From Blastocystis sp. Blastoise (Eukaryota; Sar; Bigyra; Opalinata; Blastocystidae): DNA of 64,000 nt. Each line of letters opens with the position of its first letter. The stretch's first letter is position 1. The stretch spans positions 186,001 through 250,000 of the forward strand of contig JBBPEB010000024.1 in NCBI GenBank assembly GCA_039096225.1, in the 5' to 3' direction. Shown here piece by piece: positions 1 through 64,000 of this stretch. A program made the position numbers and the translations under genes. The notes under the pieces were generated by a model that saw only the letters and a list, made by a program, of their open reading frames with translations, had not been told where the DNA came from and did no database searches.

Positions 1-1044
1 ATCGTGTTGTTCGTTTTGTTGTTCAGCATTGTGTCTGGGTTAGTTAAAAAATGTTTATATTTGAAATCACAATAGTCTTCTATTGCATTAAAACTGCTTA
101 AAATATTCTGAATAAAGAAACAAAATTACATTATAACATTTACTTTTTTAAAAGATAGTAATAAATTTAGTAGAACTATAATAATTGTCAGTCACATTGA
201 TAAAACGTTGTATCGACACTAACGGTTATACTCATATAGATAAATATTGAAAAAAAAGTAAAAACTCAACATTGTGTGAATTATTAGAAATTTCATTAAT
301 ATAAAATATATTTTTATGACATATGTTTGTATTGAAATGACATATAATACATTAAATCAATTTAATATAAATATATAATAAAATTACAACGATATATTAA
401 AAAAAACTCTTTAAATAAAGTCGTCCCCGAATTCTTTTAGAACTTTAATAAACCGTCCACTCATTATTTTTTTTCGTCCCTTGAAGTTCAAATATTAAGC
501 AAATTTCATCAAAAATTTGCGGACGACTGTGTTTCCAGAAAAATATGGAAACTTTAAAATGAAACGAGACTACTTAGTCTCTCATTGGATTTATAAAATA
601 AAAAAATATGTTGAAAAAATGTTAAATCACAAATTTTTGGAATAACTGTGACATTACTAAAACAAAAGCAGGTCTCAGGGTAGGGACTGATTCATGTAAC
701 TAGTATTAAAAAAGCATTTTAAACAAAAAATAAAACAATATTTAAAAAAAAACAATATTCATGAAAATATTATGATGTTGAACTTTAAAAACGTAAATTC
801 TCCTGGGAATACAAGCTTTTTCAAAAAGTGTCACTTTGGTTCAGGTACTTTAATTATGAAAAAAAATAAAATAGTTTTAGAAAAAAACGAAAAATTATGA
901 AAAAATTCCAAAATTTCTGAAAAAATTACTAAAAGTTTTGAAATTTTTGTGAAAAATTATGGAAAACACAGTAGTGATTGCGACTACAGCTAGAAGTATC
1001 TGTTTTGATCACGTTATATGCGTACCATCTAGAAATATAATTGA
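1..1044. other. AT-rich gene-free stretch
   Basis: No open frame or RNA gene is supported. A weak inverted pair, AGTCGTCC near 419 and GGACGACT near 522, brackets about 110 bp and might be a small decayed terminal-repeat element, but the match is only 8 bp. Confidence 0.4.
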
Positions 1045-1584
1045 CTAATCTATCTTCTTATATAGTTCTATGTTGGATTTAAGACTCACAAAATAGTATA
1101 AGAATGATGAACTTTCTGGTTCCTTAGTAATTTCTTCGTTAGAAGTTGTTTGATTATTTTCCATGGATATACTAGAGCCCAATAAGTCCTCATCAAATTT
1201 ATCGTTAGTATCAAATGATATATTATTAGATCTATGTATATCATTATTATGTGTATCAACTATTCCATGTGGAGATTCTATTTCCTTACTAAAACTATCA
1301 AAATCAATACTATTAAATGCTTCTTCTGATTTATAAGAAATGGATGAAGGTAGAACTCCATAAGAAACATGATTTCCTTTCTTCTTTAATACTTCTAGTA
1401 TACCAAGTATAAGATTGTACTTGTTATCACTTTTGGTACCAATAGATTTTAAAGCAGAACGGCAGACACTATTGGTTATATTCATACCTTGTGTATTCAG
1501 ATATCTTTCTAATTGAACAGAAGATTTAAAATAATTAGCCAAATTCTTCTCTCTTAAGTATTCAACAACGGATGTAGATGACAT
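1045..1584 (-). CDS. hypothetical protein, 179 aa
   Basis: Single open frame starting at an ATG and ending with TAA. I do not recognise the family. The N-terminal third is mixed helical and moderately basic; the rest is rich in Ser, Asn, Asp and Glu and probably disordered. It starts about 27 bp downstream of the stop of the gene at 1612-2361 on the same strand, so it could be an extra exon of that gene or a second product of the same mobile element. Base composition matches the surroundings. A true coding role is likely given 179 codons without a stop in roughly 75% AT sequence, but the function is unknown. Confidence 0.45.
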   Translation of the reverse strand: MSSTSVVEYLREKNLANYFKSSVQLERYLNTQGMNITNSVCRSALKSIGTKSDNKYNLILGILEVLKKKGNHVSYGVLPSSISYKSEEAFNSIDFDSFSKEIESPHGIVDTHNNDIHRSNNISFDTNDKFDEDLLGSSISMENNQTTSNEEITKEPESSSFLYYFVSLKSNIELYKKID

Positions 1585-1611
1585 TTGGCTTTTAATAAAA
1601 CGTAGATTCTT

Positions 1612-2361
1612 CTAATGAAAAACTATATTAATACTTAGTTTTGTACATATTTCATTAAAATGTTCTAAAGTGATTCCATTCGGAAGTTCGTCATTTGAAA
1701 ATATCCTTACAGACGGTTCATTATCGCCACTTGTAGCTATTCCAATAGATTCGTCTATTTTCAGCATTTCCTCAATAGTTATTAATTGCTGATTATCAGT
1801 ACTAGACGGATTAATATGCTTTAAAATAATATCATCTAGAACAGCTATATAAAGAAGTTATAGAAATAATATATACATAATAAATTATAATATATGGTAA
1901 AACGAATTAAAAAAATGAATAATAAGACACTATGAATATATATACCTTTTGGAATAGATTTAATATCTATTTTGTTTAGATATATATATTATTATTCTTA
2001 TTACATATCTATATATATATATAAATATATCTATATATTTATATATATTGAAAAAAATATATAGATATATATATACTTCACTTTTATGTTTTCTATATTT
2101 TTTAAATATAAATCCTCTAATATTATTTCCTCTATAGTCAAGGTGGAACCCACTATTACAAAAAGTGCAGATAATGGTTATTTCACTTTTATATGATTTC
2201 TTAATTTTATATGAATAACCTTTATCTTGAAGTTTTGTACTTATATCTTTTATCAATTCTTTTTTCGTTTGATAAATTGTTTTAATAGAGCATAAATTAT
2301 TACTCTCGAATTCTACCATATCTTCTTGACTTGTAGATTTATCAAAGCAAACTGATTTCAT
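1612..2361 (-). CDS. FAR1/Mutator-like zinc-domain protein, three exons (predicted)
   Basis: Exons inferred at about 2361-2091, a short exon near 1967-1947, and 1844-1612, joined by phase-1 introns. The second intron begins GTATATATATTC and ends TTATATAG. The first exon has Lys-rich helices followed by a Ser-x-x-Ser-x-Ile-x-Ile-x-Cys-x-x-Cys stretch and a short basic tail. This resembles the N-terminal DNA-binding domain of FAR1/FHY3 and Mutator-like transposases. The last exon contains a helix-turn-helix-like segment and ends with TAG. No catalytic transposase domain follows, so this is either a domesticated or truncated Mutator protein or a co-encoded DNA-binding protein. Splice sites are by eye; the first donor is the least certain. 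Confidence 0.35.
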
Positions 2362-2439
2362 GTTTTCATTCTGAATACAATTTATATCATCAATGTCATT
2401 AACTTGAATTAAGCGAAATTGAGTTTAAAATATGTTATA

Positions 2440-3390
2440 AATACATTATTTTAAGTCTCTATGTTTTCGAAACCATTTGGTTATCAAAAAAAAACAAAAA
2501 ACGTGAATAACAAAAAAATAATCTAAAAAGAAAAATAAAATAATTCTTATGATTTTTATTAGAGAATCACTTTTATATAGTGTTTTCGTTTCTAAACAAT
2601 AACAAATCAATAGATAATTCATTCCAGCACACATTTCATTTGTAAAAAATTGTCTTCCTCAAATGGATTAGTAACAATTGTGAACAAAATATTAAAAATA
2701 AGGTTTTTTAACGTTGACTCTCTGAAGTAACTAAAGTTTAACAATAAATAATTACAAATAACTTTTTCAAACTTATAGTTATTTTTTAATTACACTATTT
2801 TTCAGCAATAAGATCTAGTTATAAAGTTTTTCAAGGTTTTTATTAAATCACAAGATGTATTTGATTTAGACTTACTATGTTGGCTGTAACTATATTTATG
2901 ACAAAGAAAATGACTCACATATATCTTTTACTTTATGCATAATAATAAAAGGAGGTGTCTATCTATAGCTAAATTTTGTAATTGAATGTCTATTTATTCA
3001 AACGTCATAGAAAAACAAACACATTATCAATAAATACTCTTTATTTTGATAAATAACGTTTTTTTTTCTTTTTATTTCTTTATTTATCGAATAAGAATTT
3101 CTTTATAGAATATTATCTAATAAAAAAAAATACTTTTTGTATTCATGGGAATTTCTTTTATAAAAAGAGGAAAAATACTATGTTTAAGAACAAATCAGAA
3201 AAAATAAGTCATAAAAGAGATATTTTTTCAGTTTTGTAAAAAAACAATATTTTGCTAAAAAAAATTTAAAGAGAGACATACTTCTCACCAAAATTGAATT
3301 TTTAGACATTTTTATCAGAACCTCATTTTCTATTATTAAAAAAAATAATTAAAAACAGAAGTTTGTGTTTTGTTTGTACTTTATATATTA
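2440..3390. other. AT-rich gene-free stretch
   Basis: Short frames here are AT-rich chance openings with no recognisable domain. Nothing else seen before the inverted repeat that begins at 3391. Confidence 0.4.
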
Positions 3391-3833
3391 CAGCTATTTT
3401 CAAAATTTTGAGTAGCGTTTGAAAAATTTGAATTTACTCATGGGAAATTTGATGCTACAAAGGAAAATTTTCATGTTATTCATGAAGAAAATACATTTAA
3501 TCCAAGTAGAAATTGTAATCAACAACTACAAAAAATTGAGAATACTTTTGAATAATTCCATTCAAGCTATTTTCTTTATAATAAACATTTACAAAATAAA
3601 ACTTTGACTTTTAGACTTTGTGTGTCATGCTGAGTTGGGGAAAGGCTTTAACCTTTTGTTTAACTGAATGATGATTTGTAGTCATAAAATATTATCAAAA
3701 TTTATGCTATTATTTACATATATAAGTCATTATTAGTCATATTGACACAACCAAAGCTATATTTTATCTTTATGTTACCGTAATTTCGTCATTCAGCAAA
3801 ATTTCTTTTAAAAACATCATAACATAACTTAAG
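3391..3833 (+). repeat. left terminal inverted repeat of the Harbinger element
   Basis: About 443 bp, inverted match to 8484-8924. It contains a short chance open frame with no recognisable protein. Confidence 0.8.
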
Positions 3834-4357
3834 AATCAAAACAAATTGATCAATCATTTGTAGTTTTACTCAATAAATCGCGATTATAGTTATCATTTGT
3901 CTTAAAAATTTTAAATTTCAATGATTGGAGAGAAGCCTGGTGACCCGATCAATCGCAATAATGGATATCATTCTCAATAAGAAATATCAATTTTTTTGAT
4001 ATACTCTATTGTGTTTGATTGCTTTTTTAATATTTGATTTCACAAACAAAAATCAATAACGATTGATATAATTTTTTACAAAAAAAGGTATTTACATAGC
4101 AAGTGATATTATCAAAACATATATATTCTATCATTATTATATTACACTTATAATTGCTATTAAATATTTTTATGGAAATATATAAAATGATCCTATATTA
4201 TATGATTGATATATCTAATTTTTTATATGAAAAAAAATATCAAATTGGCCAAATACGGACATCATTAGCAATATACCATTCAATACTTTCACCACAAATG
4301 AATATTTTAATTACAATAGTTTTACATAAATAATTATTTTGTAATAGTAGTTTAATA

Positions 4358-5522
4358 ATGGATGAAAATCCTGCTCCTATACTAGAGTTTAACTACTTTA
4401 GTCATGACTTTGAAGCCGAATTACAAGCAGAGGTTACACTTTATGAACTTGATAATACTATTGTCAACGTTGATGAAGATGAAAAAGCATTATATCCAAC
4501 TTTACTACATGCCAAATTGTCGGATACAAGTTGTGAATCTTTGGTTGGGTTTTCTCAATCTGTTGTTGAAGAAATAATACAATCAGGTATATAATTTTAT
4601 TATTTAACTAAACTAAATAGCTATGCTACACTTTAAAGGAGAAAGATCGAAGTCTTTTCCACCAAACGAATCAATATTTCTAGGTTTAGTTTACTTGAAG
4701 AGAGCAATACCTATTAATACTATTGCTTCGCAGCTGAAAGAGAAAGGATCAAAGGTAAGAACAGCTATTATTAAAGGTGTTGATGCTATATCGAAATGTT
4801 TTGTTCCGTTTGATACTACTCTTGGATGTCCAAGACTGTCTACGAAGTTGCTTCCTGTTGAGAAAGAAAGACTATCTGAACCAGCTAGAAACTCACGATT
4901 CATCATTGATGGTAGACATCAGCGTCTATCATCAATTAGCTGCTCGTTCGAACAGAGAAAGAAGTATTTCTCTCACAAGTTCAAAGGTATTGGCTTATCA
5001 GCACAATATATAGTTAATCATGAAGGACTTTGTCTTTATGTAAGCCCTTCTATGCCCTGCTCAAATGCAGATATCTCTATGTATAGACTCTTCAAACCAC
5101 AAATCATGGCAGGTATCAATGAGCTGATGACAAATATTGGAGATTCTACTAGCTACGTCTACATAATGGGTGATAAAGGCTATCGTTGTGAGGACTGTCC
5201 AGAGTTGATTACTCTTGCTACCGGTTGTAACGATATTACCTATAATAGATATAGAATATTAATAGAAAACTTCTTTGGTAGGATGATAAAAGTATTTCGT
5301 GCTGCTAAAGAACCTTTCATGCTTTCCGAAGAAAGATTTGATGCCTTTAACCTTGCCCTAGCATATCTAACTAATATGCATATAAAGTTATCACCCTTGC
5401 GTCAAGAAGAATACAAGTTACTCGTTGTGTGTTATGATAAGATCGAACAGCTCCACCGTCAAAAGGCAACAAAACACAAAGAATCACAACAGAAATATTT
5501 ACGTTCAATCAATAACAGTTAG
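4358..5522 (+). CDS. PIF/Harbinger-type (HARBI1-like) DDE transposase, two exons
   Basis: Exon 1 is 4358-4586 and exon 2 is 4621-5522, with a 34-nt intron (GTATATAA...AAATAG) in phase 1; the spliced protein is about 376 aa, normal for HARBI1-like nucleases. The acidic triad is visible: Asp173 in FIIDGRHQRL, Asp261 in MGDKGYR, and Glu292 in IENFFGRM, each in the context typical of IS5/Harbinger enzymes. The protein would cut and paste the element whose terminal repeats lie at 3391-3833 and 8484-8924. The reading frame is intact, so the enzyme may be active. The Myb-like partner usual for Harbinger elements was not found; the first exon is acidic and has no recognised domain. Confidence 0.8.
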
Positions 5523-6508
5523 GCCAGTATGTTTAGTTAGTTTCTATATTTATTCCTATATATTATAATTATATAGGTCTCTATTGTTATAGTAATAATA
5601 ATATTATGATAGATATAATAACATACACAAACTATTTTATTGATTGTTTGTTTGACTTAGTGATGTGTATAAAGATAAACTATCAGTTTTGTTTTGTTCT
5701 TTTCTTTGCTTTGTATTCTTTTTATTACGAATAACGATGACATAATACTATATACATATAATATAAACATGAATAAATAATATAGCAATAAGTAGATTAT
5801 AATATAGTTGACTATAAGTATATCTGTCATTATCCCTTGTTGTAGTCGTATAAGTACTTCTTAAGAAGATAGACACTGACATAACACTCTATTATTATGA
5901 CTCTTACCTTTTATATAGTATAGTGTTACTCTGCTTGCAGGATAGTATAATGTTAAAAAGAATCTACTTAAAGCACTGATAAGAACCTAACACACAACCC
6001 TATAAATAGTATAGATAGATATATATAGCATAGTATAATATAGGACATACCTTCAAACCGTCAATACACAATGAGGAATGTTGACCATATGGTCAGAACA
6101 ACTTTAAACTTTGACCAAGTATAATATAGGTCAAGTTAGGAAAATAGCCAAAAAATTGTCAAAAAATAATGAATGGCTAAGGAGAAAACGTCCTTATAAA
6201 TATGCCTCTTATATCAATCACTATTGATTTTATCATTTAGAATCTTCAAGTGTAATGCCACTGGAAGTAGTGATACGACTATTGGCTAAACAATTTATCA
6301 TTCACAAATATATTGGTCAATTTTTATTGATAATATTTTTTTCTTTTTTTATTATCAATCGCCAATGACATGATCAAAAGCGAAACACAAAGTCAATGGC
6401 TATGAAAAATACTAAAAAGATTGATTCCCGTGATTGCGTTTGACCTTAGTATATTTTGTTTGACTATAACATTTCTGTTTTGATCAGTCAGTTACGCAAG
6501 GTTCTTTA
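5523..6508. other. non-coding interior of the Harbinger element
   Basis: No open frame. Repeated TTTGACC/GGTCAA and ATCAATC words occur, several inverted relative to similar words at 3840-4080, so this is probably a degraded subterminal region. Confidence 0.4.
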
Positions 6509-8019
6509 AACATAATAAAACTAATTAAAATAATCACGAAAATAAAAAAATATAATAAAAATAAATAAAATAATAAAAAGTAACAAAAACATAGAAATTT
6601 GACAGTATTTTGCCAAATAGAAATTTCTTTATTTTTTTCTGAGAAATTTTTCTTATTCTTTTCTTTACTAATTTCAAGTGTATTTTTTCTTTGTCTATTT
6701 TATTTTTTGTTATGAATTCAAATATTCCAGAAATAACTCCTGAAATTCAAAATACAACTGCAGCTCCTGTTACTAGCTCGTATATTCTTATCATACTGCT
6801 TCTAAATTCTCTAGTCGTAGAATATCCTCACGCATTGCCGAAAGAAACAGACTCGACCAAATAGCTTCAAACAATTTGACTTTGAATAAACGTAAAGTCA
6901 CAAAGATTCCAGACTCTGAGAAAGAAAAGCTAACTGAGTTATGGGCTATTCATGGCTATAGGTGGACTCCTGAAGACTACTCTCTTGAACTTAATATAAG
7001 GCTAGATGTTGTTAAAAGATATGTTAGAAACCTAGCGAATAACATCCCGTTAATCAAAGAAAGGAAGAAACGAGGTCGTCATACTATTATTACTCCTCAG
7101 ATGTCCCGTAAGATGAAGAATATGTTTATAATAGATCCAAAGTTAACATTAGGTGATGCTTGTATGGTTATCTCTGATAGTTCCTCTACGTCTATATTTG
7201 AGCGTGATATAGATACATACAATGTTTCTCTAGAGGTTCAAACTGCTGCAATTGAAGAATTACGTAATCTAAAAGGCTCTAATACTCCTCCTGTTTGTAG
7301 TAAATCTACAATTGCTAAACATTTACACAGTAGTAAAATGGCAGATCATGTTGGTACATCATTCAACATTAAAAAACTATATAAGCGTGGCCCCAATTCT
7401 AATAATGATGAAAATAAACAAAGAAGAAAAGATGTATATGAAGAAATAGATAGAATGATAAGTAATGGTATAAGAATTATATATATTGATGAAGTACACT
7501 GGTCCTTTAATAATTATACTCAGTATGGTTGGGGTAAGACAGGAGAGAAAATATATTATCAAAATATCTCAAAACGATTATCGTTAACTGCTTTAGCTAC
7601 AATTAGTTCTAGTGGAGTTGGATATACTGAATTATTAGGGAATACTGTTACTGGTGACGTCTTTTGTAATTTTCTAACAAATGCCTTAGAACATTATGTT
7701 GCTGATGATGCTAGTACTTGTATTTATATGGATAACGCCCCCGTTCACCAAAAAGGTAGGATCAATGATATATGTAATCAATTTAATGTTAGTGTTATTT
7801 ATGGTCCTAAATATACACCTGACATGAACCCAATTGAAAACATTTTTGGTATTTGGAAACAAAGAGCAGAAGTAAAAATTAAGCAATGGAATGGATTAGA
7901 TGATTTTATAGAAAAGATAAGTGAAGAATGGAAATCTATCGACGCTGCTACTATTCGAAAGTCAATTAATCATGTTATGGGTGAAATACGTGAAATGGTC
8001 AATGCTGATAAAGATCTTT

Positions 8020-8058
<39 letters not shown>

Positions 8059-8483
8059 CATTTAATATTTGATAGTTTTTATTATAATATATATAGCTAT
8101 ATAAATAATTAGCCTAATTTATTCATAGTCTAAAGTTTTGTATATTACATCAACATTTTCTACTTTATATCAAACTAAAATAACTTTATATAACTAAATA
8201 TACACTTATCTATTGTTTATAAAGCATAAATTTTATATATTGATTAATAAGATAAAAATTTGTTTAGTTAAAATTAAAGGTTGCAAAAAAAAAATAGACA
8301 AAGAAAAAATACACTTGAAATTAGTAAAGAAAAGAATAAGAAAAATTTCTCAGAAAAAAATAAAGAAATTTCTATTTGGCAAAATTCTGTCAAATTTCTA
8401 TGTTTTTGTTACTTTTTATTATTTTATTTATTTTTATTATATTTTTTTATTTTCGTGATTATTTTAATTAGTTTTATTATGTT
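6509..8483 (+). mobile_element. Tc1/mariner-IS630 element nested in the Harbinger element
   Basis: Begins AACATAATAAAACTAATT at 6509 and ends with the reverse complement at 8483. Flanking TA dinucleotides at 6507-6508 and 8484-8485 are the classic TA target duplication of this superfamily. The terminal inverted repeats are about 195 bp (6509-6703 against about 8291-8483), long for Tc1-like elements. It abuts the right arm of the outer element, showing that it inserted after or at the edge of that arm. Confidence 0.85.
6712..8021 (+). CDS. Tc1/IS630-family DD34E transposase with an N-terminal frameshift
   Basis: The long frame runs without a break to TAA at 8021 and its first ATG codons are internal; the nearest plausible initiator is the ATG at 6712, in a different frame. 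A one-base shift near 6780 separates them, since the residues after the shift read as a normal basic N-terminus. Numbered from codon 6876, the catalytic triad is Asp205 (YIDEVHWSF), Asp286 (YMDNAPVH) and Glu321 (NPIENIFG), with 34 residues between the second Asp and Glu (DD34E). A helix-turn-helix region lies at residues 15-60, followed by a KKRGRH basic hook. The catalytic domain is intact; the frameshift, if real, would make this copy non-autonomous. Confidence 0.8.
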
Positions 8484-8924
8484 TAAGTTATGTTATGATG
8501 TTTTTAAAAGAAATTTTGCTGAATGACGAAATTACGGTAACATAAAGATAAAATATAGCTTTGGTTGTGTCAATATGACTAATAATGACTTATATATGTA
8601 AATAATAGCATAAATTTTGATAATATTTTATGACTACAAATCATCATTCAGTTAAACAAAAGGTTAAAGCCTTTCCCCAACTCAGCATGACACACAAAGT
8701 CTAAAAGTCAAAGTTTTATTTTGTAAATGTTTATTATAAAGAAAATAGCTTGAATGGAATTATTCAAAAGTATTCTCAATTTTTAGTAGTTGTTGATTAC
8801 AATTTCTACTTGGATTAAATGTATTTTCTTCATGAATAACATGAAAATTTTCCTTTGTAGCATCAAATTTCCCATGAGTAAATTCAAATTTTTCAAACGC
8901 TACTCAAAATTTTGAAAATAGCTG
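8484..8924 (-). repeat. right terminal inverted repeat of the Harbinger element
   Basis: About 441 bp, inverted match to 3391-3833, ending GAAAATAGCTG at 8924 followed by TA. Confidence 0.8.
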
Positions 8925-10274
8925 TACCTTTCTATTCTTTTATTATACAACATTCTTTTTTTAATAAATATATAAATAAAATAAATATTCTTTTTTGACT
9001 ATTGAATTTTTATTTAAAACGATTTTGACAACAAATTAGTAAATTATTTAAAAAATACTTTCAATAATGACCTGAATACACATTAGTGGCCATTTTACTC
9101 ACAAAACTAACAACTGTTTAAAAAATTAAACACAACAATGTAATTCACTCATTTTTTGATACTATTCATTTTTATTTTTTTAACTACAAACATGTTTAGA
9201 ATACTTACCATTATTAGAAAAACACTTTAGTGACATATTTGCAAAACATATTACAAAGAATGGGTCAAAATATCAAACTTTTTTTATTTTTTAATTGAAT
9301 TGAATATATATATTTAATATATACGTTATTTAAAAAACATTCAGTAAAAAATATTTATTACTATTGCTTTATAACTCAACAATTAAAAAAACATTTCAAG
9401 TTGACTCTTTAAAATAATTTTTAAAACTAACTATCAACAGTTTAATGAATTATTATGGTTTTGTTTAGAATCATCCAGTTATGAAAGACTTTTGAAAGAC
9501 TTTACCATTTTGAAATGTTTTGCATCAAAATAAAATCGTCTATAATTTTGTCATTCGTTAATATGTGTCATAAACAGTTACTAATAATCAAAATTGACTT
9601 GAATCTCTACTATGTAAAATTAATTGTAAATGAATTCACTCTTTAAAACAAAATATTGAAAAATAGGTTTAATTTCTTTATTTATATTTCATTATAAAAC
9701 TAAATTTTATCATTTTTTATTGAATTTAAAAAACATAGAGTCAGAATGAAGACACATCTTCAAAATACAAAATTATTTTAAAAGTATTTTTTACTCACAT
9801 ACATCTATATAACAGTATCCAACTCATTTTTACACTTTATGTTTAAAATTAATAGTGATAAGTCACAATTATACTGTTTTCAACTTTTCAATATAAATAT
9901 AACCAACACTTGTTTAAAGTCTTATATTATACATGTATTCAGTAATTGAATGTTAATTTGTCAAACAACTCATCAAAGTATCTTTACATCAGCCAATCTG
10001 TTTGTTAATTGTCTTCTAAAAAGTCAATATTTACAAATTGTATGTCTAAAGGCTTAATATATTTGTAAATATTAGTTGTATAATTTAGAACATTCTCATT
10101 CAACTCAAAATGAATAAAAAAACAAAAACAAAAAAACTTTAAAAAAGACGTAATAATTATTTATTTAATAACTCTTTCAATTTTGACTTAATAAAAATAT
10201 TTTTCATATACTTTTAATAAGAATAGCATAATATATATAAATTCTATTATATTTTATATATATATTATAAATTG
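8925..10274. other. AT-rich repeat-derived stretch, no genes
   Basis: No coding frame. The style (frequent CTTTAAAA, GTCAAC and TTGACT words) resembles the degenerate repeats at 39.3-40.2 and 43.1-43.8 kb, but I could not align it convincingly. Confidence 0.3.
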
Positions 10275-11240
10275 ATGACCGAAATCGGCCTTAGTTAAAA
10301 CAATAAAAATAAATTTTTTGAAAAACAAAGAAATTACTATTTCATTTTTGACCCCAAGATTCAGCTATGTTTTACAATTTGAGTTCATATATGTATGTAA
10401 TAGTACATTGTGTATCCATATAAGTGTTAAAAAGTGTGTTAGGAAAACATTTCTTGGCGTAAAGTCGCAATTAACTTTTTTTTAACCTTTTTTTAAAACT
10501 CGTTTAAAGAAACTAAATATGATAGTATTGTTTACAGTACATATATATGTCAAATATGAAGTCAAGAGTCAAAATTTAAAGGGTCAAAAACTGTTGATAA
10601 ACCAACATTCTTTCTTTCAAAGTGTAAGAATCACATATTTATGCATAGTTGAGGACACTGAACTGTAAACTAAAGTCAGAATTTAATTTATTGATACTTC
10701 ACTGGATACATATCCAGTCATCTTTGCTTCAGAGTTATAAAAATGTGTTGTATGAGTGGCGATTTTTATCTAAATGTAAAATATAAAGTCAGATAGTCTT
10801 TGGAAAGAGTTAAATGATTTCGATATGTTTCTGACTTCAATCATTTTGTAATTTTTTCATATATTTTGAGACGGGATATGTAGTAATAAAGATAACTGAA
10901 GTCTAATGTTTAAATAAATGAAAATTGTTGGCAGAACACGCAATTGAAGTTTTTTGTCACTTTTTCAACATGTCAAAAACAGGTTTTAATCACTTTTAGG
11001 ATGTTTTCATGACTAATAATGATGACTGGAGTTGTTTCTATAAAATTTGAAAGGGGTCAAAAGAGAATGTGTTCGATATTTCCAAACTGTGTGGATGAAA
11101 TTTTTTAAACTTCTTATATTTATTGATTACAGGACTTATTCTATGCATATAGGTTGATTATATGTCGTTAAAGTCACTTGAAAAAATGATTATTTGTTTA
11201 ATTGTCTTTTTAAAATCTAAAAGTAGTTTATTTGTTTAAC
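10275..11240 (+). repeat. dispersed ~1-kb repeat, copy 1
   Basis: Aligns by eye in the same orientation with about 50575-51540. Shared landmarks in the same order include AAAAAGTGTGTTAGGA, AAAGTCGCAATTAACTTTTT, CCAACATTC and ATGAAAATTGTTG. No coding capacity is seen in either copy. Confidence 0.6.
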
Positions 11241-11700
11241 CTGATATTTAAAATATATAAAAATTATTTTATTCACTACCGTCGTTTTTTTTTTTTAGTG
11301 AAAAGGTAGTTTGAAGTTTTAGTGAGGTTTCCCCAATAATTGTTTCGTGAAAAAATGGGAATAGGTTTTTGTGATTTTGGCGACAGGGAAAACAGTGAAT
11401 AAGGATGACACACCCTAAAATGCCGAGAGTCCACCGAGAGCTCTATTCACCGTCAGGTATAATCGTGAATATAAAAATACCTCTAATGAGAAATTTTGCT
11501 TGTTAAAATTTAAGCATTTTTTCAGCTAGGCGAAAAGAGTAGCCAAAAAATAGGTTAATTTTGTCGGATATGGTCTTTCTTTTCATTCGTTCATTATTTT
11601 TTTCATTTATTTAATCGTTGTGTGAATGATAATAAACAATATAATAACAAAAGACGATAAATAATAAGATAAAAATTAAAACTATAAGAAAATAATAAAT
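11241..11700. other. gene-free stretch
   Basis: Slightly less AT-rich than its surroundings between 11330 and 11460 but without an open frame. Nothing identifiable. Confidence 0.3.
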
Positions 11701-11703
11701 ATA

Positions 11704-12256
11704 ATGGTTATTTTTGTTGATTTTGAGTCAATTGAGAAGGATTTTGGATCACTATATATATATAATGATAGAAATAATAGAATAGATATAATAGATCAAT
11801 AAATACCTTCATATACCACTTGTAGAACACCCCATAATGAAGAACAAACACTATAAAAAAAGAATGTAAAAAAATAAATATAATATAGCAATATACCTTC
11901 AACCACCAAACAGACTAGACCAATAGAGACCTCATGAAGGACCTAAAACCTAAATAAAAATAAAAATAGTTAATTTCAAAAAAATAAAATATAATAAAAT
12001 ACCTTCAGAACCAGTGAGTTGCTGACTAAGGAGACAACTAACAACACCTAAACCTATAGAAGATGATAATAATAATAACAAAGAGAATGCTAAAAATATA
12101 TACCGTTTATAACACCAGATTTCTGATCACCTGGACCCCACATGTCATGAGTTAACTATAGAGAATGAAATAAATGAAAAAGAAACATACCTTTAAAGAA
12201 GAAGACCAATTAGGACCTATTTGAAATCATTTTGACACGCCAGTAAGCCTATAGAG
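11704..12256 (-). pseudogene. decayed mini-exon array
   Basis: About six short blocks (45-60 nt) on the minus strand are each preceded by TATAG and followed by GTATAT-like donors, spaced by 60-80 nt of AT-rich sequence. This is the architecture of the array at 40605-41492. The block at about 12004-12054 (51 nt) is open in the same phase (G|GT...GAA G|), and the block near 12106-12155 is open in one frame, but the most upstream block has stops in all frames. I read it as a degenerated relative of the 40.6-kb array; a non-coding spliced RNA is an alternative. Confidence 0.4.
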
Positions 12257-13080
12257 TATAAGATAAATAAAAAAATATATATATACATTTTATAATATAT
12301 AAAATATAGTTGTAAATTAAATAAAAATAAAAATAAATATGTGAAAAGATTGAATCTTAAAAACAAAGAGAAATTCCCCCTTACAATTTTTTTTTTATAT
12401 AATAAAAGTCTTTAGAAAATCTGGATTTTCAGGGGTTAAAACATTCAAAAATTTCCCCTTTTTCTCTTTTATAAAGTCTATTTGAATTTAAAAATGATTT
12501 TTAAATGTATTATGTGTTTATGAACCTTAATTATTTAATTTCAATATGTTTAAGACTTATTAAAAAAAGAATCGTTATTTTTAAAAGTTTTATTTTCAAT
12601 TAAATATATTTGTCTGCTAATTTTATATAATAATATTTAATTTATACTATGAAGATCCTAAAGAATCAAAATATATATTTAGTATAATTACTTATAGAGA
12701 CATGATTCACAATTCATAAACTTTTGTTTTTTATAAGTTTTATTCCAACGAATTACAGAGTATTATAAGTGACTGAATAAATGAAATATCTTTGAAAGGT
12801 CGTCAAGTTGTTTAAGACATAATAGAGAATGTAATTTATAAAAATATTAACTATACTGAAACTTACTCCTTTTTCCTATTATTCTAAAAGAATTCTATAA
12901 ATAATTTTATTACTAAATACTACAAAACAAAAAGAATAATATATACGTAATTAAAACACAAAAAAAGATAGATAAAAAAGATAATATATAGTATATATAT
13001 AGTAGTATATCATTGTAATATATATAATATAAATATATATGAAACTTCTTTCAATCATAGAGAGGTATCATTATCTTAAT
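12257..13080. other. AT-rich gene-free stretch
   Basis: No supported feature. Confidence 0.4.
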
Positions 13081-13084
13081 ATCT

Positions 13085-13235
13085 AAATCAATTATCCAAA
13101 AGTCTGGTTGATGAGTTGTTGAAGGAGGAGGAGAGAGAGATAACGAAGAGAAGATACAGATGATAGGACACAAGGGTAGAGAGAGTCAGAAATAGAATTA
13201 TATACTGAAGACAAACTGGAGTACTGCTCATCTAT

Positions 13236-13312
<77 letters not shown>

Positions 13313-13768
13313 TTCAAGAATATTATTTTGTAAGAGGTGCCATTTTGGTAAGACATCTGGTAATTCCCGCGGTTATCTCTTTTAATGTTGCTAGATAGAG
13401 AGGAGGTGAGGTAAGAGGAGAGAGATAAGGCAGAAGGAGGGAATATATGGCGGGATAGAGATTGGCGGGAGAAATAGTAGGGGGAGGAATAGAGAGAGAA
13501 TAACTAGAATTACATATTTGGAAAGGATAATACATAAGAAGTGCTCCAACAACCGTGACGCACCTCTGTTTGGTGGTAAATTGGGAGTTGAGAACTATGG
13601 CTGTTATCTCTATATTATATATATATAATATAATATAATAAAATATATATATATATATATAATGCATATAATATATAAATACTAGTTCCTTTAGGTATAC
13701 ATAATGGTTGTATATAGGCCTGGAGAAGTGTCCAGAGAGGTTTTGGAGATAAATTAAGGGTTGAGATC

Positions 13769-13864
<96 letters not shown>

Positions 13865-14519
13865 CTATATATATATACAATAGTGACCAATGCAGAGATA
13901 GTTTTATCGATTAGTTTGATTTGAGGGCACGTGCCTATAATAGAATAGAGAGAAGAGCAGATCGAGGACCAAAGGGAACTTGACCATTCCTCTTTAACTA
14001 ACTATATATATATAATATCATAAACAATATACATTTCATAATTCATATATAAATACTATACTATTCTATAGAACTATATATATATACCTTTTGTATAATA
14101 TCTAGAAGAACGTCTCGGATATTCTCTTGTTCCGCGGGGGAGACACCGATATCGTTTGTGAGATAGGAATGAAGGAGGGGGAGAGAAGGAAGAAGAGAAG
14201 AAGGAGAAGAAGGAGTAACTACTACTAATAATAATAAGCAATAACACTATATATTTAAGATGATAGAAGAATTATTACTATTAATATATATAATACTAAT
14301 TGTATTCCTTGTTCCTGTTTGTCTTCTATTTCAAGAACACATGATATCCCAGTCCCCACAACGTATGTCGCCATTTTTCCCAATGAGAGTTTCAAATCTT
14401 GATTTAGTTCACAACACAATTTAAGAATTCTGGAGAACTGGTTGAATCGTGCCTCTAGAGTGTTCTTAGAATAAATAACACCCAAATGTTTTCCTAATAA
14501 CGTGACCAACTATATAAAG

Positions 14520-14564
<45 letters not shown>

Positions 14565-14611
14565 GATAGTACATATATAGAAATAGATGGTACATATATA
14601 GAGAGATAGAA

Positions 14612-14700
<89 letters not shown>

Positions 14701-15960
14701 CAGGTTGTTCAAAAGAGTGACACATACCTCATCAGTTTCTTTATATAAACGAGAGACACATAGGGAGAATACACTATCTTTGTGTTCCATTGTTTCACAA
14801 TAGGTGAGGATTTCATTTAACATTTTGCAACTGACTTTTTGTACACTGACTCCGTCATCTTAAATAGCAGATTGAAGAATAGTCAGATAAAGAGATATAT
14901 ATTTAAGATCCTTCTTAGAGCACGTGTAGACCACATAAAGCGTTTTCTCTCGAATCATAATAGATCGACTTTTCATTCCTTTGCACAGAATATCCAGCAC
15001 AGGCTTATATCGAATAACCTGAGGATTATACTCAATAATCGTGGTTATAGCTGTATAAATGGCAGCTTGTGTTCGAATCCCGTGGGACTGTGAACATTCG
15101 ACGAGTTTATTAAGATAGAGAGGGAGTGATGTGAATAGAGGAGAAAGAAAGAGAATAGAGAGAGTGAGAGAAGACAAGGAAGGAAGAGAGGGAAGAGGCA
15201 TCTATATATATATATATATATATGAATGAAGATTTCCATAAAGATATATATAATTTACTTTATGTTTCTTAAATAACCGCGGGACTAGCTCTTGTTTCTT
15301 AACCCATGTATGTTTTTGAGAGAGCCATGTGTATATATAGAACTAGAAATAATAAGAATATAATTAATATATATATATATATATACTTGTCGAGCATGAT
15401 AAAACGTATTAAATTGATATAATGAAATATTATTGCTTTCTTCATTCCCATGGAGATTATTCATATTTAAATAAGGAAGAGTATAATTATCAAGGGAATT
15501 CGATGATTGTGGTTGTTGGGAATTCTTAGAACTTGAAAGTAATAGAAAAGTCACGTGATTGAGGAGAAGCTGTTTCTGATCACGTGATGGAGGAATATCT
15601 ATATATTATTATTATTAATAATAAATATATACCTTCCTGTTGGTTATCCGATTGATTCCATTCCACACGATTCTCCATCTATATATATATATATATACTT
15701 GTAGAGCCATCTTACAATCTTCGCAGTACCACGGCTTATCTTGAATGGACGAGTACGTGTACAGAGAGGGATCTAAACCAACGCACACACAATGAAACCA
15801 ACGATGACAACGGTCACAATCTAACATACTACCTATATATATATATATATATATACCAATTATCGTATCCAAATAAAAGAATAATAAAATGAATACTTTC
15901 AATAATTATTTGAAGAAGTTGAATAGATATTGTAAAAGAATGAGAAGAGAAAGGAAAATT
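13085..15960 (-). pseudogene. PHD-finger + HEAT-repeat protein, Scc2/NIPBL-like cohesin loader (interrupted)
   Basis: Multi-exon minus-strand gene. A PHD zinc finger (about 15835-15720; CDRCHRWFHCVC ... WYCEDC) is followed by an FYHARQ-FYIYTW junction and then HEAT repeats (for example GIRTQAAIYTAITTIIEYNP and [14 protein letters not shown]). The order PHD then HEAT, and the pattern of regularly spaced helices, match Scc2/Nipped-B proteins, which load cohesin onto chromatin. Clean introns: 15833-15856 (24 nt), 15679-15698 (20 nt), 15599-15632, 15343-15386, 15202-15258, 14510-14727 and 13239-13312, most being nearly pure TA. There is an in-frame TAA at 14860-14862 inside a conserved HEAT helix pair and a frame change near 13330; the frame stops near 13085, short of a full-length Scc2. 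It is therefore a decaying copy or carries sequence errors. The N-terminal exons were not found. Another PHD/HEAT protein is possible. Confidence 0.5.
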
Positions 15961-17720
15961 TTTGAATCAGAAAACTATAAAATACGAAAAGATTAATTAT
16001 CTAAAAAATCAATACAATAACAAAGAAATAGTGATGTATATCAATAAAACAAAATATATTACGATTAAAAAGTCTGATTATTTGGTAAAGAAGAAATACT
16101 AATAAATTGTAATATCTTGTAAACATAAATGATAGCATAATCATATAGAAAAATGTATCCCAAAATATAACATTTTTATAATAAGAAAAACATATAATAG
16201 ATAAAAAAATATAAAATATAAATAAAAATGTGGTAATAGAAAAACATATCATAGATAAAAAAATATAAAATATAAATAAAAATGTAGTAATAGAAAAACA
16301 TATAATAGATAAAAAAATATAAAATATAAATAAAATATTGTATTTCTTTATAAATTCACAAATAAATAGTCATTTTTTGATAAATTAGAGTATGATGAAA
16401 ATAATGTTGAAATGGAAGACAATGTTTTGATTAACTAAAACTATATATATAAAGAGATTAGTAATAGGTTAAAGAAATATAACAACACTGCTAATATCTA
16501 TTATTTGACGTATATACTATTAAAAAAGGCTCAATAAAAAATAAATAAAAATAATATAATTACCAGGATATATATAAATCAGTTTAAAAGGTGATTTTCG
16601 ATTCTTGTATAATAAAAGAATAAAGAAATACGAGAAGGTGAGGCTTTAAGATTTTATACAATAATAAGACATGAAAACAAGCAACAATATCTATTAACAA
16701 AAAATAATCGCCTATATACAAACAATAATATAAGTAAATAATGATGAATAAAAATAATATTAATATATGAAAGAATAATGTTTTTTAGGATGATCAAAAC
16801 GTAAATGTCATATATCTCATATGAGCAATAGAGATATCTCATAAACGTGGGGAAAAAAATGAATAGGAATATATAAAAAGAAAGTAATAATACATTAAGA
16901 AAATTTTTGTAATAGAATAACATAAAATAAATAATGAAAAATATATAATTGAATACAATACTAATAAATACATTTGATACTATTTGATATAATTCTTTAG
17001 TCAAATATCAAGTATTATAGTATAATATAAATAAATAACATATATTTTATATATATTTACATGATTTGTAAATAACGCCATATTTGATATACAACTATTA
17101 GAAGAATTAGATCCATTTTTGGAAGAAAATTTATAAAAGAAATGAATAAAAGTATGAATAGTTAATCACTTTTGAGAATACACATAGATTTTAGATTTTT
17201 GGAGTACACTATACAATAATTATAGAATTATGATTATATATAATATGTAAGAAATACTATTTTTCTGAATGATGCAAATCTCTATTAGAGAATAATTAGA
17301 CTAGCATATGAATAGTAATATAAAATACTTGAAAAAAAATGAATGTATTAATCCTATTGAGATATAAGATAAGATAACCAAAGATGATAATTATTGCATA
17401 CAATTGTTATAAAATCATTGAATATTACAATTGTTCTACATATATAGCTTGCAGCTTCATTATCCTCCTATATATAAAAAGAAAGAAATAATTTTTTGTA
17501 TTAAAAGAAAACTATTGAAAAAAACGAACATAATATATAAATTTTAATCAATATATATATTGTAATAATACTATTTAAAAATGTATATATACAAAAATAT
17601 TTATGAATACCATAAATTTTTAATAAGATTAGAATAAATCAATAAGAGACTAAAAACTTAAATATATATATATTCATAAATATAAATAAATAATTTAATG
17701 ATATAAATATAAATAAACAA
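15961..17720. other. AT-rich stretch with a 54-bp tandem repeat
   Basis: Only chance open frames rich in Tyr, Ile and Phe. The one structured feature is the tandem repeat at 16186-16336. It lies downstream of the transposase at 17722-20724 and may include that element's 3' flank. Confidence 0.4.
16186..16336. repeat. tandem repeat, period 54 bp, about 2.8 copies
   Basis: Units start at 16186, 16240 and 16294 with AAAAACATAT(A/C)ATAGAT and differ at only a few positions. Confidence 0.8.
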
Positions 17721-17721
17721 T

Positions 17722-20700
17722 TTAGTAAAGAGAATAAAAATTTTGGAAATATATAAAAATTAAGTATTCATAATATATATATACATAAACAGCATCATCA
17801 ACAACTAAAAGATTTGATTGAATGACCCATTCAATTGGTATAACATAATCTAATTCAAAATCATTCGGATTAGTTATTACTCCATATAATTTATTGCAAG
17901 AGAACATGAAATTTTTGAAGTGTTTACCTATAATAAATAAACTATCACATACCTTTATTATTTCCTGGACTTGTAAAACTGAAATTGCTTCTGAAGATCT
18001 AATATTCCCTTTTTCATAAAAACAAAGAAAACTACAGTCAATTTTCATTACTTCTGGCTTAAATGAAGATTCAATAAAAACATTTGTATTATATACATTC
18101 TTTAGCATCATAAATATTTGTTTTCTTATAAGTAGATTACTTTTTTCTTTGGTATTTATATTAAAATCGTTGTTACAAAACGGAAGATTCATTATTTGAT
18201 TCTCTAAACAAAATCCATAAATTACTTTGATATCATCTTCACTAATAACCATCGTCTTATGAAGATTATATTTCCATTCTAATGAAAAGTTTGCATTTTT
18301 ATTATTCTGATTTCGTTTTGTTAAATTGGTTACAGACTTGTGTTGGTATGCAAATTCTGAAAGAATTAATTTGTTCATTAATGATGTGCAAGTATATCTT
18401 CTATTTAAAAGAAATCTCCTCATCATAGAATATGAACGTTCATACGAGGATGTAGAATATAATCTAAGACTGCCTAAATTCTGAATATTCTGTGGAATAT
18501 GAAGTAAAGAATGCAATTGTGTATTAAAGAGTATTGAGGGAAGAGTTAACTCGAGATATAAGACTATTTTTGTTGCCTCCATTTTCAATATATTAATTTC
18601 TTCTTGTGTGTATTCTGTACGTATTGTAAGTGTTTTGTTAATAAAAGAAGCCAAAAAGAAAACAACTGGAATAAGAAGACAATCATTTTCAGAGTATCCT
18701 TCTAATAACAGAGGTATTACTTTACAGAAAAAAAATATTCTATTATAAATAGAAGATGAATAGTAATCTATTTCATTGATCATATATGAATACGATCCAA
18801 TAGGAGATTTTTTGATTCTATTTATTTTACCAATTATATTATACATCGTAGAAAGAATATTTTCATTTAGAAATAGAGGAATACTATTATATATTTCTTG
18901 TTTAGTTAAACCAGATTTAATTTTATAAAATTTAACTAATGAATCCATTATGATTTTGTTATCAACTACTTTCTTATGATGGAATAATATCTGAATTAAA
19001 GTATCACAAATATTACCATATAAATGCATCCAGTCTAACGGCATACTATTGAATATACTATAGTAGCTCAGATACTTTTCATATAATGACTCAACTGGAG
19101 ACAGACCAAAGGAACCAATGTTTCTATCTTTTTTTATGTCTATTTCATTTCTTATTTCAATATCAATTGAATCGAAAAAATCTGGTTGTACATATTCCTT
19201 TTTTATAGTAATTGGCTTATCTAATATAATCTTGATATTAGAAGATAACGATTCTTTGGAAAGTTTCTTTTCTTCTTTTGAACATGAATACATTATAGGA
19301 AGAGATTTATTAACCATAAACGATCTTTTATCTGAATTAACTGAAGAAAAACATGTTTTGATTCCATTCTTTGTTCTTGCCTCCTTTCTTACTTTACAAT
19401 ATCTGCAGAAGAAACTGCCTACTTGATTATTCATATGAATTTGTTTTGCAGCTTCAGGAAAATCGCAGCAACTACATAATAGGATGGCTTTAGCAGTGAC
19501 ATATTTATTTTGATTTTTATCATAGAATTTAATACCATTCTCGTAAAGATACTTGAATTCCTTGAGTAAATACTCCATAATAACTTCATTAATAGCTGAT
19601 TGAGTAACAGAATAAAAGTAATGACTTTTAGAATCTAAACATTGTTCTAAGGAATTATTTAACAGTAATAACGATATAGGAGTTGTGGATTTATTTTCTG
19701 GATTTTTTGAGTGATTATAGAGAGCTACACCATCAACAGACATGGTAAAAGTAAAAACATAGTCACATGTTTTTAAAATAGGTGAAACATAAGAAGAAAA
19801 AAGTTCCGAATAAAATAAGGGATTGATATGATGATTATTAGGGATTCTTTTTGTTTCTAGGTAGGACAATATTTCTGTAGATTTTATGAAAGATAATTCT
19901 TGCATTTGTTTTTCGTCTGATAATAATGAAATAATTCTATAACACAGTGGATACATAATTACTTTCTGAATAGTACTATCTATATATTGTGTTGAATATT
20001 AACTAAAGAATATAATATTGAATAATTATATATAAAAGCTAATAACAATTGCTTTATTATTTATTATATTAAAAAAATAAAAAAGATATATATTTATATA
20101 CCTGTTCCACATAAACACTTGTTGTATTCCTTAGATAAGCGCGGCTCAAGATGGCTAATATCGAATTGAATAACCTTTTGGCATTTTTGACATATAAACA
20201 GTGTAGCTCTATTTTTATAATTATCCATGTATTTTCTTTTCATTTTTCTTAACATTTTTTTACCATTTTCTTCCAAAGTAATATTATTTAAATTGATTAT
20301 ACTATCTTCTTGACATTCTTTAAGAAACAAAATCATGTTTTCTATTTGTGATTCTGTCATTGAATTCTCATGAATAAGATTCATTAATCGTATGAAAAAC
20401 CTCTTATTTTTGCTATCATTTTGAACTTCATCATTCTAAATAGTTTATTTATCAACAAATATGAATGTATATACATTTTGTTTTTGTTCAATGGAATTCA
20501 ATAAACAATTTATATAACTATCTATATAAAAAGAAGATAATCATGAGTCAATATATATATATACCTTCTGAAATCTGACAAGTTTCCGTAAATAATATAT
20601 CATCTATTTGTAATATTTCGTTATCATTTGATATCGTATCAATTCTTGTTGATCCATTTTGAATATGTTTGTGACTTTTTTTATTTGATCTTTTCTCTCT

Positions 20701-20724
20701 GATTGTTAGCTTAGAAGGACGCAT
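17722..20724 (-). CDS. CACTA/EnSpm-like (Tnp2-related) transposase, three exons
   Basis: Exon 1 is 20724-20565 (ATG at 20724); exon 2 runs from about 20417 to 20102; exon 3 is 19979 to 17722. Introns start GTATAT and the joins keep frame (phase 1). Exon 2 carries a zinc-binding CxxC...CLC motif. Exon 3 has the Tnp2-like signatures: SVDGVALYNHS (first acidic residue), an NxxxxPISLLLLN strand, CDFPEAAKQIH plus a CRYC pair, and PLDWMHLYGN (the family's D-x-M-H motif). These are known from CACTA and related Plavaka/KDZ transposases of fungi and protists. The final residues after VVDDAV are TA-rich and may be intron read-through. The frame is otherwise intact over about 900 codons. Terminal CACTA repeats were not identified. 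Confidence 0.65.
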
Positions 20725-20899
20725 GATTTTAATTTTCTTTTACAAACAATAGTGATCAATACCGTATATCCTAGAAAATCTAAAAATAAATATTTTAAAA
20801 ATAACCATAGAAAACAAAAATTAAGATTTTATTTGTATATACGTTTATACATACAATTCAGGATCTATATTTCGTTACTATTTCTCTATAGCCAACTCT

Positions 20900-21684
20900 A
20901 TGAGCGATATTGATTCATCATCCTCTTCTTCATCATCAGATGAATTTATTTTAAGCAAAAATACAGTGTTGAACAAAATTACATCAGCAAAAGCATCGAA
21001 GCAGAAACTAGATAAAAACAGTAATAGGAATATATTCAAAAAGATAAACGTATATTTTGTTAAAATCTATTTTATTATACCTAGAAGTATCAGAGACGAT
21101 ATCAAAAATACTCAAGCCGTTTAGACAATAATAATATCTATGATAGAAGAATACTTGAGCAACAAATTGGTCTGACAAGTGAATCGGTTCTGAATGAGAT
21201 GAAAAGAATTATCGATGTTATTTCTAATCTACATAAAAAGCAAGAATATACATGTATTTTATTTTAATACATACTACTTTTATGTGTAAATTATATTCTT
21301 TTATATTTTACGTGTTTTATATTTGTACAATTTTTTATTATTATTATATATATATTTTTTTTAAATTAATGCATTTATGTTTGTGTTGTATTTTCATGCT
21401 TTATCATATTTATGAGTGTTTCTATTTTCCACTTTCTGTTAATTTCTATAATAATACTAATAATAATACTAATAATAATACTAATGATAATAATATATAA
21501 TAATAATAATAATATATAATAATAATAATAATATATATATATATATATATATTACACTTTAGGGGATCCAACATTACCTATATCGCTTTTTCAAAAAATC
21601 AATCGTTTCTGTAATGATCAACTTGGTCTAAGGGATTTGCCAATATTAGATGGTCAACCACAAAAGAATTATATAATAGTATAA
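20900..21684 (+). CDS. hypothetical protein divergent from the CACTA transposase, three exons
   Basis: Exons 20900-21049, 21085-21253 and 21563-21684, with introns of 35 and 309 nt that restore one continuous frame ending in TAA at 21682-21684. The product is about 146 aa. It begins with an acidic Ser-rich segment ([14 protein letters not shown]), then a basic region, a helical middle (LEQQIGLTSESVLNEMKRII) that could be a coiled coil, and a compact C-terminus. I do not recognise the family. It starts 176 bp from the transposase start codon in divergent orientation, as the second gene of CACTA or Harbinger elements often does, so an accessory DNA-binding or targeting role is a reasonable guess. 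The second intron contains ATA and TA microsatellites. Confidence 0.55.
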
Positions 21685-21782
21685 TATATATAATAGTTTA
21701 TTTTTGTTTATAATTATTTTTTTGTTTTTATTTATGATTATAGAATAATTTCCTTACTTATTTATCAACAAATAAAAATAAA

Positions 21783-22031
21783 ATGAATACATACGTATCT
21801 ATAATTAAAGGCACAGAGGATGTATTAACAATTTCTGATGATGATGAATTTAATAGCTTTTTAAATGAATTCTGTAAATCAACAGTTAAGAGCATTGATA
21901 CAATCCCTGATTACTTATATGTATCAGAAATTATATTGAATGATACAAAAACAAAAATCATTAAGTATAAAAATAATGAAGATATTTTTAGTAATGAAGA
22001 AAAATTATTTATGTTTAACCTTTTTATTTAA
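21783..22031 (+). CDS. small acidic hypothetical protein, 82 aa
   Basis: ATG to TAA, with a normal mix of residues (an acidic ISDDDEFNSFLNEF motif followed by a helical stretch) unlike the Tyr/Ile/Phe chance frames nearby. It sits 99 bp after the three-exon gene at 20900-21684 on the same strand and may belong to the same transposon. No family recognised. Confidence 0.35.
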   Translation: MNTYVSIIKGTEDVLTISDDDEFNSFLNEFCKSTVKSIDTIPDYLYVSEIILNDTKTKIIKYKNNEDIFSNEEKLFMFNLFI

Positions 22032-23565
22032 TCGATTTGTTATGATATCTATCTGATTCATTTCTGATTAAAATCTATTATATATAAATTTATATATCAT
22101 ATTAACTCTTTTTTATTTCTATTTTGTTTTATATTTTTGTTTTATTTATAATTCTAATTTTGTGTCAATATTATTGTATCAATTTCTTTATTTCTTTATT
22201 AAATTGTATAATAGTCATAATGATCATAATAGATCTAAAAAAGCATGAAGTATAATTCAAGTACAACTAAGAATTTCAGCTAAATTAAAAAAATAATAAA
22301 GTACTTTTGTTTTATTTCCTACTACTAATGATTATTATCATATAATACTATTCAAATAACAAGAATTGTACCATAAAACAACAGAATTCAAAATGTAAAA
22401 TCATAATGTGTCTAAAAAATAATGCTATTTATAGTTCATGAGTTAGTATATACCATTTCATAAGCATATTTATAATTCTATATATGTTTTAAAAGCCACT
22501 TTTAAAATCAAGTTTTAGAAAGTGATAACTTGGATTCATAAACATTATTTCTTTCTCACAAACCATGTATTCATGTATAATAATCGACAATATGATCAAT
22601 ATCTAAGTATAAAATGAAAAAACATTTAACTTGAAGAAAATTGTACTTTAAGAACTTTTCTCAAGTTAATCAGACAACATTTAATTTTTTCAGCATTTTT
22701 TGTTTCTCGAAAAAAAACGAGAATTTCTCAGAAAAATTTTATGTAAATACCGTGAATGCCCTGTTTATGCTATTGACAGGCAAAAGAAAACAGTATATTT
22801 TGGGTCAAATACACGAATATTGCGTGTAACTTTTTCTTGTCATTTTTTAAAATATCATTTTTACTTATTTCTTTAATGTTTATATTTAAGAATACATTCT
22901 TTTTAACCATTAATAATACAGTAAAACTATCTCTAGAAAAAACTGCCTTTACTCCATTATCAGTGAATCGCGACTAGTGAGGAAATCAGTTGTTATTTGA
23001 CGTAGACATGCGTATAGAGCTTTAATATTAGATATGTGAATTAAAAGACTCATCTCTTATTATATCACGACATAATTACGATCTTTCTCAAAATTAGTTA
23101 TTTAGAGTTTTGAATATGACTTTCATGTCAAATACTATGCCCTAAACACACACATAATCTCTTATTAAAATAAAATCACATATTGATGGTAAACCATGGT
23201 CAAATATAAATGCTCTTTGTTCAAGTTTCATTTTTGAACCGAGAAATTCAGAGTCCTCAGGTTGTCTGGCAGGAAAACTGTTTACGAGTTTAGGCCTAAC
23301 CATTTTTGATAAAAAAACTTGAGTCATTTTACTCTCTCTCTCACGGGGAAATATCAAGAAAAAAAGCAAAACGACAGTAGTGATTAAAAATATATATGTT
23401 ATTATATAAACAAACAAATAAAATAAAATAAATACAAAAAATAAATAAAATTCATAATATAAAAGAAATTCCTTTTGTAAAATTATTATAAAAAAAGAAA
23501 TTTTCTATAAAATAAAATTTATAAGAAAAAGTAAATTTTTAGAAACAACTTAGAATTCTATAAAG
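22032..23565. other. gene-free stretch
   Basis: Only short chance frames. A 61-codon minus-strand frame near 23142-23330 has balanced composition but no recognisable domain and no supporting context. Confidence 0.35.
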
Positions 23566-23567
23566 AA

Positions 23568-23850
23568 TTAAAGAATTCTATGAAGTGTACGACAGTTTTT
23601 ATTGGATAAAAATTCAAATTAGAGCCTTTTATCGCATTTTAGTGGCCCAGTCGGTTAAGTCACTTCTTTGTGGGACCGTTTTAAGCCCTTAGACGTGGAA
23701 TTTTTGAAAATTTTAAAAGCGCGTCATAATACGTTTTTGATATAGATTATAAATCTTTTGAAAGTGTAACGTAGATATGTAACACAAAAAAGTAATCGGT
23801 CCATTTATATCAGTACAATTTCGTGCGAGCTTATTCCTTTTATATATAAG
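23568..23850 (+). repeat. ~270-bp dispersed repeat, copy 1
   Basis: Aligns in direct orientation with 51708-51990: shared words include TACGACAGTTTTTATTGG, TTTTAGTGGCC, GAATTTTTGAAAATT (diverged) and GTAATCGGTCCATTTATATC. Related diverged copies lie at 34740-34990 and, cut short by a MITE, at 49205-49248. No coding capacity. Confidence 0.7.
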
Positions 23851-24024
23851 ATATATAGAAACAACATATGTATTGTATTATGAATAATCGAATATAATCG
23901 ATAATCGAACAATAATTTAATTATTTATTCGTTTAGTATAAAATATTCTAGATTAATCGACAAAAGTCGGAAAAAAGAATCGATTTTCTTCGATAACGAA
24001 CCCTGCTGAAAACTTATATATATT

Positions 24025-24545
24025 ATACATACTGATGGATTAAAAGGTCTTAGAAAAGCTTTGAAAGAGGTTGTTCCATTGATTTCATGCTCTTTGTTTT
24101 ATCATGCCAAACAGACAATGCATAAAAATTTCCTATTAAAACAAAAAATAAGTCAGCAAATGGCCTATATCGTTCATATATTTACTCAAATTCTCTTGAA
24201 GAAGCAAAAAAACATTAGCAGAAACAATTGTATCTATTCATGAGCAATATAATGAATCTTCTATAACTAAAGAAGTGTATGGCTCCTGTAATTTAGTTGC
24301 TGAATATTTATTAAATAATGTTGATGACATTTCAAAATATGCGTATCCTATGGAAATGAAAACTCTAACAAACATCCCTACAGATCAAATACATAGTTTA
24401 TGAAGTCCTGCAATAAGAAGAAGCATAATTTCATTATTTCTTTTCTTTTATAATAAATTTTTCAGATCAATAATTGAGAAATACAATGAAAAGAATATGA
24501 TGGAAAGTAAACTAACTCCTGCCTTATAAATGAGATATCATGCTA
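24025..24545 (+). pseudogene. Mutator-like transposase relic
   Basis: Reading across frames gives an HTDGLKGLRKALKEVVP stretch followed by CSLFYHAKQTMHKNF, the pattern of the second Asp and C-x(2)-H region of Mutator-like (MULE) transposases, then a helical C-terminal segment. Frame changes near 24200 and in-frame stops (TGA near 24401, TAA near 24527) break it. It abuts the left end of the hAT element at 24781. The assignment rests on pattern similarity only. Confidence 0.4.
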
Positions 24546-25001
24546 TTAATATAAATAAATAAAAACTAGAAAATTATGAACATATTATATATAAAATTTT
24601 ATATAATTATGCTATACTGAAATGGTTGGATCTATAACTCATAATGGAAGTATTTTTTCTTGTTCTTATTGCTCAACCACAGAATCGATTTGTGATCACC
24701 TGTTTTGGTATATCAAATACAGAGAAATTGAAATATACACGTTACCAAAATCATTTAAACAGAAACTATTTGAATTCAATTGTACAGTGTTTTGCAATTT
24801 ACAATTGCACTGTTTGCAAAATACTTTGGCTTCAAATTTTTAAAAAAATCGTGAAATTTTTTTTTTGCAAAATACTTTGGAAGCCAATTTTTTTTTGCAA
24901 AATACTTTGGCATCATGAAAAAATTTTGCAAAATACTTTGGATTTGACTTTTTGCAAAATACTTTGGCTTTGACTATTTGCAAAAAACAATGGATTTTTT
25001 T

Positions 25002-27007
25002 CAAAAAACAATGGATAATTTTGCAAAAAACAATGGATTTACATATATATATATTAATAAAAATTTTTATTGAGAGACTACTATAAGGTCAACCAAAATT
25101 GCCCTAAAAGCCGATTCAATTTTTCTTTGATTTTTTATAGTCGGCTTTTAGGGCAATTTTGGTTGACCTTATATGACTTTGGGAATATTTTTTTTTATTT
25201 TTTTATTTTACTTTTAAATGACGTTTTTAATAAGATTCGTGTTCTAAAAGAACATTATTTGTGTTTTTTATGTTACAATAAACAACTTCTAATCATTAAT
25301 TCTATTCATTGTTTAAAAGGAATTTTGTACTATATCCTATATTAACACTTCATACTATTGCTTACTTGTTTATTAAACATGTCTCTCTTTTTCGCTGACG
25401 TTACTAACCCTGATTCACGTGCTGATTACTTGCTTTCCGTTCCTCCTATTATTCCTCAGCCAATAGAATCTGTTGATTTTGAACTTGCTCCATCTGTTCC
25501 AATGATTTTTGAAGCTCTTCCTCCTATTCAAACTGCTAATAACCCTGTTGCTACAATTCCTACTGTTCCTATTGCTCCTAAACGTATTTATGTTAAAGTC
25601 ACTCAAATTCAACGTGATGCGTTAAGAAGATACTATTCTGAACATGGTGAAACATGGTCTGTTCTTACTTATTCGACTAAAACTGGTATTAAACCGAAAC
25701 AAACATCTGCTTTCATTAAGATACTTCGTGATGGTGGTTCTATTGATTTATCAAGTGTGAAGAAAGGAAGAAAGAAGTTAATTACTGTTAATGGTTCTAT
25801 AAGATTAACTGAGATGATTAGAGAAAACAATAAGATAACACTTACTGAAATGTCTACGAAATTAGCTACTCCTGAACCAATAAATGAAGAAGAAGATAAT
25901 CAAGGAGAAGAAGAAGAAGATAATGGTGTTATTGATGCTTCTATTTCTACTATTTCTAGACATCTTCGTTTTGGTATGGAAAAAGATGGTCAACCTGCTT
26001 TTACTATTAAACTTGCTTCTCATAGAGAACCTGCTAGTAATACTGCTGCTAATAAAGAAAAGAGAATAGAAGTTATTCAAAAATTGAACCTATTAGAATC
26101 TCGTGGTCATATGATAGTGTATGTTGATGAAAGTCATTGGGAAGTTGGTTTAGTTCATCGTCATTTGCGTTCTCCAAGAGGTGAAAAAGCATTTGATAAT
26201 TGTAACTCTCGTTCTTTAAGTATAACTGCTCTTACTTCTATTTCTACTTTAGGTGTTGGCTATACTGAGTTAATTCATGGATCCGTTAATGCTGAAATCT
26301 TTCAATCCTATTTAAGTGGATTGTTGAACTCCCTCAATGGTACTGGTAGTCACGTGATTTATTTGGATAATGCATCCATTCATCACGATCCTGGTGTTGC
26401 TGCTAAGGTTAGTGAAGCTGGTCATCAACTAGTTTTTGGAGCTCCTTATAGTCCTGAACTTAATCCAATAGAAAAAGTCTTTGGATTCTGGAAAACTCGT
26501 GCTGAAAATGATTTGAAGATCTTTACAAATCTTGAAGATTTGGTTAATAAGATTGGAAATCATTTTCGTTCGATTAATCCAATGGAAGTTCGTGCAACTA
26601 TCCAAGGAACTATCCGAAACGTTTGGCCTAAGGTTATGAACAGAGATGATATATAAACAGTTATTTATATATACTTTATATATATATTATATATAAATTT
26701 GTTCAGTTTTTTAATATTTTGTTTTGTTTATTGTAACATAAAAAACACAAATAATGTTCTTTTAGAACACGAATCTCATTAAAAACGTCATTTAAAAGTA
26801 AAATAAAAAAACAAAAAAAAAATATTCCCAAAGTCATATAAAGTCAACCAAAATTGCCCTAAAAGCCGACTATAAAAAATCAAAGAAAAATTGAATCGGC
26901 TTTTAGGGCAATTTTGGTTGACCTTATAGTAGGCTCCCAATAAAAAATTTTATTAATATATATATATGTAAATCCATTGTTTTTTGCAAAATTATCCATT
27001 GTTTTTG
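25002..27007 (+). mobile_element. second Tc1/IS630 element, inserted in the hAT left end
   Basis: Inverted ends: CAAAAAACAATGGATAATTT at 25002 against the complement ending at 27007. Each terminal repeat contains a further palindrome of 84 bp or so (25090-25173 and about 26846-26932), built from GGTCAACCAAAATTGCCCT and its complement, so each end can fold back on itself. A TA follows the right end, but no matching TA precedes the left end, so the exact left boundary is uncertain. Confidence 0.7.
25379..26656 (+). CDS. Tc1/IS630-family DD34E transposase, 425 aa, intact
   Basis: Start chosen at the first ATG of the frame (25379); stop TAA. Order: Pro-rich N-terminus, helix-turn-helix region around residues 75-130, a KKGRKK basic hook, an acidic Glu-rich loop near 170-182, then the catalytic core with Asp250 (YVDESHWEVG), Asp330 (YLDNASIHHD) and Glu365 (NPIEKVFGFW), the last two separated by 34 residues. 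It is clearly related to but diverged from the enzyme at 6712-8021. The codon use is distinctive, with many CCT/GCT/CGT codons, richer in GC than the neighbouring hAT gene, as expected of a more recent arrival. The frame is complete, so this copy may be active. Confidence 0.85.
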   Translation: MSLFFADVTNPDSRADYLLSVPPIIPQPIESVDFELAPSVPMIFEALPPIQTANNPVATIPTVPIAPKRIYVKVTQIQRDALRRYYSEHGETWSVLTYSTKTGIKPKQTSAFIKILRDGGSIDLSSVKKGRKKLITVNGSIRLTEMIRENNKITLTEMSTKLATPEPINEEEDNQGEEEEDNGVIDASISTISRHLRFGMEKDGQPAFTIKLASHREPASNTAANKEKRIEVIQKLNLLESRGHMIVYVDESHWEVGLVHRHLRSPRGEKAFDNCNSRSLSITALTSISTLGVGYTELIHGSVNAEIFQSYLSGLLNSLNGTGSHVIYLDNASIHHDPGVAAKVSEAGHQLVFGAPYSPELNPIEKVFGFWKTRAENDLKIFTNLEDLVNKIGNHFRSINPMEVRATIQGTIRNVWPKVMNRDDI

Positions 27008-27149
27008 TAGAGACTTCAAATTTCATTCCCGCGGGGAATTTTGAGTTATGTTTGCTCAGTTATGGCTTTTTTCTGGAAAATGGTTAAACATAACTGATTA
27101 TTTTTTATACTAAAGAACGATTATATTCAGTTTTCCTCGGTAATATAAA

Positions 27150-29824
27150 ATGGATCAATATGATATGGCTATAATAAACGAAGTAAAAGTAATTTCAGGC
27201 AAATATTGTTGCTCATTAAGAAAGATGATTGTTCTTCTTTCAACATTTTTAGAAAATACAGTATATATTTAAATTTATAGATGATTTCATGTTGTTATTA
27301 TATAACACATTAATTGTTATAGAATGAAACAAGTATTGTTTTTCCAAAAAATCAGAATTATGGTGCTTATTTATATGGTCATAACAAATTGGCTAATATC
27401 ACGAGCTTGGCATATTTATTTGTGGTTCCAACAAACTTTGACATGTGGTTAACAAAGATTGGAAGATTATATGGAATTTGCTTATTATGTGGAAACAAAA
27501 TTAAATGTGACTGTAATGGCTGCCTTCAATCTGCTTCTATTGAAAAGCATTTAAGAGCAATGCATGGAATGAAGCTTGGTATTTTCAAACAGTATGGCAC
27601 AATTCAGGAATACTTTGATGGCTTTCACAGCGATAAGTTACCCAATGAAAATAGAAACTCTATACTAATGTACTGCAATAAGAAAAAACAGTTAGAAGAT
27701 GATGATGATGATGAAAATGAAATAGTTTGCTTGCAAACAACTACTGTTCCTCCAAAACGTCCTTTACAACTATATCCAAGTCATCCCTCTATGCAGTCAA
27801 ATAAAACTATATCTAGTACAAATGGGAAAAGAAGATGTACTATTACACTGTCTCCTCAATATTCTATTAGTGATGCTGAATGTGTATTATTTATGTGTAA
27901 GAACCGAATCTCATTTCAAATTATGAAAATACCTGATAGTACACAATACTTGAATTTTATTAGCTATTATAGAGCTACTATTGTCATTAATAGTCTTACT
28001 ATTGACTTACAAGAGTATATTAAAGAACAGCTGAAGAATGTAATCTATTATTCATTATCCTCTGACATATGGTCACGTCATAATAAGAAGATTATATCAT
28101 GGAATTATTACTATTTTGATAAAGATGGATATCATAGTGGCCTGTATTCCTTATTACCCGTTAAATCGTCTACTGCACAAGATATACTAGAATCATTAAA
28201 TAAAATTATTCCTAATAATAATTTAGTCTCCGTTACTACTGATAAAGCCCAAGGTTATAATGCTGCGTTGTCGTCGAATAACCATTTTGGTTTAATTAAA
28301 ATAGATTGCTTCTCTCACTTCTTGAATACTGTCTATACACACGCAATTGGGAAACCAAATACTAAAGAATTATTCGCTAAAATTAGATCCTTGATTCAAG
28401 AGATAAGAATAAACAAAAATTATGATGGTTTTTGCACATGTGTTCAAGCTATTACTGGAACTAAACCACGAAAACCATGTCTTGATTGTCCTACAAGATT
28501 CTACAGTATTTTGGCACCTTTACAATGGATTTATCAGTATGGAGCTTATGCTATTAGTTATCTAAATAACATTAAAAACAAATGCATATATGATAATTCG
28601 TTAATATGTGAATTCTGCTCATTTATTCCTTATTTATGTGCATTAAATAAAAGTCATTTAATGCTTAGTTGTTATTCAAAGCCTACAGCTCATTTAATTC
28701 TTCCATTCATTAATGAATTGTCTAATATGTTTAATAAAAGTCCAGCTGATGTTATTGGATATGAGTCTTCATTTATTTGTATTAATGAATTTGTTCAAAG
28801 TGTTAGATATGATTTTGGAAGAATTGGAACTGGCAATTTCTATTATAATAATAATCAACTTGATTTTTTATCATGTTCTAGTTCTCTATATCTATTTCTA
28901 TCAAACATTATGAAATGTAGTTATGATAATAATCAAAAGGAATCATCTATTTGTCCTGAGATAGAGAAATGGAGGAAGGTATTGAATGATACTTTATGTT
29001 ACGAAAAGAGTATTAATGTAGAAATCGTAATAAAAAAGATTGAGACACTTCGTAACGCATGTGTTGATAAAAATATTGTGCCAATATCAGAAATTCTATT
29101 ATGTGAATTTGATAAACGTGATGAAAAATATCTTCAACTTGTTGATAGAGGTGTTAAATTCTTCTTCTTATCAGATGCTACAAATCATAATGATTATATT
29201 AATCAATATCGTTCGAGAAGAGAAAAGTCTGTGTCGATATTAAATACAGACAAGGTAAGTCCACTTGAATCTATTAATAACAATATTACAAGCAATGATG
29301 ATATAGTTGATAACAATGATTATTGTGATGATTATGATGATCTACGATTTGAAACCTCTCTTTTTAATGCAAGAGAAAAATACTTTAACTGTTCTGTTGG
29401 TTCGAATAGTAATAATAATAGTATTCTTGATGAAGAAGAACTTAGTAGTAGTGATGAAGAATTTTATGAGTTTTATAAGAGAACAAGTGATTCTTATGAT
29501 AATGAAGACGATAATCAAATATTTACTATACCAGAATGCGAACTATTTACATCAGAAAAAAAGTTTAATATTGATTCTGATATAAAGTACTACTTCTCAT
29601 TTGATTTATATTTTAATGAGTTCTTTTATGATGAGAATGTTATACGTATATTATCAAGATTTTTATCACCTCCAGCAACTGAAATAGGAGATGAGCGTGT
29701 CTTCAGTTACAGTGGATTATTAGATAACGGTAGAAATACGAATATGAAATCTGAGAAATTTTGTGGTATAACATATATTTCTCGAAACGAAGAAATGGTA
29801 CTTAGTATGTTAAAATCTAAATAA
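27150..29824 (+). CDS. hAT-family transposase, two exons, about 870 aa, intact
   Basis: Exon 1 is 27150-27260 and exon 2 is 27323-29824, joined in frame across a 62-nt intron (GTATATATTT...TTATAG). A BED-like zinc segment (CLLCGNKIKCDC ... SIEKHLRAMHG) binds DNA. The catalytic core shows LSSDIWSRHNKK (first Asp), VTTDKAQGYNAAL (second Asp) and IDCFSHFLNTVYTHAI, then a large helical insertion. The C-terminal hAT dimerisation domain is recognisable as LSRFLSPPATEIGDERVFS. Acidic Asp/Ser-rich stretches lie before it. It is the resident enzyme of the 24781-30291 element. Both exons are unbroken, so the element may be autonomous, although its left end is interrupted by the IS630 insertion. Confidence 0.85.
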
Positions 29825-30506
29825 CTTTTGTTTCTTTTTCCTTTGTTAATTAATATGTAATTGTCTTTTTCTTATTGACTATTATGTTTAGATAATGATA
29901 ACTTGATTAAATATATTTTTTGGAACAAATTGTAATTTACATTGTTGTGATCTTATAATGGAATATGAGCAAAATTATTTATTGTTTCACTATATGATCG
30001 AAAAATATCAAACAAACATATTGAAAGTGTTTTTATTGTAAAATACTTAATTAAACAGCCCAGTTATGTAAGAAAACATATAGTTATGGGTTTTTTCAAA
30101 ATACTGTGTTCCAGTTATGGTTCCCCAGGGAAATTTGAAGTCTCTAATTTTTTCATGATGCCAAAGTATTTTGCAAAAAAAAAATTGGCTTCCAAAGTAT
30201 TTTGCAAAAAAAAATTTTCACGATTTTTTTTAAAATTTGAAGCCAAAGTATTTTGCAAACAGTGCAATTGTAAATTGCAAAGCACTGTACACAAAAATAT
30301 TCGTGGTTATTTAGGGTTTGTTTTGGAAAGATTCCCGTGGAAAATATATATATTTTAGTTACTTTTTATGCAACTCTAATAATGAGAGTGATTAGATATG
30401 AATATAACTACTTACTTTCCTGTTGATGACACTACATCAGTACTTTATATAACTATCCTTTATTATTCCATCCTTATATATAGTCAAGATGTATTAAAAA
30501 GCAGCA

Positions 30507-32931
30507 ATTAAATATAAAAGAATGTGATAGAAATGAGATCATTCAACAAGCTAAGTCTACATGTAGTATTGTATTAAATATTGATGAATCCAACAAAAAT
30601 AAAGAAACGCCAGTGCAAATTAAAGAAAAAGAGTATATTAGTTATTATATATATATTATTCTGTTACTTAATTAATTACATTCTTTATCCATATATTAAC
30701 ATAGTATAAACGAACAAGAACAAAGTGTAGAGTCCAATGAATCACTGAAGAATGATGTAAAAAAGAAGGCACTTATCTTTGTTAATAACTGTATGAATGG
30801 TAGTTTAGATGATGATGAAAAGCACTTCCTTCGTAGAAAGAATGCAAAAGGTATTTATGAGTATAATTCTGATTATTTGGTTTATGGTTTTATTCAAAAT
30901 TATAAGTCTCAACAAGGTCAGTGTTTAATATGCAATACTATAATTAAAAGAGTTCAACCTTCTAGATTCTTCACGCATTTTTTGAACCATATTCAAACTG
31001 AAAGTCCAACTGTAATTATTAAATTTTCATATCAATACTTTGAAGAATTGTATACAAAGCTACAGAGATCTCAATTACTTCTTAAAAAGAATACAATAAG
31101 TAATGATATGTTAATAAAATTTAGTTATGGCATTAGTAATTTAGTAGCTAAAACTGGTCTTCCTTATACTACTGCTAATAAACTTATTCTTCCAGTTATT
31201 AGATTATGGGAAAATTTAAATAAAAGATCTTTTTATTCTATTATTATGTCTGCAAATACTGTGAAACGTCGAATTAATGATATTAATGATTTAGAAGAAA
31301 TTAGTACTATTAATGAATTAAATAGTAGTCCCCTTTTTTCGTTACAACTGGATGAATCAACTGATATTAGTCATTCTTCTCAATTAATTCTGTTTGTTAG
31401 ATACATGTATAATAATAAATATAAAGATTCTTTCCTATGTATTCTTCAATTACAATACAGTAAGAGTGGAAGTAGTATATTTGAAACCGTATCTAATTAC
31501 TTCAGTGATCATGATATTCAGTGGAACAAATGTTTAAGTGTTTGTACAGATGGCGCCTCAGCCATGAATGGAAATTATAACAGTTTCAAAACATGTGTTC
31601 TTAAAATACAACCTTCCTGTCTTTTTATTCATTGCTATTTACATAAGGAGGAAATATGCTCTTCTGTTCTTCCTGATTATTTTCAAAAATACTTTATAGA
31701 ATGTTCACAAATTATTAATTCTATTACTCAATCAACTAAATGTTCTGAAAAACTGCTTAATTTACAACGTAGTTTAATTGTTGGTAATGATGAATACAAA
31801 AAGAAATATAATAAAGAAACTCTTCCTGATAATATATCTAATTCTTCTGTATTAAGTTTTAATGAAGTTGATGATTTAGATTTTCAATTTGAAGAAAGTG
31901 ATGAAAACTATGAAGATGATATTATTCAATCTTATGACGAAACTACATCTAATACTGTGAAAACTAATGGCTCGAAAGTTACTAATAAAAATAATAATGA
32001 AAATACAAATTCTAAATCCTATCGTTTATTACACTATAGTTCTACCAGATGGCTGAGTAGATATCAGTCAATTAGCAGATTTAATATGTTAAAGTCTACT
32101 ATTGAAACAATTCTATTGGAAGATAAAAAGAAGGATTTATATAGTAAAATTACAGATAAGGAGTTTTCCTTATCAATGATATATATCGAAGAAATTACTG
32201 AACTGTTTTATGATGTTAACAAGAAGATGCAAGGAAAGAAAGCTATTTTTCTAGAATATATTATGTTAATAAAAGAATTATATATTAAGCTCTGTAATAA
32301 GTTTAATTCTCTCTGTGATGATAAAATATCGGTCTTTCCTACTGTTGCCTCTTTTCTTAGAAAAAATATTGATATTAGCGTTAAATTTTTTATAAATATC
32401 ATTACTGATCATATTGATACGTTATTAACAAATATTGAGAATTATTTCCCTGAAGTTATGTCCTTAATCGAGTTTGAAGTATCACTGATGAAAAGTGCTG
32501 AAAATACTTGTGACCTAACTGTTCCAATAATACATAGCATGCCTAGTGTAATAAAAAGCGTAGAAGCCTTAAGTGTAATAAGAATCCTCAAACAATGATT
32601 GAAAAGTTGTGTCGATCTGAAGAAAAACGATTATCTACTATTATTAATATGCCAACTACTTGTATATCACAAGAAAAATGTTATGGAAATATTATTTCAA
32701 AAAATTCTAAATATGAGATTATTTGCGCTATTAATAGTTATAATCATTTATTAATAACAGGAGAATTAAGAAACCAAATTATTAATGGATGTACTTATTA
32801 TGATTCGTTTTCGGGGAAATGTACAATTGAAAATGAAAACAAAAAAAAAAGAATTTGTTTTTTCTGGTATGATTGATATCAGAATTTGTGATTCTTATTT
32901 TTTTGGTTATATTTCTGGTAATTTTTCTTCA

Positions 32932-32969
<38 letters not shown>

Positions 32970-33602
32970 TTATTGTACTCTATACGTTTATACATATAAT
33001 ATCCTTTTATATTATTATAGAAACTGAAGAAGAGAAGAGTGTTGCTGATAACATGATTATAAATACTACTAAAAGAAAAAGTCCTATTAATTCTCCAATA
33101 ACAAATATGTATGATATTTCTAATTTATGGGTTATATATCCATTTGAAACGAAATATATATCAGTTACTAAATATGATATACCACTTTATGAAGAATTAC
33201 TTGTTTTATCTTGTGATGTACATGATAAAAATATGTATAATACTTTATCAATTGATTCATTTTACTGTGAATTAGCGCTACAATATCCTATTATTTATCA
33301 ACATGTTACTCCAATACTTCTTCCTTTCCCTACTTCCTATCTTTGTGAAAAAGCGTTTAGTGAAATGCTCTACCTTAAATCTAAATATCGAAATCACCTA
33401 AACATTGCTGCACCGCTTAGAATTAAGCTTTCAACAAATGAGCCTTCATTAGATACGATGACAGACTTCTTTAAAGGTATGTATAATTATATTATTAATT
33501 ATCTATATTATTTCATTATTATCATATTATTTCATTGTTATACATATTATTTCATTGTTATACATATTTATAGATAAAACCAAACGATGTAAGTTTTCCT
33601 AA
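30507..33602 (+). pseudogene. second hAT transposase (ZBED5/SCAND3-like clade), frameshifted
   Basis: Exons joined across introns at 30633-30704 (72 nt), 32936-33020 (85 nt, TA-rich) and 33476-33573. The N-terminus has a zinc segment (CLICNTI ... FFTHFLNH). The core reads LDESTDISHSSQLILFVRY, CTDGASAMNG and FIHCYLHKEE, and later TRWLSRYQSI. The C-terminus is the hAT dimerisation domain LPFPTSYLCEKAFSEMLYLK. These motifs define the hAT branch that includes vertebrate ZBED5 and SCAND3. Frame is lost at 32598 (the next frame starts in an ATGA overlap) and again at an A-run near 32843, so the copy is probably dead. No matching terminal repeats were found, and the first exon start is unresolved. 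Confidence 0.7.
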
Positions 33603-35680
33603 ACATGCAAACTATTATGTGACTTAGTTTATCAACTATAAAAGGCCCTATATATTTAAACGATATGATTTCTTTTATATTATAATTTCTATAATGATTG
33701 AAAATGTTATATTATATGTTATAATTTACTTTTGATTATTACTAAAAATTATATTTCACAAAAACAACATTATCATAAACATGATAGAAAACGATACTGC
33801 AACAAATTATTATGATTCTAGTTAAAAGAATTATATTTAATATAGTCAATGTTTTGGTAATTATGAAAACCAAAATAAAAGTTATAATTTACAGTATTCA
33901 TAAAATATTATGCAAAAAAAACATGTTAGATATACCTTAGAATTCATTCGATTATGTTATCCTGGATCAAATACAATAATCAAAAAAAAATAAAGTAGAA
34001 TCGATTCTTTTTAATGTTTAAATAGGATTAATGGCCATATACGATATAGACAGAATAGTATTAACTGCTAGTCTGACTGATTCCTATCATGATGGTAACT
34101 TCTTGGTTTGAAATTGTCTAATTTGCTACTCAAGCATCATTAAACCAAGAACTACAGGAAGTGTAACAATAATATATAAAAAAAATTTCAACATTCTTTG
34201 AATTAGGGTGTCTTCTTTTATTCATCTATTATTGATATGCTATAGCAACCATATGCTTTAGTTTTTAGTAAAAGTGATTTCTATTTTGTTTTTACCTCAG
34301 TTTCAAGAATAGAATTTAAAAAAATAACTAAACTTGTTTTTAGTAAACTAATATTTTATTTTTATTTTTTTTGTGTAAACAGCTTTTTATGCATAATTAT
34401 TAGATATATATTAACAGTTAATCAATGATTATCTGATATTAATTAAAAAAAAATCGTTTGACTGTGAATCTCTAAAATGATCTCTTCAGATATGAGTAAA
34501 TTTTAATGACATCAAATATATAATGTATATCTACATTAACTTATGACATTTTATACAATATACAACTAAAAAACGAGTGTAGACACCAAAATGGTCAATG
34601 GCATAGTTAAAAACTTATTGTGTATTAAAAAACATATATTCTAGTGTAGAATATTGTTCTCATAAGTGTCAATTAAGATATATTTATAAATAAAGAAGTT
34701 TGAGAGAATAATAATAAAACTCTTTTTGTAGTACAAAAAAAATTTCATGGAGTACATTGCCTACTTTAAGTACAGTTTGGCGAACCCTGTCGGACTATTT
34801 TGAGGCCTTAGATATGGAATTTTTGAAAATTTAAAAAAACTAAAATAAAATTTGGAACATAATCTATAACATACTGAAAGGATATTATCATAGCCTTAAC
34901 CATCATAGAATAAACAGTCCGTGAACTTGAGACACAAATATCCAACTTCTATTGCCTTTATATATAAGATGAAAGAAACTCAAATATGTCCCTGATTATT
35001 TTTACACAAGTCCTTCGACTCGTGTAAAAACAATCAGAGAAATATTTGAGTTTCTTTCATTTATTAAAAAAATATGCTTTTATCTGTTATCTATGAAAGA
35101 AAATATTAAAAACCATGATTATTAACAATATTTGGTTTCTTCTTTTTATGTTCAGTTATTTATGTTTCTCAAAAATAATATATACATATCATGAAATACT
35201 ATTTTTATTTATATAATCAATAAATAATAGCTAATACACATATATCTTCTTTTATTTTGTCAGATAGTACTTCTTTTTTATAATCGTATGACAACTAATA
35301 TGTTGTGCTTATTAATATAGTCTATTACCATTCCTCTTGAATTAAAATGCAATTTATTATATTTAGAAAAGCTTTAAAAATTTTATTAATCACTATACAA
35401 TAAATAATGACACACACTGCGTAAATTATATATTTTTGTTTTGTGTAATAATCGTGTTTATCAATAATTTTTAGCCTGTAATAATTGAAATAATCATCGA
35501 AAGATAACTATGTATAAGAAGATTACTATTTCTCTATTTTATGTATAATAATCTGTTTATATAATTCTCTTTATAATATATAAGCGAGTCTACAAAAACT
35601 TAACAGAATAACGATTCATTCGTCAGGATTCATATGAAAAGATTTTTTTAATATATTTTTTTATTATCAAAAATAAGATA
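33603..35680. other. AT-rich stretch with repeat-family relics
   Basis: No genes. A diverged copy of the 270-bp dispersed repeat lies at about 34740-34990, ending in the palindrome described separately at 34966-35062. Confidence 0.45.
34966..35062. repeat. foldback palindrome (MITE-like)
   Basis: Arms of about 42 bp: GAAAGAAACTCAAATAT at 34971 and its complement ending about 35059, with DTTTTTACAC-type pairing continuing to a TTCG-containing loop near 35013. Confidence 0.75.
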
Positions 35681-35681
35681 A

Positions 35682-37116
35682 ATGAGTTCTAAACCGTCTT
35701 TGGTGTATGATTCACCAACAAAAATGATAAGTAAACCAGAAAAAGCAGAAAAAAATATGAAACAACATATAATGAATTTAAAGAATTTATAGTAGCTAAT
35801 AAATACCAATCTGAGATGGAAGCCTTAATGCCTTATATGCTTTACTTGAAACGAAGAAAAAATCTGCATCCAAGAACAATTAAAACCATGTATTCTATAT
35901 TGAAAAAATCAATTACGGATGAAAATCTTGTTAAGGCAGATGATTGTATTAATGATAAAATAAATAGATGGATTAAGAATCAAAGCAGAGTATCTTCCCC
36001 TCCAAAGCAAGCAGCTGTATTTGGATTTGATTCTATAATTCAGTTTTTGACGGAGAATAACAAGGATCTAAGTATGGTCAACTACAAGCAGCTATGAGTC
36101 TAGCCATTAGTGGAGGATGTAGATGTGAAGAACTACATGGGCTACATTATAATGATCTTCATGTATTTATATATTACTATTTTTTTTATATATAGTGGAT
36201 GCCAGATAAATTAGAGGTTTTTATTCAGCATTCCAAGGTTGACCAGGCAGGAAAAGGTTTCTCATTCTATGTGCTAAACTCAGTTGGCAACATCATTAAT
36301 CTTTATAGTATTATTAAGAAGTACCATGATCAACTTAACGATATATCACATCAAAATCCTCCGTTATTTATTTGTGTAAGAAATGGTAGATTCATTAAGC
36401 AACCAGTTGGAATTAATACCCTTTACTCCTTTCCATTGAAAATCACTAATCATCTTAATATAGAAAACAAGGAAGAATTCTCAGGACACTCATTTAGAAG
36501 AACATTTGCTACCATTCTGGCTACTAGAGGATTGAATGCTTTTGAAATAATGAAGGCTGGACGTTGGGCTTCTGCTGAAACTGCTAAGAGATACATTGAT
36601 TATAGTCAATTAACTAGGTTCAAATCAGCTGCAGCATTAGCATTTAGTAGTTCTCTTAAGCCAGTACAGTGTCTTGATAATTCAAATGGATCTAGATGTA
36701 TTACTAATAATACTAGTGATATTTATCATGTAGAAGATAAAAAAGATATTAAAGAAAGTGATGATACAATAAAATGTTTTCCAAGAAAAGAAAGAAACGA
36801 TGTAGAAGTATATTATGAAGCCAATAAAGATGAATAATGTTCCTTTACAAAAGCTGAATCTAGTGTTGAAGCTGAATCTAGAAGTAGAATGTATGATGTG
36901 TTATTCAAGAATCAAATTGATCAATTTAATATGTTAAATAAAGCCTATTTTGATCTTGCTGATAGAGTAATAACTAAATTTGCAGGAATAAGAAATGATT
37001 GCAAACAATCAACTTCTAGTATTGATGAAAATACTTCAAAAACATCTATTGCATCAAGCCAGGTTACCATCAGAAAGCTTAGTTTCTCAGAGTCAGAAGA
37101 CTCTTTCATGTGCTAA
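35682..37116 (+). pseudogene. Crypton-like tyrosine recombinase relic
   Basis: A tyrosine recombinase split by lesions. The N-terminal core-binding part is at 35816-36097. The first catalytic Arg is in GGCRCEELHGL near 36110-36140. A 33-nt intron (36163-36195) follows. The C-terminal catalytic half contains GHSFRRTFAT (H-x-x-R), AGRWAS and the nucleophile in RYIDYS. An Asp/Glu-rich and then helical tail extends to 37116. Frame changes occur at an A-run near 35750 and near 36075, and there is an in-frame TAA at 36835-36837 with recognisable coding on both sides. The absence of reverse transcriptase and the presence of a lone recombinase gene fit Crypton elements better than DIRS retrotransposons. 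Unrelated in detail to the recombinase at 56584-57519. Confidence 0.65.
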
Positions 37117-38265
37117 TTGATTGAAACCTATATAAAGTAATAATATCATGTGTTTATTAATTGACTAAGTATATTTTTATTAAATAAGTATATATATGTA
37201 TTTATCATTTTATTTCTATTATTATTATCTTTAAACTATTTAAACATTTTCTTGTTAATTTGTTTTTTGTCTTTATTTAATAATTTCCTTCATTATTATA
37301 TGAGTTTTTTGTTTCTTTCATACTGTGAAAGAAATTTTTTTTGTTTCTTTCACAGTTTTCCCCATCATTACTACCATTTTAATCATGGTTATTTTTTTTC
37401 TTTCATAGTAACAGATAAAATAAAATTTTTAAGTGCTTGAAAAATATTTTTTTAGAATTACAGTAATTTAGTCAAAAAATTCAAGTCACTTTTTATAAAA
37501 ATAATAAATAGGCTTATTATAGAATATAAAACATTAAAAATTAGTTTAATTTAATATGGTTGACTGTTTGATATGAATGTTAAAATGGGTAAAAAGATTT
37601 TAATTGTTTCTAAAACAGTATAATAAGTTTTTATGTCACTAAATACAAAAATATTATTTTTTAAAGAATGTTTTTTGTCATTCAAAAGAACTCATTTTTT
37701 GAAATTGTGACTTTAAATAAATGAAATTCAAGTTACTTTTTATAGATTAAAATACTAAATTAAATATATGTATATATTAATATAAAATTAATTTTAATAA
37801 AAGTAGATATGTGTATTTAAAAATGTTAAAGTCTTTTAGAGTTTTTCATGATAACTTATTTGTTGTATAAACTATATTTTATGTACAATTATAAAATTTT
37901 CAAAGTATTTAAATATATTTATTTATAAAATAGTGTGTAATCTTTGTTTTCTTTTTTTTTTAGTTTAGTTTTTAGTTTTTCTTTATAAAGTGATTATTGT
38001 AAACATTAAAAAAATTATTAGAATTAATTATTCTTAACAAATGAAAATATTATTTGTCAAAAAAATGTTTCGTTTATTTTGTAAAAATTCAAGCGTAGGC
38101 TGGCGTAGCCAGTCGTGAAACGCTTGTTATATATTAATATAAGCTTAGTCAATAACAAAATAATAAATAAAACAAGATTGTTTTTCTCAGTCATTTTTTA
38201 GGAAAAACGTGTTTTTTCCCTAAAACCGAGTTTTCCCCATGAGTGTTAAAGTAGAAATAGTATCA
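37117..38265. other. AT-rich gene-free stretch
   Basis: Small TTTCTTTCA/TGAAAGAAA palindromes near 37309-37360 and the GC-rich hairpin at 38090-38126 (listed separately) are the only structured features. Confidence 0.4.
38090..38126. repeat. GC-rich hairpin
   Basis: CAAGCGT/ACGCTTG outer stem enclosing CTGGC-GTA-GCCAG, in sequence that is otherwise about 85% AT. Confidence 0.7.
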
Positions 38266-38269
38266 AAAA

Positions 38270-38842
38270 TTATTAGATTTTTAAATAGATACAGTCTTAT
38301 CATTAGATTTCTTAATAGAATCAATTTCAGCTACATATTTTAATTCTATAGCAGAAGTATCATCAATATAAGATTTCTTAAGAAAATCAATTTCAATGGC
38401 ATGCTTAGATTCTAAAATAGATATCTTATTTTCATAAGATTTCTTAATAGTATCAATTTCAACAGCATGTTTTGATTCTAATATAGAAATATTATTATAA
38501 TGACTTTCATTTATAGTATTAATTTCAATAACTTTCTTAGATTCTAATTCAGAAATATTAATTTCGTTAGATTTTTTAATAGTATCAACTTCATTATTAT
38601 ATTTTGATTATAATTCAGAAATAGTATGAATATTTGATTTCTTCATAGAATTAAGTTCAGAAATATATTTTAATTCTAATGTAGAAATCTTTTTTTTATA
38701 AAATCTCTTTATAGTTTCAAGTTCAGAATCATATTTATATTTTAAATTAGATACAACTTCATTATTAGATTTCTTCAAAGTATCAATATCATTATTATAT
38801 TTAGATTCTAATTCAGAAATATTATTATTATTATTATTAGGG
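38270..38842 (-). pseudogene. coiled-coil 22-residue repeat relic
   Basis: About eight tandem 66-bp units on the minus strand, each coding roughly ISxLESKxxxEIDxIKKSxxx. The spacing of hydrophobic and charged residues is that of a coiled coil. One unit contains an in-frame TAA (near 38609) and the array ends at stops or AT-rich flank, so no intact gene is present. This is probably a fragment of a longer structural or surface coiled-coil protein. The repeat ends abruptly at an ATT microsatellite next to the GC hairpin at 38845-38886. Confidence 0.6.
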
Positions 38843-38844
38843 TC

Positions 38845-38886
38845 ACGCCGCAGGTCCGGGGCCTAACGGCACCGGACTGCAGCTGC
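38845..38886. repeat. GC-rich hairpin after ATT microsatellite
   Basis: GCAGGTCCGG (38850-38859) pairs with CCGGACTGC (38872-38880) around a GGCCTAACGGCA loop; flanked by (ATT)n and by AT-rich DNA. About 70% GC locally. Confidence 0.7.
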
Positions 38887-40604
38887 AATGAATAATAAGT
38901 GTTTGGCTTTTATTCACTTTCTTTCCTTATTATCTATTATCTATTATCAATTATCAATTATATAATATAAATTATGTAATATGTATTATTTATAAAATAT
39001 TATCTATTAGGTGTTACTTATTATATATATTATAAATTATTTTAAAAACACTTCTTATACTCTATATGGAGAGTTACAATCATTTATTGATTGTAATCAG
39101 GTTCAATTCCTAATATAAGAATAAAATAGATTCTTCGAATAGTATCTGAAAAACTAAAAACAATGAAAAAAATATATAAATTCTTGTTTGATTCATTATA
39201 TTTGTTATTTATTATTTTTTAAATATATTTTGTATTTATAAATAGTTAAGTTACTGTTTTAATCATTATAGAATTTTTAAAGGTAATAAATCTCGAAATG
39301 GGTCACAATGTGAAGTATTGAAAAATATTTTTATGTTGTAAAATCATTTTAAATACATTATGATAAAATAGCTTTAACTTATTTTAACCATTTCATAAAA
39401 CTGAAACAAATTTAACACAACAAAGTCAACATCTATTTTCACTTTAGCAACTTAAACACATAGTTTTACAATTAATATTAATAAAGTCACTCTAAATAGA
39501 ATTTTATACACAAAAGTGTCAACAATATTACTTTTAGAGAGACTTTATCATTTCAATATCCACTGTATCAAAATAGTTTTGGACATAACTTTCATACAGT
39601 ATAGATCTCATTGAATTATTTAATAATTAAAGTTTAATGTCTTGAATCTCTGACCCAAATACTCTGTTTGACACATTTTGAAAAGTTGACACACTTATAG
39701 TTAATTTAAAAAGCTAACATTGAAACACTATACTCATCATAACTCTATCAACATAAGAGTCACCATTTTAAAACTCTTTATCAACCTTTTTCATTTGGTC
39801 ATACACTTTGTCAAGAGTATTTTTGTCCCTCCTTTTAATATAATTCAGACTATAAATAATAGTTTGATAAATAAAATGTTTTATATTGAATCTCGTCCTT
39901 TGGATAATTCATTTCTACATTTTTAAAAATTAATCCCTTTAAACTTGTTTTTAAAAGTCAAAATTTTCATAGTATAACAAAAACACAATTTTGAAAGAAT
40001 AGACTAACTCTTTAAAATTTCTGAACCACTCAAACACATTGTTAATTCACTTGTGAAAAATGAAATTCTCTTATTTTTTAATATGTTGTAGAGTACATAT
40101 TGTTCTATATTAAACAATTTTTAGAATTTTAAATCTCTTAATTTAATAACCTATTTTTTCACATTTCGTAATGCTTACAATTTTACACATAATTAAATAT
40201 ATAAATGAAAGTGGAGAATACACAACTTAATAATAACTCAATCATTGATATAATTACTTCTGCTAGATTATATCGAATTAAATGCGATCAAAAAATGTTT
40301 TACTTAGATTTATACAAAGATTAAAAGACCACATACTATTAATATTTAACAATTCCATTATTATCTTAATATTCGACAACCTTACCTTATCTCGACACAA
40401 TAAAATTTAAAATAAGAAAACGAACAAAACAAAAGTGATAAAATAAATAATATTAAGAAAGCAGATAACAGAAAGCTATTATCTTTGAAAGAAAATAATA
40501 ATAAAAAAAACAAAAGAAAAAGAAACTAAAATAATAAATAATATTTATCCATCACTTTATTTGAACCTATATAAGTATAGGATATGATATATGTATATAT
40601 ATAC
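38887..40604. repeat. degenerate AT-rich repeat, copy 1 (about 39300-40200)
   Basis: No genes. The part from about 39650 to 39960 aligns in direct orientation with about 43440-43790; shared landmarks include CATACACTTTG, TCCTTTTAA, ATATTGAATCTC and TAATTCA. The remainder is featureless. Confidence 0.45.
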
Positions 40605-40832
40605 CTTCAATGACTGAAGAACTGTTGACACCATCAATGACTCACAAACTACTAACACCATCACCTATATAAATATATTTAATAGTATAAGTATAAATAA
40701 ATAAAAAATATTATATATATATAAGCATACCTTTAGATATATTAGCAGTAACTGTATCATCACCAACATCAGGGTGATACGATACCAAATTAAAAGACAC
40801 ACCTATATAGAAATATATAATAAGTATAAACA

Positions 40833-40868
<36 letters not shown>

Positions 40869-41492
40869 TACAGAATGAATAGAAGAATATCCATGTACTA
40901 ACTGCGTTGTAGAGCCTATATAAGAACAAATAAGAAAGAATAAAAATAAAAATAAAAATATATATATGATATATCTATATACCTTTAGCCTCAGAAGGAT
41001 GACGATCATCAGTAGAAGACTCAATAACACCATAAGAACCTATATATATAATAAGTCAAATAAAAGAAAATATACGATATATACCTTCATTAATATTGCC
41101 ATTAGCACCAATCATTTCATTAGAACCTATAGAGAAATAGTAATAGGAAATTAAAAGAAAAGTAAAAATAAATGAATGGCAACATACCTTCAAGACGATT
41201 AACACATCTTTCATCACCATCAATAGCATCAGTAACATCATCAAGAACAATAGAAGAACCTATAGATAAATATAAATATAAAATAAAAATAAATGAATGA
41301 CAGGATACCTTCAAGACCACATGATAACCTTACACCATCATCAGTAAACGATACCAAACACACAGAAGAACCTAAGATAATATAAAATAATAAAACAAAA
41401 AGAAATGTATAAATATATACCTTCAAGACCATATTGATAAGCACCATCACCATCAACGACATCCATACTTGTATTCATTTGAGTAAAAGAAC
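40605..41492 (-). CDS. array of eight symmetric mini-exons, unknown product
   Basis: Minus-strand exons at 41492-41421, 41371-41309, 41259-41188, 41126-41085, 41039-40983, 40915-40865, 40802-40731 and 40664-40605, of 72, 63, 72, 42, 57, 51, 72 and 60 nt. Every length is a multiple of 3, every exon follows TATAG or CTTAG, most begin GT(T/G), and all end in (G/A)AAG before GTAT. In the shared phase they encode short segments such as GSSIVLDDVTDAIDGDERCV and GSFTQMNTSMDVVDG. Any exon could be skipped without loss of frame. The last exon has an in-frame TGA. Introns are 49-70 nt. First and last exons of the gene are not identified and the product is unrecognised; the segments are rich in Ser, Val, Asp and Gly. 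Confidence 0.5.
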
Positions 41493-42190
41493 CTATATAT
41501 GAATAATAAAAAAATAAATACAATACATACTTGACCTTCTCCGAGAAAGGTAATTTTTTTTGTTCAAGGACCTCCGCCTTGATGACAATCAGCCTTTTCT
41601 AGGCATCTTATTTAATAATTTAATAAAAAATAAGTATTTTTATATAGAAAACGAAAACACATTCATATTTGAACTTTTTAAAAATAGGGTCAATATTTAA
41701 AATATGAATCTTTAGAAAATAATAGGAATCATAATTAACCTTTAATTTTTATTAATTTTATTACTAAACTTATATTTGGGTCATTTTTTGTTAAAAACAT
41801 TTTAGGTACCCAAAAACTATAGTTTTTTACATTTTTTAATTATTTGTTTATACTAATTGACTGAGTATGTTTTATTCATTAATTTGATGTTGCTTAGTTA
41901 TTATTTTTATATTTATTTATATATATTTATTTATTTATTGAAAATAATACACTTTTCTATAGGATTCTTTGTCTTTTTCTTGGTTGTGGAGATAGAAGCT
42001 TCTTGAAGTGGTCCTGGTTGTGTCAAATGGATTATTTCGTGTCAGGTATATAAATATATTTTTTATTTCTTACCTCTGCTTATTTTTTACTAATTGCTTT
42101 TTATTATTATTTAATTTTATTATCTATTTTATTTATTTATGTATTTATATCATTTATTAAATTATTTATTATCTATTTTTATTCTATAGG
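41493..42190. other. possible small exons, otherwise AT-rich
   Basis: A block at about 41963-42045 is bounded by TCTATAG and CAG|GTATAT, and another at about 42190-42275 follows TTCTATAG. They look like plus-strand exons, but stops occur in each frame, so no protein is proposed; a spliced non-coding RNA or relic is possible. Confidence 0.25.
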
Positions 42191-42274
42191 AAAAAGAAAA
42201 GTAATGGATGTGTAGTGGTCTTCATTTCTTGATGTTTTATCTCTTTACTCTGTGGTCTCAAGTTTATCTATTAG

Positions 42275-42354
42275 ATATATATATTTATTTATCTATTTAT
42301 TTATTTACTTATTTATATATATATATATATATATATTTATTTATCTATTTATTC

Positions 42355-42386
<32 letters not shown>

Positions 42387-42850
42387 TTATTTATCTATTT
42401 ATTCATTTATTTATTTATTTATTTTCTATTTTATATAGGTTTAATAGTCTTCTTATTTTTCTTCCTTCTTTCTTTTTCCTTCTTCCTTCATCCTTCCTAC
42501 TTCCTACTTCATTCTTCATTCTTCCTTCTTCTTCATTTTTCCTGCTTCCTACTTCATCCTTCTTTCTTCTTCTTCCTACTTCCTACTTCCTACTTCATTC
42601 TTCATTCTTCCTACTTCATTCTTCCTTCTTCTTCCTTCTTCCTTCTTCCTTCTTCCTTCTTCCTTCTTCCTTCTTCCTTCTTCCTTATCCTTGATTCTTC
42701 CTTCTTCCTTCTTCCTTCTTCTTCCTTCTTCCTTCTTCCTTCTTCCTCCTTCATTCTTCCTTCTTCATTCTTTCTCATGCTTCATTCTTCTTTTTTCTTC
42801 TTCCTTCTTCTTCATCCTTCATTCCTAATATATATATATATATATATATA
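42275..42850. repeat. TTTA/TATA microsatellite followed by (CTTCCTT)n polypyrimidine tract
   Basis: From 42280 to 42430 the sequence is degenerate TATTTATT and TA repeat. From about 42450 to 42825 it is almost purely C and T on the plus strand, built from CTTCCTT, CTTCATT and CTTCTT units, then ends in a TA run at 42829-42850. Apparent open frames across it are composition artefacts. Confidence 0.8.
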
Positions 42851-45300
42851 ATAATAATTATTATTCTTTAAATTCCCTTTATGCTCTAGAAGGAGAGAAG
42901 CAATCATTATAGATTGTTTTCAGGTTCAATTTCTGACATGAAGTTTTATTTTTCTTTTTTTTAATAATTTATTTACATATTATATATATATATATTATCT
43001 TTTTGACTTTATTTTCTTTTTTTTTTAAATTAAAATTTTTAATTATCAATAATATATACATATATCTAACTTTACATAGTTTTTTTAACAACTTGTCCCA
43101 ACAATCTTCAGAATGAGTAACAATCCATTCAAACATAAAGTATTACTCATCATCAAGACTGCTTGTATCAATCAAAATACATGTGTAAAACTTGATTTAT
43201 TGATTTAAACTCAATTTTAACTATTAAAAGTAAACAAACCAAACACACATGTTGACTTTAAAACGTTAAACACAGTATTAAAAGGTTATTTATTTAGAGT
43301 AGACATAAGACACCAATTTAAACAAAAATGTATGAAAACGATCAACTCTTGATTCAACTTTACCATTTAACAAGACACTCATCCACAATACTTTCCAAAG
43401 TTCTTTTAGTAAAGTGTTTATATACACATGTTATGTAAAAAATAAAAGTCAACTTCTTGAATCCCTTTATTTAAGACAGTCTTTAAAACATTTTGACAAA
43501 TTAACAATCTTTAACTTGTTAGTTAAAGCTAATATTTTAAGAGTAGACTTGACTTGGATCAATAAAAACAACGGCCAACACTTTAAACATTTTAAGACAT
43601 ACTTTACATTTTGCCCATACACTTTGACCTTCATAATTTTGACTCTCCTTTTAACATAGTATGGAGTTATAAGTTTAGTTTATTAAATAAAAGTCATTAT
43701 ATTGAATCTCTCACTCTAAGACCACTTAATTCACATTTTTCAAAATTGTCACTGTTAAACTTGTTATTTTAAAACTTTGTTTTAACTATAGTAGTTTGAT
43801 GACCTATTGATTACAATACTACAATATTAGTCAATTATAAGAAGATCGAAGAAAATATCGATCACTCAAAAATAGTCCTCAGGAGCTGAAAATTGGTACA
43901 CCTAGGTTTTCTGACCTCCTGAATCAGAATATCATGTCAAAATAAGAATCTAAATTTGACCGTTAAGGCCTCACGTGTTCAATATGAAAAAGTATTAAAA
44001 AATAGATAAATATAAAGAATAAACATGGATAACGTATATTGTGGGATTGAGAAAAAATCAAGTTTACCCCATGTTTATTTTTCAATTGTCTGGTCAACAA
44101 TTTTTATCTTTATGATCCCAAAGAGCCAATCAAAAACGACTCAAAAATCATGTTTTCTGTTCTTTTATTAATATCTTTTTAATTATTAACAATATCGCTT
44201 ATCCAAATATATGTTGCAAATCTACATGTTATATCGTATTGAACTGTGTTTCAACCAAAAGTTAACTCCCCGTAAGTTTAGAGGAGTTGCGGCGACAAAC
44301 TATAGTATACATTAGCCAATCAAATGGTTTTACAAAAAACTGACCAATGAGAATTTTTTTGCATATTTGCTTTATAATAGTAATGATTAATATTTTTCTG
44401 GAATAATTTTTAGAATTTCTTTCTATTTTTGGTTCATTATATCACTTTATGCTGTGTTTCTATTGCATTCTATTTTTTTTCTTTTTGGATGCTATAAATA
44501 ATTATGTGTAGTTTATAAAAATGTAAGTGCAAAAATAATATACATTGTTTTTGTTGTTGATTTATAATGAAAATTCTTATTTAAAAGTCTATTTCGTTAT
44601 AAAAATGGTAAAAGAAAAATATGTTAAAATTATTGTTTAAATCTAAATTGATATGACTGTTTTTCTTTGTTATTCATAAAAAATTCAGGCTATTAGTGGT
44701 ATTTTATTTCAAGAAAAATTTTTTTTGAATGATATTTTAAAAAATATGAAACGTTATATCTTTAAAAAAGTAGTGAATATAAAATAATTCTTTATAAAAG
44801 AAATATTTAGAATTTCTTAAATATATAATTGATATTGAAATAATAAAATGTATAAATAAATATTCATTATAATCAACAAAAATAAAAAAACAAATAATCC
44901 ATGTTTTATAAATATTATTATAAATATATATAAATAACAATAAATATGACCAAATGAAACATTTAAATCTCATTTTTAAATTATCTTTTGCATGTTTTTG
45001 AATATATAAAATCCAAAACTAGAAGACTAAATTCATAAATTTTACAATCCCTAGTGTTGATCAATATTATCTTTTGTCATTCAATTAATATGAGAAGCAA
45101 AAATGTCATTAATCTAATCAATAAGAAGAGAAGATGTTATCCATCCAGATTTGAAATGGAAGCATTTTAATCGATTCATATTATGTTTTGTCACTTCTTC
45201 ATTACTATATGTTTGTTGTTCACATATATAAGAAGCCTCTATTACTATCAGCACTTATAAAACCTATAATGGGTAAATAACTAAGAGAAAACCTTGTTCT
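42851..45300. other. gene-free stretch with degenerate repeat copy 2 (about 43090-43830)
   Basis: The first part matches 39300-40200 as described there. A TTTATGCTCTAGAAGGAGAGAAGC segment near 42879 resembles 39060-39120 (TACTCTATATGGAGAGTTACAATCATT and a following GGTTCAATT), suggesting a second shared repeat. From 43831 to 45300 nothing identifiable. Confidence 0.4.
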
Positions 45301-48280
45301 GACATTGTTATATAACCATCAGGAACAACAACACAAAATAATTTACAAAAAGAATTGTCCAACTTTCATCCATATTGAAGATAAACGAATTATGATAATT
45401 TCTTATTGCTTTTAAATGAAGTATATTACGTATAAGTGTTTTTGCAAACTTCTTGATACATATAGCTTTGAATAGATATACAATAATTGGTTTTTTTAAT
45501 GATATTTTATACTTCTTCAAAATTTCTGACGAAGTTCTCTGAAACATCTACTGTATCTTTTGATATATCACATAGTAGAGTAGTAGAAATGTGTTCAATA
45601 ATATCTTTTTTAGTTACACAATATCTATCAATTTCTTTTTGACTAATCAAATTAATAATATTATTTTCTTAAACTACAGAAAGAATAAAAGGATGTCAAG
45701 CTTTGTAAACAGTACCATTCTTTTCAATAGATTCTTTTGCTCTTATTTCTGATATTTTAGATGCTTTAATAGACTTAGCTACTCTCTTAGATGATAGATT
45801 TCTTTAGAATTCATATTCAAGACATACTTCTTTCATTTTCAAATATTTTTTTCCAGGACTAACAACATTTTTAATATCTGGATGATTAAATATCTTTAAT
45901 TCATTATATGAAGCATTAGACTGATTTTTAAACATTTTCAATAAGTAAATTTTTTATATCTAATATCAAATATAAATAGTTTTGAAAACAAAACTATGCA
46001 TAAAATGAATATGTTTTTAAAATAGTATTTATAGTATTTTTTTTTTAAAATCATTAATTTATACGAAAACGACATTTAACAAAAAATTGACCTATTATTT
46101 TAAGAAAAGGGTTTTTTTCCATAATCTTTATTATTTTTCTATATCCTCTATATAATAATTATTATTGATAGAATTCACTGGATATATAAATGCATCATTT
46201 AGTGAAGTGACTCTATTCTGGTATTGAACAATTTTGATATCAAACTCAAATCCAAACGTATTGGAGCATTCTTGTGTTATTCTACTTATTGTATTAATAT
46301 AACGATATTCTTGGATACATAAAGATACAGTATCTGATAAAAACATTTCTTTAGTTACAACTGTAAATAAATATTTTCTATTTGTTACTCTTTTCTTTGA
46401 CATAGGCTTTTTCCAAATTAATAATTTACGTTCATTATTATAAAAGTCTTTAATATAGGTATATAATGTTGATTCAGATATTAACTAGGGAACATAAAAA
46501 TAGTATATGATAATTACTTTCAATACTATCTTTATCATAATCTATTTGAAGTTCTTTTGAAACAAATAATTTGAATTTCCATAACACGCATTCTTGTATC
46601 TTACTTTCTTGAAATGAAATTATTATTTTGTCAATACTAATAAATAGTTTCTACATATATTTTTTTTTGTTCTGATAATTGTCTACATGTGAATGATGTT
46701 GTTGTTGAACATCTTTATCATAGAGATAAAGTTTTGGTATTTTATCTTTGTTAGCAAAGAATATTCGTAAATATATTTATAGTTTTCATGGTACTGAAAT
46801 AATATATATATATTCATTATTATTTAGAATCTTTTTCTCATCTTGAAAATCATTATATAGAAAATTCAGTTTTCCTGAAGTTTATGTCTCATTCTCCAAA
46901 AGCAATTATTTCCATAAATTTATTATACATCATTAAATAATATATATCTCCTTATATATTTCTTAGTCCCAATTTTTTAATATCATTTTTATAGTTCCAT
47001 ATAGGTCAAATATTTCCATTTTCATTTATAATACCTTATACCTGATAATATGGAGATATCATATCATAAGTAAATGAAGAAATTGAATATTTATTGAATA
47101 AAGATCTATTTATTAATTCTAATACCAAATCATTGATATATCTTTGCTATTTTTCTATTATATCTGCTTGTGAAGAAGTATTGTCTATATCTTTTGTATC
47201 TAATTATATGAGGCTTCTTCATGTCTATCAATGGTTTCTGAGATAAATATCTGAGCATTAATATTAGTTGCATCTTCTTTATTTGTTGTTTTAACATCAA
47301 TTGAATAAAAAGTAATTGAATAAATACTAGTACATCTCTTGCATAATATATGTATACAAGATGAATTGAATTCATCAATTAAATAATGAGTATATATATA
47401 CTTAATACAGCTTATTTCATAGAACCCAGTCATACTACACTTCTTGATATCATATAAGGATAATGATAAAAATTTTGATATTTCTACTGATAGTTTTTCG
47501 TAAGCAATTCTTCCAATATCAGGACCATTGTATAAAAGATCTTCAAGTTGTACTCGTAATAAGTGACAGTGTTTTGATATTTGTGATTCTTGTATATAAT
47601 AAGGTCTTCTATTACTTCCATCATTGGGACACATTTATGGTCAAAATAATTTTTCAGCGTTCCAAAAAAGTTCTTCAATTCTATTAGACTTATAATTCGT
47701 ACATACATATAGACTATTAGTAAAAGAAAAGAGATAACGATGGGTATCTTCAAGAAGTGATTGAAATACTATATTATTTGTGTTGTTCTGTGTTTTAATA
47801 GATGTTTCTAGATAGTTTATATAGTTTGATTTGTTGCTATATATTTCTTCTCGATTTAAGTATATACACATTTTATATATTATTAATAATTATGTATCTC
47901 TATAGGATTCGATGTTTCTTTCTATATGTTTTATGCAATATCTAATGTTTGAATTAGGAAAGATTGACTCACAGGCTATTAACTAAGCTTGGTATCTATC
48001 CATTATAAATGCTATTGGGTCTTAAAGATATTGCATTCGTCAGACATGTAAAAAACAGCTCTAATGATGAGATTTTCTTATAATTGATAAAAGCAAATGC
48101 TTTGATTTGCGTGCTACCATTTTGTCAATAAGAGTTGTTACAATTAGAAGAATTTGAATTTTATTGGTACATACAGTACCATCAATAAAAACTATGTACG
48201 AAAATATATCAGATTTAGAGATTATTGTATTTATTACTCCAAGAAAGCGCAAAATTATTGTCATCATTATAATCTTCTAT
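45300..48280 (-). pseudogene. Mutator-like transposase relic, heavily degraded
   Basis: A chain of minus-strand frames (48267-48061, 47634-47200, 46403-46131 and smaller ones) with normal amino acid composition but separated by stops and frame changes. The 48.2-kb part reads FIDGTVCTNKIQILLIVTTLID, the usual context of the first catalytic Asp of Mutator-like transposases (LDGTF...LLxIxGxD). The 47.2-47.6-kb part has a Cys/His pair (HILCKRC). The 45.3-46.4-kb part is helical and basic. I infer an old MULE-type gene; the remaining catalytic residues could not be located. Confidence 0.4.
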
Positions 48281-49247
48281 TAAATAATATCCTTTTTTAA
48301 AAATACTTTGCTACTTTTGCTATTTGATCATCTTCTCTTTTCTTTACAATTTTCCTTTTATATTATATATGAATTGATTATCTGGATTAAAATTTATACT
48401 AGTTTATATCTATTATTAATACATCAAAACTCGATTATTGAATTAAGTGATTTTTTTATTTAAATATAGCCTTTTATTGTGTAATTTTATAAATGTGGAA
48501 TAAATTGAGTGATTATGATATATATTGAATGAATAGCAGGTTCCTTGACCATAGTTATTAATGGAATACTTAATATATGAGTTGAATATCTGACACTATT
48601 GACAATTAACATCTTGTTTTCTTTTTGCTTAATTGGGCAACACAATATATAACACTACCTGATATCGGACTTCTTTATTGTATACTACAGTTCTTTTTCC
48701 TCCATGTAATACATTATAAAGTCCTTGAATAAGTTGCATTTCTATGTGGTCTGTTCTGTATTACTTTCACTAATACTTTGTATAATCTTCATTTATGATA
48801 ATGAAACCTGTTTTTGAAGATAATCAGAATTTATCTTATTCAAATATGTTTTTTTTTTAATTTTGCTATTTTTATTATTAAATTGTATAGCTAATGATCC
48901 AAGAATAACTAAATAACTTAAAATATAAAATACACATAATTCATCTTTATCATTATGATTTATTTATTTTTTACTTTATTCATTGTTCGTATTGGGTTAT
49001 TTGACGTAAAAATGTTTTTTTAAAGTTGCAGCTAAAAGTCAATAAGTTCATATTAAGTTTAAAGTTACCGTTTTTGTTAAAACCTAAAAGGATATTATCT
49101 CGAAACAAAAAGGAAATATCATTTCCTCATGAATTTTTTAAATAGAAACATTGATAAATGCTTATTTTTAGAAATATGTGGTGAAAAAACAATTGCTTAT
49201 TTTTATCGGACAGAAATCCAAAATTTGGCCTTTAGGCGTATTTTAGG
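48281..49247. other. AT-rich gene-free stretch
   Basis: The last 45 bp (about 49205-49248) look like the start of the 270-bp dispersed repeat, truncated by the MITE that begins at 49249. Confidence 0.4.
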
Positions 49248-49248
49248 G

Positions 49249-49604
49249 GTTAAATCCCGATAGTCAAGTTTTCAAAAAAATTTTTATGAGTTGACATTTT
49301 TGGCTTTATTCTTTACGAGTTGACAATTATAATTTATTTTTTTACGAGTTGACAATAATGATTTAATTATTTACGAGTTTACAACTAATATTTTATTTTT
49401 TACAAGTGAAAACTTGTAATTTAATTATTTCTGATGTTTCTAAAGAAAATATTTTTTTTCAATTTTCTTCGTTTTAAATAGTCATGAAAATATTTAAAAA
49501 AACATAAATAATTAAATCATAATTGTCAACTCGTAAGAAATTAAGGCACAATTGTCAACTCGTAATATGAATGTCTGAGAATTTGACTATTGGGATTTAA
49601 CCCC
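49249..49604. mobile_element. MITE with GGGGTTAAATCCC termini
   Basis: Terminal inverted repeats GGGGTTAAATCCC...TAGTCAA and TTGACTA...GGGATTTAACCCC, flanked by TTTA on both sides (possible target duplication). Inside, the motif ACGAGTTGACA (with variants) is repeated about five times in the left half and twice inverted in the right half, like subterminal transposase sites. No coding capacity. A partial second copy lies at 55448-55587. Confidence 0.75.
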
Positions 49605-49805
49605 TTTATTTATTATCTCATATATATTTTTTTTATCCGTTTTATATGAAAGAAATATTTTTTAAATTTTATGCTATCAGTTACTAAATCATAATATTTA
49701 TAAATATTCTTTGTTCTATTTATTTATTTTATTGAATCATGCATATATTCTATCTAAATAGATCTCATTTATTCTATTTTATTTTTTAATAATAAATATG
49801 TTTCG

Positions 49806-49954
49806 TGATATGAAATAGTAGTAGTTGAACTTTTGAATTTTTAAAATATTAATTTAATTTCTTTTTAACTATAAAAAGCAACTTGTTGTTTTTTATATGA
49901 AAAAAAAATAAAATTTTAAAAATTCAAAAGTTCAACTACTACTATTTCATATCA
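49806..49954. repeat. 149-bp foldback element
   Basis: Arms of about 43 bp are nearly perfect complements (GTGATATGAAATAGTAGTAG ... and its complement ending ATTTCATATCAC) around a 60-bp loop. Confidence 0.8.
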
Positions 49955-50574
49955 CTAATATCTACTTACAATATATAATAAAAATATATTATAGTTTATG
50001 AATAAGAATTTGTATTAATATTTTCTTTTTTAATAACAAATAATAATTCATTTCATAATAAGGATATCTAAAAGTAATGGAACCAAAATTATGTCTGTTT
50101 ATATTTTTAAAAATTTATAAATTATGTTATTAAATTCTTTTATTCTCATATATAGTATAAATATATAAGCATTTATTTAAAGACATTTTGAAGAGAACAA
50201 AAATGAACACAAATAAATATATTATCGTTTTTTTTAAATGAATTCTTATGATATAAAAATATATGTCATACTTATATATGACATATACTAAAAATAATTA
50301 TCTGTATGACAATAACCTTTTCACTATTATAAATAAATATATATAATTCTTATAATTATAGAATAATTTTTTTCAGTCAATTAATAGTGTTTATAGGGAT
50401 ACAATAATCAATCAACAGTATTAAAAAAAATATTTTTTTTTTTTTGAGAGACGTATCACTTTGAAATTTCATTTCTCAGTCAATTTTTAGTTTTTAAGAA
50501 TTTATTTTTTATATATTATAATTAGAAAATATTAAATTATATGTTATAAAAATATTGACTTTATTTAAATAAAA
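49955..50574. other. AT-rich gene-free stretch
   Basis: No supported feature. Confidence 0.4.
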
Positions 50575-51540
50575 ATGATGGTTAAAATTGATCTTATTCG
50601 AAACAATAAAAACAAAAATTTTTGAAAAATAACGAAATTTCTTTTTCATTTTTGAACCCGAGATTCAACGATATTTTATATTTTAACTTTATATATATAT
50701 GCAATATTATATTAACTATTAATATGACTTTTAAAAAGTGTGTTAGGAGGACTTATTTTGGTACAAAGTCGCAATTAACTTTTTTTAACCCTTTTTAAAA
50801 AGTCGTTTGAAGACATAAGAAATCATAATGCTGTATATGAGACATCTATACACCAAATATAAATTCAAAAATTTGAAATGAAGGTGGTCAAGATTTGTTG
50901 ATATACCAACATTCCCTTTTAAAAAGTACACTTATAACATATATATGTATAGTCAAGGTCTGTGTATTTATAAATAAAATCCATAGTTGATTCTATGAGG
51001 CTTAATCAAAAAGATATCGACTAATTCTTGTTTTAAATTAAAACTAACTTGCTATATGAGTGGTGTTTTTTGTGGAAATATCAAATATTAAGTCCATAAA
51101 TCTTTATTAATAGCTAAAAAATTTCAATATTTTTTCGACCATTTTATGTTTTAAATTTATTCATATATTTAGAAAGTGTAAAATTGTAAGATTAAAAAAT
51201 GTAAAGTTTAGAATTTAATAAAATGAAAATTGTTGACAGAACGAGTAATTGAAGTTTTTTAGTCAATTTTTCGATTATTTAAAAACAAATTTTAATAACT
51301 ATTTGGATTGTTTTATGAATATATATGTTGATTCAGATAGTATTGATTAGAATCAAAGGATGTTAAAAATGAATATGTACAATATCTCAATACTTTGTGG
51401 ACCAATATTTTTAAAGGTTTCATATATTATAATAAAATGAGTAATTCTATGTATATAGTAATGAATTTAATCTATTGGATTATTTTGAATACTGATTGCT
51501 TAACTAGATTGTCTTTTATGTTTAAAAGTTGTTTTTATGT
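50575..51540 (+). repeat. dispersed ~1-kb repeat, copy 2
   Basis: Direct-orientation homologue of 10275-11240; see landmarks there. Diverged throughout with small indels. Confidence 0.6.
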
Positions 51541-51707
51541 GTGGTGAAAAATGTTATAAACTAAAAAATAAAATTATAAATTATAAATATAAAATAATGA
51601 ATAAACAATATAAAATTATAGAATAAAAAATATAAATAATTTCCTGAAATTTCTTAAAAAATATAAGAGAAAAATAAATATTAAGTTTATATAATTTTGA
51701 TGGAAAC

Positions 51708-51990
51708 AAAAGAATTCTATAAAATGTACGACAGTTTTTATTGGTTAAAAATACAAATTTGATCCTTTTAGCATATTTTAGTGGCCTAGTCGATTAAGTA
51801 TTTTTTTGTGGGACTGTTTTAGGCCTTTAGACATGAAATTTTTGAAAATTAAAAAAAAGTATCATAATAGATTTTTTATATAGTATCTTAATATATTATC
51901 AGTTTAACTTAGATACGTAACACAAAAAAGTAATCGGTCCATTTATATCAGTTCAATTTGTGTGCTATCAATCTTTCTTTATATACAAGA
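51708..51990 (+). repeat. ~270-bp dispersed repeat, copy 2
   Basis: Direct-orientation match to 23568-23850, the best-conserved part being CACAAAAAAGTAATCGGTCC and what follows it. Confidence 0.7.
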
Positions 51991-52357
51991 TTTTAATTAT
52001 CATTAAAATAACGATTAAATAAATGAGAAAATGATGTTTTAAAAGGTAATGAACAAATAAAAACCCCAAAACATATCAGACACAAAACCATTTTTTTTTT
52101 TTTTTAAATTTTATTTTTTGTATCTAAAAAGGTCTGACTAAAAAATAAAAACTACTCATTAATGAAAATTATTAATCCAGTGAAAATGTATATTAGTGCA
52201 GCTATTTTTATTTTTGAATAGAAAATTGATATATTTATATAAAATAATAATAAATTATATTTAATAAGTGATAAGTGAATAAGAAAAGAGAAATAAATTA
52301 ACAAATAGAAGTGATATAAGTTAATAGTATATGTAAATAGGATACAACGAAATATAA
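51991..52357. other. AT-rich 5' flank of the tRNA gene
   Basis: No feature beyond homopolymer runs. Confidence 0.4.
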
Positions 52358-52429
52358 GCCTCGATAGCTCAGTCGGGAGAGCGTATGACTGAAGATCATA
52401 AGGTCCCTGGTTCGATCCCGGGTCAAGGC
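52358..52429 (+). tRNA. tRNA-Phe (GAA)
   Basis: Cloverleaf folds by eye: acceptor GCCTCGA/TCAAGGC (one C-A mismatch at pair 5-68), D-stem GCTC/GAGC, anticodon stem TATGA/TCATA with loop CTGAAGA (anticodon GAA), five-base variable loop, and T-stem CCTGG/CCGGG with loop TTCGATC. The internal promoter A box (TAGCTCAGTCGG) and B box (GGTTCGATCCC) are canonical for RNA polymerase III. No intron; CCA is not encoded. A T-rich run follows at 52435-52445, suitable as a Pol III terminator. The acceptor mismatch is the only oddity. Confidence 0.92.
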
Positions 52430-52462
52430 GTAATTTTATTTTTGTTTATTTTTATATAGTCT

Positions 52463-54360
52463 ATGATCGATAAGGATCACTTTGGAAGTGGTTTGGAGTT
52501 CAAACTCTACACCAAAAATATTTTTCCTAAATGGGAAAAATATCTTTATAGATTTCAAATTTGGAAATCTCAGTTCAGAGATGATGGTCTACAACAGCTG
52601 TATCAAAAGTCGTTGTCAAACTATCATTCTTCTTCACTGAGAAAACTGAGTTTAAAGAGATCTACTCATGTATTCAGCTGGAAGTTTACTCAAAATAAAA
52701 AGTTTCAAATTTACAGTCAAAATTCAAAAATAATTAGAAAAATGAAAAATTCAAATTTTTCATGTTCTTCTTCTACCCCTTTTTATTTCTCTAATAGAGA
52801 AATTAAGAATTTCAAAGCTTCTAATAATGGAATCTACACGTCTTCCGCCATTGAATCTCAAGATCCAAACCACAAAAATTTTGCTCATTTACTTAATCGG
52901 CGAAGTGAAGTGGTTCGAAAATTGGCTTCTAAGGTTCCATCTACTACTGATAAGGGTCCTCATTACAAAAAACCATGTTTTAGCTCAAAAGCTCAGAAAC
53001 AAGAGAGAATGGTGAAATACATTATGAAAAAGGTCCTTTCCAAAAATATCAAAATTGGTATCCGTGATGGTTCTTCTTACTCTACATCAGATAATGGTCT
53101 TCGTTTAGATTCTTCTATGGTTTCCAAAAACAGAGAGAATGGTGACTTTAAAGAAGTTTCAAAAAATGATGAAAATGGTGTGGAAAGCAAGATAATGATG
53201 AATACGAATGGCTGTGATGATATTAATACTTCAATGGTTCCTAATGAGAGAAAAGAAGCCAAGAATGATGATGAAAATAATATATATATAGATGTTATTA
53301 ATGAGAATACTAATATGAATAATAATATAATAGATATCAATAATGATGAAAATAATATAAATATTAATTATATAGATAATAATAATGACGAAAATAATAT
53401 AGTCCATAATTATGTAAAGAATAATAAGAATATAGATAATAAGAATATGGATAAGAATACTAATGAAATTGGTACTAATATGGAAGATAATGATAATAAT
53501 TATATAGAAAGTGATGATTCTTCATATGTTCCAGATTCTGAAATGGATGATGTTGATAGTTATACCTCTTCTAGTTATTATACATCAGATATGGATGAAA
53601 GTGAAGATATGAATGAATTAGAAAAACATGAAATAGTGAAGATAGATGATATAAGTAATGAAAATAATAATATAAATAATCCTCTAAATATACTTATGAA
53701 TGATCTTCTTAATGATGTTAATAATTATATAGATAAAAATGAATATATAGATAAATATAAATATGAAAATGAAATATCAAATGATATAGATAATAAAAAT
53801 ATGAATAATATTTCTAATACTCCTATTACTCCTAATAACACTATAACTCCTATAACTCCTATAACTCCTTCTATTCCTATAACTCCTTCTACTCCTAATA
53901 CTTCTATAACTCCTTCTACTACTATATCTCCTAATACTCCTATAATTCCTTCTACTCTTATAACTCTTATAACTCCTTCTACTGCTAATACTTCTATAAC
54001 TCCTAATACTCCTATAAATGTTTCTACTCCTATAACTTCTTCTACCCCTATAACTTCTGGTACTTCAATAACTCCTATAACCCATATTACTTCTATAACT
54101 CCTATTACTCCTATAACTCCTCTTGATCCTATAACTCCTATAACTCCTTCTACTCCTATAACTCCTATTAACCCAATAACTCCTATTACTCCTATAACTC
54201 CTATTACTCCTATAATTCCAATAACTACAATAACTCCTATAAATCCTATTACTCCTATAACTCCTATAACTCCTTCTACTCCTATAACTCCTATAACTCC
54301 TATTACACCTGTAACTACTATTAACCATTTATATATTAATTCTCATCTAAATGTTAATAC

Positions 54361-54397
<37 letters not shown>

Positions 54398-54695
54398 ATT
54401 AACAGAGATACTGACATAAATAGATTTAATAATATTAATAAATTGTCTAATAATAATAATAATAATAATAATTCTTTAGATATTAATTCCTCAACTAATA
54501 TAAATGAATCTACTAATATTAATAATAATATGATAATAGATTCTTCTTCTTCTGATAATAATAATAATAATTCTACAGATATCGATATTAATAATACTAG
54601 TATATATGATAATGATATTGATTCTACTGATATTAATATTATAGATATTACAGAAGATGAAACAGATGCTATGAATACCTTTGATGATCATGAAG

Positions 54696-54770
<75 letters not shown>

Positions 54771-55465
54771 GAAGAAATAGATCTGATTCAATTTCTTCTT
54801 CTTCCTCTTCCTCTTCCTCCTCCTCTTCCTCTTCCTCTTCATCTTCTTCTTCATCTGGAATGGATATAGAAGAATCAAATATTAATAATAATAATAATGA
54901 TATTGATATAGATAATATGCCTTCTATTATTCCTTCTATTATCAGAAATTTAAATAGAAATACAAATCCTCTTCAACAAATTAATAATAATAATAATAAT
55001 AATATTTCTCCTCCAAATAATAATCAAACTATAAATCAATCAATTCCTAATAATAATATTAATAATACTATAAATGATATTGATTTATATTTATCTCTTA
55101 ATAATCATATTAATAATCCTATTATTCCTAATTATCTTCATATTCCTATTCAAGATAGAATATATCCTTATAATTTAGATAATCTTGATTTACCTACTGG
55201 AATAATAGAAAACAATATGATGAATACATTATTTAATTCTAATAGAAGAGTATTAACATTAGATTCTTCTATTTATTCTATAAATTCTATTCCTAATAAT
55301 ATTCCTAATTTTCCTACAGAATGTAATTGGATATTTCCTTGTAAACCAGATTTCTTTATTGGTTATAATGAAATACGAAATCATGAGAAAGGAAAAGTAT
55401 GGAAATATTTAAATGAAATACGTGAATGTTTTAATCATATAATATTAAGGGTTAAATCCCGATAG
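52463..55465 (+). CDS. 1000-aa Asn/Ser/Thr-Pro-rich protein, 3' end truncated by a MITE
   Basis: Starts at an ATG 33 bp after the tRNA-Phe gene. Residues 1-250 have ordinary composition, basic and Ser-rich, without a recognised domain. A long Asn/Asp/Ile-rich region follows, then about 170 residues of ITP(I/S/N) repeats (about 53815-54325), then poly-Asn and a run of 20 or more Ser (about 54700-54855), and a structured C-terminal segment ([21 protein letters not shown]...). The last codons and the stop lie within GGGTTAAATCCCGATAG, the terminus of the MITE family at 49249-49604, so the native C-terminus was lost by insertion. Function unknown. The Thr-Pro repeats suggest a low-complexity or secreted/cell-surface protein, but no signal peptide is apparent. 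Confidence 0.6.
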
Positions 55466-55587
55466 TCAAGTTTTCAGAAATTTATTTACGAGTTGACATT
55501 TGTGTCCTAATTTTTTACGAGTTGACATTTGTGCCTTAATTATTTACAAGTTGACATTTGTGTCCTAATTTTTTACGAGTTGACATT
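55448..55587. mobile_element. partial MITE copy with iterated ACGAGTTGACA
   Basis: Left terminus GGGTTAAATCCCGATAGTCAA identical in layout to 49249, followed by four units of TTTACGAGTTGACATTTGTG spaced about 31 bp. The right terminus is missing; sequence changes abruptly to the foldback element at 55590. Confidence 0.75.
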
Positions 55588-55589
55588 TG

Positions 55590-55705
55590 ATTCTTCCGTT
55601 CTTCGAACTGCAGAAGGGGGTATGCAAACCCCGCATAGAGTCTGCGCGACGCGCGCAGCCATAAGCGGGGAAGTCATCCCCCCTTTTTGTTCTCGACGGA
55701 AGAAT
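55590..55705. repeat. GC-rich foldback element
   Basis: Perfect 10-bp outer arms (ATTCTTCCGT/ACGGAAGAAT), then imperfect arms with AAGGGGGTATG against CATCCCCCCTT and CCCCGC against GCGGGG, and a core CTGCGCG-AC-GCGCGCAG. Overall about 55-60% GC, in a neighbourhood of 20-25%. Confidence 0.75.
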
Positions 55706-56440
55706 TAATAACATTTCTGAAGTAAAATAACCATGGGAGTGTAGGGTAGTGTGTGTGTGTATTTATTTTTTCCCATGTTTATTTATTTTTAATTTATTTG
55801 TGTTCCGATTCCAACGTGAAACGTAAAGTGATCAAGGAGAAACTCATAGTAATCATAAAAGAAATAAAATACACACTCACACCCTCCCCTTTACAGGGAA
55901 TATTCATAGGAAATGACTCCATCGTTGGTAAAGTGAGTAAAATAATCACGGGAATACAGAAAGAAATACGAAAAGAAGCACAGAATGTGCTAAATAAACA
56001 CACACCCCGACCCTCCCTTTATATAGAGAAAAGATGAAATGGATGGTTCTATCTAAAAAGAAATAATAAAAATAATCACGGGAATATATAAAAATAAAAA
56101 TGTATGTATAGTGATCAATAAATAATATAAAAAGTCATGATAATCATAAAAAATTTATATAAAAAAGAGTAAAGTGATCAAGGTATGTATTTATAGTGGG
56201 TGAAAGAAAAGCTGGTGGTGGTGTGGTCTTGTAAAAAGATGTACCCACCACCACGATTATAACGAGAGACTTTTGGAAACAAGGGTGACCGTTATGGAAA
56301 TAGGATGCGTCATCGTGAATTGTCCAATCAAATTGCTTAAAAATGTAAAAATGAGGGATTTTGGAACACAAAAACACAATTATATTGGGGAAACTGGGGA
56401 AACTAATTGTGTTCCAGTGGTTTTAGGTGGCGGCATGTAT
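55706..56440. other. junction region between host repeats and PLV, no certain gene
   Basis: Contains a 94-codon plus-strand frame (55753-56037) with a plausible basic segment (NVKRKVIKEKLIVIIKEI...) and repeated TAATCACGGGAATA and GTGATCAAGG words, possibly exon duplicates; function unknown. At 56211-56258 a GGTGGTGG/CCACCACC inverted pair, and at 56373-56412 a CACAATTA/TAATTGTG palindrome, lie upstream of the PLV recombinase. A CCAAT box is at about 56322. Confidence 0.35.
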
Positions 56441-56447
56441 ATCAATT

Positions 56448-56495
56448 TTCTAGAATATTCTAGAACATTCTCGAAACTTCTAGAACATTCTAGAA
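56448..56495. promoter_or_regulatory. heat-shock-element-like array, 5 units
   Basis: TTCTAGAA at 56448, 56458, 56478 and 56488, with TTCTCGAA at 56468: exact 10-bp spacing. It lies about 90 bp upstream of the recombinase start codon. The pattern (alternating TTC and GAA separated by 2 bp) is the consensus for heat shock factor binding. Confidence 0.7.
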
Positions 56496-56583
56496 CATGA
56501 GAATCTTAGATATTTTATTTTGATTTTCTTATGTATTATTCTTTTGAAAATAGAAGTTTTAGAGATTCTACTTGAGAAAATCA

Positions 56584-57519
56584 ATGAAAAATACAAATTA
56601 TGACAAGTATCTTTTGGTTATACAGAATTCAAATTATTCTGATATTTGGAAAAAACGTTTAACCAATTATTTCAATTTATATATTTTCCCATTACCATTT
56701 AAAAAGTTCTCAGAATTCTTAAAGAATCCTTATTCATTCATGGATTATATGGTAAATGAACGTAAAATCAAAATTAGTCCAATGAAATCGTTATGTGAAT
56801 TGATTTTATTTATTATACGTAATGTTTCTTCATTAAATAAAGAAGGTATTTTAAATAAATGGTGTGAATTTTATGTGATTATCAATTCAATGTATGAAAA
56901 ATATCTGGATAATAAGAAACGCACTTTGATTCAAGATCTTATTAAAGATGGTATTACGACTCCTTATTTACATGAATATCACGATAAATTAGAAAATTAT
57001 AATCCATTACGATTAATATTAGATTTTTACTCCTATCTTCCTCCTGCTCGTGCTGATTATGCTCAATTATTCATTCTATCACCAGAAGATACTATTGATC
57101 CAACTATTCATAAGAATTATATTGTTTATGATAAAGAGAAACACACTGGTTCTATTCTATTAAATGATTATAAAACTGCTGGTAAATACTCTACAATTCA
57201 ATTAGATGCACCAAAAGAATTGATTGAAGATCTAGAATTACTCTTAAAAAGAAATCCAAATCGTAAATTTATATTTGAATCTTCTGTAAGAACTGGATTT
57301 ACTACTAAAGCATTTGATTGGTTTGTGAATAAGCATTTAAAACAAATCCATCCAAAATTGACCATTAATGCATTAAGAAAATTATATGCTACAACTACAA
57401 CCAATACATTCCAAGATATAGAAAATTCTGCTTCTGCTTTATGTCATAATGATTATACACATATTAATTCTTATGTATCTTTAGAAAATAATAATTTATT
57501 TAAAAAATTAATTGAATAA
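56584..57519 (+). CDS. PLV tyrosine recombinase (integrase), 311 aa
   Basis: Start set at the first ATG of the frame (56584). The catalytic domain is complete: Arg156 in LPPARADYA, Lys197 in LNDYKTAGKY, Arg265 in INALRKLYATT, His288 in ALCHNDYTHI and the nucleophile Tyr297 in INSYVSLENN. The PPxRxDY and DYKTxxxY contexts are those of recombinases from polinton-like viruses, virophages and related giant-virus elements rather than Cryptons. The first 130 residues form the helical core-binding domain. It would integrate and excise the viral genome by strand exchange. The gene is intact, has an HSE-like array upstream and a TTTGTTTTGTTTTAA motif 16 bp after its stop, and is convergent with the gene at 57593. 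Confidence 0.85.
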   Translation: MKNTNYDKYLLVIQNSNYSDIWKKRLTNYFNLYIFPLPFKKFSEFLKNPYSFMDYMVNERKIKISPMKSLCELILFIIRNVSSLNKEGILNKWCEFYVIINSMYEKYLDNKKRTLIQDLIKDGITTPYLHEYHDKLENYNPLRLILDFYSYLPPARADYAQLFILSPEDTIDPTIHKNYIVYDKEKHTGSILLNDYKTAGKYSTIQLDAPKELIEDLELLLKRNPNRKFIFESSVRTGFTTKAFDWFVNKHLKQIHPKLTINALRKLYATTTTNTFQDIENSASALCHNDYTHINSYVSLENNNLFKKLIE

Positions 57520-57534
57520 TTTTATGTTTTTATG

Positions 57535-57549
57535 TTTGTTTTGTTTTAA
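57535..57549 (+). promoter_or_regulatory. PLV 3' motif TTTGTTTTGTTTTAA
   Basis: Sense-strand copy directly after the recombinase gene. Counterparts follow other PLV genes, each on the coding strand: 58000-57988, 58253-58241, 60565-60553, 61489-61477 and 63121-63132. Possibly an mRNA 3'-end or termination signal. Confidence 0.45.
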
Positions 57550-57592
57550 TTTTGAATATAACTAAACAACTAGTAATAAAAGGATATAAAAA

Positions 57593-57967
57593 TTAATTAA
57601 AAGGTAAGAAAGATAGATTATTATTATTATTTTGATATTGATTTTGTTGTTGATTACTTTTCATAGTTGGCATAAACATATTATTGGGTTGAATAAGATT
57701 CTTATCATCTTGATATTGATTCTCATTCTTCATATATTGTTTATCCAATAGCATTTCAAGACGTTGATGAATCACAGGATCATCTATATAAAGTAACATG
57801 TTTCTACAGTAACTCAATTGCAAATCACTAAGATTCTTGTTGTTATTATTATTTAAAAATTGTTCTAATAGATTTGCTATTTCATTCTTTTTGGATTTAA
57901 TTCCTTCTTCTTTTAGATTCTTCATCACACGACAAAAATAAGAATAACTAAGATATTTCTTGTTCAT
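57593..57967 (-). CDS. PLV hypothetical protein, 124 aa
   Basis: ATG to TAA. Residues 1-85 are helical and basic, with an LxxLLEQFL segment and a C-x(2)-N motif; the last 40 are Gln/Asn-rich and end in a short hydrophobic LSFLPFN. No family recognised. Two TTCTAGAA units lie about 100 bp upstream (58068-58085), overlapping the end of the preceding gene, which suggests its own promoter. It is convergent with the recombinase gene, with 73 bp between stop codons. Confidence 0.6.
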   Translation of the reverse strand: MNKKYLSYSYFCRVMKNLKEEGIKSKKNEIANLLEQFLNNNNNKNLSDLQLSYCRNMLLYIDDPVIHQRLEMLLDKQYMKNENQYQDDKNLIQPNNMFMPTMKSNQQQNQYQNNNNNLSFLPFN

Positions 57968-58067
57968 TATTTAAATTAACCAATGATTAAACAAAACAAA
58001 TTAATTATATAAAACACTAATATAATAAATTAAAGATTCTACAAATAGAGCCAGTTCAAAATGAATG

Positions 58068-58085
58068 TTCTAGAATGTTCTAGAA
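58068..58085. promoter_or_regulatory. HSE-like pair
   Basis: TTCTAGAA at 58068 and 58078, 10 bp apart, followed by a degenerate TTTCTTGG unit. Upstream of the gene at 57593-57967; overlaps the last codons of the small membrane protein gene. Confidence 0.6.
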
Positions 58086-58225
58086 CGTTTCTTGGACATA
58101 TAAAAGTAAAGTAAAATATATATAATAATAAGAACAATTTCAATAACTGACAATATTTCATTTACATTCTCTAAAGTTTCTGCACTACGATCTAAGTAGT
58201 AATTGCCAAATCGTTTCTTTGTCAT
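58070..58225 (-). CDS. PLV small single-pass membrane protein, 51 aa
   Basis: Start at ATG 58225 (an earlier in-frame codon is internal to the intergenic motif). A basic N-terminus (MTKKRFGNYY) is followed by a polar segment and one strongly hydrophobic helix of about 20 residues (residues 25-45, VIEIVLIIIYILLYFYM), ending in a basic KKRSRTF tail. Its promoter would include the TTCTAGAA pair at 58290-58307. Small membrane proteins are common in PLVs and virophages, but no specific function can be given. Confidence 0.55.
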   Translation of the reverse strand: MTKKRFGNYYLDRSAETLENVNEILSVIEIVLIIIYILLYFYMSKKRSRTF

Positions 58226-58289
58226 TATAGTATTAAATAATAAACAAAACAAATTAATTATATAAAATATTAATATAATAAATTAAAGA

Positions 58290-58307
58290 TTCTAGAATAT
58301 TCTAGAA
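58290..58307. promoter_or_regulatory. HSE-like pair
   Basis: TTCTAGAA at 58290 and 58300, 65-80 bp upstream of the ATG of the small membrane protein (58225). Confidence 0.6.
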
Positions 58308-58311
58308 TGTT

Positions 58312-58845
58312 TTAACAAGGCATAAGATTTCCATTAGAAAGTAAATAAAGTAAAGAATAATAAAAGCAACCATTTGCATTACTTGTAGTTTTTTGGTGTT
58401 GAATAGGATTATATTGAATATTATGATTTTGAATAAATGATTTTGAAAAAGTAGGTTCATTTCCTAATGATGAATAGTGTTCTATGTTTTTATTACCATT
58501 ATAAATAACAGCTTCAAAATGACCATTATAAGGATCACTAGGACTTTCATGAAAGATCATATTAAATTTAGTTTGATCTTGATCTATATTTTGTTCAAAA
58601 TCATCATAACTATTATAATAATTATAAGATTGAGAATTCGTTTTATTTAATTGTTTCATAACATTTTCAGCACGATCACAAGCAACAGAAGAGGTAGGTT
58701 TATTTAAATAAGCATAATTATATAATTGAGATATTAAAGAATTTGGTATATTACAATATTGAGATAGAGTTTGTTTGAAATTATCAGGGGATCTAGGAGT
58801 AACATGACGAGTTTTATCAGATATAATAGGATTATCGCAATTCAT
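58312..58845 (-). CDS. adenain-like cysteine protease of the PLV
   Basis: The first ATG of the frame is 58845, giving 177 aa, but the open frame extends upstream to about 58932 and overlaps the 3' end of the structural precursor gene (see the frameshift site). Numbered from Met58845, the catalytic region shows His109 in YNGHFEAVIYNG, an acidic residue in IEHYSSLG (Glu122), Gln-containing QHQKTTSN and Cys160 in ANGCFYYSLLYL. The order His-acid-Gln-Cys and the spacing match the adenovirus-type C5 protease family of adenoviruses, polintons and PLVs. Unusually, Gly precedes rather than follows the Cys. The role would be maturation of capsid proteins at Gly-Gly sites. It may be made mainly as a fusion to the precursor. 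Confidence 0.65.
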   Translation of the reverse strand: MNCDNPIISDKTRHVTPRSPDNFKQTLSQYCNIPNSLISQLYNYAYLNKPTSSVACDRAENVMKQLNKTNSQSYNYYNSYDDFEQNIDQDQTKFNMIFHESPSDPYNGHFEAVIYNGNKNIEHYSSLGNEPTFSKSFIQNHNIQYNPIQHQKTTSNANGCFYYSLLYLLSNGNLMPC

Positions 58846-58877
58846 TGAATTTTGAATTAATTTCTCATCTTTACTCT

Positions 58878-60524
58878 TTACCAGATCCCCTCCCCTGAGT
58901 TTTTTGATAACATATATTTCTTTTTTTTCCAAAACAATTCGTCACCTGTATTTAATGTTTCATTATTATCTATTTTCTGTTTTATAATTTGTAATTGTTT
59001 TAAATCAGCCTCTTGTATTTTACGTTTTTTTCGTGCCACTCCTGCAGGTATTATAAAATCTGTATAAAATGATACTAATGGATTCAAATCACCACCTCTT
59101 TTCTTTTTAGCTTCTTTTCCTCTTCTCATTCGTTCTAAGAATTCTGCTTTACTTAATTTAACTCGACCACCATAACCTCTACGTTTAGCTCTTCTTGCAG
59201 CTATTCGTTTATCCCTTTCATCTTCTTTCCATTTTCTATCGACTTTCTCTTTATCATTTTGAGGGAAACCATAAATCTTATAAGGATAACTTTGTTCATC
59301 ACGAGGCATAGGTTTATAAGGTTGAGGAGGTTGCGAATGTTGAGGAGGTCGAGGTTGAGTAGGTCGATCAACTTGTTGTTGTGGAGGTGGTGGAGGTTGA
59401 ACAACGGGTTGTGGATGTAGTCTATCATCTTCATCAAGAGCATCTTGCATTTCATCAGCTACATCATAATATCCTTCAAACATTTTATTTATTGTATTTC
59501 CTGAACCTATTTGTTTTTTCATTTCATTTAATGCTTGTTGACGTTTTAATTTTTCCATTTCAAATTCCATATCATTTAATTCACTTGATTGTTGTGCCAA
59601 ATGTGTATCATAATAAGCTTTTCTACCTTTAGCAAAAGAATCCATACCTTTATCAACTACACCTAATAGAGCTGGTGCATAATCCATCAATCCGCTCCAG
59701 AATCCACCACCTCTTTTTACTCTTAATATACCATCACCACTTTGAGCTGAATCTAAATCTATATATTTTGGTATAATTGAAGGTCTTAACATTCTTCTTA
59801 ATTTTGGATTATTAATTATTTTCTTATTTTTAATTGCATTCATAATTGCTGAAGCAACTGATATAGGAATCTTTCCACCACGTTTAATTTTATGTTCATA
59901 GAATCTTTTGAATTCATCATCAAGATCATGATGACCGTCACCAACATATTGAGCTAAAATAGCTAATGCATCACGAGCTTTTCTATTAGCTTTTTTATCT
60001 ACAATAGCATCTCTTATATCTAATACATTTCGTTGATACATATCTTTTACTTTATTTTTAATTGCATCACCAATACCAGAACCTTGATTATTCTCTAATT
60101 TATTGATTTCTGATTTATTTGGAATAATACCTCTACCAGATTTACGTCTTGGTTTACATGGATTTAATACCTTATATTGACGATCTTCACCATCTATTTT
60201 ATCTTCTTCTGGACCAGCTGCTTTCATTACACCTTTACCTGCTGCTCTAGCACGAATTAAAGCACCATTTCCTTGTGGAACAGCATCTTTACCAAATGTT
60301 TTAGAGCGATCTACATAATCATCTTCTTTACCATCATGTATTTCTTTACTTTCTAAAGTAGACACAGGCATAGATGAATTTGGACCTATTTCATGAAATA
60401 TTGGATTATATTGATCCATTTTATGTAATGGTTGTGTATTATATCGCCTATATTCTTTTCCAGTTGAAATTAAATTCATACCAAAAGTACCAGGACTTGG
60501 CATTCCTAATATACAACTTTGCAT
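58878..60524 (-). CDS. PLV structural precursor with Gly-Gly sites and pVI-like segment, 548 aa
   Basis: ATG at 60524, stop TAA at 58880-58878. The chain is basic and divided by candidate protease sites: KSGR-G (128-132), KRGG (214-217), KRGG (270-273) and KRGG (475-478). After the second KRGG comes GFWSGLMDYAPALLGVVDKG, an amphipathic helix much like the membrane-active segment of adenovirus pVI and pX-type proteins of polintons. A coiled coil (about 305-335) and a Pro/Gln-rich linker (about 365-410) follow, then a very basic region (RRAKRRGYGGR) that could bind DNA. I infer a polyprotein cut by the adjacent protease into minor capsid and DNA-binding pieces. The coding region near its end carries a slippery heptamer leading into the protease frame. 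No TTCTAGAA array precedes it. Confidence 0.6.
   Translation of the reverse strand: MQSCILGMPSPGTFGMNLISTGKEYRRYNTQPLHKMDQYNPIFHEIGPNSSMPVSTLESKEIHDGKEDDYVDRSKTFGKDAVPQGNGALIRARAAGKGVMKAAGPEEDKIDGEDRQYKVLNPCKPRRKSGRGIIPNKSEINKLENNQGSGIGDAIKNKVKDMYQRNVLDIRDAIVDKKANRKARDALAILAQYVGDGHHDLDDEFKRFYEHKIKRGGKIPISVASAIMNAIKNKKIINNPKLRRMLRPSIIPKYIDLDSAQSGDGILRVKRGGGFWSGLMDYAPALLGVVDKGMDSFAKGRKAYYDTHLAQQSSELNDMEFEMEKLKRQQALNEMKKQIGSGNTINKMFEGYYDVADEMQDALDEDDRLHPQPVVQPPPPPQQQVDRPTQPRPPQHSQPPQPYKPMPRDEQSYPYKIYGFPQNDKEKVDRKWKEDERDKRIAARRAKRRGYGGRVKLSKAEFLERMRRGKEAKKKRGGDLNPLVSFYTDFIIPAGVARKKRKIQEADLKQLQIIKQKIDNNETLNTGDELFWKKKKYMLSKNSGEGIW
58899..58905 (-). promoter_or_regulatory. candidate -1 ribosomal frameshift site A_AAA_AAC
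   Basis: On the minus strand the heptamer A AAA AAC occupies codons 541-542 of the 548-aa frame in the exact X_XXY_YYZ register. Slipping back one base enters the protease frame at CTC (58899), giving Leu-Arg-Gly-Gly-Asp immediately. The zero frame ends 7 codons later. A G-rich AGGGGAGGGG lies 4 nt downstream; no strong stem-loop is evident by eye. Confidence 0.5.
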
Positions 60525-60552
60525 TTTTTTATTTCAATTATAAAATTATTTA

Positions 60553-60565
60553 TAAACAAAACAAA
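60553..60565 (-). promoter_or_regulatory. PLV 3' motif after the 60600-61193 gene
   Basis: ATTTGTTTTGTTTA on the coding strand, about 35 bp after the stop of the 197-aa gene and about 30 bp before the start of the structural precursor. Confidence 0.4.
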
Positions 60566-60599
60566 TATATTAATAAAAAATAAATTTAACATTAAAAAT

Positions 60600-61193
60600 T
60601 TATAAATTAGTTAAATCAATAATAGTATCATTACTATTAGTATTCTTCGTAGATTTATCGATGACTTTAATAGAACGAGCATATAAACCAATATAATACT
60701 TGTTATTATAACGATGAATACCATGTATTGTAAATAATACTTTACATAACGTATTTGGTGGAATATACTTTTCACGTATTTCTTCGTAAGTTAACTTAGG
60801 ATCTTTACCGATATTAATCTTCTTATCTCTTTTATCAGTAATATCAATAGTAACATTCTTCGATGCATTAATAGGTACTTTAATTGTAATCTTATACTTA
60901 CCATTATCCATACGTACAAAATTAACAATATCACCATCAGGACATAATTCACATAATTTACGATAAAGTTCTTTATAAGCAGTTAAGAATACTTGATTAT
61001 CATCTTCAATTGTTAATAAAGTCCATTTATCACGTGTAACAATATAACCAAATAAACATGGTGTAGCATCAGTAGAAATACATACACGATGATTATTATT
61101 TAAAAGAACAGCATTTTCTTTGGTGTCATCCCATTGTAAATTAAAGTTAGAAGTATCAAGAATAGTAGGTTTTTTAAATTCAGTTGTAGACAT
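60600..61193 (-). CDS. PLV hypothetical protein, 197 aa
   Basis: ATG at 61193, TAA at 60600. Mostly alternating beta-strand pattern (YKITIKVPI, NVTIDITD, LCKVLFTIHGI, KYYIGLYARSIKVI), with a helix around residues 68-82 (VFLTAYKELYRKLCELCP) and an acidic C-terminal tail (DTIIDLTNL). The strand-rich fold with an acidic tail resembles OB-fold single-stranded DNA-binding proteins in outline, but I see no specific signature, so a replication role is only a guess. It has the strongest regular HSE-like array of the minus-strand genes about 80 bp upstream (61271-61318). Confidence 0.6.
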   Translation of the reverse strand: MSTTEFKKPTILDTSNFNLQWDDTKENAVLLNNNHRVCISTDATPCLFGYIVTRDKWTLLTIEDDNQVFLTAYKELYRKLCELCPDGDIVNFVRMDNGKYKITIKVPINASKNVTIDITDKRDKKINIGKDPKLTYEEIREKYIPPNTLCKVLFTIHGIHRYNNKYYIGLYARSIKVIDKSTKNTNSNDTIIDLTNL

Positions 61194-61270
61194 TTTTAGT
61201 TAAGTATTTAGTAAAAATATAAGTATTTTAATACTAATATTTTACGATATTCTTTTCAAATGAATCAATT

Positions 61271-61318
61271 TTCGAGAAGGTTCTAGAAGGTTCTAGAAGG
61301 TTCGAGAAGGTTCTAGAA
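61271..61318. promoter_or_regulatory. HSE-like array, 5 units
   Basis: TTCGAGAA at 61271, TTCTAGAA at 61281 and 61291, TTCGAGAA at 61301, TTCTAGAA at 61311; GG between units; strict 10-bp period. Upstream of the 197-aa gene (ATG 61193). Confidence 0.75.
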
Positions 61319-61476
61319 AAAAAGAACACTTGAATAATCTAATGGAAACATTTTAACGGAATCGAACCATGATACTGTGGTTACATATTTCTTTAATAGA
61401 TCCATTAGACCATTCAAGAATTCTATTTGAAACTATTCTATTCTCCATTTAAACTTTGTGTAATTAATTTAAAAAA

Positions 61477-61489
61477 TAAACAAAACAAA
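61477..61489 (-). promoter_or_regulatory. PLV 3' motif after the 61512-62039 gene
   Basis: TTTGTTTTGTTTA on the coding strand, about 25 bp after the stop codon. Confidence 0.4.
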
Positions 61490-61511
61490 ATAATTAATTA
61501 AATAAAAATAA

Positions 61512-62039
61512 TTAATGATCAAATATTTCAGACATAGAAGGAATAGAATATTCGGATAATAATGAAACAATTTCTTTAGAATCATCATGAATCTGTTTCA
61601 AATCTTGTTTCTGACTTTCAATCTTTGTTTTTAAATGATCAACAGTACAATAAATACCATTTAATATATTATCAGCTGTTTCAATAGTTTGAAATAAAGA
61701 TTCGAATTGACTGGATATATTTGTTAACTCCTCATTTGTAAATAATAATGCTTGCTTATCAGGATTTGTATTTACTTGATCTTGAAATTGTATTGGTTGA
61801 TTGTTAACCGAATGATATCTATCTGGATTTTTAGATACGTAAACATCATTGATTGGATGAATTTCTTGAGGTGGATCTTCAAACATGATTTCGTCACGCG
61901 AATTAAAACAGAAATCATTATCATTGGGTAAAGCCATAGGATTTGCAGAAACACTATTTTCAAATGGATTCAACAAGGGGGATATCATGGCTTGACCGAA
62001 AGGGGATAAACTGGCAGAAAGACTATCAGGAATTTCCAT
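61512..62039 (-). CDS. PLV hypothetical coiled-coil protein, 175 aa
   Basis: ATG at 62039, TAA at 61512. Residues 1-95 are Ser/Pro/Asn-rich and probably disordered. Residues 100-165 form a predicted long helix with heptad character (LTNISSQFESLFQTIETADN ... LKTKIESQKQDLKQI). No family recognised; it could be a trimeric or oligomeric virion or assembly protein. It is divergent from the gene at 62438, sharing a 400-bp promoter region with CCAAT boxes and one TTCTAGAA unit. Confidence 0.55.
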   Translation of the reverse strand: MEIPDSLSASLSPFGQAMISPLLNPFENSVSANPMALPNDNDFCFNSRDEIMFEDPPQEIHPINDVYVSKNPDRYHSVNNQPIQFQDQVNTNPDKQALLFTNEELTNISSQFESLFQTIETADNILNGIYCTVDHLKTKIESQKQDLKQIHDDSKEIVSLLSEYSIPSMSEIFDH

Positions 62040-62437
62040 GATTATTTAAACCTTCAAAAGTATTTTTATACAATATATTAAATATACTATTTTTAGTGTA
62101 CAGTTCTTCATTTCAGTTGCTAACAAAAGCCTATTGCTTCCAGCTGGAAAATAAGCCAATAAAATAGCTTATTTCGTATGACAAGTCGTCGTCATCGTCT
62201 AATTGTGTTTTACTAATTTTTTTATCCAATCAGATTACAGATGCCGACTATACTCGTCATCGAAACACAAATAAAAAATGCTAAGTCGACAAAATTAGCC
62301 AATCAAATGAACCTTCTAGAACATTCCATAGAGATTCTACACTGTCTCCTAGAATATTTAATATTCCATTTAAATGTATTATTTATTTCATTTTGATAAA
62401 TACAAATTTTCTCTCTGTAACGATATTCGCGATTATA
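62040..62437. promoter_or_regulatory. divergent PLV promoter region
   Basis: Contains CCAAT boxes (about 62155, 62225 and 62299), two CGTCATCG words (about 62192 and 62258) also present at about 56308 upstream of the recombinase, and TTCTAGAA at 62314 followed by half-sites (ATTCC, GATTCT, CTAGAA). Confidence 0.45.
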
Positions 62438-63061
62438 ATGCAATTTAATCTTTCTGCTGATTCCCGTAAATGTCTTCAAACTGTTCGTATGGAACTTCTA
62501 AAGAATTCTAAGAAGGCTGTTGAAGTTCATAAGAATGTTCTTCGTGATATTGATTTACATCAGTCTCAATTGAATAGAGAAAAGAATCTATTGGGTATTG
62601 CAAAATCTAAAGAACGTCTTGCTTCTTTCGAAGTCGAAAACTATAGATCAGCTTTAAAACGTATAAACGCGGTTATTAAAGGTCTTGAAGATTATGAAGA
62701 ATTCGCTGCTGATATTTATACTCAACAACTTAATGAAGAACAAGATATTCAAGATATTATCAATACTGAAGATCTTTTAGAAAGTGATAGAACTACTATT
62801 TTATGTTCTGAAGATTCTAAAGAACATTCGAATTCTCAAGATGATGATTTTGATATTATGAAATTCCATATGGAAGATGGATTCCTCTATGATGAAAAAG
62901 GTAAAGTTTATTCTTATGAAGTTGTTCATGCTAAGAGTATTAACAAGATTAAAAGAGATCCTTCAAAACAAATGTATTTCTGGGATGGTATTTTATATGA
63001 TAAGAATGGATGGCCTCATTCATGTACATATATTAATAGTCAAGAACCAATTGAAATTTAA
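62438..63061 (+). CDS. PLV hypothetical protein, 207 aa
   Basis: Start at ATG 62438 (the frame opens slightly earlier without an ATG). Residues 10-100 are a long charged helix with heptad pattern (VRMELLKNSKKAVEVHKNVL ... LKRINAVIKGLEDYEEFAAD), probably a coiled coil. An acidic linker follows, and then a compact C-terminal domain with two similar hairpins (EDGFLYDEKGKVYSYEVV and WDGILYDKNGWPHSCTYI), which look like an internal duplication. No family recognised. The TTGTTTTGTTTA motif and two HSE-like arrays follow it before the primase gene. Confidence 0.55.
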   Translation: MQFNLSADSRKCLQTVRMELLKNSKKAVEVHKNVLRDIDLHQSQLNREKNLLGIAKSKERLASFEVENYRSALKRINAVIKGLEDYEEFAADIYTQQLNEEQDIQDIINTEDLLESDRTTILCSEDSKEHSNSQDDDFDIMKFHMEDGFLYDEKGKVYSYEVVHAKSINKIKRDPSKQMYFWDGILYDKNGWPHSCTYINSQEPIEI

Positions 63062-63120
63062 TTATTTTTCTTGTTTATTTTTCTATTTTTACTTATAAAC
63101 TTGTAAAAAATCATTGAAAA

Positions 63121-63132
63121 TTGTTTTGTTTA
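63121..63132 (+). promoter_or_regulatory. PLV 3' motif after the 62438-63061 gene
   Basis: TTGTTTTGTTTA on the coding strand, 60 bp after the stop. Confidence 0.4.
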
Positions 63133-63171
63133 TTGTATATACATTTAAAACACTAAAGTATAAAAAGGATG

Positions 63172-63319
63172 TTCTAGAAGGTTCTAGAAGGTTCTAGAAT
63201 GTTCTCGAAGGTTCTAGAACATTTAAAAATATAAAGTAATATTTACTATTATAGAATGTTCTAGAAGGTTCTAGAAGGTTCTTGAATGTTCTAGAAGCTT
63301 CCAAAACTGACTTCTAGAA
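63172..63319. promoter_or_regulatory. two HSE-like arrays upstream of the primase
   Basis: First array: units at 63172, 63182, 63192, 63202 (TTCTCGAA) and 63212. Second: 63259, 63269, 63279 (TTCTTGAA), 63289 and a degenerate unit at 63299, then a single TTCTAGAA at 63312. Within each array the period is 10 bp. The last unit is about 70 bp before the primase ATG (63388). Confidence 0.7.
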
Positions 63320-63387
63320 TCTTTAATATATTATTTGTTTTAAATGTTGTATTATAATTATTTTCATTATTTATAAGTCAAATAATC

Positions 63388-64000
63388 ATGGAAAATTCAC
63401 AAATTCATTTTGTTTATACTTTTGGTTCCTTTAATCATGATAATTCAAAAGATAATCATAGTGAAATTATTATACCAAATCCATTACCATTTTATAAAAG
63501 TCTATTTACTAATTATCAAAATCCAAAAGAATTATTACATTATATTGATTGTACTCCTTGTAATACATCAACTAATTATAGAAGATTATGGTTTGATTTA
63601 GATTATCACCAAATATCTGATGATTTTTCTTTTCTAACAGATTCTTTTATTCATGAATTTATTGAAGAAATATGTAATCATTGTATTCATTATTATAATC
63701 AAGAATTTATTTCGCTTGTGTATACAAAGAAAGAAGTGAATAAGAAGACAGTTCATAATGAAATACATTATTCATGGGGAATTCATATATATACGAATTG
63801 GTTTGTAAATGGTGATTATTTATTTTTCTTATATAATAGTATGATTCTGAATACCAAATTGGTTGATTTATGTAAAACATATAATTTAGATATAAAAGAA
63901 TTCATTGATTATAATGTTATTGGTAAACCCAGAAAGAATAATGGTTGTATGTTTCTTGGTTGTAGTAAAGATAATTCTCCATCTACTTATAAATTATATG
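63388..64000 (+). CDS. PLV archaeo-eukaryotic primase (AEP), N-terminal part, cut by the window edge
   Basis: ATG at 63388; open for 204 codons to the last base of the window. The AEP motifs are visible: an acidic metal-binding motif in RRLWFDLDYH (about residue 75), a Ser/Gly-x-His motif in YSWGIHIYTNW (about residue 133), and a third region with IDYNVIGKPRKNNGCMFLGC that matches the D-x-x-V-Y...R-x-L-x-x-S-x-K region of D5-type and PLV primases. In PLVs this domain is usually fused to a superfamily 3 helicase that starts viral replication; the helicase would lie beyond 64000. The HSE-like arrays immediately upstream suggest the replication gene is under the same control as the recombinase. 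Confidence 0.75.
   Translation, partial: MENSQIHFVYTFGSFNHDNSKDNHSEIIIPNPLPFYKSLFTNYQNPKELLHYIDCTPCNTSTNYRRLWFDLDYHQISDDFSFLTDSFIHEFIEEICNHCIHYYNQEFISLVYTKKEVNKKTVHNEIHYSWGIHIYTNWFVNGDYLFFLYNSMILNTKLVDLCKTYNLDIKEFIDYNVIGKPRKNNGCMFLGCSKDNSPSTYKLY

Follow-up and report, generated by a model that had tools for sequence, protein, structure and literature searches.

The junction between two overlapping genes of an integrated viral element very probably acts as a functional programmed −1 ribosomal frameshift signal, as judged from the sequence of 28 copies. The element lies in the 64,000-nt stretch of Blastocystis DNA analyzed here (the window) and is taken, from weak domain matches and the arrangement of its genes, to be a polinton-like virus (PLV). 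On its minus strand, an open reading frame (ORF) of 548 aa (58878-60524), a putative virion core or structural precursor on the basis of the ORF and its matches in other lineages, is followed by a protease frame listed at 58312-58932 (TTG start, 206 codons) and shifted −1 relative to it. After a slip, the protease coding region delimited by frame, alignment and dN/dS would comprise 195 codons and a stop (58312-58899). Frame comparison of the copies gives a stop-to-stop overlap of 64 nt (58878-58941); the 55 nt reported in a preliminary description of this DNA is correct when counted from the TTG. The same description had placed a slippery heptamer, A_AAA_AAC, at 58905-58899 in the exact −1 register, and we find it there, read TCA AAA AAC in the zero frame. 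Its further claims, that a slip would give a fusion of about 737 aa (542 + 195 by arithmetic) with Leu-Arg-Gly-Gly-Asp as the first −1-frame residues in the window copy, and that the protease frame is devoid of ATG until 58845, likewise agree with the sequence.

All copies analyzed originate from the one genome containing the window (33.3 Mb, 34 contigs). A six-frame search of this genome with the window protease yielded 34 scored candidates and 29 matches; the 29th match, a 72-base fragment (L029), was omitted, leaving 28 copies of the gene pair. These belong to three lineages, in which the protease is 97-100% (lineage A, n = 21), 65-67% (lineage B, n = 4, L022-L025) and 50% (lineage C, n = 3) identical to the window copy. 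Genome searches with one B and one C protein revealed no lineages beyond these. The upstream 548-aa protein has a match in all three lineages over its first ~150 aa; in B there is also a weaker one beyond these residues. Outside this genome, no relatives were found in viral contigs using the protease alignment, the capsid-like ORF, the primase-helicase, the 548-aa protein or the lineage C protease as query, nor in other genome contigs or phages (tblastn), each scan being based on a few short peptide patterns.

A heptamer of the X_XXY_YYZ type located within the overlap (58899-58905) is present in all 28 copies, across the three lineages, always in register for a −1 slip joining the upstream and protease frames. 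In five element stretches (window 56001-64000, L061, L064, L065 and L066), the ORFs of at least 100 aa, taken over all six frames, amount to 9,319 codons, among which A_AAA_AAC occurs in frame four times; all four occurrences are at this junction. When 17 slippery types are considered, 38 in-frame heptamers are found in 7,202 codons (four stretches, ORFs of at least 150 aa). Around the heptamer, the positions of the stops vary between lineages. The zero-frame stop comes 8 codons after the AAA codon in A, 2 after it in B and 7 after it in C; in lineage B it directly abuts the AAC of the heptamer, as TAA in two copies and as TGA in the other two. A −1-frame stop is located upstream of the heptamer in every copy, at 36 nt (A), 3 nt (B) or 15 nt (C). 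Retention of overlap, register and heptamer in relatives as distant as lineages B and C lends weight to the −1 frameshift reading of the preliminary description, as does the lack, in 7/7 B and C copies, of an ATG that would encompass the protease domain. None of the 28 copies lacks the overlap or the heptamer while encoding the protease as a stand-alone gene.

According to a first alternative, which we regard as improbable, the protease is a separate gene translated from its own ATG, whether on an mRNA of its own, through leaky scanning or by ribosomes that reinitiate past the zero-frame stop. Lineage A offers some room for this, since in its 21 copies the protease frame has an ATG 20 codons after the heptamer (58845 in the window), 32 nt beyond the zero-frame stop, from which a shorter stand-alone protease could be made. 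In B and C, however, the protease frame has no start of its own near the junction (7/7 copies): the first ATG is found 54 or 82 codons past the heptamer in B and 83 codons past it in C, inside the conserved domain according to the alignment, so that the whole protease domain is not encodable from its own ATG in these lineages. A separate protease promoter is not seen either. A motif scan identified a promoter-like motif, TTTGTTTTGTTTA, upstream of the 548-aa ORF (60553-60565, minus strand), with other minus-strand sites at 57988-58000, 58241-58253, 61477-61489 and L061:4253-4265. Five ORFs of lineage A, of 31, 548, 51, 124 and 598 aa, have it 15-28 nt ahead of their ATG, and it is perhaps a viral promoter; one exact match outside the element, at 26718, precedes no ORF. 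The motif is absent between 58253 and 60553, also when one mismatch is tolerated. As L064-L066, the stretches of B and C, yielded no exact match, this argument is valid for lineage A only. Moreover, a separate gene would leave both the heptamer and the RNA stem described below unexplained.

For a −1 frameshift signal, RNA structure is expected some 5-9 nt past the heptamer. At this distance folding of the 3' region reveals an 11-bp stem, beginning 7 nt past the heptamer and additional to the features in the preliminary description. The spacer (58892-58898, minus strand) is of equal length in all 28 rows of an ungapped alignment. Folding, covariation and shuffles together define the 5' arm (58881-58891) and the 3' arm (58786-58796), both on the minus strand and 84 nt apart. 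All 11 pairs can form in 24 copies, and 10 of 11 in the other four (L023 and the three C copies). In the 28-row alignment, which contains 11 distinct rows, 98.3% of the stem cells are paired, double-sided changes occur at 5 of the 11 pairs and 4 pairs never vary, whereas sliding the stem partner by 1-3 columns lowers pairing to 25-60%. Among 500 shuffles of the 3' letters, none reached the observed percentage paired, number of double-change cells or covariation score; the number of pairs with double changes was reached by 3 and that of further pair types by 66. Without prompting, RNAalifold predicted 10 of the stem's 11 pairs. When the protease region was scanned exhaustively for stems shared by five representatives, the 11-bp stem ranked first, and every 7-bp helix fully kept in all five belonged to it.

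Because the stem arms are coding, shuffles of synonymous codons were chosen as a control. Allowing spacers of 4-11 nt and a partner within 250 nt, none of 1,000 such shuffles of four representatives reached the observed minimum of 10/11 pairs and 8 reached 9; in total, 43 of 44 stem pairs are observed, versus a shuffle mean of 31.5 and a maximum of 39. L023, which has one broken pair, was outside the representatives of both the shared-stem scan and the synonymous shuffles and was included in the 28-row analyses. Over ~120 nt, folding compared with shuffles gave z values of −3.5 for the window, −2.2 and −1.19 for lineage B (L022 and L023, respectively) and −4.5 for lineage C. Shorter segments of 79 and 49 nt, which lack the 3' arm, fold less stably than their shuffled counterparts (z of +1.8 and +1.2), indicating that the stem is long-range. 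A pseudoknot formed by pairing of the loop with downstream sequence was seen in none of three representatives; lineage C offered one 6-bp candidate, and a search of five representatives at the level of 7-bp helices found no conserved second helix. Overall, the RNA hairpin seems to have been retained through compensating mutations. The outermost pair (columns 15 and 120 of the alignment) varies within lineage B: two copies have G-C and one has A-U, and L023 has an A-C mismatch, which resembles an intermediate state.

The heptamer also contains a run of six A residues, kept in 28/28 copies, on which RNA polymerase could slip and join the two frames through mRNAs with an extra A. This is slightly less probable still than a separate gene: the length is invariably six A, with C as the next base, in the register suited to the ribosome and with a conserved stem at a 7-nt spacer, and a longer A8 run nearby, which some lineage A copies have, is not conserved.

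Signs of selection on the −1 frame just past the heptamer point in the same direction, in a supportive role only. For codons 3-38 past the heptamer, read in the −1 frame, A-B comparisons give uncorrected dN/dS values of 0.38 and 0.48, and the value within B is 0.06; read in the zero frame with stops skipped, the same stretch gives 0.61-0.63 between A and B. Comparisons of the −1 frame with lineage C are uninformative (0.73 for A, 1.0 for B). The calculation in other frames skips at least 5 codons throughout on account of stops, and 6-12 per comparison involving B or within B and C. Since the zero-frame A-B ratios are also below 1 and the C comparisons amount to 0.73-1.0, the dN/dS contrast is modest.

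The similarity of these codons as −1-frame protein between A and B also bears on the proposal that splicing of a small intron eliminates the zero-frame stop and so brings the two frames together. In favor of this, the host is presumed eukaryotic and a GT is present at the stop in lineage A, but the codons that would be removed are those similar as protein, and in B the zero-frame stop abuts the heptamer; we consider an intron very unlikely. Least probable of all, to the point of being negligible, is gene decay or an assembly error: damage does exist, as L020 carries a nonsense codon in the protease frame, L021 a protease frame cut short and L022 a broken zero frame, but the junction is intact in these three, the identical frame break is found in 28/28 copies of three lineages, and 26 of the 28 have a full-length protease frame.

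Pfam and PHROG scans assigned neither protein to a family: the best Pfam E-value was 0.46, with none below 0.4 for the 548-aa protein, which had no PHROG match either. A profile search of the PDB found no relative. The protease assignment therefore rests on folds and invariant residues. In 6/6 aligned rows from the three lineages, His129 (numbered from the heptamer; codon 58519-58521), Gln169 (58399-58401) or Gln171 (58393-58395), and Cys180 (58366-58368; all minus strand) are invariant and in the order typical of clan CE, as candidate catalytic His, candidate and alternative oxyanion-hole Gln, and candidate catalytic Cys, respectively. At the usual place of the acidic third residue, in the His-Gln interval, there is no clear Asp or Glu and an invariant Tyr-Ser-Ser-Leu-Gly-Asn is found. 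A first structure model of the protease was too poor for use. A second model was subsequently built from the domain minus its first 37 residues, with the lineage C sequence first; this model, which is of low confidence, is similar to proteases of clan CE, those of virophages and poxviruses included, and Sputnik V9 (E = 4.4e-2) and the MELD virus protease (E = 8.5e-5) are among its best viral fold matches. The downstream protein is thus likely a clan CE (adenain/Ulp1-like) cysteine protease. The adenovirus-type protease of the preliminary description is upheld to the extent of a likely clan CE fold in a low-confidence model.

According to the preliminary description, proteases of the adenovirus type cleave at the consensus (M/I/L)-x-Gly-Gly. 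The Leu-Arg-Gly-Gly codons directly past the heptamer (58888-58899, minus strand), a candidate self-cleavage site, are kept in 25 of the 28 copies, namely all of A and B, which differ at these codons by synonymous changes only; the three C copies have Leu-Pro-Thr-Arg-Gly instead. The Gly-Gly codons, whose conservation in relatives the preliminary description had singled out as a check, are thus conserved in A and B and not in C. Self-release of the protease at the junction, as suggested there, is accordingly plausible for A and B, whereas lineage C gives it no support. An internal Val-Lys-Arg-Gly-Gly-Gly-Phe-Trp of the upstream protein (59697-59720, minus strand), a candidate processing site, has counterparts in B and C. 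One Arg-Gly-Gly site with matching context is common to five zero-frame proteins of A, B and C, with Phe-Trp next in A and C; this shared site suggests, without proving it, that Arg-Gly-Gly is what the protease cuts. Read as (M/I/L)-x-Gly-Gly, the internal Arg-Gly-Gly sites are a misfit, the residue four before the cut being Lys, Arg or Ser. Gly-x-Gly-hydrophobic motifs are also frequent.

With respect to the remainder of the element, two paralogous ORFs that are 28% identical (L061:7373-8845 and 9016-9999, plus strand) are candidates for capsid proteins, a PLV being expected to have a double jelly-roll major capsid protein; by sequence, neither has a Pfam match, and the one tested has no convincing match among solved structures. 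As to the primase-helicase and tyrosine recombinase expected of a PLV, a helicase-like ORF of lineage C matches DUF5906 with an E-value of 1.7e-4, below the cut-off of that family, and its lineage A counterpart has no match. A Phage_integrase match in the element (E = 0.085) is also below cut-off. Adjoining the precursor gene in B and C is a methyltransferase-like ORF (L064:3839-4660 and L065:3861-4661), of the Pfam D12 class in L065 (E = 1.2e-33) and alike by eye in L064; lineage A in the window has no such ORF beside the precursor gene. The segment 58091-58279, containing a 51-aa ORF, is seemingly missing from the copy at C23:290000-299999, where the alignment breaks between repeated upstream sequences. 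Elsewhere in the window, a 744-aa ORF (17722-19956, minus strand) has a Transposase_21 match (E = 5e-7).

The following course of events would account for the conserved junction. Most ribosomes would translate the 548-aa precursor and terminate at 58878. Some would be held up by the RNA stem 7 nt past A_AAA_AAC, upon which the two tRNAs would slip back one base and translation would enter the protease frame, yielding the precursor-protease fusion. Being fused to a virion precursor would keep the dose of the protease below that of the precursor, and would carry the protease into the particle as in retroviral Gag-Pro. Slipping, its rate, packaging and cleavage are what we infer from the features described above.

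In adenovirus-like DNA viruses, the maturation protease is known to be made as its own protein. Retroviral Gag-Pro, by comparison, is produced by −1 frameshifting at a heptamer of the A AAA AAC class. The junction described here resembles Gag-Pro in heptamer class, in having a structural precursor upstream and a protease downstream and, by inference, in a fusion that is the minority product. It differs in belonging to a DNA virus, in employing an unrelated cysteine protease of likely clan CE, and in having a long-range stem with no conserved pseudoknot found. We lean towards the view that a Gag-Pro strategy arose independently in these integrated DNA viruses: the protease would be made solely as a frameshift fusion to the virion precursor, dosed by a hairpin that compensating mutations preserve, packaged by virtue of the fusion and, in lineages A and B, self-freed at a Leu-Arg-Gly-Gly resembling the Arg-Gly-Gly sites of the precursor.

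The preliminary description had regarded such an arrangement as new for a PLV. In the open-access literature searched, the closest printed statement comes from a single 2024 preprint (PMC11071296), the relevant passages of which use KnotInFrame to suggest that penton genes of adintoviruses may undergo −1 frameshifting and, in one sentence, note 'a similar relationship' for potential hexon-adenain ('Hexain') fusions. Hexain likewise implies a −1 frameshift fusing a virion protein to an adenain-type protease in a polinton-related virus, but its partner is hexon, whereas the precursor here is a different protein (PMC11071296). The adintovirus statement is made, in these passages of PMC11071296, without register, conservation or structure, whereas 28 copies and covariation are available here. 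As a kind, then, the frameshift-fused protease was already proposed; within the literature searched, the instance, the fusion partner and the comparative evidence are new. The likeness to virophage and MELD virus maturation proteases (Sputnik V9, MELD virus protease) is one of fold, in the low-confidence model.

A conserved recoding signal at this position would demonstrate that the way in which Gag-Pro doses and packages a protease has arisen separately with an unrelated enzyme. Recoding could also explain why the protease has been missed, or called broken, in some integrated viruses, and the combination of heptamer, 7-nt spacer and long-range stem provides a searchable signature for other integrated viruses.
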